From Candidatus Heimdallarchaeota archaeon (lineage in GTDB: Archaea; Asgardarchaeota; Heimdallarchaeia; JABLTI01): a DNA stretch of 64,000 bases. The stretch spans positions 1 to 64,000 of the forward strand of contig JAHLVW010000083.1 in NCBI GenBank assembly GCA_019058275.1, in the 5' to 3' direction. The notes under the pieces were generated by a model. It did not search any database, was not told where the DNA came from, and was given only the letters and a program-made list of their open reading frames with translations. Both the position numbers and the translations under genes were made by a program. This document shows positions 1 to 64,000 of this stretch, piece after piece (the stretch's first letter is position 1; each line of letters opens with the position of its first letter).

Positions 1-2
1 AC

Positions 3-164
3 ATAGAACCAAGTAGAGCAATAGCACCATTATGGATAAATGAAGCAATTAGAAATGAAGAGATTACTCCTAATGATTTCGAGACAGAACGTGGGAAAAG
101 GTATGAGAAATACTATTACATTGAACCAAATTCTCATGCACATGAAGTAGCAAAACATAAGTAA
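3..164 (+). CDS. C-terminal end of an unknown protein (cut by window start)
   Basis: The frame is open from base 3 and stops with TAA at 162-164, giving the last 53 residues of a longer protein. The visible part is charged and tyrosine-rich (a KYYY run near the end) and matches no family I recognise. The next frame (151-465) is open before this one closes and continues in a coding-like way, so the two are either overlapping genes of one operon or one gene split by a frameshift near 150-160. The downstream genes (winged-helix protein, Cas4-like nuclease) suggest a DNA-metabolism operon. Confidence 0.5.
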   Translation: MEPSRAIAPLWINEAIRNEEITPNDFETERGKRYEKYYYIEPNSHAHEVAKHK

Positions 165-465
165 ACAAATCCTCCAAACAAGATGTTCTTTAACAACAGG
201 CTTTGAATCAACAACTAAACGAACGACAAATAAGTCAGCTGAACAACTCAAAAGATTGCTAAATCAACTTTCTAATTCTTCAGTTGAACTATTTGTTGGG
301 AACAGAAACAATGGACAAGAGAAAACTATCTGGAGGAAATTACAGGAAACGAACAATCGATCTTCCTTGACTGTTAAAGAGTTTCAATTGTTGCAAAACC
401 ATGTTCGAAAATTCTTCCGAGAGGAATTTTCCTTTGAACCATTTACCATTGCCAAGATAGTATAA
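157..465 (+). CDS. Unknown small basic protein, start unclear
   Basis: The frame is open from 151 to the TAA at 463-465. TTG at 256 is the first conventional start, but the codons before it encode a plausible helix (a run reading SAEQLKRLL) that continues smoothly past 256, so the real protein probably begins earlier. The only candidates there are ATA at 157 or other rare starts, or the frame may be joined to the preceding one by a frameshift. The product is about 70-103 residues, basic and helical, ending in EFSFEPFTIAKIV. It ends 12 bases before the next gene. Function unknown. Confidence 0.45.
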   Translation: MSKQILQTRCSLTTGFESTTKRTTNKSAEQLKRLLNQLSNSSVELFVGNRNNGQEKTIWRKLQETNNRSSLTVKEFQLLQNHVRKFFREEFSFEPFTIAKIV

Positions 466-477
466 GGAGATGAGAAA

Positions 478-1164
478 ATGCCAAAGAAAAACAGTGTTGA
501 AAACAATAGTGATCCAATAAGAACTTTAAATGGTGCTATTGTTGAAATCCTTGCAGATGACGATATTCGGATTCGAAAGAAGAAGAATATAGTACGCTAT
601 AAGTTAGTCCTAGAAGAAGTCATTGCTAAAGGGTTCATACGTACCCATGCTATTGTTACTAACTGGTTGCTAGAATTATTCGAATATGGAGAATTAAGAT
701 CTTTAACATTTCATGAGCTAATGGAGAAACTCCCTTGGTCCTGGGATAAAACTCGAGAATATTTCGATTCCCTGGAAGAAATAGGAATTGTCCAATATTC
801 CAGAGATTCACAAGGTAGAAAGATTTGCATCCTAACTATTGATAATAAGTATAGAGTAAGGCAGATTAAGAATTTACTTGAATTTTACAAACGAAATGGA
901 ATAGATTCACGAATTACTATATCTGAAGTAAGAAAGGAATATACTAAGTATGGAAGAAAATTGAATGAGTGGTTTTGTAAGAAACATGATGTGAAGAAAC
1001 TATCCACTAAGATTACGCAAGCTTCATCGAGTACAGTTGAGAAATTCATCCATAATATATTTAACATCATTAATAGATCTGAAGAAAAGGAGCTAAAAGT
1101 GAATCTACTAGTGTTTTTGAAGGAAAACCCACTATTGATTCATTCACTTAAGAGGAGTGGGTAA
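478..1164 (+). CDS. Winged-helix DNA-binding-like protein
   Basis: A 228-residue soluble protein. The start ATG at 478 has an AAGGAG Shine-Dalgarno sequence at 465-470. Residues about 75-135 look like a winged helix: a helix pair around LTFHELMEKL and WSWDKTREYF, then a turn and a wing-like hairpin with SRDSQGRKICILTI. The rest is helical and basic. It lies 2 bases upstream of the Cas4-like nuclease gene and is almost certainly co-translated with it, so it may bring the nuclease to DNA or regulate the operon. No family name can be given. Confidence 0.6.
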   Translation: MPKKNSVENNSDPIRTLNGAIVEILADDDIRIRKKKNIVRYKLVLEEVIAKGFIRTHAIVTNWLLELFEYGELRSLTFHELMEKLPWSWDKTREYFDSLEEIGIVQYSRDSQGRKICILTIDNKYRVRQIKNLLEFYKRNGIDSRITISEVRKEYTKYGRKLNEWFCKKHDVKKLSTKITQASSSTVEKFIHNIFNIINRSEEKELKVNLLVFLKENPLLIHSLKRSG

Positions 1165-1166
1165 AC

Positions 1167-1922
1167 TTGGTGGTTCTGGAGTATGAATTAAATCTGAGTG
1201 CAACAGAATTTCTATATTTTTTGGATTGTCCACAAAAATTCAGACTTTACAGAATACTAAATCCTTTACCAAATAAAGATGATTTCATGAATAGCAGAAG
1301 ATCACTATCCTCCTATGAAATGAGAGGATACCAAGGGAAGAAGGATGATGGTATCAAATATCATCATTTCTTTGAAAAGTTTCACAAAAAATACGCAAAA
1401 GTTATTCATCAGACGGTACCTCCAGAAGAGATATCCGAAGATAGTATAAAACTACTTTATTGGATTAATCAACAAGAGAAATACATCGCTGCAAAGGATG
1501 ATTGTTACTGGTATCCAGTTGAAAGGGAAGTGCGACTAATGACTGAGAAAAAACGAGGTCAAATAGATTGTATAGAGTTTTGTGAGGATAAGTTTGGTTT
1601 ACGGTTGATTGATTACAAACCAAATCCAGAACCTAATGATCAGCTTTTACTGTTGTTCTATGCAACTTTATACAATGAATATCAATTAGAAAATCCAAAC
1701 AAAGATGGCTTAAATTATGAAGTGTTAGAGGTTGGTTGCTATTATTATGAAATGGGGATAAAGGAAATTTTCGACTTGATAGAAGTCAACAAAAAAACAT
1801 TTGATAGTTTTTTTAAAGAAATATTAGAAAAAATTGCGAATAATAAATTCTTCATAAAGAAAAGTTCTTGCTGGAATTGTAATTACAAATATGCATGCAA
1901 TATTGAGCAAAGAAGATCATAA
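1167..1922 (+). CDS. Cas4/RecB-like PD-(D/E)XK nuclease with Fe-S cysteines
   Basis: A 251-residue protein with a RecB-type nuclease core. An early cysteine lies in FLDCPQKF, a metal-binding Asp in GQIDCIEF, then a D-x-K strand (LIDYK) and a following Q motif (NDQLLLLFYA). A C-terminal C-x2-C-x5-C cluster (CWNCNYKYAC) follows. One N-terminal plus three C-terminal cysteines is the layout of the [4Fe-4S] cluster in Cas4 and AddB-type nucleases, which act on DNA ends. The TTG start at 1167 follows an AGAGGAG site at 1151. No CRISPR array or other cas gene is visible here, so a role in replication, repair or an integrated element is as likely as CRISPR adaptation. Confidence 0.72.
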   Translation: MVVLEYELNLSATEFLYFLDCPQKFRLYRILNPLPNKDDFMNSRRSLSSYEMRGYQGKKDDGIKYHHFFEKFHKKYAKVIHQTVPPEEISEDSIKLLYWINQQEKYIAAKDDCYWYPVEREVRLMTEKKRGQIDCIEFCEDKFGLRLIDYKPNPEPNDQLLLLFYATLYNEYQLENPNKDGLNYEVLEVGCYYYEMGIKEIFDLIEVNKKTFDSFFKEILEKIANNKFFIKKSSCWNCNYKYACNIEQRRS

Positions 1923-1934
1923 TCTTTCACATTC

Positions 1935-2987
1935 TCAGATATTTGTTAGAAACGCTTTTGCAAATGGTGATTTATACAAATTCCCTTCATGTAGATTGAA
2001 GTTTTTACTTAATCCATCACTATTAGCAAGCATTACTAGTGTTAACTCCTTCTCGGGTATTTTTACATACAGAGAAGAAAACGAATTATCCCAGTATCCA
2101 TAGTGCCATACTATCTTATTGCTTGTTTGTGGTTCTTTCTGAACAAACCAACCTAAAGCATAAGGTAGTTCTATGCCTTTCTTTGTTTTTGGATTTGTGA
2201 AAGCGATTTCTTTAGATTCTTCAGAAATTAGCTCATTGGTATTAAGAGCAATATCGAATTTAATTAGATCAAGAACTGTAGAGATTATTCCAGCTGCTGA
2301 ACTACCTCCTTTTTGTGGATATTTCCCAAGAACTAGATTATTCTTCTTGTCCAAAAAATAGGGTTTAGCTAATCTCTCAAGTATTTCAGGTTTAGATGTA
2401 TCTTCATGGCATGCTAAACTGTCATTCATTTCAAGCTTATCTAATATTTCTTTTTGTAATAAACCCCTGAACTTTTCCTCGAAATTGAAATCAATGGCAA
2501 TACCTAAGAGACCAAATAGCAAACCATTATACCTATAGGTCTCTCCAGGTTCACCATCAATTGTTTGTTGTAGATGATGACGAATAGTAATATTTTGGTT
2601 TTCATAATGATAATTCTTTATGAGATGAGAGAGATCGATTTTTTTACCAAAGTAATCAACTGGTTTTTCTAAATTCTTCTTATTTTTCTCACAGAATTCT
2701 AGATAATTTGGTATATATTCAGCTATGCTCTTGTCAAGATCCATTAATCCTTTTTCCACTAGCTGTAGAATGATTGTTGAAGCAATAGGTTTTGTTAATG
2801 AAGCAATTCTATAGGGAGTAGTTGGTGTTGCTTTAATGTTATTCTCTAGATCAGCAAATCCTAAACCAGCAGAATAAATTAACTTGTTCTTATGAGTAAT
2901 TGCAACGGATAAACCGGTAATACGGTATTTATTCTTCAAATACTTTAGTTTCTTCTCAAATTCTTTAACTTCACTATCAAAATTCAT
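1935..2987 (-). CDS. Serine beta-lactamase-like hydrolase (class C/PBP-like fold)
   Basis: A 350-residue protein of the beta-lactamase/esterase superfamily (PF00144 type). The nucleophile motif S-x-x-K appears as SLTK after PYRIA. The second motif sits in ETYRYNGLLFG, where the usual Y-S-N reads Y-N-G. The third motif H-x-G is HYG in IVWHYGYWD. There is no signal peptide, so a cytoplasmic peptidase, esterase or amidase is more likely than antibiotic resistance. Its 3' end lies 12 bases from the opposing nuclease gene. A decayed fragment of a close paralog lies at 6642-6830. Substrate unknown. Confidence 0.85.
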   Translation of the reverse strand: MNFDSEVKEFEKKLKYLKNKYRITGLSVAITHKNKLIYSAGLGFADLENNIKATPTTPYRIASLTKPIASTIILQLVEKGLMDLDKSIAEYIPNYLEFCEKNKKNLEKPVDYFGKKIDLSHLIKNYHYENQNITIRHHLQQTIDGEPGETYRYNGLLFGLLGIAIDFNFEEKFRGLLQKEILDKLEMNDSLACHEDTSKPEILERLAKPYFLDKKNNLVLGKYPQKGGSSAAGIISTVLDLIKFDIALNTNELISEESKEIAFTNPKTKKGIELPYALGWFVQKEPQTSNKIVWHYGYWDNSFSSLYVKIPEKELTLVMLANSDGLSKNFNLHEGNLYKSPFAKAFLTNI

Positions 2988-3149
2988 TATAGCTCGACCA
3001 TTTCTAAAAACTTCTATGGTTTCAATAGCTAATATATATTAGACAAATTGCATTAGTTTGATTAATAACAAAACAACTAAAATTGCATCTACTGACTCGA
3101 CCCATTACCCTTCAAAATTTCTAACTATTTTATATTTATTATGTTTCTA

Positions 3150-4745
3150 TTAGAAATATTGACTATCTTCATCTACAAAATACTTTGTTGAATTGAATGC
3201 TTTCTTGGATATTAGTACAAAAGGCAATGCCATTATTAGCGTTATTGCCATAATGAAAAAGAGTGGATAAAAGTAATTTACACCATACCTATTTATTATC
3301 CCAATGCTATCTAATAATGATATAATTCCTAAGGTTGCAAATATTAAACCTACAATTGTAAAGATGCTAGCAATAAGGATTATCCTAATTTTTTTATTCC
3401 ATTTTGTTTTTCCAGGAACAACTTTGTTTCTACCAAACATTCCTTTGAATGTTGGAATTAATAAGAATGGGGCTATTAAACCACCATATATAGTAAAGAA
3501 TGCTAAATGCCAAGCTTTCATTCTGAAAGCATTAGTGTTTCTTGAATATATTCCTACAGCTATAAAAGCTATAAAATAAACTATACCAACGACCATTGGC
3601 ATAAAAACCATTAATAAATCATTAAAACTGGAAGTTATATGAGATAATTCCAAACCTCTAACAACATCAATTTTCAGCCAGTACATTAGCGAGTAAAATA
3701 TTCCCATAAAATAGAATGCTGTTAATAAAAAAACAAATGTTGATGAGACAAAATAATCTAAAAATTGTCTGAAAGTTATTTTACTTTTGAAAAATTTTAG
3801 TAGGTTATTCCTGAAAGCTGATACTTGTCCAGTTGTCCAACGATATAATTGGGAAATTTTGTGATCTATCGATTCAGTTACCAAACCTAAAGAAGCAACC
3901 TCATTTAGGAAATAACCATAATGACCTTGCATAGTTATTCTCAGCAGGTGTTCAAAATCTTCAGATAAATGATTTTCAGGTAATGGATAGGAGATTTCTT
4001 TCCTTAGGCAGGCAGAAGTTCCATGAAATATCACTGTTTTTATTCTTCTTTTCCCTCCTTGGGAGCAGAAGAGTTGAAATGATGATAATGCTTCCCATAT
4101 ATGTAGTAAATTACTGACATTTCTACTTTCATATTTACCCTGTACAAATGAATATTCTGGATGTTGCTCAAGAATAGTAACAAATTTAGTGATAATATCA
4201 CTCACTGGTATTTGATCAACATCAAAAATAGTTATATATTTTGCATCTAGTTTTGGAGTTATCTGGTTAATAATTCCAGCTTTAAAGGATCTAGCTTTTC
4301 CCTTATGGAAATTAAAACCGTATTTTTGTACTAATCTCTCACACTCAACAGCATATTTTTTTTCTGAACAATCATCACCAACCCAAACTTCAATATTAGG
4401 ATATGTAATTTTCTTACAACCATCAAGAGTTTCATCTAATAATTTTGGATTAACATTATGAATAGGTATAATGACCGCAACCTTTGGATAATTTTTGATT
4501 CCATTAACATCATAACTAATCTTTCCAACTTCCATTATTCCATCAAATAACTGAATCATTAAATAAGTGGCATAAACGGGTCCAAGTAACTCAAATAACA
4601 ATACAAAAACATTTAGAATTATTCCCACTACACCTAAGGTTTGGTAATTCATTATAATAGATGTCAGAGAAGCAGCAAAATATCCGAAGAGAACTATGAA
4701 GAATAAAGCACCAAATAGATGATTGAAAAATATTTTCCATTTCAT
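3150..4745 (-). CDS. Membrane family 2 glycosyltransferase, cellulose-synthase-like
   Basis: A 531-residue processive-type GT2. Two membrane helices at residues about 8-60 precede the catalytic domain, and about five more fill the last 180 residues. Visible motifs are VAVIIPIHN at the start of the nucleotide-sugar fold, WVGDDCS, the D-x-D in FDVDQIP, the general-base region LSEDFEH, and QLYRW matching Q-x-x-R-W of cellulose, hyaluronan and related synthases. It should polymerise or transfer a UDP-activated sugar at the inner membrane face and may export the product. It stands alone between a beta-lactamase-like gene and a decay zone, so nothing nearby suggests the polymer. Confidence 0.85.
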   Translation of the reverse strand: MKWKIFFNHLFGALFFIVLFGYFAASLTSIIMNYQTLGVVGIILNVFVLLFELLGPVYATYLMIQLFDGIMEVGKISYDVNGIKNYPKVAVIIPIHNVNPKLLDETLDGCKKITYPNIEVWVGDDCSEKKYAVECERLVQKYGFNFHKGKARSFKAGIINQITPKLDAKYITIFDVDQIPVSDIITKFVTILEQHPEYSFVQGKYESRNVSNLLHIWEALSSFQLFCSQGGKRRIKTVIFHGTSACLRKEISYPLPENHLSEDFEHLLRITMQGHYGYFLNEVASLGLVTESIDHKISQLYRWTTGQVSAFRNNLLKFFKSKITFRQFLDYFVSSTFVFLLTAFYFMGIFYSLMYWLKIDVVRGLELSHITSSFNDLLMVFMPMVVGIVYFIAFIAVGIYSRNTNAFRMKAWHLAFFTIYGGLIAPFLLIPTFKGMFGRNKVVPGKTKWNKKIRIILIASIFTIVGLIFATLGIISLLDSIGIINRYGVNYFYPLFFIMAITLIMALPFVLISKKAFNSTKYFVDEDSQYF

Positions 4746-4919
4746 TTGCCGATCGAATTACATTTTATACTCTTCTTATATAAGATACATCAGTTATAAA
4801 ATAAACCAAGCAGTAGCCTTTGGTTACTTGACTTAACTGGTTTTTAATCTGTTAATCACTGGTGAAATATCAGTCTATTTTTCAGAATGCTAATATTTCT
4901 TGATAACATCAAGTGATTG

Positions 4920-5130
4920 CTACTTATACTGAGCATCTGGTACAAACATAATACCAACGCCAGATTCTACTCTAGTTATTGTATCACTAATAAAATCCCC
5001 TTCATTTGTAATGTCATATTTTGTGCTTTCAACCAACCATCCTCCTATTACAAGAGCTCGTCTTATGCAAAAATAGTAATTAGTTCTGTTTTTCCTCGAG
5101 ATACTCCCTATCAATGATCTATTAATCTCA
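4920..5130 (-). pseudogene. Decayed GGWLV-motif small gene, copy 1
   Basis: The frame ending at 4920 contains IGGWLVESTKYD and ends in FVPDAQYK. Its upstream part (EYLEEK near 5085-5110) lies in another frame. Copy 2 near 7000 carries both parts (EYLEEKKGDGYY, then PGGWLVESSKYD) in one frame, so copy 1 has lost or gained bases between them. The intact protein would be about 75 residues, with a conserved pattern of aromatic, RR, GGWLVESxKYD and FVPD. Family not recognised. A TTG at 5114 could still open a truncated 64-residue product. Confidence 0.6.
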
Positions 5131-5182
5131 ATAGTGAACTGAAGTATTTTGAAATTAAGTGATATTAGAAATAAAATAGTGT

Positions 5183-5318
5183 GTGCCTTGCGTGATTTGA
5201 ATTCGTGGTAAAAATGTACGCAACCCTTGAACTTACACGACCAGTAACTTATGAGCCTGCTGCTCTACCAAGCATTGCTTGATTCGGAAATCATCCGTAA
5301 ACATTGAGCTTTAGGCCC
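5183..5318 (-). tRNA. tRNA-Met(CAU)-like sequence, intron-bearing or degenerate
   Basis: On the minus strand this begins GGGCCTA and has a perfect D stem (GCTC/GAGC) split by about 28 extra bases in the D loop. An anticodon loop CTCATAA (CAU) follows. TCGTG and TTCAAATCACGC would form a T arm if about 34 intervening bases were removed. The 3' end AAGGCAC pairs with the 5' end at five of seven positions. The anticodon stem halves (GCAGG and GTTAC) do not pair well. It could be a tRNA-Met with two unusual introns, as some archaea have, but the mispaired stem and the surrounding pseudogenes favour a degenerate or chimeric copy. Confidence 0.45.
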
Positions 5319-5442
5319 ATTATTGTAGTGAGTTGAGATTCATTTGTTATTTAAATCTTTTTTCATTCTCAGAATTTAGTTATGAGCTATTTTAGCAAAT
5401 AATTTTTAATACCAAATAAAGAAAAGAGACATGGGATTGTGA

Positions 5443-5976
5443 ATGCCAATAGATATGGATAAATGGTCTAAAATTGTTAGTATTGCATTAGTCTATATTC
5501 AGGAAACTCTTGATGAATTAATTCTATTGCAAATGAATGAAAGCAATATCAAGAATTATTTTACTCAGATGTATTTTAACATTTCAAGGGAAAATGAGAC
5601 TGATGAAACGAAGGCTTTGCTTGAGAAAATTAATCTGTTTAGGGAAAACTACCGCAGAGTATTTGTAAGTGCTCTTGATTTCTTTATAGCCCCACTTCAT
5701 TACCAAATAAAAATCTTGAATAACATTATTAATAATCCAAGCACTAATGCAAAAGAGAAATTAATTAAGTCTTTTAATGTGCAATCCAGAACAGAGCTGT
5801 TTATCAAAAAATTATTTCATGACGAGTATGAAATTATTACCGAGTATCTCAATTTAAAAAATAAGCAATTACAAGTATTCAAAGAAGAAAAACTGAAATT
5901 GGAACAAAATATTCGTAAAATAGATGATGTCAAATTTGATAACTTAAGAAGTGAATTATTCAAGATTAAATCTTAA
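5443..5976 (+). CDS. Unknown helical protein
   Basis: A 177-residue protein with no cysteine motif or membrane segment. It is almost entirely predicted helix with many charged residues, and the last 45 residues (from about NLKNKQLQ) look like a coiled coil. ATG at 5443 starts the frame; a second ATG lies four codons later. It is a single gene between the tRNA-like sequence and a convergent zinc-ribbon gene. I do not recognise the family. Confidence 0.6.
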   Translation: MPIDMDKWSKIVSIALVYIQETLDELILLQMNESNIKNYFTQMYFNISRENETDETKALLEKINLFRENYRRVFVSALDFFIAPLHYQIKILNNIINNPSTNAKEKLIKSFNVQSRTELFIKKLFHDEYEIITEYLNLKNKQLQVFKEEKLKLEQNIRKIDDVKFDNLRSELFKIKS

Positions 5977-6087
5977 TTTCTTCAAAAACAAGGTAAAACC
6001 TATTCGGTGTTTTTCTTTACCTATTTTACTTAAATTAGTTTTTTGATTGCTTATAGTAATATCTTACAATATTCGAATTAGTGTATT

Positions 6088-6582
6088 TTAGTAATTTGCA
6101 TCTCTAATTATTCGATCTGCAGTTAGGTGCTGTAAGCAATTAGGACAGCTACCATTTACTTTGATCCATTCATGAAAATGGGATAAATGGTTTTCTGATT
6201 CACAATAAGGACATCTTCCTATCTCATCATTTGTGGAAAATGATTGCTTACATACTGAACATCTAGATACCCTTCTACCACAACTAATACAATAATCATC
6301 TTGTTTTTCTATCATAGATCCACACCAAACACAAGTGGTATCTTTAGCTTCAAAAAATGAAGAATCTTCTACAGAAAGACCAGATGTTGTTGTTTTAACA
6401 ACAGGCTGTTTTTTGGATTTGTTTCTTGCACCAATTAGTGTGCCTATTCCAATAATACAAACTATAGCTAGAACTACATACCTAAACGTACCAGAAGGAA
6501 CGTAGTTATTTGCTATAAAAATCCCAACTCCAAGTATAAGAGCAGCAGCGATCAAAGAATTAACAGTTTTTTTCTTTGTCAT
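6088..6582 (-). CDS. Membrane-anchored double zinc-ribbon protein
   Basis: A 164-residue protein. Residues about 8-52 form two membrane helices (LIAAALILGVGIF and VVLAIVCIIGIGTLIG). The rest is cytoplasmic and holds four or more C-x2-C knuckles: CVWC, CISC, CSVC, CPYC and CPNC. That is a double zinc ribbon followed by a further ribbon-like unit. Such proteins are common in archaea and usually mediate protein or nucleic-acid contacts at the membrane; no enzymatic role is implied. The wHTH/zinc-ribbon membrane protein at 30614-31168 has a similar build with an added wHTH domain. Confidence 0.75.
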   Translation of the reverse strand: MTKKKTVNSLIAAALILGVGIFIANNYVPSGTFRYVVLAIVCIIGIGTLIGARNKSKKQPVVKTTTSGLSVEDSSFFEAKDTTCVWCGSMIEKQDDYCISCGRRVSRCSVCKQSFSTNDEIGRCPYCESENHLSHFHEWIKVNGSCPNCLQHLTADRIIRDANY

Positions 6583-6641
6583 CTTTACATCATGAATTCA
6601 ATATTCAAGATGAATTGGAATAATCAGTGATATAAAGCTAA

Positions 6642-6830
6642 TCAAACGAAATGCTCTAGAAATGCATTGGCAAAGGGTGATGTTAAAAGATCCCCTTTTG
6701 CTAGATTGAATTCCGCACTTAAACCATCGCTATTGGCAAGCTAAATAAGTGTTAGTTTTTTCTCTGGAATCTTCATGATTAATGATGAAAACGCTTCTAA
6801 CCAATTGCCATTTTGTAGCACTTTTTTTAT
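6642..6830 (-). pseudogene. Fragment of a beta-lactamase-like gene (C-terminal part)
   Basis: The minus strand encodes a clear match to the last 60 residues of the intact hydrolase at 1935-2987. It reads KIPEKKLTLI, stop, then LANSDGLSAEFNLAKG and SPFANAFLEHF, against KIPEKELTLVM, LANSDGLSKNFNLHEG and SPFAKAFLTNI. An in-frame TAG interrupts it. The position matching HYG reads QNG, so the catalytic histidine is lost too. The rest of the gene upstream is not recognisable. This is a remnant of a duplicated paralog. Confidence 0.88.
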
Positions 6831-6891
6831 CCCAATATTAGAAATTAATCTAATTTGTTTTAAAAGAGAATTTTGATAGCTCTTGTTTGCA

Positions 6892-7150
6892 TTACTTGAA
6901 GGTTTTTACTTTTTCTAACCCTTGCCATTTATGTTCTGGATCTGGTACAAAAGTTATCTCAACTCCATATCCTTGCTCCAGCAACTAATCCACCCATAAA
7001 CTGAAAGTCAGTATTAAAATCATACTTTGAGCTTTCCACCAACCATCCACCGGGCACTCGGGTTCTTCGAATTACAGAATAGTATCCATCCCCTTTCTTT
7101 TCTTCTAAATATTCCCATTCAAATTTAGTGTATCCTTTCATATTAGTCAT
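6892..7150 (-). pseudogene. Frameshifted GGWLV-motif small gene, copy 2
   Basis: From ATG at 7150 the frame encodes KFEWEYLEEKKGDGYY, then RRTRVPGGWLVESSKYD, and stops at 6959. The neighbouring frame then gives EQGYGVEITFVPDPEHKWQGLEK and stops at 6892. Copy 1 keeps the GGWLV and FVPD parts together in one frame, so this copy has a frameshift between them. The order beta-lactamase part then GGWLV gene on the minus strand repeats that of 1935-5114, which suggests a segmental duplication followed by decay. A 63-residue truncated product remains possible. Confidence 0.68.
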
Positions 7151-7358
7151 CCATCAAAATCTTATCACTAAGATGTTATTTTCAATTATTTAATAGTAAC
7201 CTATTGGAGTTACTAAATCCTTCTGGATAAATTATTTACTTTTCTAATTTTTATCTATAAAGAAAAGTCAAATGATTAAGAATATTTTTTATGCCAATTG
7301 TTCATTATTTAATTTAGATAATCATCTACAAGTTAGAGGGTTGATAAAGGGATTTATT

Positions 7359-10300
7359 ATGATAAATGTGAGAAAAGCTTTTCGTATTACTATTTTCATA
7401 GGGATTTTGATTTGCATGGTTAGCCCCTTGTTTATACAAGGATTATTACTTTCAAATCAGTTTGATGATGCAAGCAAATGGAATAAAGAGAGTATTATTG
7501 ATGAGAATTTACTTGATTCAACTCAGGATAAGGGGATTGAAGATTCACAATCGATTAATGCGTTAGTTAATTTTATTATGGATGATACTACTCCTTACAA
7601 TTGGATTGATGCTACAAGTGGTTCAGTTCTGTCCTTAAGTGATGATAGTTATGCATCTGTTCCCTTGCCATTTAACTTTGAATTTTATGATCAGTCTTTT
7701 GACACTCTCTACGTTAGCAGCAATGGCTGGATGTCTTTTACAAATACTAATCCATTTGAGATAATTTACGGTAGCTATCCAAAGTCAGACACAGCTTATC
7801 ATTATTCGATATCACTTTATGGTGATGATCTTTACCCATCAGGGGATGTGTATGCCTATTCTGATTCAGATAAAGTTGTAATTGAATACTTAAGTATAGA
7901 TAATTACGGAGGAGGAGAAGCAGGAACATTCGAATTGGTGTTATACAAGAATGGTGATATTCTGTTTCAGTATGACTATCTTAGTACAGTAGTTTCTCCT
8001 ACAGTAGGTCTTAACTATGGACCTGATATTACTTACTATAATAACTACGTAGGTCTATCATCATCAATTGACAATTTTGCAATCTATTTTACTTCCTATA
8101 CACCAGATCATGAATTGTCATATGGTTTGGAAACACCCAATTATCTAGAGAGAGGTGAAAACGTAATTATTAATGCAACTGTTTCTAATATTGGTTTAAA
8201 TACAGAAGTTAATGTTGAACTACAATTGTGGATTGATGACAATTTAGTTGCCAGTCAAACTTATCCAGTTTTAAATGTAGATGATTATCAAACATTACAG
8301 TATAGTTGGACCCCCCTCAGCTTTAGAACTTATAATGTTACGTCTTACGTTGTGCCTGTTTCTAATGAAAATAATGTGTTTAATATTAAAGTAACCGATT
8401 TTGTGGTAGTTGTAGATCCAAACTCAAGAATAGCTTTTATTACTACCCATGGAGAAAATTCCATGCCTGCTTTAAGAACTTATTATGAAGGGGTAGGTTA
8501 CTATGTAGACGATGTCACAAGTATAATTACAGAGAATTTACTTAGTTCATATGCATTAGTTTTTGCTGGAGAAAGTGGTAGTTTTTGGTCATCTGCTGAA
8601 GTAGCTGCAATGGAGAACTACATCATAGGTGGAGGGGTTTTTGTTGGTATTGGCGATAGTAATCCCGCAGATGGAGTATCACAATTAGGAGCTAGTTATG
8701 GAATAACATTTACAGGAACAGGTACTGGTTATACTGGATCTTCTGTAAATATTAATACAACTCATCCAATGATGGAAGGAGTTAATTCTGTCTATATACC
8801 AAGTCCATTTAATGACCTGCTGCTGTCAGGAGATGCAGTTGAAATATTTAGAGATTCTTCTGATACTGCAATTTATGGTGCATCAATAGATATAGATCGA
8901 GGTCATTTTGCTGTATTAGCAGATGACTTTTATGAGGTTATTTATATTGCTGATAATGAAATTATGTTTGCCAATTTTCTAAATTGGAGATCATTATATG
9001 ATCTTGAAGCAGATTATCTGTTTAACAACAAATCTTCTTATGATGTAATAATCGATGTTGATGCTAGTGAAAATACTTTCTTAGTTACTGCCAATTCAAC
9101 AAACAATATTAGTGCATTAGTGGAAAATTTGGGTGGATATAATGAAACAAATGTAGGAATTAACATCTATGCAAATAATTCATTAGTAAATAATAGTGTA
9201 ATCCCAGAAATTTCAATCGGTGAAATAGCTGAATACCAATGCAATTGGACACCAGCAGTCGCTGGGTTTTATGAAATGCTTATTTCTATAGTTCCTCATG
9301 AAAATGAATCGTATCTTTATAATAATGTAACATTTAATGTACTTGTTCTAAATCCTGCGAAAAGTATTGGATTCATCAGAACACATGGGGTACAAGAAAT
9401 AACAAACCTCAAATCCTTCTACAGTAATCTAAACTATTCCACACATAGTTTATTTTCAGATGTTACAGATGAAATACTTAATGCATTTCAATATATTTTC
9501 ATAGGTGAAGGAGGAGGAGTCTATAGTTTAGAGGAAATACAAGCAGTTGATAATTATATTGCTAATGGTGGTATTTGTGTTTGTATAGGAAATAGTCCAG
9601 CACATATTGCTAGAGAATTAGCCTTAAATCATAACATCACTTATACTGATACAAGTCTTGGAGTAAACCTCACAACTACAGTGATCGATTCTACTCATGT
9701 ATTATTGCAAGATGTATCTTCGGTTTTTCTACCAACTGTTTTTAATGCTTTACAGGTATCCGACGAAGCTAGAGCATTTATTTGGGATTCAACTGATACA
9801 GGCATTTATGGAGCAACAGTTGATGTTGAGACTGGACATCTCTGTATATTATCTGATGATTTTGCAGAATATCTCTATAGTGATGATAATGAGGTGTTAT
9901 TTAGCAACATACTATTATGGAAAGAACGACTGCTGGTCGATATAATCAACCCTGATGGAGGAGAAAGATTAGAAGGTGAATATCTAGTAAATTGGATCAC
10001 TTTCAATCATGATGATATAACATTGAATTTTACACTTTACTATTGGGATGATGTAAGCCCAGGTTGGGTATTAATAGTTGAAAACTTAATTAATGATACT
10101 AGCTACCTTTGGAATACCTCAAAAATAGCTGATGGTGTTTTCTATCGACTTATGATAATTGTTAGTGATGGAAACATCTCAGCAATAGATTATTCAGAAG
10201 ATACGTTCATTATTGACAACATTCCCGAACCACCTACAATTGATATTTTATATCCTAATGGTGGGGAAATGCTAAATGGCTCTGTTCTATTAACTTGGAA

Positions 10301-12071
10301 TGCAACAGATCCTGATCTAGACATTCTTTATTTTACACTCTACTATTGGAATGGAATTGCTTGGATAGAGATAGTGAACAGCATTACTACTATGAGTTAC
10401 CTCTGGAATACAGTAACTATTCCTAAAGGTTCATTTTACCTTATTCGAGTAAATGTAACAGATGGTGATTTCAACTTAAGTGATGTATCTGATGGTGTTT
10501 TTGATATAAATCAACCGCCAGAACTGGAAATAACCTATCCAAACGACGGAGAGATTGTCTGGGGTGTAGTAACAATCACTTGGACTGGTTATGACCCAGA
10601 CGGGTTGTTGCTGAACTTTACACTGGAATATTGGAATGGTACTGACTGGGTTTTCATAGTAGAAGTTGTAAACGAAAATCAGTATGAATGGAATGTTACT
10701 TTGTTTACTGAATGGATTTATTATGAATTAAGGATTACAACTGAGGATGACTATTGGACAATAGTAGATTATACAAACAGTACTTTTGTAATTGATCATC
10801 CCGAACCTCCGACTGTGAGTTTGGTAACACTAACTGGTGGAGAAACAATAGGCGGTGATTTCGTAATCATCTGGAATGCTTTTGATCCAGATTATGGTGC
10901 AAGCTTATTAGCAACGCTATATTACTGGAATGTTAGTAGCTGGATAGCAATTGCAACTGGAATAAATGAATCCTACTATTTATGGAACACACGTCCAATT
11001 CTGAGTGGTTCTGATTATCTTTTACGAATTAATCTAACAGATGGTATGTTTACAGTCACTGATCAATCATTGTCTCCCTTTACAATTGATCATGTTCCTT
11101 ATGTTACAATACAATATCCCAATGGCGGAGAAGTGGTTTCAGGAGCGTTCTTCATTAATTGGGATGAAACAGAATATGATGGGGATGTATTAACATATAC
11201 TTTGTATTATTCTGAAAATTCAGGGGTAAACTGGACCTATATGAGTACTGTAATAGGTTCTACTAGTTACTTCTGGAGTACGATTAGTCTAGTTGATAGA
11301 GCAACATATCGCATACGAATAGTAGTTGATGATGGAAATTTCACAAACGAAGATATCACAGATGCTGATTTTACAGTTTACAATCCAGATCTACCTACTG
11401 TTAATATTGATACAATAGCAAGTCCTGTTAGTGGCATTATTACCATCACATGGACAGCTTCAGATTTAGACAATGAATCTTTACATTTCACTTTATTCTA
11501 TAGAAGAGGTGTTAGTAGCTGGACTAGCTTTGTGTATAATCTTATTGATCAGACAAGTTATCAATTTGATACTACATTATACACAGATGGAATTGATTAT
11601 CACATAAGGATAACAGTTACAGATGGATATTTTTATGTCACTGATGAATCAAACGCATTTATTATAGATAATTATGAACAAGCACCTACAGTAGCATTAG
11701 TTAATCCAACAGGAGGAGAATCATTTTCAGGAAATGTGAACATCAGATGGGATGGAAATGATCTAGATGGTGACATACTTGTTTATTCCATTTATATTTG
11801 GGATGGAACAAGTTGGGAGAAAATTGCTAGCGAGTTAACTTTTGAATCCTATTTCTGGAATACGGAAACAGTTCCGAATGGTGTCTATGAACTAAAAGTA
11901 ATAGCATCAGATGGTGTTTTCACTGCAGAAGCTCAAACTGACTACCCATTCACTGTTGAAAATCAAACTGAGGATTTAGGTGTAGGAATGATTGGAATTA
12001 GCTTGCTTACAATAACAGCTTTGGGCATTGTAGTAATATTCACAATAAAATCAAGAAGAAAACAAAGATGA
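7359..12071 (+). CDS. Giant secreted surface protein with Ig-like repeats
   Basis: About 1570 residues from ATG at 7359. An upstream ATG at 7272 would add 29 residues before the signal segment; 7359 starts right at it, and AAAGGG at 7347-7352 precedes it. Order: signal anchor; a beta domain with TLYVSSNGWMSF; a CARDB-like domain; two paralogous Rossmann-like units (IAFITTHGENS and IGFIRTHGVQE, each followed by a VFAGESG or IFIGEGG strand); about seven repeats of roughly 100 residues starting like YPNGGE and containing LYYWNG; and a C-terminal membrane helix with a basic tail. It would be displayed on the cell surface, probably for adhesion or a sheath. The first domains are shared with the downstream protease. 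Confidence 0.85.
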   Translation: MINVRKAFRITIFIGILICMVSPLFIQGLLLSNQFDDASKWNKESIIDENLLDSTQDKGIEDSQSINALVNFIMDDTTPYNWIDATSGSVLSLSDDSYASVPLPFNFEFYDQSFDTLYVSSNGWMSFTNTNPFEIIYGSYPKSDTAYHYSISLYGDDLYPSGDVYAYSDSDKVVIEYLSIDNYGGGEAGTFELVLYKNGDILFQYDYLSTVVSPTVGLNYGPDITYYNNYVGLSSSIDNFAIYFTSYTPDHELSYGLETPNYLERGENVIINATVSNIGLNTEVNVELQLWIDDNLVASQTYPVLNVDDYQTLQYSWTPLSFRTYNVTSYVVPVSNENNVFNIKVTDFVVVVDPNSRIAFITTHGENSMPALRTYYEGVGYYVDDVTSIITENLLSSYALVFAGESGSFWSSAEVAAMENYIIGGGVFVGIGDSNPADGVSQLGASYGITFTGTGTGYTGSSVNINTTHPMMEGVNSVYIPSPFNDLLLSGDAVEIFRDSSDTAIYGASIDIDRGHFAVLADDFYEVIYIADNEIMFANFLNWRSLYDLEADYLFNNKSSYDVIIDVDASENTFLVTANSTNNISALVENLGGYNETNVGINIYANNSLVNNSVIPEISIGEIAEYQCNWTPAVAGFYEMLISIVPHENESYLYNNVTFNVLVLNPAKSIGFIRTHGVQEITNLKSFYSNLNYSTHSLFSDVTDEILNAFQYIFIGEGGGVYSLEEIQAVDNYIANGGICVCIGNSPAHIARELALNHNITYTDTSLGVNLTTTVIDSTHVLLQDVSSVFLPTVFNALQVSDEARAFIWDSTDTGIYGATVDVETGHLCILSDDFAEYLYSDDNEVLFSNILLWKERLLVDIINPDGGERLEGEYLVNWITFNHDDITLNFTLYYWDDVSPGWVLIVENLINDTSYLWNTSKIADGVFYRLMIIVSDGNISAIDYSEDTFIIDNIPEPPTIDILYPNGGEMLNGSVLLTWNATDPDLDILYFTLYYWNGIAWIEIVNSITTMSYLWNTVTIPKGSFYLIRVNVTDGDFNLSDVSDGVFDINQPPELEITYPNDGEIVWGVVTITWTGYDPDGLLLNFTLEYWNGTDWVFIVEVVNENQYEWNVTLFTEWIYYELRITTEDDYWTIVDYTNSTFVIDHPEPPTVSLVTLTGGETIGGDFVIIWNAFDPDYGASLLATLYYWNVSSWIAIATGINESYYLWNTRPILSGSDYLLRINLTDGMFTVTDQSLSPFTIDHVPYVTIQYPNGGEVVSGAFFINWDETEYDGDVLTYTLYYSENSGVNWTYMSTVIGSTSYFWSTISLVDRATYRIRIVVDDGNFTNEDITDADFTVYNPDLPTVNIDTIASPVSGIITITWTASDLDNESLHFTLFYRRGVSSWTSFVYNLIDQTSYQFDTTLYTDGIDYHIRITVTDGYFYVTDESNAFIIDNYEQAPTVALVNPTGGESFSGNVNIRWDGNDLDGDILVYSIYIWDGTSWEKIASELTFESYFWNTETVPNGVYELKVIASDGVFTAEAQTDYPFTVENQTEDLGVGMIGISLLTITALGIVVIFTIKSRRKQR

Positions 12072-12271
12072 TTTTCTTTTTGATAATTTTCTCTGTATTT
12101 CAAAGCTAATTGTTAGAAATGATTTACTATCTTGGTTATTGGAGGAAATTCAGTAAACCTAGTCCTTTACAAAATCTAGTTTGTTGAGAAGATTTTTTAT
12201 ACTTCAACCTAACACTTATGATTATCTGATTTATCTCAAAACTACATGGGATTAATACAGGGTTAAATAAG

Positions 12272-15178
12272 ATGAAAAAGGCAAGTTCCATTCAAGCTAT
12301 TATATTCGCTTTAATTGCTGTTATTACTTTTAGTTCTCTCTTGAGTCAAGGAATTTTATTTACTAACCACTCTCAGAATTTGAAGAAAACTTTCGACAGT
12401 AATTCTCTCGAGAAAAAAAGATTAGAAGGGAATGAATCTTTCAAGTTTGATGGTAGTTTCACCTCTGGTAATAAACAAATTGCTCCTTTAAATTCTGTGC
12501 TTAAGCAAGCTGGAATGAGAACTGATTTATTTAAAGATGCAAACAATGCACAAGTTCAAGTTAATGGTAATTTTGTAAGTATGTTAGTTGGTGGAACTAA
12601 TGATTTTTTCAGCTCCAAACCAACATTTACAAACATCATTGATGACACTAATGCAGTTATCAAAGAAAGATTATCAAAACTAGATGTTGTAGTAGTAGAT
12701 GTTCCTGTAGATTCTCTTGAGTATTTTATTGAAATGTGTTTAGAGCTTTCTACAATTAGATATGTAGAACCTAATTATATCATGTCTGTAGAAGGTACAC
12801 CTAATGATCCTAATTGGGACGTGCAATGGGGACCGGAGCGAATTGAAGCTGATAGAGCTTGGAGTTTACAGAGTGGTTCTGGAAGCTCTGTTTTGGTTGC
12901 AGTTATTGATACAGGCATTGATTATAATCATCCTGATCTAAGCTCACAATACATTGCTCTTGGTTATGATTTCGAAAATGGTGATAATGATCCTATGGAT
13001 GACTACAATCATGGCACTCATTGTGCAGGTATTATTACAGCAACGATAAACAATTCCATTGGTATTGCAGGAGTTGCTGACATACAAGTAATGGCTGTAA
13101 AAACCTTTGATAATTTAGGTTATGGTAATGTAAGTACTGCAGCTCAAAGTATTGTTTATGCTGTTGATGCGGGTGCAGATATTCTTTCAAATAGCTATGG
13201 ATTTCCACCTGCGACTGTCTTAAGAGATGCTTGCATTTATGCAGTCGATAATGATGTTATTGTTATAGCTTCAGCAGGAAATGATGCAAATACCGTTCCA
13301 AATTATCCAGCTGCCTATTCAGAGGTAATTTCAGTCAGTGCCACAGATGATAACGATAATCTAGCAAGCTTTAGCAGTTACGGTTCAACAATTGAAACAG
13401 CTGCTCCAGGTGTAGGTATTTATTCATGTATACGAACAGCTGCTGGCAGTTATGGTTACATGAGCGGAACATCAATGGCATGTCCACATGTTGCAGGAGT
13501 TGCAGCACTAGTTAGAGCTGAATTTCCAAGCTGGGAAGTTAATAGAGTTAGGAATCGTCTCATATCATCAGTAGAAGATTTAGGAACTACTGGATGGGAT
13601 CAATACTTTGGTTATGGGTTAATTAATGCCTATCAGGCTGTTTTACAACCTCCATCCCATGACCTTAATGTGGAACTTGAAACTCCATCCAATGTTGAGG
13701 TGTTTACTACTCATTTAGTAAATGCAACAGTATCCAATTGGGGATTAAGTGATGAAACAAATGTTCAGGTGAAACTATTCATTAATGAAGCAGAAGTTGC
13801 AAGTCAAACGTATACCAATTTATTTGTTGATCAATCTGAAACATTATCTTATTCATGGGAACCTACAGCAGAGGATACCTACAATATTACAGCTTTTGTG
13901 GAACCTGTTACTGGTGAAACAAATACAGAGAATAATTTGGTAACTGCAGATGTGATTGCTGCAGAATTAACTAATTATCTAATGGATGATAGTGTATCAT
14001 ATCAATGGATTGATGCGACAAGTGGCACACTTTTACAACTAAGTGATGATGATTATGAAGCTGTTTCATTGCCATTCAGCTTTAAATTCTATGACCAATC
14101 GTTTAACACCTTATATGTCAGTAGCAATGGTTGGATGTCGTTTGTCAATACCTATCCTGTTGATTATATTAATGTTAGTTTTCCATCTAGTTACTCTGAA
14201 TACTCCTATGCAATTGCTTTGTACTGGGATGATTTGGATCCAGTTGGTAATGTGTATTCGTATACAGATTCAGAAAAAGTAGTAATTGAATACCTAGGTA
14301 TAGATAATTACGGAGGAGCAGAAGCTGGAACGTTTGAATTAGTGCTTTACAGAAATGGAAATATTCTGTTTCAATATGATTATCTCACAACTGTCGATTC
14401 ACCAACTATAGGTCTTAATTATGGACCAAATACAGGTTACTATAATGTTTATAGTGGTATTTCAAACTCAACCGATGATTTAGCGATTCTATTTACAAAA
14501 AATCCAATAGAAGCAACTATTGATGATATTCCAGAAGAGGTTTTTGATACATTAGTTATTTCCTGGACAGCTTCTGGTGAATCTCTTAGATTTAACTTGC
14601 TTTACAGAATTGGAGATCAAAGTTGGGAAACTATAGCAACTAATCTAATGGGAGTCACCAGTTATAATCTAGATTCAACGTTGTTACCTGATGGTGTGGA
14701 CTATCAAATTCTAATTTATGCGACAGATGGAATTTTCTCAGACAATGATACATCAAACCGCTTCATAATAAACAACATAGAAGAGCAGCCTGTTCTTAGC
14801 TTGTTAACTCCTGTTGGTAGTAGCATTTATTCTGGTGACATTACAATATCCTGGACAGGTAGTGATCCAGACGGTGATGATTTAACTTACTCGATTTATA
14901 TCAAGAGTAATGATGATTGGATAAGAATCTTTCAAGATTTAACAAATACTAGCATAATTTGGGATACTACGACAGTTGAAAATGGTGATTACGAATTAAA
15001 AGTAGAAGCAAATGACGGGATGTTTACAACTAGCGCTCAAACAGATTCTCTGTTCACTATTGAGAATCCTAAAATGAAAAGAGTTGGTATGTCAATTTTT
15101 GGTACCATCTTAATTGCTTTAGGTGCACTAAGTACTGTTATCGTAATAACACAAAGGTCAAAAAGAAAACGTGAATAG
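12272..15178 (+). CDS. Surface subtilisin-like serine protease (S8)
   Basis: A 968-residue protein with a signal peptide, an I9-like propeptide to about residue 175, and a subtilisin domain. Catalytic Asp213 is in VIDTGID, His247 in HGTHCAGI, and Ser401 in GTSMACPHVAG. After it come a CARDB-like domain, the same TLYVSSNGWMSF beta domain found in the preceding gene, two Ig/FN3-like repeats, and a C-terminal membrane helix with a KRKRE tail. It should act outside the cell, tethered to the membrane. The shared domains suggest it processes or assembles with the giant protein encoded 200 bases upstream. Confidence 0.93.
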   Translation: MKKASSIQAIIFALIAVITFSSLLSQGILFTNHSQNLKKTFDSNSLEKKRLEGNESFKFDGSFTSGNKQIAPLNSVLKQAGMRTDLFKDANNAQVQVNGNFVSMLVGGTNDFFSSKPTFTNIIDDTNAVIKERLSKLDVVVVDVPVDSLEYFIEMCLELSTIRYVEPNYIMSVEGTPNDPNWDVQWGPERIEADRAWSLQSGSGSSVLVAVIDTGIDYNHPDLSSQYIALGYDFENGDNDPMDDYNHGTHCAGIITATINNSIGIAGVADIQVMAVKTFDNLGYGNVSTAAQSIVYAVDAGADILSNSYGFPPATVLRDACIYAVDNDVIVIASAGNDANTVPNYPAAYSEVISVSATDDNDNLASFSSYGSTIETAAPGVGIYSCIRTAAGSYGYMSGTSMACPHVAGVAALVRAEFPSWEVNRVRNRLISSVEDLGTTGWDQYFGYGLINAYQAVLQPPSHDLNVELETPSNVEVFTTHLVNATVSNWGLSDETNVQVKLFINEAEVASQTYTNLFVDQSETLSYSWEPTAEDTYNITAFVEPVTGETNTENNLVTADVIAAELTNYLMDDSVSYQWIDATSGTLLQLSDDDYEAVSLPFSFKFYDQSFNTLYVSSNGWMSFVNTYPVDYINVSFPSSYSEYSYAIALYWDDLDPVGNVYSYTDSEKVVIEYLGIDNYGGAEAGTFELVLYRNGNILFQYDYLTTVDSPTIGLNYGPNTGYYNVYSGISNSTDDLAILFTKNPIEATIDDIPEEVFDTLVISWTASGESLRFNLLYRIGDQSWETIATNLMGVTSYNLDSTLLPDGVDYQILIYATDGIFSDNDTSNRFIINNIEEQPVLSLLTPVGSSIYSGDITISWTGSDPDGDDLTYSIYIKSNDDWIRIFQDLTNTSIIWDTTTVENGDYELKVEANDGMFTTSAQTDSLFTIENPKMKRVGMSIFGTILIALGALSTVIVITQRSKRKRE

Positions 15179-15275
15179 TTTTTTGATTCTTTTTTTCTTT
15201 TTCTTATCCAAATTTTTTAATATTTTAGACACTTTTTAGCGAAATATAGAATAGATTAAAAACTGACTTGTTGAT

Positions 15276-16040
15276 TTGCTTCCAATAGTGATTTATTTGA
15301 ACTCTGAATGTCCTATCAGCAGAAATATCTCATTGCTAGAGAGTGATGACCCACAAGTAAAACTAAGTGCTGTAGAAGCTTTGGGAAGATTCATGAGTAA
15401 ACGAGCTGTTGAACCATTATTAGAATTAACAAAGACAGAAACAGATGTTAAAGTTCGAAGATCGTTAATGTTATCTCTCTCATTATTAGGTGATGATAAA
15501 GTTTTACCTATTTTACTAGATGTGATAAAAAACGATTCTGATATTGAAACAAGAAGAAATGCTGCTGGAGGATTGCGATTCTTTGGTGATAAAATTAATG
15601 CTCAATACCTTGTTTCACTTATGCTAGATGAATCTGATAAATCCATCAGAAATGTTCTTGTAAGTACTGTTATTTTCTTGAGGGATAAAACATTAATTCC
15701 ACAATTACTCTGGTATTTCGAAATGGTAGAGTCTCAAGAATTAAAAGAATGTTTGTTGGAAATTATGGGATCGTTTGATGACCAACGAACAAAAGAGCTA
15801 TTAATAAAATGTATTTCACCAGAATTTAGTCGTGAAATACGATTAATCGCTACAATTTCTATGGGGAAATTAGATGATGTTTCCTTTATTCCTCATCTTT
15901 TTGAAATTTATAAAAATGATGAGAATGAAGAAGTTCGTATACGAGCTGAGAAGTTTTTAGATGAACTCTCAATTCTTTTAGGATATAGCTCTATTGATCA
16001 AATGGTTCTAGATTATATTCAAAAATCAAAAGAAGTCTAA
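15276..16040 (+). CDS. HEAT-repeat protein (PBS-lyase type repeats)
   Basis: About 254 residues built of some seven helical repeats of about 31 residues. Examples are DDPQVKLSAVEALGRF, TDVKVRRSLMLSLSLLG and SDIETRRNAAGGLRFFG, the pattern of PBS-lyase HEAT-like repeats. Such proteins are scaffolds. Start choice is open: TTG 15276, GTG 15288 or TTG 15297, none with a clear ribosome site. It lies just before the corrinoid methyltransferase cluster but is separated by a structured-looking leader, so a functional link is uncertain. Confidence 0.75.
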   Translation: MLPIVIYLNSECPISRNISLLESDDPQVKLSAVEALGRFMSKRAVEPLLELTKTETDVKVRRSLMLSLSLLGDDKVLPILLDVIKNDSDIETRRNAAGGLRFFGDKINAQYLVSLMLDESDKSIRNVLVSTVIFLRDKTLIPQLLWYFEMVESQELKECLLEIMGSFDDQRTKELLIKCISPEFSREIRLIATISMGKLDDVSFIPHLFEIYKNDENEEVRIRAEKFLDELSILLGYSSIDQMVLDYIQKSKEV

Positions 16041-16041
16041 T

Positions 16042-16115
16042 GCACTAGAATAATCACTTTCTAAGAAATATTAAGGACTTATTTTTAGAAGGAAAGTCTA
16101 AAAAACTTCTAGTGC
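16042..16115 (+). promoter_or_regulatory. Nested inverted repeats upstream of the corrinoid cluster
   Basis: GCACTAGAA at 16042-16050 is the exact reverse complement of TTCTAGTGC at 16107-16115. Inside lies a second hairpin, TTTTAGA...TCTAAAA, near 16083-16103. The element sits between the HEAT-repeat gene and the corrinoid protein gene, ending about 48 bases before its start. It could be a terminator for the upstream gene or a folded leader of the methyltransferase operon. It does not match a known riboswitch that I can recognise. Confidence 0.4.
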
Positions 16116-16163
16116 TAAAGGTTATGAAGATAATTTGTGATAATAACTAGTTTGGTGGAAATA

Positions 16164-16799
16164 ATGGACATCAGCAAAGAATGTAAAGAATCTATAGTTA
16201 ATGGCAATAAATCTCAAGCTGAAGAATTAGCTAAAAAAGCAGTTAAGGAAGGTCTTGATGTAGATCAAATCATTGATGCCTTTTCTGAAGCTATTAGAGA
16301 AATGGGAGATCTCTTTGAAGAAGGGGAAGTTTTTCTTCCTGAACTTATGAGAAGTGCTGAAGCTATGAAAACAGCAATGAATATTCTTACACCATTGCTT
16401 TCTGAAGGCAAAGCAAATCATATACTTGGTCGGGTAGTTATTGGAACAATTGAAGGTGACATTCATGATATTGGTAAAACACTAGTTGCATCAATACTAT
16501 CTGCTGAGGGATTCGAAGTCTATGACCTTGGGGCTGATGTTTCAGTTAATGATTTTATAGAAAAAGCTCTAGAAGTTGATGCTCACATTATTTGCATTTC
16601 TGCCTTATTGACTACTACAATGATTGGTCAAAGGAAACTCATTGAAGAACTAAAGGAAAGAAACATCAGAGATCGCTTTAAAGTGCTACTTGGAGGAGCA
16701 CCAGTTACTAAACAATGGGTTCAAGACATAGGAGCAGATGGAACTGCAGAAAATGCAGTGAGTGCAACTAAACTTGCTAAGAAATTACTGGGGCACTAA
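16164..16799 (+). CDS. Corrinoid (B12-binding) methyltransferase protein
   Basis: About 211 residues from ATG at 16164, preceded by GGTGG; a GTG at 16137 is a weaker start. The N-terminal helical cap (about residues 1-85) is followed by a cobalamin-binding Rossmann domain with the D-x-H-x-x-G motif in GDIHDIGK (Asp99, His101). His101 would be the lower cobalt ligand. The size and layout match MtbC/MttC/MtqC-type proteins, which shuttle methyl groups between a substrate-specific methyltransferase and an acceptor methyltransferase. It is the first gene of a cluster with both partners (donor side 18441, acceptor side 16814) and a reactivation-like protein. Confidence 0.93.
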   Translation: MDISKECKESIVNGNKSQAEELAKKAVKEGLDVDQIIDAFSEAIREMGDLFEEGEVFLPELMRSAEAMKTAMNILTPLLSEGKANHILGRVVIGTIEGDIHDIGKTLVASILSAEGFEVYDLGADVSVNDFIEKALEVDAHIICISALLTTTMIGQRKLIEELKERNIRDRFKVLLGGAPVTKQWVQDIGADGTAENAVSATKLAKKLLGH

Positions 16800-16813
16800 G
16801 GAGTTGATTTTCT

Positions 16814-17695
16814 ATGGGAAAAGAGAGTATTCTTGAAAAAATCAAGAGAAGAATAGTAGTACTAGATGGAGCTATGGGTTCAATGCTAATAGATCAAGGT
16901 TTACCTGCTGGAACACCACCAGAATATTGGAATGTAAGTAATCCTGAGAAAGTACAAAAAGTTCACAAAGATTATTTTGATGCTGGTTCTGATGCTGTTT
17001 TAACTAACACTTTTGGAGGTTCAAGATTAAAACTAGCTGCACATAAGCATGGGAGTAGTGTTGAAAAATATAATAGAAAAGCTGTTGAGTTAGCTAAAGA
17101 AATTTGTCCAGATGATTGTTATGTAGCTGGTGACATTGGCCCTTCCGGTGCTTTTCTACCACCAGTCGGAACTATTACTATTGAGGAATTTGAGGAAAAT
17201 TATCTCGAGCAAACAAAAATATTGGCTGAAGCTGATGTAGATTTCTTCTTTATTGAAACAATGGTTGATATCAAAGAAGCTGAAGCAGCAGTTAAAGCAG
17301 CTAAAAAAGTGTCAAATAAACCAGTATTTGCATCAATAACTTATCAAAAAACAAAGAGGGGTTATTTTACAATTATGGGTAACTCTGTTGAGCAATGCGT
17401 TGAAATATTGCAGAAGGCAGGAGCTGATGTTATTGGAGCAAATTGCACTATTGGTAGTGATGAAATGATTGATCTTATTCCACAACTCAAAAAAGTTTCA
17501 AAGGTACCTATCTGTGCAAAACCAAACGCTGGAAGACCTCAATTGATTGATGGTAAAACTGTTTATCCAACCACACCTAATGATTTTGCTCAAGATATTT
17601 TACAAATGGTTGAAAAACAAGTAAATGTCATTGGTGGCTGTTGTGGATCAAATCCTGCGTATATTAGAAAAATTGCCCAATTAGTAATGAGGTAG
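16814..17695 (+). CDS. Homocysteine S-methyltransferase
   Basis: A 293-residue Hcy-binding TIM barrel like the N-terminal module of cobalamin-dependent methionine synthase. It opens with VVLDGAMGSMLID, has LTNTFGG and, near the end, GANCTIG with Cys211 and GGCCGS with Cys276-Cys277, the three zinc ligands that bind homocysteine thiolate. It starts 14 bases after the corrinoid protein gene. In context it most likely takes the methyl group from methyl-cobalamin on that protein to make methionine. No folate- or pterin-binding module is fused or adjacent. Confidence 0.9.
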   Translation: MGKESILEKIKRRIVVLDGAMGSMLIDQGLPAGTPPEYWNVSNPEKVQKVHKDYFDAGSDAVLTNTFGGSRLKLAAHKHGSSVEKYNRKAVELAKEICPDDCYVAGDIGPSGAFLPPVGTITIEEFEENYLEQTKILAEADVDFFFIETMVDIKEAEAAVKAAKKVSNKPVFASITYQKTKRGYFTIMGNSVEQCVEILQKAGADVIGANCTIGSDEMIDLIPQLKKVSKVPICAKPNAGRPQLIDGKTVYPTTPNDFAQDILQMVEKQVNVIGGCCGSNPAYIRKIAQLVMR

Positions 17696-17700
17696 AACAT

Positions 17701-18354
17701 TTGAGAATTCTTGAGGAAATTGAAATAACACTCGATGATAATGAAATATTCCATCTATTAAGAGCTGATAACAAATCAAGAAAGAATTCCAAAAAACCAT
17801 CCACAGATTTACTGAATGAAATTAGTGAAATGAAAGAAGCATCTCTTGATTTAATACAGCCTAAGGGAGTCTATGATTGTTTTGAGAGCCACAAGCTAAA
17901 CCCACGTTTTCTTTTTGAAAAATCTGAAAAAACCATTTTAGCTATATGCACAATTGGTGAGTCTTTGGAGAAAAGATGTTCGAAGTTTCTACAAGAAGGT
18001 GAACTAGCAAAAGGAGTTATTCTTGATGCTATTGCTTCACATGCTACTGAAGAAACAGCTTCCTCATTCAATAAATTAATTTTAAATGATTTAACTGAGG
18101 AAGTTGAAAATAAAGAAGTAACAAATAGATTCAGCCCAGGTTACTGTCAATGGATATTAGAAGTTGGACAGAGTTTAATTTTCTCTCTTTTACCTGCAGA
18201 AACTATCAATGTATCATTGAGTGCATCAATGATGATGATTCCTAGGAAATCAGTTTCTTTTGCGGTGAATTTTGGAGATAAGGTTGATAACGAACTAGGT
18301 ATTAGGGTATGCGAAACATGTAATTTAGTAAATTGTGCACATAGAAGAGTATAG
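17701..18354 (+). CDS. Stand-alone MetH activation-domain-like protein
   Basis: A 217-residue protein resembling the reactivation domain of methionine synthase (PF02965). The hallmark RFSPGYCQW is present, preceded by AICTIGESLE, with SLSASMMMIPRKSVSF after it. The C-terminus adds C-x2-C-x4-C (CETCNLVNC), which could bind a metal or Fe-S cluster and is not part of the MetH domain. In MetH this domain presents S-adenosylmethionine to re-methylate oxidised cobalamin. Here it would keep the separate corrinoid protein active. It follows the homocysteine methyltransferase by 5 bases. Confidence 0.8.
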   Translation: MRILEEIEITLDDNEIFHLLRADNKSRKNSKKPSTDLLNEISEMKEASLDLIQPKGVYDCFESHKLNPRFLFEKSEKTILAICTIGESLEKRCSKFLQEGELAKGVILDAIASHATEETASSFNKLILNDLTEEVENKEVTNRFSPGYCQWILEVGQSLIFSLLPAETINVSLSASMMMIPRKSVSFAVNFGDKVDNELGIRVCETCNLVNCAHRRV

Positions 18355-18440
18355 GTTTACAATTTTACTCTTTGATTGCAAAAAATGTTTTTATGATGAG
18401 AAGATGTGTGGTACTAGACAAAAAAAGAAGTGGTTATCTA

Positions 18441-19892
18441 ATGAGACCAGTAATAAATATTCTTGAAAATGAATTAAAGGAAAAGGTTGTCACAGAAGCA
18501 ATAGAAATTCTAGAAGAGATTGGAATCTTTATTGAAAATAATGAAGCTATTGAAATTCTACAGAATGCTGGAATTGATGTTAATCAAGAGAAAAATAGAG
18601 CGAAAATTCCTGCAGATATCGTTAGGAAATCAATAAAATCTGCACCTTCATCAATAACATTGTTTGACCGTGAGGGAAAAGAGGTTACAAAATTAGAAAA
18701 GGAAAATATCTGCTTTGATCCTGGATCTGCAGCTTTACAAGTACTAGATCCTGAAACAAATGAAATTCGTCTTGGCATATCAAAGGATCTTATAAATTTT
18801 ACAAAAGTTGTAGAACAATTGGAGTATATTCATGCTCAAAGCACAGCTATAATTTGTTCTGATGTTCCAGAAGTTGTAGCTGATAGATATCGTCTGTATT
18901 TAGCTTTAATTTACTCAAAGAAACCAGTTATTACAGGTACATTTGCTAAAGAGTCTTTTGAGATCATGAAGGATATGCTAGTCACTATTAGAGGTGGAGA
19001 AAAGGAACTAAGAAAGAAACCATTAGCAATTTTCGATGCATGTCCATCACCTCCTTTGAAATGGAGTGATTTGACTTGTCAAAGTATTATTGATGGAGCA
19101 AAATATGGCATTCCTTCAGAATTTGTTTCAATGCCTATGACCGGTGCGAACGCACCTGTTACTATTCTAGGAGCAATAGTTCAACATGCAGCTGAGACAT
19201 TAGCAGGTATTGTTATTACACAATTGGTTTCACCAAGAGCTCCTGTTATCTGGGGAGGTTCTCCAGCAGTTTTTGATATGAGAAAAGGAACAACCCCTAT
19301 GGGTTCTATTGATACAATGATTTTAGATTTAGGTTTTGTTGAAATTGGCAAGTATCTAAACTTCCCAACACATGCTTATTTGGGTATGTCTGATGCTAAA
19401 ATTCTAGATGCTCAAACTGGATTTGAAACAGGAATGGGAGCATTATTAGCTGGAATAAAAGGAGTCAACATGATTTCCGGAGCGGGTATGATTGATTTTG
19501 AAACAACTCAAAGTATTCAGAAAGTTGTCATTGATAATGAAATCTGCGGAATGGTTCACAAATTCATCAAAGGGATTACTCAAAGAGATGAACCAATTGC
19601 AAAACATTTACTAAAAGAATTTGACGAGAAAACTACTCATTTACTTTCACATGATCATACTTTGAAATGGTTTAAGGAAGAACAATTTATTCCAAGCATG
19701 GTTATTGACCGTTCTACTAACGAAGAATGGATAAATAAAGGTCGCAAATCTATAGGTCAAAGAGCTAATGAACGAGCTGAAAAGCTAATCAAAAAATATC
19801 CTGGCGTAACATTAGAAAAGGATATCATTAATGATTTATCAAAGATTATGAAATACAAAGATGTTGATTTCAAATCATTCTTAGATCTTTAA
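18441..19892 (+). CDS. MttB-family methyltransferase (no pyrrolysine)
   Basis: About 483 residues of the trimethylamine methyltransferase superfamily (COG5598). Characteristic stretches are NICFDPGSAAL, TGTFAKESF, MPMTGANAPVT, VSPRAPVIWGG and GMGALLAGIKG. There is no in-frame TAG, so it is a non-pyrrolysine member like MtgB, MtcB or MtpB, which demethylate glycine betaine, carnitine or proline betaine and pass the methyl group to a corrinoid protein. ATG at 18441 aligns with family N-termini; ATG at 18372 adds 23 unlikely residues. Substrate not determinable. It is the probable methyl-donor enzyme of the cluster. Confidence 0.88.
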   Translation: MRPVINILENELKEKVVTEAIEILEEIGIFIENNEAIEILQNAGIDVNQEKNRAKIPADIVRKSIKSAPSSITLFDREGKEVTKLEKENICFDPGSAALQVLDPETNEIRLGISKDLINFTKVVEQLEYIHAQSTAIICSDVPEVVADRYRLYLALIYSKKPVITGTFAKESFEIMKDMLVTIRGGEKELRKKPLAIFDACPSPPLKWSDLTCQSIIDGAKYGIPSEFVSMPMTGANAPVTILGAIVQHAAETLAGIVITQLVSPRAPVIWGGSPAVFDMRKGTTPMGSIDTMILDLGFVEIGKYLNFPTHAYLGMSDAKILDAQTGFETGMGALLAGIKGVNMISGAGMIDFETTQSIQKVVIDNEICGMVHKFIKGITQRDEPIAKHLLKEFDEKTTHLLSHDHTLKWFKEEQFIPSMVIDRSTNEEWINKGRKSIGQRANERAEKLIKKYPGVTLEKDIINDLSKIMKYKDVDFKSFLDL

Positions 19893-19974
19893 TTCAAGTA
19901 TTTGTATTATTATCTTTATTACTGAAAAGGTTAAAAGGTAATTATATCTCCTAATGTGAAAGGATGTTTGCAAA

Positions 19975-21204
19975 GTGAATTCAACTGACAGTACTTCTTA
20001 TGATGTTATGGTTGTAGGTAGTGGACCAGCAGGTTCTACAACAGCTAAATTCTTGGCACGAGAAGGTTTCAAAGTAAAAATACTCGAAGCAAAAAGTCAT
20101 GTTGGTTTACCAGTCAGATGCGGTGAAGCTATTGGTAAGGAAACAATTAATGATATTTTAAAAATTGGTGTTCCTAAATTTGCTATGAGATCTGAAATAA
20201 CTGGTTTTCGAGTTTATAGTCCTTCACTTAAAGTTATTGATTATAAATTACCTTCTGGCGAGGGTTACGTTCTTGATCGAAGAGTGTTTGACAAAGAACT
20301 ACTCGTTGGTGCAATTGTCGAAGGGGCAGACATCGAATTAAACACACAAGTTACCAACATTAAAATCAATAAAAAAACTGGTGTAACAATAAAAGCCAAT
20401 CAAAGAGGTAAGGAAATTACTGAAACAGCACCTGTTGTTGTTGGTGCTGATGGTATTTATAGTCAAGTTGCTCGAGATGCTGGTCTTGCGGAACCCATTG
20501 AACCCATTGATTTGGATACTTCAATTGGTTATGAAATGGTTGGTGTAGATATTACTGAACCAACAATGCTAGATTTGTACATGGGGAATGAAGTTGCTCC
20601 TAGAGGTTATGTTTGGATATTTCCTAAAGGAGAACACTGTGCAAATGTTGGCATAGGTGTTGGTGTTGGTTTTGCAAAGAAAGGTGTCAAAGAATATCTT
20701 GATGATTTCATTTTTAATAATCCTGAAGGTAAGAGACGATTCAAAAAAGCAAAAATTATTGAGGAGAGAATTGGAGCAATCCCTGTTGGCGGTTCACTTG
20801 AGAAATTAGCTACTGACAGAGTTTTACTTGTTGGTGATGCTGCAAGACAAGTTAACCCCTTAACTGGAGGAGGTATTGCTTATGGTATGGAAGCTGGGAA
20901 AATGATTAGTGATACTCTAGTTGAAGCATTTGAAAAGAGTGACTTGTCAGAGAGTTTCTTAAGGAAAAAATATGAGAAACTTTGGGATAATGCTTATGGA
21001 AAATCATTTAGCATGGGTTCTAAGGCAAGAAAGATATTAGATATACTAACAGATGAGCAAATGGAAAATATTATTGAAACTTTCGATGGAGAAGATTTAA
21101 CAAAAGCTGTTAGAGGACGCTGGAATCAAATAAAACTTGGTGCAAAATTAATGAAGAAAGATCCAACATTACTAAAACTACTTCGAGAGGTATTGGGCAA
21201 CTAA
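19975..21204 (+). CDS. Geranylgeranyl reductase family flavoprotein
   Basis: A 409-residue FAD enzyme. The Rossmann start is DVMVVGSGPAGS, followed by the substrate-loop motif GLPVRCGEAIG and the second FAD motif LLVGDAARQVNP ending in GGGIAYG. These match archaeal digeranylgeranylglycerophospholipid reductases, which saturate the isoprenoid chains of ether lipids. The GTG start at 19975 places the FAD motif about 10 residues in, as expected. It follows the methyltransferase cluster by about 80 bases and is probably transcribed separately. Other isoprenoid reductions in the same family are possible. Confidence 0.9.
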   Translation: MNSTDSTSYDVMVVGSGPAGSTTAKFLAREGFKVKILEAKSHVGLPVRCGEAIGKETINDILKIGVPKFAMRSEITGFRVYSPSLKVIDYKLPSGEGYVLDRRVFDKELLVGAIVEGADIELNTQVTNIKINKKTGVTIKANQRGKEITETAPVVVGADGIYSQVARDAGLAEPIEPIDLDTSIGYEMVGVDITEPTMLDLYMGNEVAPRGYVWIFPKGEHCANVGIGVGVGFAKKGVKEYLDDFIFNNPEGKRRFKKAKIIEERIGAIPVGGSLEKLATDRVLLVGDAARQVNPLTGGGIAYGMEAGKMISDTLVEAFEKSDLSESFLRKKYEKLWDNAYGKSFSMGSKARKILDILTDEQMENIIETFDGEDLTKAVRGRWNQIKLGAKLMKKDPTLLKLLREVLGN

Positions 21205-21232
21205 AGTTGTTTGTAAAAAAAAGTTGATTTGT

Positions 21233-22351
21233 ATGAAAATTAGTTACTTACCAAAGAATATCATTGCTGTAAAAAGACAACTCGAAGGACAAGAAAAGTA
21301 TGAATTTGATTTTTTGCTAAGAGCTGTTAGAATAATCAATACTTTGGATGAACCTGTTCAGCTTGTTAAGTATATTTTTGAGTTGAAAACAGAAGGAAAA
21401 TTAATGAAGAAGATTGTTTATTCCGGAGATGTAATTAAAGTAAAAGCTGAAGACCTTCAAGAAATAGTTGAGAGATTAGCATTAAAACAAGATGATGAAA
21501 TCCGTGAAACTGCACGACAACACAATGCATTATTATTTTTGGGTGAAAACAACTTCTGGATACACGAAAATTTTGCATTAAATTCACTTGAGCCAGGACA
21601 AGAGACTGGTTTTCGATTAGAGCATTTTAGAACACTTGTGGAAAAACCACTTGATGAAATGATTTTCACAGTTGTTTACAAACAAAAAGAGGAAGCTAAA
21701 AGAGTGTCTATTAAAATCCCAATAATAGAGTACAAAAACAAAAAGGAATATATCTTCCCATTGAAAGGTTCATGGCTTGTTTTTGGTAATTGGGATGATA
21801 CTTATAATCATCGAACAATGCATTCGCAAGAATTTGCTATGGATCTTGTACAATTAAATGATAATCTGCAGTTTGAGCAATCACATGAAAAATCAAATCA
21901 AGAATACAAATGCTACAATGAAGAAATTATAGCAATTGCTGATGGTAAGGTTGCAGATTGTTTCGATGGAATTCCGGAAAATCCTAGTGCGATTAAAATG
22001 ATTAGTAACGAAGAAGAAAGGGAAATTATTGAGAAATCCGGATTTGTTCCAATAATCTCTGGAAATTACGCCATTATTAAACATGCTACAAATGAATATT
22101 CATTCTATGCTCATATTAAACATGGTTCCCTGAAGGTAAAAAAAGTTGACATTGTAAAACAAGGACAAATAATAGGGAAGCTTGGGAATTCAGGCAACTC
22201 AACAGGTCCACATCTACATTTTCATCTTATGAATAAACCTAGTGTTTTAACTGGACAAGGTTTACCTATTCACTTCACCAATCTCAAAAGCTTTACTGGT
22301 GAGAAAATAAGTTTTATTGAGAACACATTATCAATTGTTCATACAGAATAA
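21233..22351 (+). CDS. M23-family (LytM-type) metallopeptidase-like protein
   Basis: About 372 residues from ATG at 21233 (a TTG at 21224 is less likely). The C-terminal half carries the M23 zinc signature: H-x3-D in HSQEFAMD, then HLHFHL after GNSGNSTGP, with the typical strand YAIIKHATNEYSFYAHI. The N-terminal 170 residues are a beta-rich domain with no signal peptide. M23 enzymes usually cut peptidoglycan cross-links; in a wall-less archaeon a cytoplasmic or other peptide target is likelier. The gene ends in a clear terminator hairpin. Confidence 0.85.
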   Translation: MKISYLPKNIIAVKRQLEGQEKYEFDFLLRAVRIINTLDEPVQLVKYIFELKTEGKLMKKIVYSGDVIKVKAEDLQEIVERLALKQDDEIRETARQHNALLFLGENNFWIHENFALNSLEPGQETGFRLEHFRTLVEKPLDEMIFTVVYKQKEEAKRVSIKIPIIEYKNKKEYIFPLKGSWLVFGNWDDTYNHRTMHSQEFAMDLVQLNDNLQFEQSHEKSNQEYKCYNEEIIAIADGKVADCFDGIPENPSAIKMISNEEEREIIEKSGFVPIISGNYAIIKHATNEYSFYAHIKHGSLKVKKVDIVKQGQIIGKLGNSGNSTGPHLHFHLMNKPSVLTGQGLPIHFTNLKSFTGEKISFIENTLSIVHTE

Positions 22352-22360
22352 ATAAAGAAA

Positions 22361-22385
22361 CCCTACAAATGTAGGGATTTTTTTC
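22361..22385. terminator. Hairpin-plus-T terminator between convergent genes
   Basis: CCCTAC and GTAGGG (22361-22366, 22371-22376) form a six-pair stem with a four-base loop, followed by a run of seven T. It lies between the M23 gene (+) and the wHTH gene (-). The A-rich bases on the other side could let it work in both directions. Confidence 0.8.
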
Positions 22386-22392
22386 TGTTTAA

Positions 22393-22803
22393 TTACAGAA
22401 ATTGCTTCAAATTATCATCATAATCAAGATCAGATTTTTTAGTGCTTCTTAATCGCTCCTTGAACTTCTTGAATTGTTTAGCTGAAGAAGTTTTTGGATC
22501 TCTAGAGTCTTTCATGTAATAATCGACAATTTTCTTAATCAAAGATTGTCTTTGCGGATTTAATCGATAAAAACGACCTGAATCATTATCATAGACTTCT
22601 AATAGCTCAGTATCAGCATCTTGTAGCATTTTAATGATCATACATATGCCAACTAAACCAATTGTAGGTCTCTGATCTTTGGCTATAGATTCAACTTCAA
22701 ACCTAGTATGCCATTTGCCATCTGATAGAAGGTTCAAGACAGCAATTTTTGCAGGATCATTTGATACGAGATTGTAGATACGATTTGCGATAATTGAATT
22801 CAT
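22393..22803 (-). CDS. Winged-helix protein coupled to the SepF-like gene
   Basis: A 136-residue protein. Residues about 18-85 read as a winged helix (KIAVLNLLSDGKWHTRFEVESIAK, a second helix pair, then a wing with LLEVYDNDSGRFYRL), followed by a charged tail. Its start overlaps the stop of the SepF-like gene by four bases, indicating translational coupling. It may be a regulator or DNA-linked partner of the division protein. No specific family name. Confidence 0.65.
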   Translation of the reverse strand: MNSIIANRIYNLVSNDPAKIAVLNLLSDGKWHTRFEVESIAKDQRPTIGLVGICMIIKMLQDADTELLEVYDNDSGRFYRLNPQRQSLIKKIVDYYMKDSRDPKTSSAKQFKKFKERLRSTKKSDLDYDDNLKQFL

Positions 22804-23276
22804 ACACTACCTACCTCTGTTGGAAGGTTAGGAGGGGTGATATCATCATCCATACTACTTTCTTCTAACAAACGTTTTATGAATGAAAGCTTCATGCTAG
22901 GTGGAACAACTACAACAAATTCCTTGCCTAAAGCTACAATATCCCCACCATAGGTTCTTACGTGTGATTTCAATTGTTGAATTGAGCGTTTCAATCGGAT
23001 CATATCCAATCTAGCTAAATCCTTAACACCAAGAATAACTACATTACCTTTAGTAATAGTCTCACAGACCATATCAATATCTTGTAACCCACGTAATGTT
23101 AATGTAATAACTTCTCTTTTATCTTCTTCATATCTAAATTGATCTCTGGATCTTTTTCTGAATAGGAAAACAGAAGTTCCTATCACAGTTCCTAAACCAA
23201 TTAAACTTAATACTGTCAACAGTGCCAATGTCAAATCCTCCAACAATGTCAACTTAATATTAACAGAAACTTGCAT
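22800..23276 (-). CDS. sepF: SepF-like cell-division protein with a membrane helix
   Basis: A 158-residue protein. Residues about 70-145 match the SepF/DUF552 fold: REVITLTLRGLQDIDMVCETI, then GNVVILGVKDL and RTYGGDIVALGKEFVVVVP. Archaeal SepF anchors FtsZ to the membrane. Standard SepF uses a short amphipathic helix; here residues about 12-38 form a true membrane helix (LALLTVLSLIGLGTVIG) followed by a basic RKRSR stretch. The downstream wHTH gene overlaps it and a divergent block encodes primase. The family call is good; the FtsZ role is inferred. Confidence 0.75.
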   Translation of the reverse strand: MQVSVNIKLTLLEDLTLALLTVLSLIGLGTVIGTSVFLFRKRSRDQFRYEEDKREVITLTLRGLQDIDMVCETITKGNVVILGVKDLARLDMIRLKRSIQQLKSHVRTYGGDIVALGKEFVVVVPPSMKLSFIKRLLEESSMDDDITPPNLPTEVGSV

Positions 23277-23338
23277 TAAAAGGCAAAGAATATCAGTATA
23301 TTACAAGGAAAATACATTGAAGAAAACAAGATTTCATT

Positions 23339-23512
23339 TTAGTCAATTAGTGAAATGGCCTTTATTGGACAGCATTCAATGCATAAAGCGCAATCTGTAC
23401 AACCATCACTGATGACTAATGAATCATTTTCTATAGCATACAATCTTTCTGGACAAATTGCTGCACATCCTAGACATAGTCCGCACAAGTCATCATCGAT
23501 TTCTACAGGCAT
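23339..23512 (-). CDS. Small 2[4Fe-4S] ferredoxin
   Basis: A 57-residue protein. Two cluster motifs are visible: CGLCLGCAAICP and CTDCALCIECCP, each C-x2-C-x2-C-x3-C-P, the classic clostridial-type ferredoxin. ATG at 23512 reads MPVEIDDDLC; TAA is at 23339-23341. It is transcribed away from the primase large-subunit gene, upstream of sepF by about 60 bases. It is a generic electron carrier; a link to nearby Fe-S proteins (PriL, XPD) is only positional. Confidence 0.93.
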   Translation of the reverse strand: MPVEIDDDLCGLCLGCAAICPERLYAIENDSLVISDGCTDCALCIECCPIKAISLID

Positions 23513-24933
23513 TTCTTAGCACCAGAAGTAAAAGTATAGAGAGAGATAATAAATCATTCGAAAAAGTAGCTAATCCTCTTAATGAAATTTCACAGTTAAC
23601 TTATTATAGATTGTTTTCCATTTCCTTGTTGAGGATTATTAATTTGAGTGTTCCTGATTGGGTTGTGACTAAACGAATAAGAGAGGTTTCTATACCACAA
23701 GAGCATTTTCAAATTGATATGGATGTATGGCCAAGAATTGCTCGAGAAAGAGCCAATAAGTTAATTCAAGGTCAACGTTGGTTCCCAGCTAGTGGTGCAT
23801 TAAGAGCAAATTATGAAAGAGAAATTTATGAAGAATATGCTGGACATGGTTTGTTACGTTTTGCAGCTGCAGAAAACTCGAGAGTATTTGGTTGGCTCAT
23901 TGAACAAGAAGGGGATTTATTTGAGTGGCGCTTTAAGAATGCGAAAACACTTCAGGAAAAAATTGCTATAGCCAAATACTTCTTTGGAGATAGCAAAGTT
24001 ATCGAACCAAAAGAAGTTTGGACGAAGTTTGATATTAATCATAGCTATTTCAAGGATTTTAGAAGGAAGAACAAACGCATCGAAGCAATTGGTATTTATT
24101 TCGCTTGCATTCCAAAAATTGTTAGTTTTCGGTCTCTTTTAATAAGAGATGGTTGGATAATAGGAACTATTGGTGATTTTGCTGGTGGGGTCAAAATCGC
24201 TTTTGAAAGGTTATTACGCGATAGAATTAAAGAAGCAGGAGAAAGTATGGATCGAACTGTTAAAGGTGCTGTAAGAGAACTTCAAGAAGAATTAGGTAAA
24301 CAAATCCATGCAGTTTCCTATGCTTTGGGTAAAGTCAACATCGAAGATTATGACTTGTTTAATCGTCAAGATATATTCCCACAATGTATGTTGGATTTAT
24401 ATAATGAAGTTATGAAGAAAGGGCATTTGGGTCATCAAGAAAGATTCCAATTAGGTTTATTTTTGAAACGATTAGGCATGTCTATTGATGAACAGCTTAG
24501 ATTTTGGTATGAAAGAGCTGTTGATAATGTTGGTATAACTTTTGAGCAGTTTGCTAGTAGCACTCCAGGTTACATTATTAGGCACATGTATGGATTAGAA
24601 GGTGGAGAAACTGACTACGATGCTCCATCTTGCAGCAGAATTCAAGGAGAGTACTATTGCACCTTTTTACATCAATCAGTAGATGAAATTGACAAGAGTA
24701 TAAGAAGAGAATTCAAAAATCCTTCTCGAAAATTAGAAGAGACTATTAGATTACTTGAAAGCAAAGTAATTGATAAGAAACCAAGTGAAGCATGTGCAAT
24801 AATGTTTAATTTGCGATACCGCAGAGGTGCAAAACCCATTAGACATCCAATAGGTTATTCTACATACGTTGCGAGAACTAAAGGTATTATTAGAAAGGAT
24901 GAAGACCCACGACAGACAAGTAAAAAGAAGTAG
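23458..24933 (+). CDS. priL: DNA primase large subunit PriL
   Basis: The reading frame runs 23458-24933, but the TTG start overlaps the divergent ferredoxin gene, so the real start is probably after 23512 (rare codons near 23536, or further in). The C-terminal half has the PriL pattern IIRHMYGLEGG, then SCSRI and YYCTFLH. Four cysteines (in PQCML, SCSRI, YYCTF and EACAI) would hold the conserved [4Fe-4S] cluster. PriL binds PriS and helps start and count RNA/DNA primers. PriS follows 21 bases downstream. Confidence 0.88.
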   Translation: MLHILDIVRTSHHRFLQAFLSTRSKSIERDNKSFEKVANPLNEISQLTYYRLFSISLLRIINLSVPDWVVTKRIREVSIPQEHFQIDMDVWPRIARERANKLIQGQRWFPASGALRANYEREIYEEYAGHGLLRFAAAENSRVFGWLIEQEGDLFEWRFKNAKTLQEKIAIAKYFFGDSKVIEPKEVWTKFDINHSYFKDFRRKNKRIEAIGIYFACIPKIVSFRSLLIRDGWIIGTIGDFAGGVKIAFERLLRDRIKEAGESMDRTVKGAVRELQEELGKQIHAVSYALGKVNIEDYDLFNRQDIFPQCMLDLYNEVMKKGHLGHQERFQLGLFLKRLGMSIDEQLRFWYERAVDNVGITFEQFASSTPGYIIRHMYGLEGGETDYDAPSCSRIQGEYYCTFLHQSVDEIDKSIRREFKNPSRKLEETIRLLESKVIDKKPSEACAIMFNLRYRRGAKPIRHPIGYSTYVARTKGIIRKDEDPRQTSKKK

Positions 24934-24954
24934 ATTACATGGAGAAAGATAAAT

Positions 24955-25980
24955 TTGGCAAAGAATAACAATTCCAAAAACACGGAAAACAATAAACTAC
25001 CTATTGAAACTAAATTAGTACAACAATATTACAAGGAGGTCTTTGATCCTGGCGATTTAATTTCAATAATTGGATTATCAACTTTCTATCGTAGAGAGTT
25101 TGCTTTTTTGCTTGAAAATGATGTTTTCGTCAGAAATATTTCATTTAAATCAACTAGTGGTTTGGTTAATTATCTTGTTAGAAACCCAATAAAAAGAGCA
25201 TATATTGGAGCAGTTTATGATGTTCCTCCAACAAAGAATAATACCATTCAAAAAATCAAATGGAAATCCCGGGAATTTTGTTTTGATTTAGATCTAAATG
25301 ATTATGATTTGGTAAGAATATGCGGATGTCAAGGCAAGGAGCAGTATTGTAAAGTTTGCTGGTCCCTTGTACAAGATGCAGCTACTTTTTTGGATAGAAC
25401 ATTAAGAGATGATTTTGGTTTCAGAGATATCATATGGGTTTTTTCTGGTAGGAGAGGTTTTCATGGATGGGTAAGAGATAAAGAAGCAGGAATTCTCACT
25501 CAAGAACAGAGAAATAGTATGATACAATATTTGACATTAATTAAGGATGAAAAGCGCACACAAGCTGTAGAAAAAGACTTAAAACATGTTTTACCACTCA
25601 GAGATCGAATCATTGAGATGGTTGCAAAAACATTTTTCCAAAAAGCAACTGTAAAGGAGCTTAGAGCTGAACCATTTAAATTTACCAAAAAGCAAATTGA
25701 ACGGCTTCAATATAATCTGAAAAATAGTACCAGACCTTTTCATTATACGTATGATTCTATATTAGAGAATAAACAAGATCGTGATGCAATATTCACGCAT
25801 ATTATTACATATAGATACCCAAGAATTGATCGTAAAGTATCCATAGATATTCGTCGAATTTTGAAAATACCAGGAAGTATACAAGATACTAATGGTAGGA
25901 TTTGTTGCAAAGTAGATATTAAAAAAATCCACAAATTCTATCCAGAAAATGCTCCTACAATTTGGGATTTATTATCTTGA
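24955..25980 (+). CDS. priS: DNA primase catalytic subunit PriS
   Basis: A 341-residue archaeo-eukaryotic primase. The catalytic D-x-D is in CFDLDLNDYD (Asp111, Asp113), followed by zinc-type cysteines in CGCQGKEQYCKVCW and the conserved SGRRGFHGWV. The TTG start at 24955 follows GGAG at 24940-24943. It forms the primase heterodimer with PriL encoded just upstream and primes both leading and lagging strands. Confidence 0.95.
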   Translation: MAKNNNSKNTENNKLPIETKLVQQYYKEVFDPGDLISIIGLSTFYRREFAFLLENDVFVRNISFKSTSGLVNYLVRNPIKRAYIGAVYDVPPTKNNTIQKIKWKSREFCFDLDLNDYDLVRICGCQGKEQYCKVCWSLVQDAATFLDRTLRDDFGFRDIIWVFSGRRGFHGWVRDKEAGILTQEQRNSMIQYLTLIKDEKRTQAVEKDLKHVLPLRDRIIEMVAKTFFQKATVKELRAEPFKFTKKQIERLQYNLKNSTRPFHYTYDSILENKQDRDAIFTHIITYRYPRIDRKVSIDIRRILKIPGSIQDTNGRICCKVDIKKIHKFYPENAPTIWDLLS

Positions 25981-25989
25981 GTTTAATCT

Positions 25990-27927
25990 CTAATTACCAT
26001 AAAAGTTCCTAGTAATTTCTGTTACTCTACCAGTTTCATATTCTAATGGATGAGTGTTTTGCTTTAACCATAAAGGCAAGAATTTTAATGTGTAATTGTG
26101 ACCAAATCTATAATCCAAGAAGATAATTAAGCCCCGATCATTGATTGAACGAACAGGTCGACCAGCAGCTTGACAAGCTCTTCTAATAGCGGGAATTATG
26201 TAACCATACTCTCTTCCCTTTTTGTAAAACTGATCGTCTAAATAAGCAATTTGGGATTCAATTCTTGTTGTTGGCCTAGCATAAGGGATACCTACTATAA
26301 TACAGGTGTTCATTTGCTCACCAGGAAAATCAGCTCCTTCTGAACTTCTTCCTCCAAGTACGCCTAGCAGTGTAGCACCACCCTTAGATGATAACCTCTT
26401 GAATTCATTAACTAGCCGATCATTAGCTGATGCAGTCATTTTTCTTGTTTCATAGAATAACGGTTTTTCCAGCAATCTTTCCAAACCAGCATCTAGTAAG
26501 CTATTCATAACAACATATGAAGCTGCAAAAATACCTGTATTTGCTGGAGTGTTGTTCGCAGCTTCGGCTATAACTTCACACATTTTTCTATAGTTTTCAG
26601 GTGTTCGATCACTAAGTTTTGTGCTCAGTTTATTGACAATGTATCCTTGTACATTGCTTTCGGTATAAGGTGAATCTAATACTTCTTTGACTAATGGTAA
26701 ACTATCCATACCAACAATTTTCGAATAAGCATCTATGGGGTCTATTGTTCCAGAAATATGCACACTCTTGTATACATATTCAAACACTCTCTTTGTTGTG
26801 AACCTTGCATCTAATGAAACAACCTCATATTTTACACCCCGACCTTCACCTCTAGTCTGGTAATTTGTTAATAAATGCAAGAATTCTGAACGGTTTTTTG
26901 TGACAATTAATTTACGTAAGAATTGCCCGATACGATGAATATAGGATCGGGGGGGTTTATTTCGGGCTAAGTATTCTCTCTGTATTTTCATTCCTGCACT
27001 AATAAACTTGTCAGCATAATCAAGATCAATTGTCATATCTACTTCTCGAGACATTTTCATAAGAAGATCTTTAGCATCTATTTTTATCTCGATATCCATT
27101 CTTTGCTTATTCTCTTCTAAATGCTCTGCTAGAAACCTAACTAATCGCAAAAATTCGTGCTTACTAAAAGCTTTCACTTCTTTCAAAGCTTGCCTTACAG
27201 AATAGAGACTTAATTGATCACTTGAGATATTAATGGATGTATCAATTATATTATGACATTCATCAACAATTAGCAAGATTTCATCCATTGCTCTAGAGAC
27301 TTTATTCATAAAAACTTCACGAATAGATGGATTGAAAATGTACTGATAGCTTGCTGCGATAACATCAACATCTTCAATTAATTTCAAAATCAATTCATAA
27401 GGGCAGATTCTACTTTCCTCACATAAATCATTAATCTCTGTACTTGAGGAAGGAATTGTTTTGAGCACTTTCAGCACATTTTTCATGTGAGGGAGAGTCT
27501 CAGACATGCGATTATGATATTCACACTTTCTTAATTTTTTTAATTGTCCACAAAGAACAGATGCTGTTGCTGCATCATCAGCATGCTTTTGAACTAAAGG
27601 GTGTGGACACATCTCCCTTCTTCCTCGTAAAGAAACTCCACTGATAGGTGTTGTTTTTGCAATTTCCTTTAATTCAGCAATCACCCGATCTGCTTGTTTG
27701 TTAGTTCTACAAACATGAATAATCTGCAATTCCTTTTCACGTGCAATAGGAATACATGAAGTCAATGTGGCTACTGTTTTTCCTAAACCATTAGCTCCTT
27801 CAATAATGACATTTTTACCGGATTTCAATGAAGAATAAGTAGTATAGATTAGCTTATCTTGGATAGGTCTTATTCTTTCATATGGAAAAATTTCAGTAAT
27901 TTCTTTAGGGATTTTTATAGAAGTCAT
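25990..27927 (-). CDS. XPD/Rad3-type DNA helicase with Fe-S cluster
   Basis: A 645-residue superfamily 2 helicase. Motif I is GANGLGKT (near residue 45) and motif II is DECH (near residue 220). Four cysteines lie between them (MCPH, VLCGQ, KCEYH, RICPY), the Fe-S domain of XPD helicases. Late motifs appear in LLGVLGGRSSEGADFPG and ACQAAGRPVRS. XPD unwinds DNA 5' to 3' in repair. The gene is convergent with priS, 9 bases apart. Confidence 0.93.
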   Translation of the reverse strand: MTSIKIPKEITEIFPYERIRPIQDKLIYTTYSSLKSGKNVIIEGANGLGKTVATLTSCIPIAREKELQIIHVCRTNKQADRVIAELKEIAKTTPISGVSLRGRREMCPHPLVQKHADDAATASVLCGQLKKLRKCEYHNRMSETLPHMKNVLKVLKTIPSSSTEINDLCEESRICPYELILKLIEDVDVIAASYQYIFNPSIREVFMNKVSRAMDEILLIVDECHNIIDTSINISSDQLSLYSVRQALKEVKAFSKHEFLRLVRFLAEHLEENKQRMDIEIKIDAKDLLMKMSREVDMTIDLDYADKFISAGMKIQREYLARNKPPRSYIHRIGQFLRKLIVTKNRSEFLHLLTNYQTRGEGRGVKYEVVSLDARFTTKRVFEYVYKSVHISGTIDPIDAYSKIVGMDSLPLVKEVLDSPYTESNVQGYIVNKLSTKLSDRTPENYRKMCEVIAEAANNTPANTGIFAASYVVMNSLLDAGLERLLEKPLFYETRKMTASANDRLVNEFKRLSSKGGATLLGVLGGRSSEGADFPGEQMNTCIIVGIPYARPTTRIESQIAYLDDQFYKKGREYGYIIPAIRRACQAAGRPVRSINDRGLIIFLDYRFGHNYTLKFLPLWLKQNTHPLEYETGRVTEITRNFYGN

Positions 27928-28049
27928 TCTATCTTATTCCAATTACATGTGTTTTTTTGTAGGTTTCTGTTCAACTCTACTAATTTTAATCTTTGTATTA
28001 TCTTTAGGAAACTAATAAATGATACATTAAGAACTTAGAGTTTAGGATT

Positions 28050-28583
28050 TTAAAACCAATTCAAAATCGATGGTTCTTGGTAAAGCGGGAAACCAAAATC
28101 CTCGAAAACCTTAGAAAGGTAATCAAATCTTGAAACGTAGAGTAAAATATTTCCTGCAATTTGTTCTCTGAAAGGTATTCCCTGTATGTGTTTATTTTTA
28201 GCAAAGAAATGTTGAGAGACTTTGCGATAAGTGAAATGAGCATCCTTTGTTAGGACTAGAATACCAAGAAATTTATCACGAATCTTTTTGGAGCTTTTAT
28301 GCCATTTGTCAGAAGATTCTTTTCTCAATGCTTCTTCCATGGCATACTCAATCAAATAATCAATTATTTGCTTACAAAAATCAGATTCTTTTTTTCGAGT
28401 CACATTTTGCCAGTTTTTTACTTCTACAATAACATGCAAGACTTCATTTCCGATTTTTCTTTGGGCTAAAATATCCATTCTCTTTCCACTTTTTAGAGAA
28501 ACTTCTTCCTTTGTTCCAAAGTAGTGTTTCTCTAGAAATTCTGCTACTGATTTTTGTGCAATTTTCCAATCATCTGTTTTCAA
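28050..28583 (-). CDS. PD-(D/E)XK endonuclease-like protein
   Basis: A 177-residue protein with a restriction-endonuclease-like core: an early helix (KSVAEFLEKHYFG), then GKRMDILAQ supplying the acidic residue and HVIVEVKNW supplying E-x-K. That spacing matches Mrr/RecB-like and archaeal Holliday-junction-type nucleases. The rest is helical and aromatic-rich. It stands alone upstream of the helicase gene on the same strand. Target unknown. Confidence 0.7.
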   Translation of the reverse strand: MKTDDWKIAQKSVAEFLEKHYFGTKEEVSLKSGKRMDILAQRKIGNEVLHVIVEVKNWQNVTRKKESDFCKQIIDYLIEYAMEEALRKESSDKWHKSSKKIRDKFLGILVLTKDAHFTYRKVSQHFFAKNKHIQGIPFREQIAGNILLYVSRFDYLSKVFEDFGFPLYQEPSILNWF

Positions 28584-28650
28584 TGTCTACACCTCTGTAA
28601 ATCTAAGGAAATTGCTAATACAATCTGTTTATACAAAATGATTAGTGAAT

Positions 28651-29292
28651 CTATTTTGCAGATATTTTTTCAAGAATTTTAGTGATGTTTCCATCTATTT
28701 TCTCAATGTACTTTAAAGCATCATCTAATTCTGTAGATCTATATACTGCCATTACAGCTAGTCTTCTTTGTGGATCTTTAGGTAGAGGTTGAATTGTTAT
28801 TTGGATAAACTCCTCAGGAAATTTCCCAGAACCAGATGCTAAAGTAATTCCATGTGGGTATAATTCTTTACCACTAAAACTCAAGTTTGAAACATCTGAA
28901 ATATATAATTTGTTTATGAATTCTTTAACTGGTACTGGTGAAAAAACTTCGATTTTTGCGTTTATATCCATTAGCACTGTTGCTGTCATTGCTTCGTCAC
29001 CTAGAACTTTCTCGTAAAAGTCATAAGCATCTCTAAAAAGTGGTAAAACGTTTTCACTAGGTTGTGCATCTATAACGAACCCTTTGCTAGAGAAAACGAT
29101 TAGTGATTGTGGATTTGTTTTAGGACGGAAAAGATATTCCTTTAATGGTCCTTTTGGTGTTGGAATTTGCCTTGTCTGCTTTGTATAGTCTCTTCTGGCA
29201 GCAATATCTGCAACTGCTTCAGCATCAACATCTGGACCAACATGAATTAAATGTTTAAACACAACGTGAGATCGTTCTACTCTGAATGACAT
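28651..29292 (-). CDS. Unknown conserved-looking protein
   Basis: A 213-residue soluble protein with alternating strands and helices and no cysteines or membrane segments. It opens MSFRVERSHVVFKHLIHVGP and has a later segment NLSFSGKELYPHGITLASGSG. I do not recognise the family. It sits between the nuclease and the CDP-alcohol transferase genes on the same strand with 67-77 base gaps. The codon pattern is normal for the window. Confidence 0.65.
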   Translation of the reverse strand: MSFRVERSHVVFKHLIHVGPDVDAEAVADIAARRDYTKQTRQIPTPKGPLKEYLFRPKTNPQSLIVFSSKGFVIDAQPSENVLPLFRDAYDFYEKVLGDEAMTATVLMDINAKIEVFSPVPVKEFINKLYISDVSNLSFSGKELYPHGITLASGSGKFPEEFIQITIQPLPKDPQRRLAVMAVYRSTELDDALKYIEKIDGNITKILEKISAK

Positions 29293-29369
29293 TTTTATTC
29301 TGCTCCTAAGCTACACTTAGTTCTACATCTCTATTTTGTTATTATAGAAATAAAATTTGCTATAAATAA

Positions 29370-30104
29370 CTAATTTGCTTTAGCAATATCACTTTCTTCT
29401 GTTTCATCTACCTTTTCTGTTTCATCGTCATTTCCTATTTCAGTCATTAATTTTCTTATGTAGAACATTCTTTGGATAGTGGTGATAAATGACAGTAATC
29501 CTACAAGTATAATTGCTAAAATCAACGCGACATTAAACCAATGATAGAGAATGTTACCAATGATCAAGATGATGAGTTTTTCTCTGCGTTCCATAATGCC
29601 TACGCTTTCCATAGTTACTTGAGCAACGCTTTCTCCTCGTGCTCGAGAATAACTAGCGAATATCATACCTGCAAAGCAAAACAAACACCATACACTAACT
29701 GGTATAGCTGATATTCCAGACCAATACTGTTCTAGAGGTTCGAAAGTATAAACGCCAATGGCTATTCCTATTAAAAAACAAAATTCAGCGAATCTATCCA
29801 TAACAGGATCTAATACTCTTCCAAATTTAGTGGTTTTTCCAGTAGCACGTGCAACAGATCCATCAACAACATCAATAAAACCTGTAAAAAACATTAATGC
29901 AAAACCAATTAACCACCAAAATCTAAATTCACCAACACGTCCATTAAATGAATACATTATAGCTGCTGCTATTGCGAATACTCCTGAGATCAATGTAATT
30001 GCATTAGGTGAAATCCCCATTTTGCCAATGAAGTTTCCAAAAGGTTGCATTAGTTTTTTGTAAGAAGATCTTGTTTTTAATTTAAAATTGCGCCATTTTG
30101 ACAT
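29370..30104 (-). CDS. CDP-alcohol phosphatidyltransferase (archaeal lipid synthesis)
   Basis: A 244-residue membrane enzyme. The signature D-G-x2-A-R-x8-G-x3-D-x3-D is complete in DGSVARATGKTTKFG followed by RVLDPVMDR. About six membrane helices flank it. The family moves a phospho-alcohol onto CDP-activated archaeol; inositol phosphate (archaetidylinositol phosphate synthase) is a likely substrate, with serine or glycerol phosphate alternatives. It has an acidic C-terminal tail rich in Glu/Asp. Confidence 0.88.
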   Translation of the reverse strand: MSKWRNFKLKTRSSYKKLMQPFGNFIGKMGISPNAITLISGVFAIAAAIMYSFNGRVGEFRFWWLIGFALMFFTGFIDVVDGSVARATGKTTKFGRVLDPVMDRFAEFCFLIGIAIGVYTFEPLEQYWSGISAIPVSVWCLFCFAGMIFASYSRARGESVAQVTMESVGIMERREKLIILIIGNILYHWFNVALILAIILVGLLSFITTIQRMFYIRKLMTEIGNDDETEKVDETEESDIAKAN

Positions 30105-30201
30105 GTATAACCACTGTATTTTGAAATATTTAATAGTGATAAAATATCAGTCTTTAAAATGGTTTCTAATCTTTCAACTTTACAAGTAGTAACAAGAAAA
30201 T

Positions 30202-30515
30202 CGTGAAGAAATGTTGTCCCCCGACACACTAACACACTAGTATCATAGAGAAGAGTTGTTCTTTCTCAACTGTGTTCTCTCGAGGCGGGAGTGTGTTTAT
30301 CACTTCTTCGGTTTGAAAGCAGCTTAATTGTGTTGGCGACTCGGGTTGACTATTTCCTCATCGCTAAGCTACAAGCTTACGCTAAGAAATGAGCCGTTTA
30401 AAGCCGTCGATATCCAATCAATGCTTTCATGCGAATCCAGTGTGTGCCTGTCCTTGCATCAACGGTCATTGCAAGAAGAATCCAGCTACCGTCAACCCTC
30501 TGGAAAGGCTTAACC
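30202..30515. ncRNA. GC-rich structured RNA candidate, class unknown
   Basis: This block is visibly richer in G and C than the genome around it, lacks a convincing reading frame and is full of complementary segments. GGGTTGAC (30343-30350) pairs exactly with GTCAACCC (30491-30498). CGCTAAGCT-ACA-AGCTTACGCT forms a strong hairpin near 30362-30383. AACACA (30230-30235) pairs with TGTGTT (30329-30334). AGAGAA and TTCTCT enclose a GTTG/CAAC hairpin at 30247-30280. SRP RNA and RNase P RNA are natural guesses by length, but I could not place the conserved cores of either on either strand, so strand and identity are open. Confidence 0.5.
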
Positions 30516-30613
30516 TATCATCAGTACTATATTATGACAAAAACACTATTAATTTTTTTTTATATAAATGAAAAAAAATGGAGAAATTTTGTGGAGTAAA
30601 ACTAAAAACTAGC

Positions 30614-31168
30614 TTATTCTTGAGATGCTCCACAATTATTGCAAAAACTGTCTCCAGGTTTAATCATTGAACCACAGTATGGACAAAATCCTTGATCTGG
30701 TAAAGATTTATAGGTTTTAGCAATATTAGCTTCATGTTCTGGTAATCCAGAGGAAGAAACTGGTATTACAGCCATTGGTGATTGACCCTTTACTTCTAAA
30801 ACAAAAACATCACCAGTCTCTGGGTCAAAGGAAGCCTTTAGTCTACCTTCAGTTCGTAAATCGACTAGTACTTCTTTTACTTCTTTTTCTTTCATATTTA
30901 GTTCGTTTGCTAATTGCTTCATACTAACTCGTTCATATGATTTTAGTGCCTCTAGCAGTTTTTCTCTATTATATCTATAGGTGAAAATGTTAGAAATTCC
31001 AGCAATTAAAATGATACTGCCTGGAATCAAAAGCCAATATGAACCAGGAATATCTCTACCAAATCTTATTTGGAAAACTAAAGCAACAGTTCCCCATATT
31101 GTTAGTGTTAATCCTATGATTAAGGTCCAGAGATTACCACGACCAATTGATTTCTCAAAGTAACTCAT
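30614..31168 (-). CDS. Membrane protein with winged helix and zinc ribbon
   Basis: A 184-residue protein. Two membrane helices (about residues 12-65) are followed by a winged-helix unit (LLEALKSYERVSMKQLANELNM, then VKEVLVDLRTEGRL), a beta extension, and a C-terminal zinc ribbon with FCPYCGS and FCNNCGAS. The order membrane, wHTH, zinc ribbon is a common archaeal membrane-bound regulator build. It may recruit nucleic acid or proteins to the membrane; partner unknown. Confidence 0.8.
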   Translation of the reverse strand: MSYFEKSIGRGNLWTLIIGLTLTIWGTVALVFQIRFGRDIPGSYWLLIPGSIILIAGISNIFTYRYNREKLLEALKSYERVSMKQLANELNMKEKEVKEVLVDLRTEGRLKASFDPETGDVFVLEVKGQSPMAVIPVSSSGLPEHEANIAKTYKSLPDQGFCPYCGSMIKPGDSFCNNCGASQE

Positions 31169-31383
31169 TAACTTATCAACCTAATTATGTTCTATTTTTA
31201 TCTGGATAATCATTTGATTAAAAGGTATCTAATTAATTTTGAGTAGTTGGATTGACCGAAAACCTTGAAAAGCGTATGTGCTGAGAGGCACTGGTTTAAA
31301 TAGACGTGTAATATTGAGTTATTTTAACCTTAAACGTAACCTTTATTATTACGAAGATTTATAATTATCTCGTGGTAAAAATT

Positions 31384-32841
31384 ATGTCCGAAAAACTAGA
31401 ACAATTCCTAAAAGGATTAAAAAAGAAATCTACTCCATCTTATAACACAAACATTACTAGATATCTAAAATGGAGAAGCATAGATGTTGACCAACTTGTC
31501 GCAAGTGGTTTAAATGAAGATGAACACTTTCAAAAATTTCTATCTGATTCGAAAGTGGCACTCAAAGAAACAAGCAAGAAAACAATTGTTAGCATGGTTA
31601 AAACCTTCATGATTTTTCTTGGAGTTCCATTTAAGAAGCACTATTACAAAAAACAACCACTGGCATTTGAAGACGATATTGTTATGAAGAGATTTCTACG
31701 CAAAGTTGGTGAATCTGAAGGAACAAAAAGAAATGCAAATAGACAGATTGCTAAATACTGTAAATTTAGAAACATGAATCCTTCAGAATTAATTGAAGAA
31801 ACAAAAAATATTTCTGAAGAAGAAGTTGAAGACTACATACACGATTTCGCAGATACAATTAATGCAAAAACAAAATACTATACAATTTCTACTTTACTTC
31901 GATTCTATCGTTTAATAGGAAGAATACACATTGAACTACCAAATCTTACAAGAAAGAATGGTAAGAAATTAATGTTAACAGGTAAAACACTTGTTGATAA
32001 AAATCTTATAAGAAAATTATTAGAAGTTGCCGACTTGCGAGATTCAATGGTAATTATGACCTGTTTTGAATCTGGAATGAACGGTGTAGATATGGTCAGT
32101 TTGAATTACAGCGATCTAAAACCATTTCTAAACATTAGTAATCCAAACGATGTTAATGATGTTGCTGTTATTGTTCACACTAGAACAAAAACTAATGTTG
32201 AATTCCTAGCATGTTTTGGAAAACAGAGCCTGCGACTAATCAGTAAGTGGTTACAAATAGTATCCGCAACACTTGACAAAGAAATAAAAGATGATATGCC
32301 AATTTTTACTCAGAAAGAATTTCCATTTCAACGGTTGAGCAATAAAACAATTTCAAACATTCTAACTAGATTGTGTAATTATAACAATTTAGGATTTCAT
32401 GTCACAACTGCCGATTTTAGAAATAGTTTCAATACACGTGCAAAGAAGATGCTAAAGCACTATGATAAAGAATTAATGATGGGACATGTTGGTGGAATTG
32501 AAAGAGCCTATGATATTTCTGATTTAGAATACTTCAATGAAGAGTATCGTAAAGCATGTGGAATTCTTTTCGACCTAACTTATGATTATGAAAAATTTGA
32601 AGACCTAGAAAGTGAACTACTGCGATTAGGAAATAGAAACAGAGAACTTGAACAAACACTGCTTGGGTTAAAAGAACAGTATGACCCAGTTATTGAGGAT
32701 CTAATCAAGAAAATGGAAGAGCAAACAAAATTAATACAAGAATTACAACAAAATCAATTTGACCAATATCAACAAGAAGAAGCGGAAATGGCACAAGAAT
32801 GGGATGATGAGAAAAAGAGAATTAAAGAGGAAGAAGATTAA
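31384..32841 (+). CDS. Divergent tyrosine recombinase with two core-binding domains
   Basis: About 485 residues from ATG at 31384 (GTG 31372 adds four). Two SAM-like core-binding units occupy residues about 1-80 and 95-180. The catalytic part has ESGMNGVDMVSLNYSDL, where the first Arg of the usual GLR reads Asn. It also has TTADFRNSFNTR, keeping the second Arg but with Ala for the first His, then LMMGHVGG with the second His, and several Tyr around EYFNEEY. The C-terminus is a charged coiled coil. The lost Arg suggests a recombinase fold kept for DNA binding, or weak activity. It faces an operon of small charged genes. Confidence 0.75.
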   Translation: MSEKLEQFLKGLKKKSTPSYNTNITRYLKWRSIDVDQLVASGLNEDEHFQKFLSDSKVALKETSKKTIVSMVKTFMIFLGVPFKKHYYKKQPLAFEDDIVMKRFLRKVGESEGTKRNANRQIAKYCKFRNMNPSELIEETKNISEEEVEDYIHDFADTINAKTKYYTISTLLRFYRLIGRIHIELPNLTRKNGKKLMLTGKTLVDKNLIRKLLEVADLRDSMVIMTCFESGMNGVDMVSLNYSDLKPFLNISNPNDVNDVAVIVHTRTKTNVEFLACFGKQSLRLISKWLQIVSATLDKEIKDDMPIFTQKEFPFQRLSNKTISNILTRLCNYNNLGFHVTTADFRNSFNTRAKKMLKHYDKELMMGHVGGIERAYDISDLEYFNEEYRKACGILFDLTYDYEKFEDLESELLRLGNRNRELEQTLLGLKEQYDPVIEDLIKKMEEQTKLIQELQQNQFDQYQQEEAEMAQEWDDEKKRIKEEED

Positions 32842-32866
32842 ATTAAACTTCCTCAATTATTATTTT

Positions 32867-33097
32867 TTAAAAAATCTTTCTTCCTTTAATCTTTTTCCTG
32901 AGTTCTTCTGCTCTTCTTTTATCTTCTTCTCTTTGTTTTATTTTTAGATGATTTAAGTAATCATCTTGTTCTTTTGGTTCTTGCATGTTGTTTAATTTAT
33001 CAACATCTTCGTTCTCAATAATGAGAACACACTTTTTAACAGCATTTGTGCCATTATTTTGTTTGTTTTGCTTTTCATAAATATACCAATAAGGCAT
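32867..33097 (-). CDS. Small charged protein, last gene of a minus-strand operon
   Basis: 76 residues from ATG at 33097, with a GAGGTG ribosome site just upstream; the GTG at 33109 overlaps that site and is unlikely to be the start. The N-terminus MPYWYIYEK is aromatic; the C-terminal half is a Lys/Glu/Arg helix. No family recognised. The 3' end is convergent with the recombinase gene, 25 bases away. Confidence 0.55.
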   Translation of the reverse strand: MPYWYIYEKQNKQNNGTNAVKKCVLIIENEDVDKLNNMQEPKEQDDYLNHLKIKQREEDKRRAEELRKKIKGRKIF

Positions 33098-33233
33098 TGT
33101 CTTTTTCACCTCAATTTAATTTGTTTGGTGTTTCGACAATGCTCGATTTCTAATTCGTCAACCAACAACTTCACAACTAGTATTTAAGTTTGTATAGTAA
33201 AAGTATCCGCAGATTAGAAAAAGAAATCTTCCA

Positions 33234-33503
33234 CTATTTTTTCCGTTTTCGTTTTGTTAGAAATGTATCAGAATTTTCTGCTTCTAAAACTCTCTTCCTT
33301 TCAAACAATCTCACTGTTTTCTTGTATTTGTTCTGATATTCTTTATCTGCTTGTCCCAATAGTTCATCTATTAGTGCTACAGTCCAACCTCTTTTTAGAA
33401 GTTCAGTTTTCGTGTAATGTGTTAAATCATATTCGAAATGAATTGAATTTACATGTGTTTTTCCGTCATAAAATTTTATTTCTGTATATCTTTTTTCTTT
33501 CAT
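33234..33503 (-). CDS. Small basic protein of the same operon
   Basis: 89 residues. ATG at 33503 is preceded by GAGGAGA at good spacing, which supports real translation. It has a short beta-like start (YTEIKFYDGKTHV), a helix GWTVALIDELLGQADKE, and a very basic end (TKRKRKK). It could bind DNA. Family unknown. Confidence 0.6.
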   Translation of the reverse strand: MKEKRYTEIKFYDGKTHVNSIHFEYDLTHYTKTELLKRGWTVALIDELLGQADKEYQNKYKKTVRLFERKRVLEAENSDTFLTKRKRKK

Positions 33504-33593
33504 TTTTTAAACTCTCCTCATTTTTTCTGATTACTCATATTTTTCTCTAACAAGTTTCTTAAGATATTTATTTTCTTTTGTATTTGGAACCGA

Positions 33594-33710
33594 TCACACT
33601 AATCTTAATAATTCTTTGTCAATAATAATTTCTGGGAATTTTTCCTTTAATTCTTTTTCAAGTCTTTTAAGTTTCCTAGACTTCTTATTTTTTTCTTTTA
33701 ATTCACTCAT
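33594..33710 (-). CDS. Tiny 38-residue charged protein
   Basis: ATG at 33710 lies 4 bases after the stop of the preceding gene, with GAGGAA just upstream. It encodes MSELKEKNKKSRKLKRLEKE and a further 18 residues, ending FPEIIIDKELLRLV, stop at 33594. The spacing and ribosome site support coupling with its neighbours. It is a charged single helix; function unknown. Confidence 0.5.
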   Translation of the reverse strand: MSELKEKNKKSRKLKRLEKELKEKFPEIIIDKELLRLV

Positions 33711-33713
33711 TTT

Positions 33714-33926
33714 TCATTCCTCTCTTAAATTTTTTATCACTTCATCTACTCTTTCAGATAAATTTTGCAAAAGAAGTTTGACCACTTCTTGTTCTCCTGA
33801 TTCTAATGTATCAAATCGTTTCTCATATCTGAAAACCATTAATCCTTTTATTGTTGGTCTGAATCTCTGAAAGACCCAACTTTCATTTTCTTCCTTTTTC
33901 TTCTTTTTTATTTTTTTCTTCATCAT
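33714..33926 (-). CDS. Small basic protein, first gene of the minus-strand operon
   Basis: About 70 residues from ATG at 33926, preceded by TAAGGT; the frame is open to 33995 but the extra part lacks a ribosome site. It begins with a lysine-rich run (MMKKKIKKKKKEEN), then WVFQRFRPTIKGLMVFRYEKRF and a charged helix. Proposed role is DNA or recombinase binding, by composition only. Confidence 0.55.
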   Translation of the reverse strand: MMKKKIKKKKKEENESWVFQRFRPTIKGLMVFRYEKRFDTLESGEQEVVKLLLQNLSERVDEVIKNLREE

Positions 33927-33952
33927 TTTAATTACCTTACAAGTTAATTTTT

Positions 33953-33975
33953 GGGAGATCTCACTTGGTTCTCCC
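33953..33975. promoter_or_regulatory. Inverted repeat before the small-protein operon
   Basis: GGGAGA (33953-33958) and TCTCCC (33970-33975) form a six-pair stem with an 11-base loop, about 27 bases upstream of the first operon gene. It may be a leader hairpin or an operator. No factor can be named. Confidence 0.35.
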
Positions 33976-34141
33976 AGACCATTTCTCATCCCCAATTTCC
34001 TTTTCCTTGAGGGAGTTTGATTCTTAAAGGAACATCTTAATATCCACCTCTTAAATCTTATCTTTTTTTGAATAAATCAACCATTAATTCTTTAATCAAA
34101 TCATCATTTGTTTAATAAAAAAAATATTTCTTTATTCAACT

Positions 34142-34155
34142 AAACCTTTATATAA
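34142..34155 (+). promoter_or_regulatory. TATA box with BRE-like purines
   Basis: AAACC followed by TTTATATAA matches an archaeal BRE/TATA pair. It lies about 65-75 bases upstream of the H1-like gene start at 34217, giving a leader of roughly 40 bases with a GGAG ribosome site. Confidence 0.55.
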
Positions 34156-34216
34156 TAATGAATCCATTGTTTCTGTGTTGGTGAACCGACAAAAATAAAT
34201 CTTGGAGAAAAATGCG

Positions 34217-34600
34217 ATGTCAAAAACAACATCCTCTAAAACAAAGAGCAAGAACACTGCTAAAAAAGCAGGTAACAAATCAACTGGTAAAAAACCAGTC
34301 GATAAAGCAACCAAGAAGAAAGTTGCAAAACCTAAGAAGGAAAAGTTTGTTCCAAAAGTGACAACAAATGATAAAGGTGAAAAGATCGTCACCACTAAAG
34401 GTGGACGAATTTGGACACGCAAGGAAAATATCAAATTCTTTGGTATAGAATTACAACGTGCAAATTCATCTGTAAGCAGACTTCTATTAATGGCTCAATC
34501 CAGCAAAAGTAAACAATCCACAGTAGAATTAGAAAAGTGCAAGGAAATCCTTGAACTACTTGATAAAGCAAAAGACATCTTTAATGGTGTCTTTGCTTAA
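34217..34600 (+). CDS. Histone-H1-like lysine-rich protein
   Basis: 127 residues from ATG at 34217, with GGAG at 34204; an upstream TTG at 34202 overlaps that site. The first 55 residues are a Lys/Ala/Thr/Ser tail (for example KNTAKKAGNKSTGKKP) like eukaryotic H1 tails and bacterial Hc1-type proteins. The second half has a short beta segment (KGGRIWTRKE) and helices rich in Ser, Leu and Lys. It probably binds DNA or RNA through charge. The tail composition matches that on the methionine aminopeptidase at 36923-38098. Confidence 0.6.
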   Translation: MSKTTSSKTKSKNTAKKAGNKSTGKKPVDKATKKKVAKPKKEKFVPKVTTNDKGEKIVTTKGGRIWTRKENIKFFGIELQRANSSVSRLLLMAQSSKSKQSTVELEKCKEILELLDKAKDIFNGVFA

Positions 34601-34822
34601 TTTTTTCTTTTTCTGTCTTAACCGAGTATTACCTTAGTTTTTTAAATACTTCATACTCATTTTTGTAAGTGGTTTAATGTGGTGCTGATTTAGTTTTAAA
34701 GTAGCGCAATATGCATTGGTATATTTTAACTAGTAAATATTCGATTATTGCTTTACTTTAAAAGCAAAAATCACAAAGTGTTAAACTTGACAGATTTATA
34801 GCAAGGAGTTAATAGAAAAAAT

Positions 34823-35113
34823 ATGACAACTAGACAATCCTTTGATACAACAGTTCCAATGAATACGATCGCAGAAAAAGGGAGAAACAATGAAGGGGCA
34901 GTAGTTAAGAAAAAGATTTCTGCAAAAGATTTCATTAGTATTAGAAAGAAACCACTCTATAAGGGGCAGCTATCTTATATTAAGGACATCCTCTTAGCTG
35001 ACAATCCTGAAATTTCTGCAGATATAGTTTCAGAAAGGTTAGATGTCCCAACTGAGACTGCTAAACTTCTTTTGAATGATTGCAAAACTCATTTTAAAGA
35101 CAATGAAGATTAG
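34823..35113 (+). CDS. Small unknown protein, possible HTH
   Basis: 96 residues; ATG at 34823 is preceded by AAGGAG at 34802. The C-terminal 50 residues (YIKDILLADNPEISADIVSE, then LDVPTETAKLLLNDC) could be a helix-turn-helix. The N-terminus is basic and unstructured. It is followed by a terminator hairpin. Function unknown. Confidence 0.6.
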   Translation: MTTRQSFDTTVPMNTIAEKGRNNEGAVVKKKISAKDFISIRKKPLYKGQLSYIKDILLADNPEISADIVSERLDVPTETAKLLLNDCKTHFKDNED

Positions 35114-35125
35114 AATTAAAAGTTA

Positions 35126-35172
35126 AGGTGATTAAATAATCACCTAATACTAATTCTATTTCTATAGAATTA
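35126..35172. terminator. Two adjacent hairpins between convergent genes
   Basis: AGGTGATT/AATCACCT (35126-35133, 35138-35145) is an eight-pair stem with a four-base loop. TAATTCTAT/ATAGAATTA (35151-35159, 35164-35172) is a nine-pair stem that overlaps the stop of the minus-strand gene. Together they probably end transcription from both sides. Confidence 0.6.
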
Positions 35173-35472
35173 TTTTACATCCTTAAGAATTGAATCAATT
35201 TCATCTGTTTTATCCTCTAACACCCATTCGTCTGGGATGAAAATTGCTGCAGATGAAGTAATACGTACTGCTTCCTTTACATCGATATCTAGTTTTTGAA
35301 GATCAATTTCACCAGTCATTTCAGAAGGTCTAAATATCCCACAGTCTGGACAGTACCATCCTGATTTTACATCTTCAGGTCTTGGTTTTTCATCATCTGA
35401 TAATTTCGCAACAACAAAGTTCATTGGGCGTTCACATTCAGGACAAGGAGGGTGTTCAACCATTTTCATCAT
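35170..35472 (-). CDS. Small zinc-ribbon protein
   Basis: 100 residues with CPECERPM near the start and WYCPDCGIFRPSE about 35 residues later, a single four-cysteine zinc ribbon. An acidic helical C-terminus follows. ATG at 35472; a second ATG follows directly. Likely a protein- or nucleic-acid-binding accessory; family unknown. Confidence 0.7.
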   Translation of the reverse strand: MMKMVEHPPCPECERPMNFVVAKLSDDEKPRPEDVKSGWYCPDCGIFRPSEMTGEIDLQKLDIDVKEAVRITSSAAIFIPDEWVLEDKTDEIDSILKDVK

Positions 35473-35520
35473 TACCTAATTCTTTCTCTTTCCTTTTAAA
35501 ATTCTCTTTATGAACATAAC

Positions 35521-36789
35521 TTAATCTAAAACAGTCCTACACATACCAACATAGCCCTTTGCTTCAGCAACTGATTTTTGAAGTAACTTAAGAAGGCTGG
35601 TTTCTTTTGTTTTTTCTGCTTCTTTTAATCCTTTTTGAAATGCATCATTTGCTAGATTAAAGAAATCAAGTGCTTCAGTGTACTTTTCATTATCTAGATT
35701 AAAAATCCCTTGTGATTGATAAAAATGACCGTGGTAGTATTGCATCTGAGCACTCCATCTTACAGCTATAAGCTCATCAACATCTCTTTTTGGATACATC
35801 TCAATAGCTTTTTTCATGGCATTAAATGCAAGCTCGAATTTTCTTGTTGCACCCTTTGCATTATTTTTATTTTTCAGTAATTCATTTGCGTTTGATTCAT
35901 ACATACTGGCTATTAACATATGTGAATAGGCCATTAGCAGTGTTGAATCCTTTGAATCTGATGATAATTTACTCGCACGGGCATAAAGTTTAGAAGCAAA
36001 TTTGCATTTCTCACCACTCTCAGTAAATTTCCCTTCAATAGACAAACGATAAGCTAGTCCCCAGATTTTTGATGCTTTTTCTTTTACTAAAAAGTTCAAC
36101 GTTGTTTTTATAGTATTATTTTGTTCACTTACCCAAATACTATAAGACGGATTATAGTATGTAGCAGTGACAAATAATCTATAGGCGTCTAAATGCTTTC
36201 TCTTTGCTAACCGAATATCCTTTTCAGTTACTGCTTTTTGGCCTTCCAACCTACTAACAAGTCCTTGTGCAAAATTGGTTCTTGCTTTAGCATTATAGAT
36301 TGGAAGTAATTTCTTGATCTTTTCCACTATTTCTACTTCGAGAGTGTATGAATTAATCGCTTCAATTAAATTAGCAATTTGATCATCAAGTTTTGTTCCT
36401 TTCTTAAGTGCTTGACATTCAAATAATCTGCCTTTTGCGAACAGATCGAGTCTCTCAGCTTCTTGTTGAAACTCTATTGTAAAACCAGTGCTCATTCTTT
36501 GAAATCTGGTAATCATTTTGCCTCCTTCACTGTACTCATTTGCAGCACTATTATAGTCGCCTGCACGATATTTCTTTTCTGCACCAATTATTGCAAAAAT
36601 TCCTTGGTACAAGTACAAATAAATTTTGGCTACCGATTCACCAGCTTCATCCTTTGCTTTAAATGTCTTAATAGTGGAATCAATTCTTGTCATAGCATCT
36701 TGTAAATTAGTTCTAAATTCATCGAAAGAAAATAGAGTATAATTCGTATCCGTAGCATTAGAAATCAAATTTGTAATCACCTTGAGCAA
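35521..36789 (-). CDS. Large helical-repeat (TPR-like) protein, unknown
   Basis: 422 residues, nearly all helix, with paired-helix units such as YRAGDYNSAANEYSEGGKMI and NEKYTEALDFFNLANDAFQKG that resemble degenerate TPRs. No membrane segment or enzyme motif. It is probably a scaffold. It lies between a zinc-ribbon gene and the MetAP gene on the same strand. Confidence 0.65.
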   Translation of the reverse strand: MLKVITNLISNATDTNYTLFSFDEFRTNLQDAMTRIDSTIKTFKAKDEAGESVAKIYLYLYQGIFAIIGAEKKYRAGDYNSAANEYSEGGKMITRFQRMSTGFTIEFQQEAERLDLFAKGRLFECQALKKGTKLDDQIANLIEAINSYTLEVEIVEKIKKLLPIYNAKARTNFAQGLVSRLEGQKAVTEKDIRLAKRKHLDAYRLFVTATYYNPSYSIWVSEQNNTIKTTLNFLVKEKASKIWGLAYRLSIEGKFTESGEKCKFASKLYARASKLSSDSKDSTLLMAYSHMLIASMYESNANELLKNKNNAKGATRKFELAFNAMKKAIEMYPKRDVDELIAVRWSAQMQYYHGHFYQSQGIFNLDNEKYTEALDFFNLANDAFQKGLKEAEKTKETSLLKLLQKSVAEAKGYVGMCRTVLD

Positions 36790-36870
36790 TATAAAATATG
36801 TAATATTGTAACTTAAGAAACCTTTGTTTATGATATGATATTTTGTTACTCAAAAATAAAGAAAATAAAT

Positions 36871-36908
36871 TTGAAAATTAGTCTGTATAAATTTTTACTA
36901 ATTTTCAA
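36871..36908. terminator. Twelve-pair inverted repeat downstream of the MetAP gene
   Basis: TTGAAAATTAGT (36871-36882) is the exact reverse complement of ACTAATTTTCAA (36897-36908), with a 14-base loop. It begins 15 bases after the MetAP stop on the minus strand and is AT-rich. It is probably a terminator or mRNA 3'-end hairpin. Confidence 0.55.
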
Positions 36909-36922
36909 ATCAACAACTGTTA

Positions 36923-38098
36923 CTATTGATTTGGTTGAGTTGTGACCACTCTACTATTTCCAGTTAAGTATACTGTATGTTCTGATTGTGAAATTATTGA
37001 ATCTTTTATATCACTAAGAACTGGATATCGTTTTATTTGAGCTTTATTGGCTAAGTAGTTTAAAGCAACTTTTGTTGATGGTATTGGTAACTCTTTGGCA
37101 ATCCATCGTGTTGTGAATGGAAAATACCTATAATTTGCAAGTATAACTTTCCTTGCTCTTTTAGCAGATTCAAGACGTAGTGGAATATTGAAAGGATTTA
37201 ACTGGAAAATATAACATCTAATATCACCCTTAATCAATCTACCAGTTCCAGACGTAGCAAAAGTTTCAATTGCAAAGGCTTGACCTTCTTCTAATCTTAT
37301 TCCTTTAGTTCCTTTAACGTTTGGAATGGTTATTGGACCATGAAGAAGATTTTGATCTAATTGGTGACCACTTAGCTCTCTTATTGGTCTATAACCATAT
37401 GAACGAATAATATCATCAATTGCTGTGCCAATTCTATCTGTGGTCATACCAGGACGAATTAAATCAACAGCAGCTTTTGTAGCCTCTTCTGAAGCTTTAA
37501 TGATATCTTTATGATCTTGACCAAAAGAAACAGTAAAAGCAGTATCTGCAACATAACCATCTACGTGAACACCACAATCAACCTTCACAATATCTCCTTT
37601 TTGAATTACTAATTCATCTTCTGGTTGTGCGGAATAATGTGCTGCTACATTATTGATAGATATGTTCAGTGGAAACGCCCAAAGTCCACCTAATTCTTTT
37701 ATCTTTGATTCACCTGCTTCACATACTTCTAGAACTGAAGCTCCAACCTTGACTTTGCTTCTTAAGAGTTCCTTAACTTTTATAGCAATTTCTCCAGCCT
37801 TTAGATAGAACTCAAGTGGACCTTCAACTTTAGCTGCTTTTGCAGTAGCTTTCTTCTTTACAACTTTCTTAGTTATGGTTTTCTTCACAGTAGTAGTTTT
37901 TGTTGCTGCTTTGGTAGTTGTAGTTTTTTTCTTTGTTGGTGCTTTCTTTGTTGTAGTCTTTTTAGTGGCTGCTGTAGTAGTTTTCTTAGTAGAAGATGTT
38001 TTTGCAGTTGGTTTCTTTTTTGCAGTAGATGTTGTTTTTTTGGTAGGACTAGCCTTCTTCTTTGTGCTAGTTTTTATTGGTTTTTTTTGTTTTGACAT
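36923..38098 (-). CDS. map: Methionine aminopeptidase type II with lysine-rich tail
   Basis: About 391 residues from ATG at 38098 (ATG 38116 adds six). The last 300 residues are a type II MetAP: metal ligands in VKVDCGVHVDGYVADTAFT (two Asp), ELSGHQLDQN (His), AIETFA (Glu) and SEHTVYLT (second Glu region). It removes the initiator Met. The first 90 residues are a Lys/Thr/Ala tail with many KKTTT and TKK blocks, resembling histone H1 and the polybasic N-terminus of eukaryotic MetAP2, which binds ribosomes. Most archaeal MetAPs known to me lack such a tail. Confidence 0.92.
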   Translation of the reverse strand: MSKQKKPIKTSTKKKASPTKKTTSTAKKKPTAKTSSTKKTTTAATKKTTTKKAPTKKKTTTTKAATKTTTVKKTITKKVVKKKATAKAAKVEGPLEFYLKAGEIAIKVKELLRSKVKVGASVLEVCEAGESKIKELGGLWAFPLNISINNVAAHYSAQPEDELVIQKGDIVKVDCGVHVDGYVADTAFTVSFGQDHKDIIKASEEATKAAVDLIRPGMTTDRIGTAIDDIIRSYGYRPIRELSGHQLDQNLLHGPITIPNVKGTKGIRLEEGQAFAIETFATSGTGRLIKGDIRCYIFQLNPFNIPLRLESAKRARKVILANYRYFPFTTRWIAKELPIPSTKVALNYLANKAQIKRYPVLSDIKDSIISQSEHTVYLTGNSRVVTTQPNQ

Positions 38099-38227
38099 TA
38101 CTAATGCTCCTATCATTAAATAGAATAAAAATTATCTTTTATTAATTCTTCCCGAATCTTCTTGAAACGAATTAAAAAGTTTCTTTGGTTTTTGAAAAAC
38201 AAAAATCTCAAAATAGAAATCTCACAA

Positions 38228-38279
38228 TGAATAGGTAAAAAATAAAAAAAAAAGAAAAAATGTAAGGAACGGAGTTCCT
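38228..38279 (-). terminator. Terminator of the secreted heme-domain-like gene
   Basis: On the minus strand AGGAAC-TCC-GTTCCT (38265-38279) forms a six-pair hairpin and is followed by a long T-rich run (38228-38260). It lies 5 bases after the stop at 38284. Confidence 0.8.
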
Positions 38280-38283
38280 AACT

Positions 38284-39918
38284 TTATTTCTTGAATTTCT
38301 TGTATATTATGAAGCTTGCACCAGCGAGTCCGAAGATACCTAATATGATACCAAATCCAGCTGTTGCGGGTGTATATTCACCAAGAATGAACCAGTAATA
38401 ATCTGATGTTATCTTGTTATTGGCTGAATCAAATACTTGTACGAAGTATGTGTAGTTATTCATTGCGCTTGCGTTGTATGCATCAGTTAATGAGATGTTT
38501 GCATCGTAGGTTGATCCTCCAGATGAGAATTGTATCATTTGGATCTGTTTAGCAATGTCATCATCTTTGTAGTAGTACAATAGAACTGAAAGCTCATCTA
38601 CATAAGTATAGTCATCCTTAACACCAACTGTTACAGTAACATAATCAGTGTCATTATCTAGACCAGTTGGGTATCTTTCATTTAAATCGACTATACCAAT
38701 AATTTCTGGTGCTAAATCATCACTAATTGTTACATTTTGATATTTTACAAATGGTGTTTCGTATTTTGGAGCGAATGTAACATTAAGTTGTTGGAATCCT
38801 AGGGGCATTTGATATTTATTGAATTGGTATAGTACGCTCCAGTCTCCTGTGATATAGTTAATTTCAGCAAGTCTCCACGATCCTTCTAATTCTAGGTTGA
38901 CGAGTATTTCAGATGCTCTGTAATCGTCATATGCAGTACCAGTAACTAAGAGTGATTCGTTAACTGTGTCAGTAATAGCATTCCAGGTGAATGTAGCTGC
39001 ATTGTCGTTGTCTCCTGATAGAACGTAGCATTCAACATCGATTATCATGTCTTCTGCATCATCTCCATCAGCTGCTCCAACACAGAATGAATAATCTGAT
39101 AATGTGGAGAAGTCAAATACAATATCGTCAGTTTGACCAGTGTTTAATAGTCTAGCGAATTCTATTATATGCATGTCATTGCCTGATACGTTAAATGTAT
39201 GAGAAATAGCAACATCTGTTTGACTTAAAGTTGGAGGAGTTTTTTCAAACCAACCCTTGTAAACAGTAAGATTCGCAACAGCATCCTGATTAGCTATCGC
39301 CACTGAAAAATTATCCGTTTTTGGTTGTAACCAACCTTTTGCCTCAGTAACGGTATCAATATTTCGGGTGAATGAAGTATCACCAGCATCAGCTTTACCA
39401 GCTTTGGTCATTTCATAAGCGTAGTTAGCATCTCCTCTGAATGAGTTTGCCCAGACCCAATAGTCTGAAGCTTTTCCCTTAGAGAAACCAACAGTTAACA
39501 TGTCATCAGAACCATCAAATTGGTCCCAAATAGCATGAGTGGTATTATCTTCCGTACTACCTGTCTTGTTCCACAAACTAACGGTATTGTCGATTGTTGA
39601 ATCAGCCCATTGAACTGCAACATAAACATGGGTGCTTGTGTAGCACAGATAGGTGTCAACACCATTGAAATCGTAATGTGGATTGTTAACCCAATCATCA
39701 AGATTAGCATCTACAGTGATTCCTGGACCATATGTACTATTGTCATACATCCAAATACCTTTGGAACCCCAAGGAGTTACGGCATCTGGATTTATTAATT
39801 CGGTGTCAGAAATAGTAGTTGAGTTACCTGATGTTTGTCTAAAAGTACTAGCAACAGCAAATGCACTAGAAAACATAACTAGAAACATTACTGCAGCTAA
39901 AATTTTTCTCTTCTTCAT
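38284..39918 (-). CDS. Secreted, membrane-tethered heme-domain-like protein
   Basis: 544 residues: signal peptide (KILAAVMFLVMFSSAFAVAS), a beta-rich region of about 280 residues, a second beta domain of Ig type, and a C-terminal helix (GFGIILGIFGLAGASFIIY) with a KKFKK tail. The first domain (YLCYTSTHVYVAVQWAD, then WDQFDGSDDMLTVGFSKG and DYWVWANSF) resembles the ethylbenzene-dehydrogenase gamma/DOMON-like heme-binding family. It should sit outside the cell, possibly in electron transfer or sugar binding. Heme binding is inferred from fold resemblance only. Confidence 0.7.
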   Translation of the reverse strand: MKKRKILAAVMFLVMFSSAFAVASTFRQTSGNSTTISDTELINPDAVTPWGSKGIWMYDNSTYGPGITVDANLDDWVNNPHYDFNGVDTYLCYTSTHVYVAVQWADSTIDNTVSLWNKTGSTEDNTTHAIWDQFDGSDDMLTVGFSKGKASDYWVWANSFRGDANYAYEMTKAGKADAGDTSFTRNIDTVTEAKGWLQPKTDNFSVAIANQDAVANLTVYKGWFEKTPPTLSQTDVAISHTFNVSGNDMHIIEFARLLNTGQTDDIVFDFSTLSDYSFCVGAADGDDAEDMIIDVECYVLSGDNDNAATFTWNAITDTVNESLLVTGTAYDDYRASEILVNLELEGSWRLAEINYITGDWSVLYQFNKYQMPLGFQQLNVTFAPKYETPFVKYQNVTISDDLAPEIIGIVDLNERYPTGLDNDTDYVTVTVGVKDDYTYVDELSVLLYYYKDDDIAKQIQMIQFSSGGSTYDANISLTDAYNASAMNNYTYFVQVFDSANNKITSDYYWFILGEYTPATAGFGIILGIFGLAGASFIIYKKFKK

Positions 39919-40188
39919 AATTCGAACATCTTCCTATTATTTTTTTAGGCTAAATCTTTGCTCCTAGCTGTAGCTTGGAACATAGAGTCGTGGTTTTATT
40001 TTGAATGAGAGAATATATACTTTTTGGAAACATTAAAAAATTATTTATACTTTAAATGATTCGTTTATCTTTTTAGCAAATAATTTAATAAATACACAGT
40101 TTTTCCAAGCAAATGAACTGTTCAGCAAAAACTGAAATATTCATGAAAAATTAGCTTTTTTTTATGAAAAATAATTGTTCAGAAATTC

Positions 40189-42000
40189 CTAAACAATTCG
40201 TCCAAACTCTTTTTCTAGTGTCTTTTCTGATATTTTAATAATGGTTGGTCGACCATGAGGGCAAGTAAATGGATTTTTGCAATTCTTTAACTCAAATAAG
40301 ATAGAAAGTATTTTAGAAATGTCAACCGCATCTCCTCCACGAACAACTGAATGGCAAGCCATTGTCTTTAGAATGAGATCTATTCTTTCATTTATATCAC
40401 CAATTTTGACAACATCTTTTCTCATTTCATCAATGAAGTCTTTAATATCATTTTCAGTTTTAACTAGATCCATAGAGACTGGTAAGCTACGAACGATGTA
40501 GGTCTTCCCACCAAATAATTCGAAATTAATTCCTATCTTCTTAAATTGATGCAAGTAGTCCTTTAAGAAAGCTATTTGCTCACTTGTTAGCTGAAAAGTT
40601 ATTGGTTGGAGTAATTCTTGAATTTCTAGTTTAGAATTTTGGAGTTTTTCTGTTAATTGTTCGTACCTAACACGTTCATGTGCAGCATGGATGTCAACAA
40701 CTGCAATGCCTTCATTAGTTTCACATAAAGCATAAAGATTCAATGCTTGACCTAAGGGTTTCATCCAGAATGAATCTGAAAACACAACAACTCTAGATTC
40801 CGTATGTAATGATTGTTTATGTTTTACTTTTATTGAATCATCTTCAGCTTCAAATGTAAGTTGTGCATCTACTGATGTTTGTGATGAGCTAGTATCGATT
40901 TGTTTAGTAGTTTTAGTTACTATTTCTTTAACAGGTTCCATTGCAAGAGATACTTGCTCTGATGTTCCTTTCAATAATAGCTTCTCATCTCGCCATAGTT
41001 CAGTTGAACTTAATGCTTCTGAGATTGCGTTTTTAACTACATCAAATATCTTTGAAGCATTACCAAATCTAACTTCCCTTTTTGTTGGATGAATATTAAC
41101 ATCAACTTCAGAGGTTTCAAGTTCAATATTTAGAAGTGTCACAGGATATCTTTTTTTCATAAGTAAAGTTTTATACGCTTCCTCAACTCCTTCTGATAGG
41201 ATTTTGTTTTTTACAAAGCGTTTATTCACATAAAACATTTCATGATCTCTTGTTGAACGGGAAAGATCAGGCATTGATGTAAAACCAGAAACTTCTACCC
41301 CATCATGTTTATATAATACTGGTATCATTTTTCTTGTCATTTCTATTCCAAAAACAGCTATAAATGGTTCTATTGTGTTTGAGCTCTTTGGACTATTCAA
41401 TAGGATTGACTTATCATGTTGAAGCTTAAAATGGATATTTGGTCGAATCAAAGCTTGCCTTGTAACAATTTCAATAATATGACCCAATTCAGTTGTTTTT
41501 GATTTTAGAAATTTCTTTCTTGCTGGAACATTATAGAACAAATTTCTTATCGTAATTATAGTGCCAGGTCTACAGTTTTTTTCTTCAAATAGCTCGAGCT
41601 CTCCTCCCTTAATTCTTACAATAGTTCCAATTGATTGATCTTTTTTTCTAGTAACAATCTCCATCATAGATACTGAAGCAATACTAGCTAAAGCTTCCCC
41701 TCTAAAACCTAAAGATTCGATTGAGGCCAAATCAGTTATAGTTTTTAGTTTGCTCGTTGTATGGGATTTCCATGATAGCGCAGCGTCTTCTTTACTCATA
41801 CCTATTCCATTATCAACGATCGTTATTTCATCAAGTCCATGTCCCTTAATGAAAACTGAAATTACAGTAGCAAATGCATCAAGCGAATTTTCAACTAATT
41901 CTTTAACAACAGATGCAGGTCGCTCAACAACTTCACCTGCAGCTATTTTGGTGATTGTTTTTTTATCAAGTTGAATAATGGTTGTCCTTTTAGACGACAT
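40189..42000 (-). CDS. mutL: DNA mismatch repair protein MutL
   Basis: 603 residues. The GHKL ATPase is clear: IAAGEVVERPASVVKELVENSLDA, then VDNGIGM, HTTSKL and GFRGEALASI. The C-terminal endonuclease motif D-Q-H-A-x2-E-x4-E appears as DIHAAHERVRYE (Ile for Gln), with ACHSVVRGGD and CPHGRPT completing the metal site. So this is an endonuclease-type MutL. It is encoded near mutS (43272) on the same strand with one opposite-strand gene between, and it acts with MutS to repair mismatches. Confidence 0.96.
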   Translation of the reverse strand: MSSKRTTIIQLDKKTITKIAAGEVVERPASVVKELVENSLDAFATVISVFIKGHGLDEITIVDNGIGMSKEDAALSWKSHTTSKLKTITDLASIESLGFRGEALASIASVSMMEIVTRKKDQSIGTIVRIKGGELELFEEKNCRPGTIITIRNLFYNVPARKKFLKSKTTELGHIIEIVTRQALIRPNIHFKLQHDKSILLNSPKSSNTIEPFIAVFGIEMTRKMIPVLYKHDGVEVSGFTSMPDLSRSTRDHEMFYVNKRFVKNKILSEGVEEAYKTLLMKKRYPVTLLNIELETSEVDVNIHPTKREVRFGNASKIFDVVKNAISEALSSTELWRDEKLLLKGTSEQVSLAMEPVKEIVTKTTKQIDTSSSQTSVDAQLTFEAEDDSIKVKHKQSLHTESRVVVFSDSFWMKPLGQALNLYALCETNEGIAVVDIHAAHERVRYEQLTEKLQNSKLEIQELLQPITFQLTSEQIAFLKDYLHQFKKIGINFELFGGKTYIVRSLPVSMDLVKTENDIKDFIDEMRKDVVKIGDINERIDLILKTMACHSVVRGGDAVDISKILSILFELKNCKNPFTCPHGRPTIIKISEKTLEKEFGRIV

Positions 42001-42243
42001 AGCTACCCCAATTCCTTTGGTAGATAATGATTTTTAATAATAGTGATGAACTCAAAATTGACACTCTTACTTAATTAATACTTTCAAATTGATTAATAAA
42101 TTCCTCTACGATATTTTAGATGCTAGTTAGCTCTTGTTAACTATCTAATTCAAGCACCAAAAAAAGATAAATAGGCATTAGCTTTATTGATAAGAAAAAG
42201 TAACTTTAGACAATTTTGACGTTATAATTCGGAGTAAAATTAG

Positions 42244-43251
42244 ATGGCACAAATTATAGTATTAGCAATTTTCTTAGGGATATTATCATACTCAATGCTG
42301 AATATAGGCATGGGATTACAGAAGAAGGGTGCTGCTTGTTTACCGAAGATTGAAAAACAAAGTTTTGGTCAAAATATGAAAAACTTCTTTACAAACAAGA
42401 CATGGCTTATCGGATTTCTTTTAGTTCAGATACAATGGGGTTTTCTAGCAATGGCTCTAGATTTCGCTTCTGTATCGATAATAACTCCACTAATGAGTGT
42501 TGGTATGGTAGCATTAATCATTTTTTCATATTTCTATTTGAAAGAGCCAATCACAAAAGTTGAAATGATGGGAATTATAGCAATTATAATTGGAATTGTT
42601 GTTTTAGGTGTCACAAGTCCAAGTGATGAAGTGGAATACAATCTGAACTTTGTTTTTGAGAATATATCAAAACTAAGTTCAATAATTTTTCTTATAGTAG
42701 CGTTCATTATTTCCATTCTACTTCTTGTTGTATGTATAAGTCGTAAATTTGCTAATGCTGATATTTTGTTCAGCATTTCAGCAGGAATTACAGATGCTTT
42801 AGGGGCTATATTTTTGAGAGCTTATATGGGGGGAGCTGATTTTAGAGATGGAGATGTTCTTAGAGAAGCTTCTCTTAGATGGGGGTGGTGGGTGATTTTT
42901 GTACTAATGATTTTGTTAAATGCAACTGCTACCATCTATTTGCAAGTTGCCTATCAAAGAGGTAAAGCAGTTGTAGTAGCACCTATTTTCGCGGTTTTAG
43001 CTATGATTACTCCTGTATTTGGTGGAATCCTGATTTTTAATGAATGGAGCTTTTATTTCACAGAAAAGAAATTTGGTTTTATGGCTGGAAGAATAATTGC
43101 CTTGGCAATCATAGCTGCAGGAGCCATCATACTTTCGCTACATAGTGCTAGAAGTAGAAAGTTTGATGTTTGTGATGTAGATGAGGACGAAAAAAGAACA
43201 CAAACACCAGACTTGGTTCAACCAATCGATGCATCTAATGCTTCGAAGTGA
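42244..43251 (+). CDS. NIPA/DMT-like membrane transporter
   Basis: 335 residues with about nine membrane helices in the drug/metabolite transporter pattern: two five-helix halves, the first with ASVSIITPLMSVGMV, the second with GKAVVVAPIFAVLAMITPV. The layout resembles NIPA/DUF803 magnesium transporters and EamA permeases. Substrate uncertain. ATG at 42244 follows GGAG. The gene is wedged between mutL and mutS on the other strand. Confidence 0.75.
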   Translation: MAQIIVLAIFLGILSYSMLNIGMGLQKKGAACLPKIEKQSFGQNMKNFFTNKTWLIGFLLVQIQWGFLAMALDFASVSIITPLMSVGMVALIIFSYFYLKEPITKVEMMGIIAIIIGIVVLGVTSPSDEVEYNLNFVFENISKLSSIIFLIVAFIISILLLVVCISRKFANADILFSISAGITDALGAIFLRAYMGGADFRDGDVLREASLRWGWWVIFVLMILLNATATIYLQVAYQRGKAVVVAPIFAVLAMITPVFGGILIFNEWSFYFTEKKFGFMAGRIIALAIIAAGAIILSLHSARSRKFDVCDVDEDEKRTQTPDLVQPIDASNASK

Positions 43252-43271
43252 TAATGTCATTCACTCCAATT

Positions 43272-45974
43272 CTATTTTTCAAGTTGTTTGTAGCTTTTCT
43301 TGATCCGTTCTTTTATACTATTCAACTTATTTAAAGCTTCAAGAGGTGATAGATTATCAATGTCTATTTCTTGAAACTCCTCAACAATTTCTTCATTAAT
43401 TCTATCTTTTTCGTTTCTAGAAGATTTATGGAAGATACTTTTCATCAAAGTTAGATCACTACTACTTGGTTTCAATCCTTCAGTAATTTGACCCAAAAGA
43501 TTTGTTTGGACTGAAGCTGTTTTTGGTGCTATTGCATCATCCTCTCTAATTTCACCAGTCGAAGTTTGGTACTCTAAATATTGCAGAAGCTCTTTTGCCC
43601 TGTTTATTACTGCATCAGGCATACCAGAAAGCTTTGCAACCTGTATGCCGTAGCTCTTATCTGTGCCACCAGGAACAATCTTGTGTAGAAATAGAATCTT
43701 GTCTTCTTTCTTTTTCACTTGTATGCTGTAATTCTTTACTCGCTCGAGATATTTTTCGAGATCGATTAATTGATGATAGTGAGTAGCGAAAAGGGTTTTT
43801 GAGCCCAAATTACTTGAATTGTGCAAATATTCAGCTACAGCCCAAGCAATGCTAACACCATCAAAAGTAGAAGTTCCTCGACCAATTTCATCTAAAATAA
43901 TCAAGCTCCTTTTAGTAGCGTTATTAAGGATATTAGCAGTTTCATTCATTTCTACAAGAAATGTTGAAAGACCTTTTGAAATGTCATCTGAAGCACCGAT
44001 CCTAGTAAAGATTCGGTCAACCACTCCAATTGTAGCTTTCTCTGCAGGAACAAAACAGCCAATCTGAGCCATAAGTACGGTTAAAGCAACTTGCCGAATG
44101 TAAGTAGATTTACCACTCATGTTGGGACCGGTAATAATTAGAATCTGATCTGTTTTGTTATCCATTGTAACATCATTTGGAATGAAAGGTTGATCAAGAA
44201 GCATCTTCTCAACTACGCTATGACGACCCTTTTTTATTGATATCTTAAAGGAATTGTTTACAACTGGTCTTACATAAGCATTGTTTCTGGAGATTTCAGC
44301 AAAAGTTGTTAAGCAATCCAGCTCAGCTATTTTTTCAGCATTTACTAGAATTTTAGCAATTTCTTTATGCACAGCATCCCTAATTTCACAGAACAACTTA
44401 TACTCGAGATCATTAATTTGATCCTTAGCATTCAGAATTTTTGATTCATAATCTTTTAATTCCGAAGTGATAAACCTCTTTCCACTTGTTACTTCTTGCT
44501 TTTGAACATAATTTTCAGGTACCAAATTTAAGTAATTCTTACTTACTTGTATATAGTAACCTAGCACTCTATTGTATTCAACTCGAAGTGCTTTTATGCC
44601 TGTTTTTGTCTTTTCCTCTAATTCATAATTTATAATCCACTTTCTACCGCCTTCAGATATTTTCCGAAGGTCATCTACCTCTTGATTATAACCGTTTTTT
44701 ATTATTCCGCCATCTTTTATAGTAGCAGATGGAGATTCCTTTATTGCACTCTCTATTTTTTTAATTAGAGGATTCAAGTTGAATAATTCTTTAATGATCC
44801 TTTTAGGTGCATTTGATTGTAATGTCTTTAGTATCTTAGTAATAGATGGGATTGCTTTCAAGGAATTTTTAATCGAAATGATATCTCTTGCATTCGCCCT
44901 TTTCAGCGAAATCTGACTCGCTAAACGTTCAAGATCTTGCACTGGTTTAAGTACGGAGCGTAGATCCTCTCTTGCAAAAGAATTGCCAACTAATTCATCA
45001 ACTGCATCTAATCGCTCGTTAATTTTTTGGGGATCAACTAAGGGTCTTCGAAGTGCCCTTCTAATGTAACGTCCACCTAAAGAAGTACAGCTTTTGTCAA
45101 GAATTTCAATTAGAGTTCCTTTTGAGGTATTATCTCTAACGTTTCTTGTTAGTTCTAAACTTCTAAAGGATGATTGATCAATTACCATATAACCTTTTGT
45201 TGAATAAAGAGACATATTACGGATATTGTCTAATTTGGACTTTTGAGTCTCCATAAGGTAATCCAAAAGAGCACCAGCAGCTGAAATAGCTAGTGGTTTG
45301 TCTTCACAGCCAAAACCCTCCAAAGTCTTCGTTTTGAAATGCTCTGTTAACAGTTGATAAGAACTTTCATTTGAAAAACGATAATCCTCAAGTGGAGAGA
45401 TCATGACATTTTCAAGAGTCTCAAAAATACTATCAGGCAAATTATGTTTCTCAGAAACTATACATTCAGTTGGAGAAATTCTATTTAGCTCGATCAATAA
45501 TTCATCTAATGGTTCGTTCTCAATAAAATGAGTTACTCGGAATTCACCGGTTGAAACATCAGCTAATGCTAAGCCAAATTTCTTCCCTTTTTCAAAAATG
45601 GAAATGATATAGTTATTTTCATTCGATTCTAACATTGCAGTTTCAGTAATTGTCCCTGGAGTTAAAATGCGCACAACACCTCTTTTTACAAGCCCTTTGG
45701 CTTCACTTGCATCTTCTAGTTGATCCACGACAGCTACTTTGTACCCATGTTTGACTAGGGTCAACATATATGCATCGACAGCCTTTGCAGGAACACCTGC
45801 GAGTGGTTCACCAGATCTGGCAGTAAGCGTAATGCCTAAGATTTTCGCACCAAGCTTCGCATCAGCACCAAAAAGCTCAAAGAAATCTCCGACTCGGAAA
45901 AGTATTAAACAATCTGGATATTTTCGCTTAAAGGACTTATACTGTCTCATCATAGGAGTAGATTTTGAGGACAT
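43272..45974 (-). CDS. mutS: DNA mismatch repair protein MutS
   Basis: 900 residues, full-length MutS1. The mismatch-reading F-x-E is in GDFFELFG near residue 30. Walker A is GPNMSGKST (near residue 616), Walker B DEIGRGTSTFDG, then the His-containing ATHYHQL. It recognises mismatches and recruits MutL. Bacterial-type MutSL is uncommon in archaea and is usually explained by gene transfer. The last 80 residues (IREDDAIAPK onward) are a low-complexity linker and small helical domain. Confidence 0.96.
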   Translation of the reverse strand: MSSKSTPMMRQYKSFKRKYPDCLILFRVGDFFELFGADAKLGAKILGITLTARSGEPLAGVPAKAVDAYMLTLVKHGYKVAVVDQLEDASEAKGLVKRGVVRILTPGTITETAMLESNENNYIISIFEKGKKFGLALADVSTGEFRVTHFIENEPLDELLIELNRISPTECIVSEKHNLPDSIFETLENVMISPLEDYRFSNESSYQLLTEHFKTKTLEGFGCEDKPLAISAAGALLDYLMETQKSKLDNIRNMSLYSTKGYMVIDQSSFRSLELTRNVRDNTSKGTLIEILDKSCTSLGGRYIRRALRRPLVDPQKINERLDAVDELVGNSFAREDLRSVLKPVQDLERLASQISLKRANARDIISIKNSLKAIPSITKILKTLQSNAPKRIIKELFNLNPLIKKIESAIKESPSATIKDGGIIKNGYNQEVDDLRKISEGGRKWIINYELEEKTKTGIKALRVEYNRVLGYYIQVSKNYLNLVPENYVQKQEVTSGKRFITSELKDYESKILNAKDQINDLEYKLFCEIRDAVHKEIAKILVNAEKIAELDCLTTFAEISRNNAYVRPVVNNSFKISIKKGRHSVVEKMLLDQPFIPNDVTMDNKTDQILIITGPNMSGKSTYIRQVALTVLMAQIGCFVPAEKATIGVVDRIFTRIGASDDISKGLSTFLVEMNETANILNNATKRSLIILDEIGRGTSTFDGVSIAWAVAEYLHNSSNLGSKTLFATHYHQLIDLEKYLERVKNYSIQVKKKEDKILFLHKIVPGGTDKSYGIQVAKLSGMPDAVINRAKELLQYLEYQTSTGEIREDDAIAPKTASVQTNLLGQITEGLKPSSSDLTLMKSIFHKSSRNEKDRINEEIVEEFQEIDIDNLSPLEALNKLNSIKERIKKSYKQLEK

Positions 45975-46278
45975 TGACTTTACCCTATTGAAATTTATTT
46001 TAGCAATATACTAAGCTATCTTCTTCTACCTTTATTGCTTCTCTTACACAATTAATTATTAATTTTTCTTTAATATCATCAACGAAAGTAGCTCAAAATA
46101 ATCAGTACTTACGCTATTTTCGTTCAATACTAAGCAATCTTTAAGTTTTAAAATTAGAAACTAATATGTAGAAGTGAAGAAACAGGCATAAAAGAATGAA
46201 ATTTTATTGAGTTAGAAATCACATCCAATGAATAGCTAGAACCTTTCTAAAAAAAGTAGAAAGCTAGTACTAAAAGGG
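45975..46278. other. Divergent intergenic region
   Basis: About 300 AT-rich bases between mutS (-) and a toroid-family gene (+). It should hold both promoters, but I see no distinctive operator, repeat or RNA element. AAGGGATG at 46275 is the ribosome site of the downstream gene. Confidence 0.4.
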
Positions 46279-47859
46279 ATGAAAATGACTAAACGATTAG
46301 AAACTAAAATACCACAAATATTAGGATTCACAAAAATCTCAGCTGATGGTATTTTCAAACTAAAGAAGAAAATCGTTGAATATCTAAAGTTAACTGATAA
46401 CCAAATACCTTATCTAAATTACAATGGAGAAATAACTCTTTCTGCTAAACCTTTTGGTATAAAAGCTAATGTATTAAATGGAAATAGAATTGAATTACCT
46501 CTAAAAGCCTTAGAGAAATTGTTGATTACTAAAAGAACAGATATTTGTTTTATTGAACGACACAATGCAGTTGCGATAAAAAAAATCGAGATAAACGTAA
46601 AAAAAGGTAAAGGACCAAAAATCATTGATATTGAAAGTCCTTATTCTGTAATAAGGCAAGTTAAAACATTTGCAAATCCAGATAGTTTATTGGATGAGTT
46701 AATAGATAAATCAAAAGACATCAATTTAAACTATAATTTGGTTAATTTTTGGAAAGATAAAAAATCATTTAGCGCTTGGAAAGCCAGAAAAATTTTGAAT
46801 GTTCCTGAACCATTTGATGAAGATTTACAAAAGGAACTAATTCAAGATAGATTATCAAACCAAGATTCCTATGGTTCGTGGGAAGGATTAGTAACTGCTA
46901 CGGCTAAAAATTTGATGGAACTTGCTGAATTAGGGATGAGTAGTAACTATCCTCAAATTCAACAAGCTATAAAATGGCTAATGGATCGTCCAGAATCAAA
47001 ACACAATCCAGGAATGTTTTTCTTAACTGATGAATTAGTACAAGAGCAACTTGATATTGTTGAAATAAGAGAAGAACAAACTAGTGGTCCTCGAGATAGA
47101 TTTCGGAAACGTCCTAAAGGTGAATTGAAGTTAATAACAAATGTTGATGAACTCTATGATAATCCTTGTGGTCAAAGAATCATGTGGCCTAATGCATTTG
47201 TTCTAGAAGCATTGCTTACTTTGGGTTATGAAACACATGATAGAGTACAAACAATTCTTGAAACATTAACCTATAGTCATTGGTGTGATTGTGCTTATCA
47301 ACATGGACATAGTAGTTGGTTTCGAAAGGAACCTTATTCTATGAGAGAAGTAGAGAAATTCGAACGACAAACTTTGTATGAGTTTAAACATGGAGGCGTG
47401 AAAAACTTACAATTTCTTATAAGCCAACCTACTTTGAATCACTTACTTCGTTTATCTCAAAAGAGGAAAGGAGAAATTGTGGAGTACACCTTATGGGTAC
47501 CAATTATTACCCAAGGATGTGAATTAATAACTACTGAAGCTCTTAGCAAAGTAAAGGATGAAAAACTATGGCGTTTAGCTGAAACTCATTTATGGCGTTT
47601 TGTTGTTTTGCTTTACAATGCTTATACTAATCAACATACTATGGATGAATTTGTAAAATACCATCTAACACCATTCATTCATCTGAAGGTTTTTGCTAAA
47701 TATAATACTAAAGGATCGAGAATTGGCATTCTGTTATCACTTCCATGGATAAGAGACAATCAAAATGAGGATGGTTCATGGGGTAATGGCAAGCAAAAGG
47801 AAAGTGCAACAATATCTATTTTGAGTGCGCTTAAATCAATAGATTTCATCAATCAATAA
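46279..47859 (+). CDS. Alpha/alpha-toroid protein (prenyltransferase/cyclase fold)
   Basis: 526 residues. The first 110 form a beta-rich domain of unknown type. The rest is helical repeats with QW-like turns: NQDSYGSWEGLVTATAKNLM and NQNEDGSWGNGKQKESAT, as in squalene-cyclase and prenyltransferase toroids. The catalytic DxDD of cyclases is not visible, so it may be a binding or structural toroid, or act on an unknown substrate. Related toroid genes lie at 52746 and 63685. ATG at 46285 is an equally good start. Confidence 0.65.
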   Translation: MKMTKRLETKIPQILGFTKISADGIFKLKKKIVEYLKLTDNQIPYLNYNGEITLSAKPFGIKANVLNGNRIELPLKALEKLLITKRTDICFIERHNAVAIKKIEINVKKGKGPKIIDIESPYSVIRQVKTFANPDSLLDELIDKSKDINLNYNLVNFWKDKKSFSAWKARKILNVPEPFDEDLQKELIQDRLSNQDSYGSWEGLVTATAKNLMELAELGMSSNYPQIQQAIKWLMDRPESKHNPGMFFLTDELVQEQLDIVEIREEQTSGPRDRFRKRPKGELKLITNVDELYDNPCGQRIMWPNAFVLEALLTLGYETHDRVQTILETLTYSHWCDCAYQHGHSSWFRKEPYSMREVEKFERQTLYEFKHGGVKNLQFLISQPTLNHLLRLSQKRKGEIVEYTLWVPIITQGCELITTEALSKVKDEKLWRLAETHLWRFVVLLYNAYTNQHTMDEFVKYHLTPFIHLKVFAKYNTKGSRIGILLSLPWIRDNQNEDGSWGNGKQKESATISILSALKSIDFINQ

Positions 47860-47933
47860 TCATTATTGATTATTTATCAGAGATAATGTGATGTAAAATA
47901 AGCTACTGATAAGAAATAATGTTACAATTGAGT

Positions 47934-48359
47934 TTAGCTTCTAAACTTCCCTTCAATTTTATCTAAAGCTATAGAAGCTTGTTCTCGAACGCGCCAATTA
48001 TCATCAAGTAATGCATTACGTATAGCTGGAACTGTTTCATTAGTTCGATTTTGCATTTCACCCAACGCAGCAGCTGCTAGTGTACGTACGTCATCTCTAT
48101 TGTCTTTTTTCAAAATATCTACTATTACAGGTATAGTCTTAATATTCTTTTCTCCCAACTCACATAATGATAAGGCTGCCCATTTACGAACCTCTAAATC
48201 ATCATCCTTTAGAGCTTTCATTAAAGCATTAACAATTTTCTTATCTTTCTTTCCATAAATTCCTAATATTAAAGCTGCTGTTGCTCGAACCTTTGGATTA
48301 AAACTGTCTAAATCTTTAAGAAAATTCTTGACTTCTTTGGGATCCAATATAGCAGTCAA
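47934..48359 (-). CDS. Small HEAT-repeat protein
   Basis: 141 residues with about four HEAT/PBS-lyase repeats: NPKVRATAALILGIYG, DLEVRKWAALSLCELG, RDDVRTLAAAALGEM and NWRVREQASIALDKI. It is a scaffold protein, convergent with the toroid gene. It resembles the longer HEAT protein at 15276 in repeat type. Partner unknown. Confidence 0.85.
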   Translation of the reverse strand: MTAILDPKEVKNFLKDLDSFNPKVRATAALILGIYGKKDKKIVNALMKALKDDDLEVRKWAALSLCELGEKNIKTIPVIVDILKKDNRDDVRTLAAAALGEMQNRTNETVPAIRNALLDDNWRVREQASIALDKIEGKFRS

Positions 48360-48683
48360 AGTTCTAATCCACCAAACTCAATAAACAACAATATTATAAC
48401 TAATAAGTTATCAAAAAGTCTTTTCATGATAAAATATTTTCAACTATCTCTCAAATCATTTAACTATTATTTTGAGATTATTTCAGTTATTTTTTGATAA
48501 ATTAAGTATGTTTACTTGAGGTTAAAAAACTGAATAGATAACAATTAGACCAATCAAATTTGGAAAAGTAGATATTCTTAAAATTACTATCATTATTCTT
48601 CTCTTTAGGAATTGTTAGTTTTGGTAAAATTATAGTATATAATTGGAAAGAAGAAGGATTTACCAGAGAAATATTATGAAAAA
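48360..48683. other. AT-rich intergenic region
   Basis: About 320 bases with no gene or repeat I can support. The last 48 bases (from 48636) are open in the frame of the downstream GNAT gene and read like coding sequence (KDLPEKYYEKM), so that gene may once have started earlier. Confidence 0.4.
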
Positions 48684-49655
48684 ATGATAAGCATGATTAG
48701 AGGCTACGATTCAGAACGGTTGCCTTTTGAACCACCTACTTTAGATTATTATCGTAATTATTGGGATTTACCAAAACCATCAGGACAAGAAACAATAACT
48801 GTATTCGCATTCAATGACTTTGATGAACTTATAGGATTTGGATATTCGGGTTGGAATATAAAATATGATAATTTAGATCATGGATTCTTTCAAATTTATG
48901 TTGTTCCTACAAATCGAAGAAAAGGATTTGGTACTAAGATTATACGAAAGTTATTTTCTCAAATTCCTTCTCAGATTAAAACTTTAGCAGCTTCAACAAA
49001 GGAGGGTTCTATTGGTGAAGCATTTCTACAAAAATTTAAACACGAGAATTGTTTTGAAGAACTTTTTAGAGCTGCAGATTTATCAGAATTCAATCTAGAA
49101 GAAATAAGGGAGATTGTAAAGATAGAAACTGAAAGAATTGAATAATTAGGCTATACTTTTGTAGAGCTTGAAAGTCTAGATTATGCTGAAAAATTCAATG
49201 AAGAGGAATATGTCAGAATGGTAGAGAGAATATGGAACGATATGCCTCGAGAAGAAATGTCTTTTGGGGAGAATGTTATTACCTCCGAACGTTACAAGTC
49301 TATGATTGAATTAAATCTTAAAAAAGGTGATAGAAATTTTGGTTATGCAATTGCCAAAAAAGAAACTAACGAACCAGTAGGTCACACAAGAGTTCTCTAT
49401 AATAAATATGATCTTGATCTTGTTGAACAAGATGATACAGGGGTTGTTCATGAACATAGAGGAAATGGTTTTGGTTTAGCTTTAAAATATAAAGTCTTAG
49501 AGAGGATATTGAATGAACTAAATGCGAAATTCTGGTTTACTGGTAATGCTCAAAGCAATAAACATATGATTCGAATAAATAAAAAATTAAAACATAAAAT
49601 CGTTGGAAAGAAAGTTGTATATGAATTAAAGAGAGAAGAATGGGAATTGATCTAA
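48684..49655 (+). pseudogene. Tandem GNAT acetyltransferase broken by an in-frame TAA
   Basis: The frame runs 48684-49655 with one stop, TAA at 49143-49145. The 24 codons after it (LGYTFVELESLDYAEKFNEE onward) are coding-like and stay in frame with the second part. The N-terminal half is a GNAT domain with QIYVVPTNRRKGFGTKI as the acetyl-CoA loop; the C-terminal half has VVHEHRGNGFGLALK. Two-domain GNATs of about 320 residues are a known type. It is either a pseudogene, two separate proteins of 153 and about 145 residues, or an assembly error. Confidence 0.75.
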
Positions 49656-49858
49656 AACTACTATTTAGTAAATATTGTAATCAATAAAAAAGTCAAAGGG
49701 AATTCTTCACCTTATATCTCATAATAGATTGCTCATGTTATAAAAAACTTTGATTGCATTGGCATTTCTCTCTAATTACTGGTCAGAAAATACCATATTA
49801 TACTAATAGAGTGGTCAATTTACTTTTACTTTTACTAAATAGAATTCAATAGAGATGA

Positions 49859-51007
49859 TTGAAAATGACTGATGCTGAAAAACACAAAGAAAATATTGTG
49901 AATAACTTAGTTGGTATAAAATTCGAAGGTAGACCCATCCCTTTATGGGATGAGAAAGATAAATTGACTGATAAAATGAAACAATTCAAAGTACCTGGTC
50001 TAAGTATTGTTGTGATTAATGATTTTCAAATAGATTGGACATTGCATGAAGGCGTGCAAGACTTGAACTCCAACAAAAAATTAACTCCTGAAACTTTGTT
50101 TGAAGCTGCATCTACGACTAAAGCTCTAACAGCTGTTCTTGCTTTGCACTTCGTTGAAAATGGTATTTTAGACCTAGATGAGGAAATTAATACTAAACTA
50201 AAAAACTGGAAAATACCTGAGAATGAGTTCACTGAGAAAGAGAAAGTTACTCTTCGCAGATTACTAACACATATGGCAGGTATAAACCGTCCTGACAGCT
50301 TGTTTAGTTACGAAGAAGGGAAAACTCCTACACTAATTCAAGTATTAAATGGAGAATCACCTGCTTTGAATGATCCTGTAAAAGTAGAATTTATTCCTGG
50401 ATCAAAACATCAATACTCAAATATTGGCTATACTATTATACAACAGTTATTAGAAGATGTTACTGGGAAATCATTTCATCAATTAATGAAAGAAGTGATT
50501 TTTGAACCACTAGAGATGAATAATAGTACATTAGAATTTCCGCTTCCTGATAATTTTAGTCAACGAGCTGTTTTACCACATACAGCTGAAGGTGAAGCTA
50601 AGGATAAAGGCTTACACGCATCAGCTTTAGCACATGGCAACTTAAGCTGTACTTCAATTGATTTGAGTAAATTTCTTTTAGAACTAATGAACACTTATAA
50701 TGGAAAATCTGAAAAAATATTGTCAAAAAACATGGTTAGAAAAATGTTTGAATCTCAACGTTCATTTGGTCCAACAGAATTAATGGGTTTCTCTGATCAA
50801 GCCTTAGGTGTGTTTTTGATGAGAAATGATAAAAACTCATTCTTTCTCCATCCAGGAGGAAATGAACCAGGGGCAAATTGCTTTCTTATAGGTTCTCCTA
50901 CAACAGGTCATGGTGCTATTTTGATGTCAAATGGTTCTATGGGTGAGCTCATCAATATGCAATTGATTTATACTATAGCAAAAGATTATGAATGGAATTT
51001 TGGATGA
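49859..51007 (+). CDS. Serine beta-lactamase-like hydrolase, second copy
   Basis: 382 residues of the class C beta-lactamase/esterase superfamily. S-x-x-K is STTK in FEAASTTKALTA, Y-x-N is YSN in HQYSNIGYTI, and the third motif is HPGG in FLHPGGNEPGA. All key residues are present, unlike the copy at 1935 with Y-N-G. No signal peptide. ATG at 49859 or 49865. It lies between two stop-interrupted genes. Substrate unknown; probably a cytoplasmic peptidase or esterase. Confidence 0.9.
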   Translation: MKMTDAEKHKENIVNNLVGIKFEGRPIPLWDEKDKLTDKMKQFKVPGLSIVVINDFQIDWTLHEGVQDLNSNKKLTPETLFEAASTTKALTAVLALHFVENGILDLDEEINTKLKNWKIPENEFTEKEKVTLRRLLTHMAGINRPDSLFSYEEGKTPTLIQVLNGESPALNDPVKVEFIPGSKHQYSNIGYTIIQQLLEDVTGKSFHQLMKEVIFEPLEMNNSTLEFPLPDNFSQRAVLPHTAEGEAKDKGLHASALAHGNLSCTSIDLSKFLLELMNTYNGKSEKILSKNMVRKMFESQRSFGPTELMGFSDQALGVFLMRNDKNSFFLHPGGNEPGANCFLIGSPTTGHGAILMSNGSMGELINMQLIYTIAKDYEWNFG

Positions 51008-51122
51008 ATAACTCACCAAAATTTCTTTAATTATTTTCTAGATACCTTTTCTTTTTTTTATTAAGAAAGTCACTCGTAATTAATTAATAATCAGATGAGT
51101 ATTTTACAATGGAGGTAATGAA

Positions 51123-51557
51123 ATGAAAATTTTTGATGCTCCTATTCTTCACAAAGTGTTAATTCGTGCCCCTCGAGAAAAGGTCTATGATGCAATGACA
51201 ACTGCAGAAGGTTTAGATGGGTAGTTTACTAAGGGATACTTTGTTGGTCGTAAACCAGGTGGGAAAATCATTCTTCGATGGGTTGATTGGGGCGTAGATA
51301 AAGTAAATACTCAAACAGAAGCTCCTATAATAGAAGTCAAATTACCAGAACGTTTTGTCTTTAAGTGGTGGGAAGATCATTATACAATAGTTGAGATGGA
51401 TTTTATAGAAGTTAAAGAAGGAACAGTTGTATCAGTAAAGGAACACGGATATCAAGATTCAACAGAAGGTCACGTACGATGTCTTGAATGTGCAACTGGA
51501 TGGGGAGAAGCCCTCACATTACTAAAATTCTATGTTGAGCATGGATTACGATACTGA
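51123..51557 (+). pseudogene. SRPBCC/AHSA1-family gene with an in-frame TAG
   Basis: ATG at 51123 follows a strong GGAGG at 51111. The frame encodes 144 residues ending at 51557, with TAG at codon 34 (51222-51224). It reads REKVYDAMTTAEGLDG, stop, FTKGYF. AHSA1 proteins have Trp at about this place, so a single TGG to TAG change fits. The rest is typical of the family (PERFVFKWWEDHY, GWGEALTLLKFYVEHG). It was missed as a gene because of the stop. Pseudogene or sequence error; recoding is unlikely. Confidence 0.85.
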
Positions 51558-51558
51558 A

Positions 51559-52077
51559 TCAGCTATATTCCTTTCGAGCTTTTTTCTCTATTTTTTTGAT
51601 AAATTTTGATTTGCCATTAGTATATGCCTTTCTGTCATTTCTGAACAATTGTGCCAATCCTTGTTTCAAATCATTGTATTCCTTTGCCGCATCAGGATAG
51701 CTTCGCAGAAAATCGCGAAAGAGAATATGCCTTCCCCAATAATCACTATTTATATCTATAATATACAAATGAATCTTAATTCCGTCAAATTGCTTGTCTA
51801 GTGATTTCCTTTCAGGAAAATCCTCAACGCGATTTGTATCAAAAGTATATCCAATACTTACTAATAGAGGAATACATTTCTTGATCTCATCAAATGATTC
51901 TACGCCAATCATTATATCAATTATTGGTTTAGCACCCATTCCAGGTACAGCAGTGCTCCCAATGTGCTCTATACTTATTACTAAATCACTTAATGCTTCT
52001 TCAATTACCACTCTTTCTTTTTCGAAGAATTTAGGCCATTTAGGATTATATTTCTCAATTATAATTGGAGCATTCAT
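51559..52077 (-). CDS. GrpB family (UPF0157) nucleotidyltransferase-like protein
   Basis: 172 residues. The family pattern is plain: YNPKWPKFFEKE, then IEHIGSTAVPGMGAKPIIDI with the G-S-T-A and D-x-D-type acidic residues of the nucleotidyltransferase fold, and DFLRSYPDAAKEY near the end. The activity of GrpB proteins is not well defined. Its stop is one base from the end of the SRPBCC remnant on the other strand. Confidence 0.9.
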   Translation of the reverse strand: MNAPIIIEKYNPKWPKFFEKERVVIEEALSDLVISIEHIGSTAVPGMGAKPIIDIMIGVESFDEIKKCIPLLVSIGYTFDTNRVEDFPERKSLDKQFDGIKIHLYIIDINSDYWGRHILFRDFLRSYPDAAKEYNDLKQGLAQLFRNDRKAYTNGKSKFIKKIEKKARKEYS

Positions 52078-52167
52078 AATAGATTACCAATATATTGAAA
52101 TTTATCAAATTTACTAAATCTACAAAGTAACAAGCAATGTAAAATTTACCTTGGACCTAATGCATGT

Positions 52168-52608
52168 TTAAACGATAGTACCCTTATATAAACCAATGAA
52201 TCGTTCATATCTACCCGGTAATTTTTCATTATCTTGTAAATGTAATAACCAAGCATGAATTTCATTTTCTAAGATGATTTTCTCTCCTGCTACATTCTCT
52301 ACTTCTGGTCTATGGATGTTTTTAATGGCTGTAAATTCCATCATTACATATGCTTCAGACATTACTATTGTTGAGATGTCGTTTAGATACATTTCATCAT
52401 TTACACTGAGAATACATCTAATAAGCGCTCTCGCAAGGAAAGTGATAAATCTTTTCTGAAGATCCATTGGACCTTTAAATAACTTACCAAAAATCGCGCC
52501 CATAACTGTGTTTTCAAAATCATATCTGTTCATAACATAAGGTATTAAGAACTCCTCTAATTCTTGAATAAGCTTTTGACTAATATTGTACCCCGCCTTT
52601 TTAATCAC
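52168..52608 (-). CDS. Unknown helical protein
   Basis: 146 residues, mostly helix, with no cysteine cluster or membrane segment. A central part (RFITFLARALIRCILSVNDEMYL) is amphipathic. No family recognised. It is divergent from the toroid gene at 52746, about 140 bases away. Confidence 0.6.
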   Translation of the reverse strand: MIKKAGYNISQKLIQELEEFLIPYVMNRYDFENTVMGAIFGKLFKGPMDLQKRFITFLARALIRCILSVNDEMYLNDISTIVMSEAYVMMEFTAIKNIHRPEVENVAGEKIILENEIHAWLLHLQDNEKLPGRYERFIGLYKGTIV

Positions 52609-52745
52609 TATAAAACAAATGTGATTGGTTTATTTATATGTTTTCAGAAACAAGAGTCATAATTTCATAATAAGTAAAAGCCCCTCTTTGTAAAAGAGTA
52701 ATTATAAATATTATTTATGTTAATTATATAAGGGGGCAGATAGAA

Positions 52746-53714
52746 ATGGATGTCATAGATTGGTTATTAACTAAAGATGCTTTTATTGAGTACAACACAA
52801 GAGTAGAATTGCTAGGACAAACTGAATCTAATAAACATGTACAAAATGCGAAGGAAAGGATGCTTAAGGATATTAGAATCATTAATTTATTTGCTGAATT
52901 ACTAGATTGGCCTGGTTACTCATTGAAGAGACATAATGATGCGAAACACTTGACTCACAAACTAGCATTTCTAGTGGATATTGGTGTTAAAAAAAATAAT
53001 AAAACACTTACACAAGTATCTAAGAAAATTTTCGAACAAAAATCCGAAGAGGGAGCCTTTCAGGTAATCGTAAATATACCTACACATTTCGGTGGATCAG
53101 GGGAGGATGAAATGCTATGGATGCTTTGTGATTTTCCAACGATATTATATTCTATGTTAAAAATAGGTTGGGAAAATGATAAACGAATTGAAATAGCGAT
53201 TGATTACTTGAAAGAACTAATAAGAGAAAATGGTTGGCCATGTGCAAGTTCTCCAAAATTAGGTGGAAAATTCAAAGGTCCAGGTAAGAAAAGCGATCCT
53301 TGTCCCTATGCTAATCTAATCATACTAAAAGCATTAAGCCAACATCCAAAATCAAAGAACTCCAAAGAGTGCAAAGTAGGAGCTGAAACCTTACTATCAT
53401 TATGGGAACGAAGAAAGGAAGTAAAACCCTTTTTATTTGGTATGGGAACAGATTTCAAGAAATTAAAAGCTCCTTTTATTTGGTATGATGTTTTACATAT
53501 CACTGATGTGTTGACAAAATTTGAATGGTTGCATAAAGATGAACGACTTAATGAAATGATTGAGATTATTCGTAACAAAATAGATTCTAATGGATTTTAT
53601 AAGGCTGAATCTGTTTGGCGTGCTTGGAAAGAATGGGATTTTGGACAAAAGAAAGAACCATCTCCTTGGATAACTTTCTTAGTAACAAGATTGCTAAGAC
53701 GAATCGATAGATAG
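52746..53714 (+). CDS. Alpha/alpha-toroid protein (prenyltransferase fold), second member
   Basis: 322 residues; ATG at 52746 follows AGGGGG at 52729-52734. Helical repeats include NGWPCASSPKLGGKFKGPGK and DSNGFYKAESVWRAWKEWDFG, and IWYDVLHITDVLTKFEWL. That last segment aligns with PFWHYDILMALKVLAEANK of the gene at the window end. The fold is that of terpene cyclases and prenyltransferases, but no known catalytic set is visible. It may be a family of lineage-specific enzymes or binding proteins. Confidence 0.7.
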   Translation: MDVIDWLLTKDAFIEYNTRVELLGQTESNKHVQNAKERMLKDIRIINLFAELLDWPGYSLKRHNDAKHLTHKLAFLVDIGVKKNNKTLTQVSKKIFEQKSEEGAFQVIVNIPTHFGGSGEDEMLWMLCDFPTILYSMLKIGWENDKRIEIAIDYLKELIRENGWPCASSPKLGGKFKGPGKKSDPCPYANLIILKALSQHPKSKNSKECKVGAETLLSLWERRKEVKPFLFGMGTDFKKLKAPFIWYDVLHITDVLTKFEWLHKDERLNEMIEIIRNKIDSNGFYKAESVWRAWKEWDFGQKKEPSPWITFLVTRLLRRIDR

Positions 53715-53887
53715 AATTCAATCAATTTGTTCATCATAAAATATATATAAAAAGTGTTGATATGTGAACTTAATCATACATAAAGAAAGCAAAAGTTGAG
53801 AGTATATATTATTAAAGGAAATTGATAATAGAGATCTTCTAATTTTTACTGTTTTTGTGTATAAAATAACAAATTTAGGTGAATTAA

Positions 53888-54040
53888 TTGAGTTATGATA
53901 GAGAACCAAGAGAAATGCATAAAATTACTTGCTCCGAATGTGGACAAGAAGCAGAAGTTCCATTTAAGCCAGATGGTGAACGACCTGTATACTGTCAAGA
54001 ATGTTTTAGTAAAAAGAGGAAACCAAGACGAAGATTCTAA
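53888..54040 (+). CDS. Small CxxC-x17-CxxC zinc protein
   Basis: 50 residues from TTG at 53888 with AGGTGA just upstream: MSYDREPREMHKITCSECGQ, a middle with VPFKPDGERPVYCQECF, and a KKRKPRRRF tail. C-x2-C, a spacer of 17, C-x2-C and the R-P-V-Y-C pattern match a widespread prokaryotic zinc-binding family named after this spacing. The basic tail suggests nucleic-acid binding. A longer frame at 53895-54122 overlaps it but looks non-coding. Confidence 0.85.
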   Translation: MSYDREPREMHKITCSECGQEAEVPFKPDGERPVYCQECFSKKRKPRRRF

Positions 54041-54123
54041 TCACATTCGATTTTCTAATTTTAGGATAAATATTCTTAGTCTAATGAATAGCCAGCAATT
54101 TGCTGTTGCTATTCACTTATAAT

Positions 54124-55089
54124 TTATAGTTTTTTCATAACTAAATTAGCAAAGTCCTTACTATAATTAACTATTTTTTCATCAAATCCTGGAAACATTA
54201 CTTGATAGTAGTCAAAACCTAAGCTATTTAGGTATTCAAATCGTTCAATGAGTTCTTCTGGATATCCTACCCATGAACCAGGAGTGTCTTGTGTTATTCT
54301 TTCCTTTATAGCTTCCAATGGTCTATTATATCGCTCAGATATATCTTTCAGATAGTTTTCAATTTCCTCCTCTGATTTTGAAACAAATATAGGAATTCCC
54401 ACAGCAAACAAGCTTTTACCAATTTCATCGTAATCTCTGCCAACTACCTTACAATGAGCTTTGAGTATTTCTAATGATCGTTCAAGGTTTGGTCGTAAAA
54501 CGAAGTTACAATAATCTGCTTGTCTTGCAACAATTTTCAGCAGTATTTTTTTGCCCATACCTCCAATCATTATTGGCGGCCATGGTTTCTGAACTGGTTT
54601 TGGAGCTGAAAAAGCATCTTTGATTTTATAATATTGACCCTCAAAAGTAACCTTAGCTTCTGTCCATAGTAATTTTATGATCTCAATAGCTTCCTCCATT
54701 TGGTATAACCGTTCTATTGTTGATGGAAACGGGATTCCATAGGCATTATACTCAATTTCTTTCCAACCGGCACCAAAACCGAAGAATAACCTACCATTGG
54801 AAATCATATCTACAGTTGCAGCCATTTTAGCTAGAACAGCTGGATACCTATAAGAATTACAAGTAACTAGAGTTCCTAATCTAAGTTTTTTAGTTACAGC
54901 TGCTAATGCAGAGAGCAATGTCCAAGCTTCCATACAATTCTTGTTTTCAGATTTGTTATCTAAGAAGAAATGGTCACTAGTCCAGATGGAATCATAACCT
55001 ATCTTCTCTGCTTCTAAAGCTATTTTTTCTACTGTTTTATATTCAAATCCCATTTGAGGTTCTATTTGAATGCCAAATTTTACAGTCAT
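54124..55089 (-). CDS. LLM-class (F420-type) luciferase-like oxidoreductase
   Basis: 321-residue TIM barrel of the luciferase-like monooxygenase superfamily. Marks: GYDSIWTSDHFFLD, LRLGTLVTCNSYRYPAVLAKMAATVD, and LFFGFGAGWKEIEYNAYG, typical of the F420-dependent subgroup. It probably uses reduced F420 or FMN to reduce or oxidise an unknown substrate. Single gene, convergent with the CxxC gene. Confidence 0.9.
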   Translation of the reverse strand: MTVKFGIQIEPQMGFEYKTVEKIALEAEKIGYDSIWTSDHFFLDNKSENKNCMEAWTLLSALAAVTKKLRLGTLVTCNSYRYPAVLAKMAATVDMISNGRLFFGFGAGWKEIEYNAYGIPFPSTIERLYQMEEAIEIIKLLWTEAKVTFEGQYYKIKDAFSAPKPVQKPWPPIMIGGMGKKILLKIVARQADYCNFVLRPNLERSLEILKAHCKVVGRDYDEIGKSLFAVGIPIFVSKSEEEIENYLKDISERYNRPLEAIKERITQDTPGSWVGYPEELIERFEYLNSLGFDYYQVMFPGFDEKIVNYSKDFANLVMKKL

Positions 55090-55192
55090 TTGTTTTCCCT
55101 ATTTTACCTTTCATTCTCTAGTTATAGTTTTTTTGAATTATTTCAGTAGAAGCTCATAAAGAATTTAATTCATAAACAAGTCTTATATTACT

Positions 55193-56293
55193 ATGAAGCA
55201 GGATAAACAAGAAATTCGACCTCGTTTTCGAGATTTGGGATATACAGTTGGCGATTTGGAGATAGGAAAATTAAACTCCATAACAGATGTTCCAGGTGTA
55301 AAAGTTGGACATTGTACAATCATTGAAGGTAATAGTAGATTAATTCCTGGAAAAGGACCTGTGAGAACCGGTGTAACTGTTATACTTCCTCATGAGAAAA
55401 ATGTTTACAGAGAAAAAGTCAGAGCAGGTTATTTTGTTTTAAATGGTTATGGAAAAACTACTGGATTAGTTCAAGTTCAAGAATTAGGTTGTATTGAATC
55501 GTATATTGGTCTGACAAATACATTGAGCATACCAGCTGTTACTGATGCATTGATTGATTTTCACATCGAGGAAAATCCGGACGTAGGTATTTCAACTTCT
55601 TCAATTAATGTTGTTGTGGGAGAATGCAATGATGGATTTCTAAATGACATGCAAGGAAGACATGTGAAGAAAGAACACGTTTTTCATGCTATTGAGAATG
55701 CTTCCAGAAATGTTGAAGAAGGTTGTGTTGGAGCAGGTACAGGCATGAGTTTGTTTGGATATAAGGGAGGAATTGGAACTGCTTCAAGAGTTGTTATAGA
55801 AAAAACTGCTGAGTATGTTGTAGGAGTTTTAGTTTTAACCAATTTTGGCCACAGAAAGGATTTAACCATTTTAGGAAAGAAGCTGCATAAAGAAGGGATG
55901 AAGCAGGTTACCAAAACCCAGCATCATGGTTCTGTTATGGTGATTATTGCTACTGATGCTCCTCTTAATAATCGACAGCTTACTCGTCTAGCAAAAAGAG
56001 CTCCATTGGGTTTAGCGAGAACAGGAAGTTTTGCTTCGTGGGATTCTGGAGATATTATCATCACTTTTTCAACTACAAATAGGATTAGACATGATGAAAA
56101 TGCTGCAACGATAAATATGTCAATAATAAATGAATCAACCAAATTATTCAGTAGCTTTTTGAAAGCAGTAGTTGAAGCTACTGAGGAAGCAGTGTTAAAT
56201 TCATTGTGTAAAGCAACTTCAATGACTGGAAGAGACGATAATTATGTGGAAGCCATCTCAATTGAGAAAATTAAAGAATTATTAGAATCCTAG
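55193..56293 (+). CDS. DmpA/P1-family aminopeptidase
   Basis: 366 residues of the S58 (DmpA, BapA) family: PGVKVGHCTI, RTGVTVILPH, GYGKTTGLVQVQELG, then GAGTGMSLFGYKGGIGTASRVV around the self-cleavage and nucleophile site, and GDIIITFSTTNR near the end. These Ntn hydrolases cut themselves to become active and release N-terminal amino acids or beta-amino acids. The nucleophile appears to be the Thr (or Ser-equivalent) of GIGTAS; assigning it needs alignment. Single gene. Confidence 0.9.
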   Translation: MKQDKQEIRPRFRDLGYTVGDLEIGKLNSITDVPGVKVGHCTIIEGNSRLIPGKGPVRTGVTVILPHEKNVYREKVRAGYFVLNGYGKTTGLVQVQELGCIESYIGLTNTLSIPAVTDALIDFHIEENPDVGISTSSINVVVGECNDGFLNDMQGRHVKKEHVFHAIENASRNVEEGCVGAGTGMSLFGYKGGIGTASRVVIEKTAEYVVGVLVLTNFGHRKDLTILGKKLHKEGMKQVTKTQHHGSVMVIIATDAPLNNRQLTRLAKRAPLGLARTGSFASWDSGDIIITFSTTNRIRHDENAATINMSIINESTKLFSSFLKAVVEATEEAVLNSLCKATSMTGRDDNYVEAISIEKIKELLES

Positions 56294-56296
56294 TGT

Positions 56297-57032
56297 TTAA
56301 TCTTCTACAACTTTTGACAACTTTCTAGCGGTTTTAATATTATACACCAAATCACTTGGGTTTGGAACCATTCCATCCCAATTTGATTCTTCAACGAATC
56401 TAATGAAGAATTCATGGAGTTCTTTAGGTTCAAATTCCGCAATTTTAGCGGGAGAATCTAGTCCAGCATCATAGTAGAGTCGGGAGAGTTTCTTCTTAAC
56501 ATAACCAAGACGGGTTATATCAGAAAGCTTAACTAATTCTAAAATTGATTCTTCCGGGATAGCTAATTGCTTAGAAAGATCTTCACGTTGTTTCTTAGTT
56601 TTTCCCTTTTCCAACATTTGTTCAACGTTCTTGATTCCTATAGTTGCAAGTTTCTTTACTTGTTCTTGATTGACTTTTAGAAATTCTTTAAGCGGAAAAA
56701 TTCTCTTTGTCTTTTTGGTTCTTTCATCTCTTAAAGCTAGTGTGTTGAAGTAGTTCTTTATTGTCCAAGAAATGGAAATAATTCATTAAGATATACAAAT
56801 AACCTTTTGCGGACTGTTTTTTACTTTCAAGTTCAAAAACAAAAGCATCTATATCGTCAGTCGTTACAGCTTCAAGATTTTTCTTTCTTTTCTCTTGCAA
56901 GTAGGACATGAAATCCTTTAGAACATTCACATTTCGATCTACTACATGTGGCTTTTTTCCTTCCCGTTTCAAGTATTTCCTAAAATCTTCTTCATTCATT
57001 AACTTCACAAGCAATACTATTTTATTTTTCAT
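56297..57032 (-). pseudogene. Core-binding/HhH protein gene with a frameshift
   Basis: The frame from 57032 encodes a recombinase-type SAM-like core-binding domain (EEDFRKYLKREGKKPHVVDR on) and runs into a stop at 56724. From about 56750 the next frame takes over as NTLALRDERTKKTKRIFPLKEF and continues, without a stop, into the helix-hairpin-helix-like end (QLAIPEESILELVKLSDITR) that finishes at 56297. One base change near CTTCAACACACTAG would join them into about 245 residues. The first gene overlaps its upstream neighbour by 11 bases. Frameshift or sequence error. Confidence 0.75.
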
Positions 57033-58008
57033 TAATTACTTCTTTGGGAAGATGAATAGCAAAAGTACAAATGTCATCTCCCTTTAAGACGGATTTAACA
57101 AGATCGACTTCTAAGGTTTGCTCGAAAATACCTTCAAAAGGCACTTTGTGCCATCCTCCAGAACAATTACAAAAAGTATGTGAAACTTGTTTTTCTTCAG
57201 GTTTTTTCAATGAATCTCTAATCCAACCACAATGGCAATAATGATAGCGTTTGGTTTTATCATCTTTGGCTTCAACGAATTGTTTTATTTGATACGGGAT
57301 TTTAGAAACATAAACGATATTCCCCTCTCGTACTCCCGCTTCGATAGATGGTTCAGCTTCAACATACTTATACTCAGGAGAATTATACCCATATCTATCA
57401 CCAATGATCTTTTTCCACTTAGCATGCATATGTTGTAAAACAACATCAATATTTCCTGCTTTTTCATACATTCTTTTCAATTTCTTGAAAGATGTAGACT
57501 TTGGACTTTTGAAGTGTAAATTATTAGTTAGAATTTTCTTGCAAGTTTTTTCATCAACATTTGCTTCTAAACAATCCATCATACACTTTGTCCAAGCAGC
57601 TTTCTTAACAGTTGATGAGGTTTGTTTAATGGGTCCACCTGCTGCGATGATTTTTTCTTGTAGCTCTTCACCTACATATTCATCCAATGTTTCTTCGAAT
57701 CGCGAAAGCCAAGTTCCTCTTCCTAATAATCGATTGGCATTAGCAATTAAATTATGATTCTCTGTGGCTTTTCCGTAGCTTTTCATTGCTAAAAGAAAGA
57801 GCTTTTTCTTTTTCTTGTCATCTTCCCATTGTTTGAGAAAAGCTTGTAAATCCTTCAAATATGATTTATCTATCCCAAGAGATTTCTTTTCAATTTTGAG
57901 ATAATCATCTATTTTTTTCACAAAAGTTACATATCTTTCTATTGTATTATCTTGCTTATTTTTCGATTTCATGAATTTTCTTAATTTCTCTTCTTGCATT
58001 AGTTTCAC
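57022..58008 (-). CDS. Core-binding domain fused to a cysteine-rich domain
   Basis: 328 residues. The first 90 resemble a recombinase core-binding (SAM-like) domain (EEKLRKFMKSKNKQDNTIER), like its downstream neighbour. The rest is different: CMMDCLEANVDEKTCKK, then YHYCHCGWIRDSL and FCNCSGGWHKVPFEG, and a closing LKGDDICTFAIHLP. The C-x-C-G-W and C-x-C-S-G-G-W pattern looks like a sensor or hydrolase-like domain with a thiol site. No catalytic recombinase domain is present. It starts 1 base after the GyrI-like gene. Confidence 0.65.
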   Translation of the reverse strand: MKLMQEEKLRKFMKSKNKQDNTIERYVTFVKKIDDYLKIEKKSLGIDKSYLKDLQAFLKQWEDDKKKKKLFLLAMKSYGKATENHNLIANANRLLGRGTWLSRFEETLDEYVGEELQEKIIAAGGPIKQTSSTVKKAAWTKCMMDCLEANVDEKTCKKILTNNLHFKSPKSTSFKKLKRMYEKAGNIDVVLQHMHAKWKKIIGDRYGYNSPEYKYVEAEPSIEAGVREGNIVYVSKIPYQIKQFVEAKDDKTKRYHYCHCGWIRDSLKKPEEKQVSHTFCNCSGGWHKVPFEGIFEQTLEVDLVKSVLKGDDICTFAIHLPKEVINEK

Positions 58009-58009
58009 C

Positions 58010-58513
58010 TTATTTTATGGGAATGAAAAAATCCATTTCTGATTCCTCATTATCCATGCCAAAAAAGCGCTTAGAATCATATGCTTGTATTTGGTATGAA
58101 TATGATTCTTTATACTTAGATTTGGGCAACCATTCATGATAGATATAATTATTCGCTTCACGAAATTCTTTCCCTTTTGCAGAAAAAACAGCATATTTCG
58201 TTTTTGGTAGTATTTTACAAAACATTTCTAGAGGTATATTATGAAATCCTTTTACTTCAATACCGATAAATACATACCATTTCTTCTCTTCCTTAGCAAT
58301 TACAGGATCAATATGTACTTCATAAGTTTTTGAGGGGTTAATCAATATCTCTTTGAGTTGTTCTTTCTTTTCGTCAAGTAATTTAATAAATCGTACCCAT
58401 AATCTACCAATCTCATTTTCAATGCTCCAACCCTTAATCGAATGAAATGGATCTCCGTAAAAAATGCTGCCAATTAGCTTTATTTCATCCTTATCAATGA
58501 TTTTTTGCTTCAT
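58010..58513 (-). CDS. GyrI-like effector-binding domain protein
   Basis: 167 residues. It ends with the pattern of GyrI/SOUL-type ligand-binding domains: YVFIGIEVKGFHNIPLEMFC, then ILPKTKYAVFSAKG, YHEWLPKSKY and SEMDFFIPIK. Such domains bind small molecules. It is the first gene of a three-gene minus-strand operon with two core-binding-domain proteins, so it may sense a ligand for them. Confidence 0.8.
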   Translation of the reverse strand: MKQKIIDKDEIKLIGSIFYGDPFHSIKGWSIENEIGRLWVRFIKLLDEKKEQLKEILINPSKTYEVHIDPVIAKEEKKWYVFIGIEVKGFHNIPLEMFCKILPKTKYAVFSAKGKEFREANNYIYHEWLPKSKYKESYSYQIQAYDSKRFFGMDNEESEMDFFIPIK

Positions 58514-58577
58514 ACTTATCTAGACCTCATTAAAAAAAATTATCTTGATAATTTATAACAGTTTAAACATCTTCCGC

Positions 58578-59039
58578 TTATAAGCCAAAACCATCATCTG
58601 GAAACCAATCTGGCCAACCTGAAATCCATTTTGGAATTTTAGCTTCTTTTACCCTGTCACATACAGGGAAATATGCCTTTAGGTCAAGTATTGGAGTCGT
58701 ATCGAAAGCATCTATATTTTTAATCTTGATTAGTCCTTTTTCATGATTTATTTTGAGAATTTCCACTATAGTCAAACCTATTGGATTTGGTCTGTATTCA
58801 GCCCTAGTAGCAAAAACACCGGTTACTGGAGGGTTTTCCCCATATGGAGGTGTACATTGGATACTTTTTTTGCTCTTAATATTATCATGTTTATCAGAAC
58901 ACCACAATACATGCATGTGACTAAAATGCTCTAGTTGTTGTAGAGCAGGTCTATATTCTTGAAAGAGTTCAAGATAGATGCCATCATCCTTTCTATTTAC
59001 AAAACCTATTGGAGTTACTTTAAAATCTGTTTCAGTCAA
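58578..59039 (-). CDS. trmO: tRNA methyltransferase TrmO
   Basis: 153 residues. The family signature is plain: VFATRAEYRPNPIGLTIVEI, followed by IKNIDAFDTTPILDLKAYFP and the closing PKWISGWPDWF. TrmO methylates N6 of threonylcarbamoyladenosine-37 in tRNA using S-adenosylmethionine. It stands alone. Confidence 0.93.
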   Translation of the reverse strand: MTETDFKVTPIGFVNRKDDGIYLELFQEYRPALQQLEHFSHMHVLWCSDKHDNIKSKKSIQCTPPYGENPPVTGVFATRAEYRPNPIGLTIVEILKINHEKGLIKIKNIDAFDTTPILDLKAYFPVCDRVKEAKIPKWISGWPDWFPDDGFGL

Positions 59040-59207
59040 TTTAATTCCTCCAAAAAAGAGCTTCTTTCAAACATCTGTTTCTATTTAATATACATCGTAT
59101 TTGGATATTTAAGAGTTTCTATTATCGGTGAATAATATTCATTAGAATTAGGTATTTATGTAATCTGAACTGGAGAATATTTGCAATTAGTTGTAGAAAA
59201 ATGAATG

Positions 59208-59594
59208 TTAGGTTTCTCTTCTTTGTAGAAAAGTATCTAGAAGATGCTTCTTCTGCTGTGCTTCTCGTTCTTTGATTTCGATTGATTGGGATTCAAGAAA
59301 AGCATCATTAATTGATTGTAAGAATTCAATACCCGTTTCGGTAATTCTATAATAACCATGATGGATTTTATCAACCAGAGAAGCAGTTTTTAGAGAAGCA
59401 AGATGATTTGCTAAAGCTGTTCTACCGAGTTCAACTTCAGACATTAGTTCTTGGAATGTTTTTGTTCCCTCTAATAAGACTATTAGTATTTTCATTCTAT
59501 TAGGAGAACCCAAAGCTTTCAAAACAAATATGAGATCATTGAAAGATCGCTGGAGGGATTCATATAATTCAGAATTGACATTATTATCTGACAT
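59208..59594 (-). CDS. ArsR-like helix-turn-helix regulator
   Basis: 128 residues. The winged helix is clear: LKALGSPNRMKILIVLLEG, then TFQELMSEVELGRTALANHL and a wing with GYYRITETGIEF, and a long C-terminal helix. It lacks the cysteines of metal-sensing ArsR members. It is divergent from the YoaP-like gene 71 bases away and may regulate that operon. Confidence 0.88.
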   Translation of the reverse strand: MSDNNVNSELYESLQRSFNDLIFVLKALGSPNRMKILIVLLEGTKTFQELMSEVELGRTALANHLASLKTASLVDKIHHGYYRITETGIEFLQSINDAFLESQSIEIKEREAQQKKHLLDTFLQRRET

Positions 59595-59665
59595 GATTCG
59601 GGTTAATTTGACCCTATTTTAATATAAATACTTAATCATGCAATGTTCATATATGAGATTAAGCA

Positions 59666-60472
59666 ATGATTAAAGCGATTAAAATGAGTGTCCCCGATTA
59701 CAAGATTATCAATATTACAGAGCAAAACTTAGATGAATATGATTTATTATGTCACAAATCCAAGAAAAGTGGAGAAGGATATCAAAATAAAGTCAAGTGG
59801 TTTATGGATCGATTAAAAGAAGGATTAAAATTAAAGCTCTTATTAATCGATGAGGGTACAAGAGGTTTTCGATCCAGGGGTTTTATTGAGTATATTCCAG
59901 GTGAATACACATGGCGTGGAATCGATGCTAAAGGATATATGGTCATTCATTGTATTTGGGTTATTGGTAAGAATAAGAAAATGGGTTTTGGTGTGAAATT
60001 ACTAAATAAATGTTTAATTGATGCACAAGGAATGTATGGGGTAGTAGTTGTAACATCTAAAACTGGTTGGTTACCAAAAAGTAAATTTTTCATAAAAAAT
60101 AGTTTTGAGAAAGTAGACGGTTTACCCCCGTCTTTTGATCTTTATGTAAAGAAATTTTCAGAGGTATTTCCCAATCCGGCATTCTATCCTATTTCTCGGA
60201 AAGAAGAATTTTCAGATGGTTTAGCAATTATGATTTCTCATCAATGCCCATATTCACCTTCAGCAAAAAATGTAGTACAAAGAGTTGCAAAGAAACTAAA
60301 CCTACCATTTAGAGTGATTGAAATTACTGATTGCAAACAAGCACAAAGAAATGGAATTCATCCATATGGAACATATTGTGTAGTATTAAATGGTGAAGCT
60401 TTGACTTATCGGGCTAGTAGTGAAAAAGATATATTGGAATTAATAAAAAAGAAAGAAGTTAAGATTGAGTAA
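59666..60472 (+). CDS. YoaP-like protein: GNAT plus C-terminal YoaP domain
   Basis: 268 residues. The first 150 are a GNAT-like domain (HCIWVIGKNKKMGFGVKLLN as the acetyl-CoA loop). The last 100 match the YoaP domain, starting FYPISRKEEFSDGLAIMISHQCPYSPSAKN, with thioredoxin-like strands and HPYGTYCVVLNGE. Function of YoaP is unknown; the Cys in HQCPY could be redox-active. ATG at 59666 or 59684. It precedes a DinB-like gene by about 55 bases, probably in one operon. Confidence 0.82.
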   Translation: MIKAIKMSVPDYKIINITEQNLDEYDLLCHKSKKSGEGYQNKVKWFMDRLKEGLKLKLLLIDEGTRGFRSRGFIEYIPGEYTWRGIDAKGYMVIHCIWVIGKNKKMGFGVKLLNKCLIDAQGMYGVVVVTSKTGWLPKSKFFIKNSFEKVDGLPPSFDLYVKKFSEVFPNPAFYPISRKEEFSDGLAIMISHQCPYSPSAKNVVQRVAKKLNLPFRVIEITDCKQAQRNGIHPYGTYCVVLNGEALTYRASSEKDILELIKKKEVKIE

Positions 60473-60526
60473 AAGAGGGAAATGCTTAATTCCTATTTAA
60501 ACCTTCGATATATTGAGGAAGGTATA

Positions 60527-61015
60527 ATGAATTCTGATAAGAAACACGTTTGGATTTCAAGCGGTTTATTAGGCCAATTTTCAAGCAGTTGGAAGATGCT
60601 TCGAAGTGCTATTGATAATGCTCCTGACGAGTATTGGTATGGGAAGGAACATGATTGGAATTATTCACGAACGATTTACCATACAATTGAAACACAACTT
60701 TTCTACATAAGGAGTTCTCCTGAAGGCATGGAATGGGGTAAAATAATAAAAGAAATTAACACTGAAAAAAAACCCCCTAAAGAAGTCTACCCCTCAAAAG
60801 AGATTTTGATTGATTATTTGGGGAAGGTGAAAAAGCAGGTTACCACTTATCTCAAAGTAGTTAAGTTTGAAGAATTACTCGAGAAAGATGACTTCAAATG
60901 GTTTGGTTCTGTATTTGAAAAGCTACTTTATTTGTTAAGACATAATGCACATCACATTGGAGAATTAGCTAGAATGCTCCGAGAATGGGGATGTGATCGA
61001 GTAGAATGGACTTGA
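60527..61015 (+). CDS. DinB-like four-helix metal protein
   Basis: About 162 residues from ATG at 60527, which has GGAAGGT upstream; ATG at 60482 lacks this. Pattern of the DinB superfamily: SRTIYHTIETQLFYIR with the first His region, and LLRHNAHHIGELARMLREWG with the second set of His. These would bind a divalent metal. DinB proteins include thiol transferases. Substrate unknown. Confidence 0.83.
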   Translation: MNSDKKHVWISSGLLGQFSSSWKMLRSAIDNAPDEYWYGKEHDWNYSRTIYHTIETQLFYIRSSPEGMEWGKIIKEINTEKKPPKEVYPSKEILIDYLGKVKKQVTTYLKVVKFEELLEKDDFKWFGSVFEKLLYLLRHNAHHIGELARMLREWGCDRVEWT

Positions 61016-61036
61016 ATTATAATCCATTTTCACTTT

Positions 61037-62005
61037 CTATTCTATTTTTGGCATTTTGTCTATGGGAATGTTAAATTTCTGAGCAATTATTCCCAAAGCT
61101 GCTTTTGTAAAATTAGTAATGTCCTTTAATGAAGAATCTAATCCGAAATTTGCATGTCCAGTTTTTTCAAAAGCGCATAAGAAGAGTGTTGGAGAACCTG
61201 TCTCTAATGCCAATTGATTCTTCTCAGCAGAAACAAAATAAATTGGTTCTTGCTTCCCCTTTTCATAAAGGTAAAGTAAATGTTCATACTGAATATTGCC
61301 ATAACTTACAATATCGCTAACTATTATTGCTTCATAATTTCCAAGCTTAAATGACTTCTTTTCTGCAGCTGAAACAATTGAAGGAAGATAGTATTCAATT
61401 TTAAGAATATTAAACAAATACTTCAATAGAATCGTGCAGAATGGATCATAATCAAGTGCTTTTCTTAACACTGATTCAGCTTCTGTTGGATTGTTGTTGT
61501 TCTCGACTAAAATTATTGATAGGTTTAGTGATGCTTTGGTAATTGATGGATCAATATCTAATGTAGTTCGGTAAGCATTTTCAGCTTCTGTATAATTTTC
61601 CAATTTATGATATGTCGTTCCTAGATTTAACCAAGCTACAGGATCTTGAGGTTCAAGTTGTAGAAATTCATTATAAGCTTCTTTAGCACCGATCAAATCA
61701 TTTTGTTGAGTTAAAATAATTGCTAAGTTGAACCATGCATTTATTGCGCTTGGATTTATTTTAAGTGTCTGTCGATAATTTTTTTCAGCTTCTTTAAACT
61801 CACCTTTGTCTCCCATGGTTATTGCTAGTTCAAACCAAATCATTGAATTTTGTTGATCAAGCTGTAAGGCTTCTCTAAGTGACTCTTCTGCTTCAGCTAA
61901 TTTATTTTTCAATCTCAAAGTAATTCCAAGCTCTATCCAAGAATCAACATCTTGTGGATTTTGCTTTACTCGAGTTCTATAAAACTCTTCATCGTTTTTA
62001 CTCAT
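61037..62005 (-). CDS. TPR protein with a Roadblock-like C-terminal domain
   Basis: 322 residues. Six TPR units fill residues about 5-205, for example AWFNLAIILTQQNDLIGAKE and AWLNLGTTYHKLENYTEAEN. The last 110 residues (YEAIIVSDIVSYGNIQ, TGSPTLFLCAFEKTG, ITNFTKAALGIIAQ) look like an alpha/beta domain of Roadblock/LC7 or profilin-like size. Fusions of TPRs with such domains would suit Asgard archaea, but the fold call is a guess. It is convergent with the DinB-like gene. Confidence 0.7.
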   Translation of the reverse strand: MSKNDEEFYRTRVKQNPQDVDSWIELGITLRLKNKLAEAEESLREALQLDQQNSMIWFELAITMGDKGEFKEAEKNYRQTLKINPSAINAWFNLAIILTQQNDLIGAKEAYNEFLQLEPQDPVAWLNLGTTYHKLENYTEAENAYRTTLDIDPSITKASLNLSIILVENNNNPTEAESVLRKALDYDPFCTILLKYLFNILKIEYYLPSIVSAAEKKSFKLGNYEAIIVSDIVSYGNIQYEHLLYLYEKGKQEPIYFVSAEKNQLALETGSPTLFLCAFEKTGHANFGLDSSLKDITNFTKAALGIIAQKFNIPIDKMPKIE

Positions 62006-62167
62006 ACATTTTACAATCCAATGAGAAATACCTAAGAGATGATTACCTCTCGATTCTTTATAACTTATTTTGTTTACAATTCACAAAGCGAAAAGGTTAA
62101 CTTTCAATTATTTTAAACATATCCAAATTTTTCCGAAATATTTTTCATAAATGTTTGCAAAATACAA

Positions 62168-63712
62168 ATGATAATGACTTCTATTACTAACACCACAATT
62201 ACTATAATTCCAGAACCTGTGGAATTAAAGAAAATTAATGGACATTTCGAGATTACAAAAGAAACTATGCTTTTTGTTGGAGAGAAACTAAAGAAAGTAG
62301 AAGAGTATTTACAACAATTAGTACAACCCTCTTTTAGTTGGAGAATTCCTGTTAGCACTAAACGAGTTAAAACTAATTATATTGATCTTTTGATTTGCGA
62401 AGAAGATCAAGAATTGGGCGAAGAAGGGTATGTTCTTAGTTCTACAAAAGATGGAATAAGAATTGAAGGAAACACTCCAAAAGGTGTTTTTTATGGCATA
62501 CAGACACTTAGACAATTACTACCAATGGAGATAGAAGAGAAGAGTCAAATTCAAAATATCGAATGGGTAATTCCTCGTGTTACAATAAAGGATTATCCAA
62601 GATTTGAATGGCGAGGATTCATGTTAGATGAAGCTCGGTATTTTATGGGGACAGAAGTTGTTAAGAAATATTTAGATTTGATGGCTTTACAAAAATTGAA
62701 TAAATTTCATTGGCATTTAGTTGATGATCAAGGTTGGCGAATAGAAATCGAAAAATACCCAAAGCTTACAAAAGTTGGTTCTAAACGTGAGTTGAAACAA
62801 AAACGTGGTGAAATAGCTAATACTGAGAATCCTAATATCTATGGAAGATTTTACAAAAAGTCAGAGATACAAGAAATCATTCAATATGCAAAAGATCGTT
62901 TTATAGAAATCATACCTGAAATTGAAATGCCAGGACATTCATCTGCTGCTTTAGCTGCTTACCCTGAACTAAGTTGTACAGGAGGACCATTTGAAGTTCC
63001 TACAAGATGGGGAATTTTTGCTGATACTTATTGTCCTGGAAATGATGAAGTTTACGAATTTCTGAAAAACGTTCTTGATGAGGTCATAGAGCTCTTTCCC
63101 TCTAAAATCATTCACATTGGTGGCGATGAAGTTCCTAAAATCCGCTGGCGATCTTGCTCTAAGTGTAAGGAAAAGATGAAAAAGGAAAATATTTCGAAGA
63201 TTAAGGATTTACAAGTTCTTCTCACAAATTACTTTGCCACATATCTCGAGTCAAAAGGTAGAAGATTAATGGGGTGGAATCAAATCCTAGATGAAAACTT
63301 AGTAAATAATGCTATTTCTCAATACTGGTTAGGAAAACAAAGGGAAACAATCAGTCATATAAAGCAAGGCAGAGATACTGTTATAACAAAATACTTGTGG
63401 ACTTACTTGGATCATCCATACAAGATACTTTCTTTAAAGAAAGCCTATAGGTTTGAACCAATTTTTTCAAAGTTAGGTGAAAAACATCACTCGCATATTA
63501 TTGGAATTGAAGCACCTCTTTGGACAGAACGCATCCCCAACGAAGAAAGATTAGATTGGCAAGCATTCCCTAGATTAATAGCATATGCTGAAATTGGTTG
63601 GACACCTAAAGATAAGAAAGACTACAAATCATTTAGAAATAGATTAGAAGCATTCCTAAAAAGACTAGATATTCTTGGTATAAATTACGCAACAATGAAA
63701 GAAGCAGAATGA
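62168..63712 (+). CDS. Beta-N-acetylhexosaminidase (GH20)
   Basis: 514 residues. An N-terminal alpha/beta domain (to about 135) is followed by the GH20 barrel: WRGFMLDEARYFMG, LQKLNKFHWHLVDDQGWR, and the catalytic pair Asp320-Glu321 in HIGGDEVPK, with WTERIPNEERLDW near the end. It removes terminal GlcNAc or GalNAc by substrate-assisted catalysis. No signal peptide, so it probably works in the cytoplasm on imported chitin- or glycan-derived sugars. ATG at 62168 or 62174. Confidence 0.95.
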   Translation: MIMTSITNTTITIIPEPVELKKINGHFEITKETMLFVGEKLKKVEEYLQQLVQPSFSWRIPVSTKRVKTNYIDLLICEEDQELGEEGYVLSSTKDGIRIEGNTPKGVFYGIQTLRQLLPMEIEEKSQIQNIEWVIPRVTIKDYPRFEWRGFMLDEARYFMGTEVVKKYLDLMALQKLNKFHWHLVDDQGWRIEIEKYPKLTKVGSKRELKQKRGEIANTENPNIYGRFYKKSEIQEIIQYAKDRFIEIIPEIEMPGHSSAALAAYPELSCTGGPFEVPTRWGIFADTYCPGNDEVYEFLKNVLDEVIELFPSKIIHIGGDEVPKIRWRSCSKCKEKMKKENISKIKDLQVLLTNYFATYLESKGRRLMGWNQILDENLVNNAISQYWLGKQRETISHIKQGRDTVITKYLWTYLDHPYKILSLKKAYRFEPIFSKLGEKHHSHIIGIEAPLWTERIPNEERLDWQAFPRLIAYAEIGWTPKDKKDYKSFRNRLEAFLKRLDILGINYATMKEAE

Positions 63713-64000
63713 AATTCTAATAATTCAAATCTATTCTTTTTGCTTCCTTTAAAACAGAGTACATCTATTGTAACGAATTCATTCATTAGCCGCTTATTTA
63801 CACCACCCCAATTTGCTGGAGAGAAATAACTTTTATCAATATTGTTTGGTTGAAAATATTTTGATTCAGTAGGGAAACCACCATCAGGCAACCTTTTGGA
63901 TTCAAGGATATCAATTGCTTCAATACAACATGAATCAGTGATTTTATTGGCTTCTGCAAGAACCTTTAATGCCATTAATATGTCATAATGCCAAAAGGGA
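63685..64000 (-). CDS. Partial alpha/alpha-toroid protein, third member
   Basis: The frame is open from the window end to the stop at 63685, giving the last 104 residues of a longer protein. PFWHYDILMALKVLAEANK and DGGFPTESKYF correspond to repeats of the gene at 52746, so this is a third toroid-family gene. An ATG at 63975 is internal, not the start. It overlaps the 3' end of the hexosaminidase gene by 28 bases, tail to tail. Confidence 0.7.
   Translation of the reverse strand, partial: PFWHYDILMALKVLAEANKITDSCCIEAIDILESKRLPDGGFPTESKYFQPNNIDKSYFSPANWGGVNKRLMNEFVTIDVLCFKGSKKNRFELLEFHSASFIVA

Follow-up and report, generated by a model that had tools for sequence, protein, structure and literature searches.

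Genomic setting

From which methyl donor does a Heimdallarchaeon without a recognizable folate-dependent methionine synthase form its methionine? This question is raised by four adjacent genes (order C-E-A-B, + strand, 16137-19892) in a 64,000-nucleotide stretch of contig JAHLVW010000083.1 from Candidatus Heimdallarchaeota archaeon (assembly GCA_019058275.1), the whole of which is referred to as the window. The genes are separated by 14 nt (C-E) and 5 nt (E-A), with 86 nt between A and the likely ATG of B. The source genome is a metagenome-assembled genome of 4.12 Mb (92.8 % complete, 6.8 % contamination), and all gene absences reported below are therefore provisional.

A sequence-only reading had taken the four genes, side by side on one strand, to encode a corrinoid protein with a DxHxxG motif, a zinc-type homocysteine methyltransferase, a separate MetH-activation-like protein and a non-pyrrolysine MttB-family enzyme. 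Profile, motif and structural comparisons bear out each of these assignments.

Predicted gene products

Protein C (16137..16799, +; ORF of 220 aa, probable start ATG at 16164) represents the B12 module of MetH. It matches the Pfam families B12-binding (95.9 bits) and B12-binding_2 (69.1 bits) and scores above the cut-off of the NCBIfam model pyl_corrinoid TIGR02370 (220 bits). The cobalamin lower-ligand motif DxHxxG (D108, H110, G113; 16458..16475, +) is invariant in all 75 aligned C proteins. No second MetH-type corrinoid protein is encoded in the genome.

The homocysteine module of MetH is present as protein E (16814..17695, +; 293 aa), with 242 bits against Pfam S-methyl_trans. Its three zinc-liganding cysteines, i.e., Cys211 (17444..17446, +) and the pair Cys276-Cys277 in GGCCG (17639..17644, +), are conserved in 69 of 69 E proteins. 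The best NCBIfam model is the homocysteine half of PRK08645, with a score under the full-length cut-off, and the BHMT-related model NF005718 yields 205 bits (cut-off 338). S-methyl_trans proteins can also use other thiols and selenols as acceptors, and this versatility, together with the scores under the cut-offs of the full-length equivalog models, would be compatible with E methylating such a compound instead of homocysteine, the cluster then serving detoxification or salvage. Such a function is quite improbable, since it would leave an organism possessing adenosylhomocysteinase without a recognizable methionine synthase, unless one of the two further E-like proteins encoded outside the cluster serves this purpose. 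Moreover, E is associated with a MetH-type activation protein, and the equivalent subunit of P. inhibens is a methionine synthase module (PMC5764234).

Protein A (17701..18354, +; 217 aa) is a stand-alone counterpart of the AdoMet-dependent activation domain of MetH. The match to Pfam Met_synt_B12 is weak but above the cut-off (29.2 bits, cut-off 25), and the AF2 model (pLDDT 89.2) has the T. maritima activation domain 1j6r as its top Foldseek match (TM 0.70), followed by MetH activation domains. In the segment RFSPGYC (18127..18147, +), which corresponds to the AdoMet-binding RxxxGY motif and in A reads RxSxGY, the residues R143, S145, G147 and Y148 are found in 83 of 83 A proteins, with the following Cys149 occurring in archaea only. 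A CxxCxxxxC tail (C204, C207, C212; 18310..18336, +) is shared by archaeal and most bacterial A proteins and is missing from those of Aminicenantes in the alignment of A. Since it is also common in stand-alone activation proteins outside the cluster (Clostridia, L209; Dehalococcoidia, L192 and L201), the tail is not special to the cluster. Its presence had been noted from the sequence together with the suggestion that it might render A self-sufficient in electrons; the motif itself is there, but the suggested role is a guess, as the AlphaFold model of A is least certain at this very tail and the Aminicenantes proteins do without it. Tail and Cys149 together might hold an Fe-S cluster, a zinc-binding or structural role being equally likely.

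Protein B (18372..19892, +; probable start ATG at 18441, corresponding to 482-483 aa) belongs to the MttB superfamily (COG5598) by profile as well as by fold, with 290 bits against Pfam MTTB and an AF2 model (pLDDT 89.6) for which Foldseek retrieves MttB (7xcl, TM 0.91) and MtgB (9yce/2qne, TM 0.90). A pyrrolysine-containing enzyme was rejected: the codon at the place of pyrrolysine-334 in Methanosarcina MttB (19386..19388, +) is ATG (Met), the respective position is occupied by M or L in 70 of 70 cluster-linked B proteins, an in-frame TAG is found neither anywhere in B nor at the Pyl position of any B protein, and the score against TIGR02369 is under the cut-off. A match to Rfam PYLIS_3 starts at base 19386, i.e., at the Pyl-equivalent codon, and reflects coding homology with mttB. 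The Tyr364 position carries Ser in 68 of the 70 cluster-linked proteins, so that B differs at both positions from Pyl-MttB and from MtgB, in a comparison whose MttB and MtgB reference rows were copied by hand and may contain small errors. Due to these differences, the substrate of B cannot be read from the known members.

In a quick ML tree, a single clade (support 100, branch 1.55) unites the 70 cluster-linked B proteins and stands apart from MtgB, Pyl-MttB and the extra MttB proteins of the Hodarchaeal genomes G025, G027 and G029. Within it, archaeal B proteins group together (one clade, support 99). MttB-like enzymes acting as O-demethylases or dehalogenases were also considered as precedents and rejected. 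The Bathyarchaeial 'MtgB' has a size of ~300 aa and is not homologous to any known MT1, and CdmB belongs to the UroD family, so neither of them bears on B.

Conservation of the gene cluster

A survey of related genomes for joint occurrence of the four genes had been proposed as a check, and was carried out as one collection scan combined with quick trees. The 80 loci analyzed were fetched by similarity to A and thus reveal conservation around A, not the frequency of the cluster. All four genes are present on one strand in 45 of these loci, arranged as C-E-A-B in 41 and as C-E-B-A in 4 cases, with A and B lying 0.9-3.7 kb apart in some archaea. The remaining loci are mostly cut by contig ends or belong to Aminicenantes, where C, B and A occur together and E is missing. 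The loci include Heimdall- and Hodarchaeal genomes, Zixibacteria, Eisenbacteria, Krumholzibacteriota, WOR-3, one member of the Coprothermobacterota and one Acidobacteria bin. A chance neighbourhood of the four genes was rejected, since the set recurs in archaea as well as in bacteria of several phyla. The pairwise distances obtained for C, E, A and B correlate with one another (0.87-0.94 over 46 loci), for the most part due to common descent.

The phylogeny of E bears on its relation to B. The E proteins of Hodarchaeal clusters group with an unlinked paralog of the studied genome (C33, L053; support 100), and a common clade of Hodarchaeal and Heimdallarchaeal cluster E proteins was rejected (p-AU 0.0006, for groups named after the tree had been seen). 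Two E paralog groups beside a single archaeal B clade indicate that the E slot has been refilled. This pattern would be expected if the methyl group from B ends on a homocysteine methyltransferase, and thereby speaks for a cooperation of E with B.

Methionine synthesis and methyl donors in cluster-bearing genomes

The genome encodes an adenosylhomocysteinase (above cut-off), so homocysteine arises in this organism, and a single MttB protein, namely B. Its search retrieved neither the folate module of MetH (Pterin_bind), Meth_synt_2 (PF01717; MetE/Mes), MTHFR and MtrH nor CdhD. Absence of metE and metH had been proposed as a check, and a complete MetH or a folate-binding MtrH/MetH module encoded elsewhere and pairing with these genes had been named in advance as evidence against the proposed pathway; as far as these searches reach, the genome does not contradict the proposal on either count. 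The combined absence of MTHFR (above cut-off), Meth_synt_2, the MetH folate module and MtrH extends to 23 of the 27 genomes of the class that contain B (including the one studied here, and G018 by virtue of its E-B pair), the exceptions being G010, G018, G027 and G029. Full CdhD is found in G008 alone among the B-bearing genomes of the class. A near-complete MetH chain plus a separate activation domain exists in G034 and G018, instead of or besides the cluster.

Two proteins of the studied genome contain the Pterin_bind domain (PF00809). One of them (C61), considered as a hidden folate module, proved to be a bona fide DHPS scoring above the cut-off. The other, a TIGR00284 protein present in most of the genus, combines a pterin-binding domain with a domain resembling part of MtrA, and its gene adjoins a dihydromethanopterin-reductase-like gene and genes of the glycine cleavage system. 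This setting may hint at H4MPT-bound methyl groups entering methionine synthesis via the TIGR00284 protein, with B merely a side entrance. Such a route is highly improbable, considering that relatives of family f4 possess the cluster with no TIGR00284 protein found, and that no methylene-pterin reductase was recognized in the genome. MTHFR is missing, and the luciferase-family gene of the window at 54124-55089, tried as methylene-H4MPT reductase, is not Mer by cut-off (best model F420_Rv1855c; Mer 92 bits, cut-off 348.7), and four genomes of the genus contain no gene of this family.

Alternatively, C could be shared with a pterin subunit encoded elsewhere, so that methyl-folate or methyl-H4MPT could also be used for methionine formation and amine methyl groups could be passed to the pterin. 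Precedent comes from Ruegeria, where MtgC is common to glycine betaine demethylation and methionine synthesis, with experimental support in R. pomeroyi (PMC12478193). Bacterial genomes provide some further support: full MetH is encoded in two of 36 with the cluster, and among the matches listed for the 25 whose cluster includes E, a MetH-type pterin module is present in at least 14 and absent from 11, the cluster thus not representing the only methionine synthase in the former. For the archaea, however, this arrangement is unlikely, since a candidate for the pterin module (MtgD-like) is found neither in the studied genome, with DHPS and the TIGR00284 protein as its PF00809 proteins and MTHFR also missing, nor in 26 of the 27 archaea with B.

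Proposed reaction sequence and methyl donor

The cluster probably encodes a methionine synthase made up of several proteins, with an MttB-type donor enzyme in the position that the folate-binding donor module occupies in MetH. We infer the three reactions and the direction in which they run, as well as the donor and the contacts between the proteins, from the gene identities, motifs, folds and conservation, combined with the absence of other detectable donors and methionine synthases. B would demethylate a methylated nutrient, with transfer of the methyl group to the Co(I) state of the corrinoid on C. Methylated C would then dock on E, the zinc of which would activate homocysteine (supplied at least by adenosylhomocysteinase) for methylation to methionine. 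In case of oxidation of the cobalt to Co(II), A is predicted to bind AdoMet via RxSxGY and to aid re-methylation after reduction, similar to the activation domain of MetH.

To our knowledge, the characterized enzymes of the MttB superfamily (MtgB, MtpB, MtcB, MtyB and Pyl-MttB) all have amine substrates. Judged from this family relationship, the donor for B would most likely be an amine of the quaternary or tertiary type, for instance a betaine. The sequence-only reading had coupled replacement of the folate module with a quaternary amine as donor. The former part is supported, with the genes in one cluster that is strongly conserved across phyla, the sole MttB and sole MetH-type corrinoid protein of the genome encoded there, and no folate module found. 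The latter part, in contrast, is tentative, since the B clade is separate from and holds none of the characterized enzymes compared, M or L and Ser replace the active-site residues of MttB and also differ from those of MtgB, and OpuAC, a common betaine-binding uptake family, is absent from cluster-bearing archaea. In addition, inspection by eye of the commonest (unannotated) neighbour families revealed no recurrent neighbour indicative of a substrate or transporter. The same evidence would agree with correctly assigned machinery that operates on a tertiary amine, a compound methylated at oxygen or sulfur, or an N-methylated metabolite of the cell itself. A donor outside the quaternary amines is nevertheless somewhat unlikely, as the fold and sequence of B are nearest to the amine-using enzymes of the superfamily.

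Operation without a folate step would explain how AdoMet is regenerated in these Heimdallarchaeia and in the bacterial phyla concerned, and would predict dependence on methylated nutrients. Tentatively, one may go further and speculate that in most cluster-bearing Heimdallarchaeia and some bacteria all methyl groups of methionine and AdoMet stem from an imported or recycled methylated compound and enter via the dedicated MttB-clade enzyme, without reduction of folate- or H4MPT-bound C1 units. If this is true, the cluster would constitute a class of methionine synthase with its own donor module, and these Asgard archaea would rely on other organisms for methyl groups. The proposed function of the cluster would furthermore offer a function for a large uncharacterized clade of the MttB superfamily, and the compact set of four proteins would lend itself to testing the exchangeability of corrinoid methyltransferase modules.

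Comparison with known systems

A literature search outside most subscription journals retrieved no paper describing the four-gene cluster, and the combination C-E-A-B without a pterin module occurs in none of the systems discussed below. That demethylation of an amine can be coupled to methionine synthesis is in principle already established, since MtgB, MtgC, MtgD and MtgE of R. pomeroyi connect betaine demethylation to methionine (2025; PMC12478193). A three-part split MetH together with RamA and DUF1638 is known from P. inhibens (PMC5764234). In common with these systems, the cluster encodes separate MttB-family, corrinoid and homocysteine methyltransferase proteins sharing one corrinoid carrier, and the coupling of amine demethylation to methionine synthesis established there is proposed here. 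In contrast to them, all four genes form one cluster in an Asgard archaeal host. Methionine synthesis in R. pomeroyi requires the pterin subunit MtgD (PMC12478193), whereas neither a pterin subunit nor MTHFR was found in the present genome. Reactivation would involve a MetH-type activation protein here, whereas RamA (DUF4445) and DUF1638 proteins are implicated there, neither of which is encoded within the four-gene cluster.

The modules for homocysteine, B12 and activation are those of MetH, but reside on separate chains, with an MttB-like protein in place of the folate module. The cluster is thus not MetH, due to lack of this module, and not MtgBCDE, due to lack of an MtgD candidate. Pairing of a non-pyrrolysine MttB-family enzyme with a corrinoid protein is shared with MtgB/MtgC, MtpB, MtcB and MtyB; here, the acceptor module is a homocysteine methyltransferase instead of a pterin or CoM methyltransferase, and B differs from them in its active-site residues and in belonging to a clade of its own. 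The core methionine synthases MesA-C are folate-independent and by prediction receive methyl groups from MtrA or CoFeSP (PMC7857596). Folate-independent formation of methionine, with a methyl-corrinoid protein as methyl source, would be a common trait, with the difference that the Mes proteins are MetE-like and the present cluster combines a MetH-type synthase with an MttB-type donor. Among Asgard archaea, Atabey- and Freyarchaeia also possess non-pyrrolysine MttB-like and corrinoid proteins; their MttB-like genes are located near MtrH, and transfer of the methyl groups to THF or H4MPT was proposed (PMC11291895), whereas in the present genome MtrH is absent and the homocysteine methyltransferase takes the neighbouring place.

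Homocysteine methyltransferase-like proteins and putative methionine synthases outside the cluster

Besides the homocysteine methyltransferase (E) of the four-gene cluster, the window's own genome (G000) encodes two stand-alone homocysteine methyltransferase-like proteins (locus L052, 7491-8381, contig G000:C115; locus L053, 8184-9077, contig G000:C33), the latter representing the protein group that provides E in the Hodarchaeal clusters.

MetH chains with Hcy, folate and B12 modules are present in two relatives, G034 (L050, G034:C265) and G018 (L051, L065). In both cases, the activation domain is encoded by a separate gene and is devoid of the Cys tail (CxxCx4C); this gene adjoins the MetH chain in G034. 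In G018, the MetH chain and a true MTHFR share one contig. In three relatives (G010:C87, G015:C8 and G033:C314; loci L072, L073, L075, L123-L125), the gene of a Meth_synt_2 protein adjoins one with remote similarity to MTHFR (about 50 bits), and the two may form another methionine synthase pair.

Clusters of Aminicenantes (L176, L183, L186-L188, L199, L205, L206) combine the corrinoid protein, the MttB-family protein and the activation protein (A), and contain no E. The CxxCx4C tail is missing from most A proteins of Aminicenantes and retained in L166.

Genes for a possible C1 carrier pathway and CdhD-like matches

One gene row of the window's genome (L218, 5339-11413, G000:C61) comprises a dihydromethanopterin-reductase-like gene, a TIGR00284 gene (DHPS-like with an MtrA-like C-terminal stretch), and glycine cleavage H-, P1- and P2-like genes. 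The P1-like gene was confirmed as GcvPA, while H and P2 are named by likeness. Since these genes stand in one row, an H4MPT-type C1 carrier working with glycine cleavage is suggested for this lineage. The F420-dependent luciferase-like oxidoreductase of the window (F420_Rv1855c family; 54124-55089, reverse strand) was rejected as methylene-H4MPT reductase by the cut-off.

Among genomes of the window's genus, only G008 harbours a full CdhD match (L211, G008:C7:337975-340128), reflecting either genuine genes for acetyl-CoA synthase or contamination of the MAG. Many relatives possess ORFs of 320-570 aa (L212-L216 and others; families f2 and f4) whose similarity to the CdhD profile is confined to its final third (positions 265-386); such partial matches were not found in the window's genus.

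PYLIS_3 match within the MttB-family gene

The Rfam family PYLIS_3 (pyrrolysine insertion sequence mttB) matches the window at 19386-19485 (forward strand) with a score above the gathering threshold. The match falls within the gene of the MttB-family protein (B), which contains no TAG, and PYLIS_3 appears to pick up mttB coding sequence as such.
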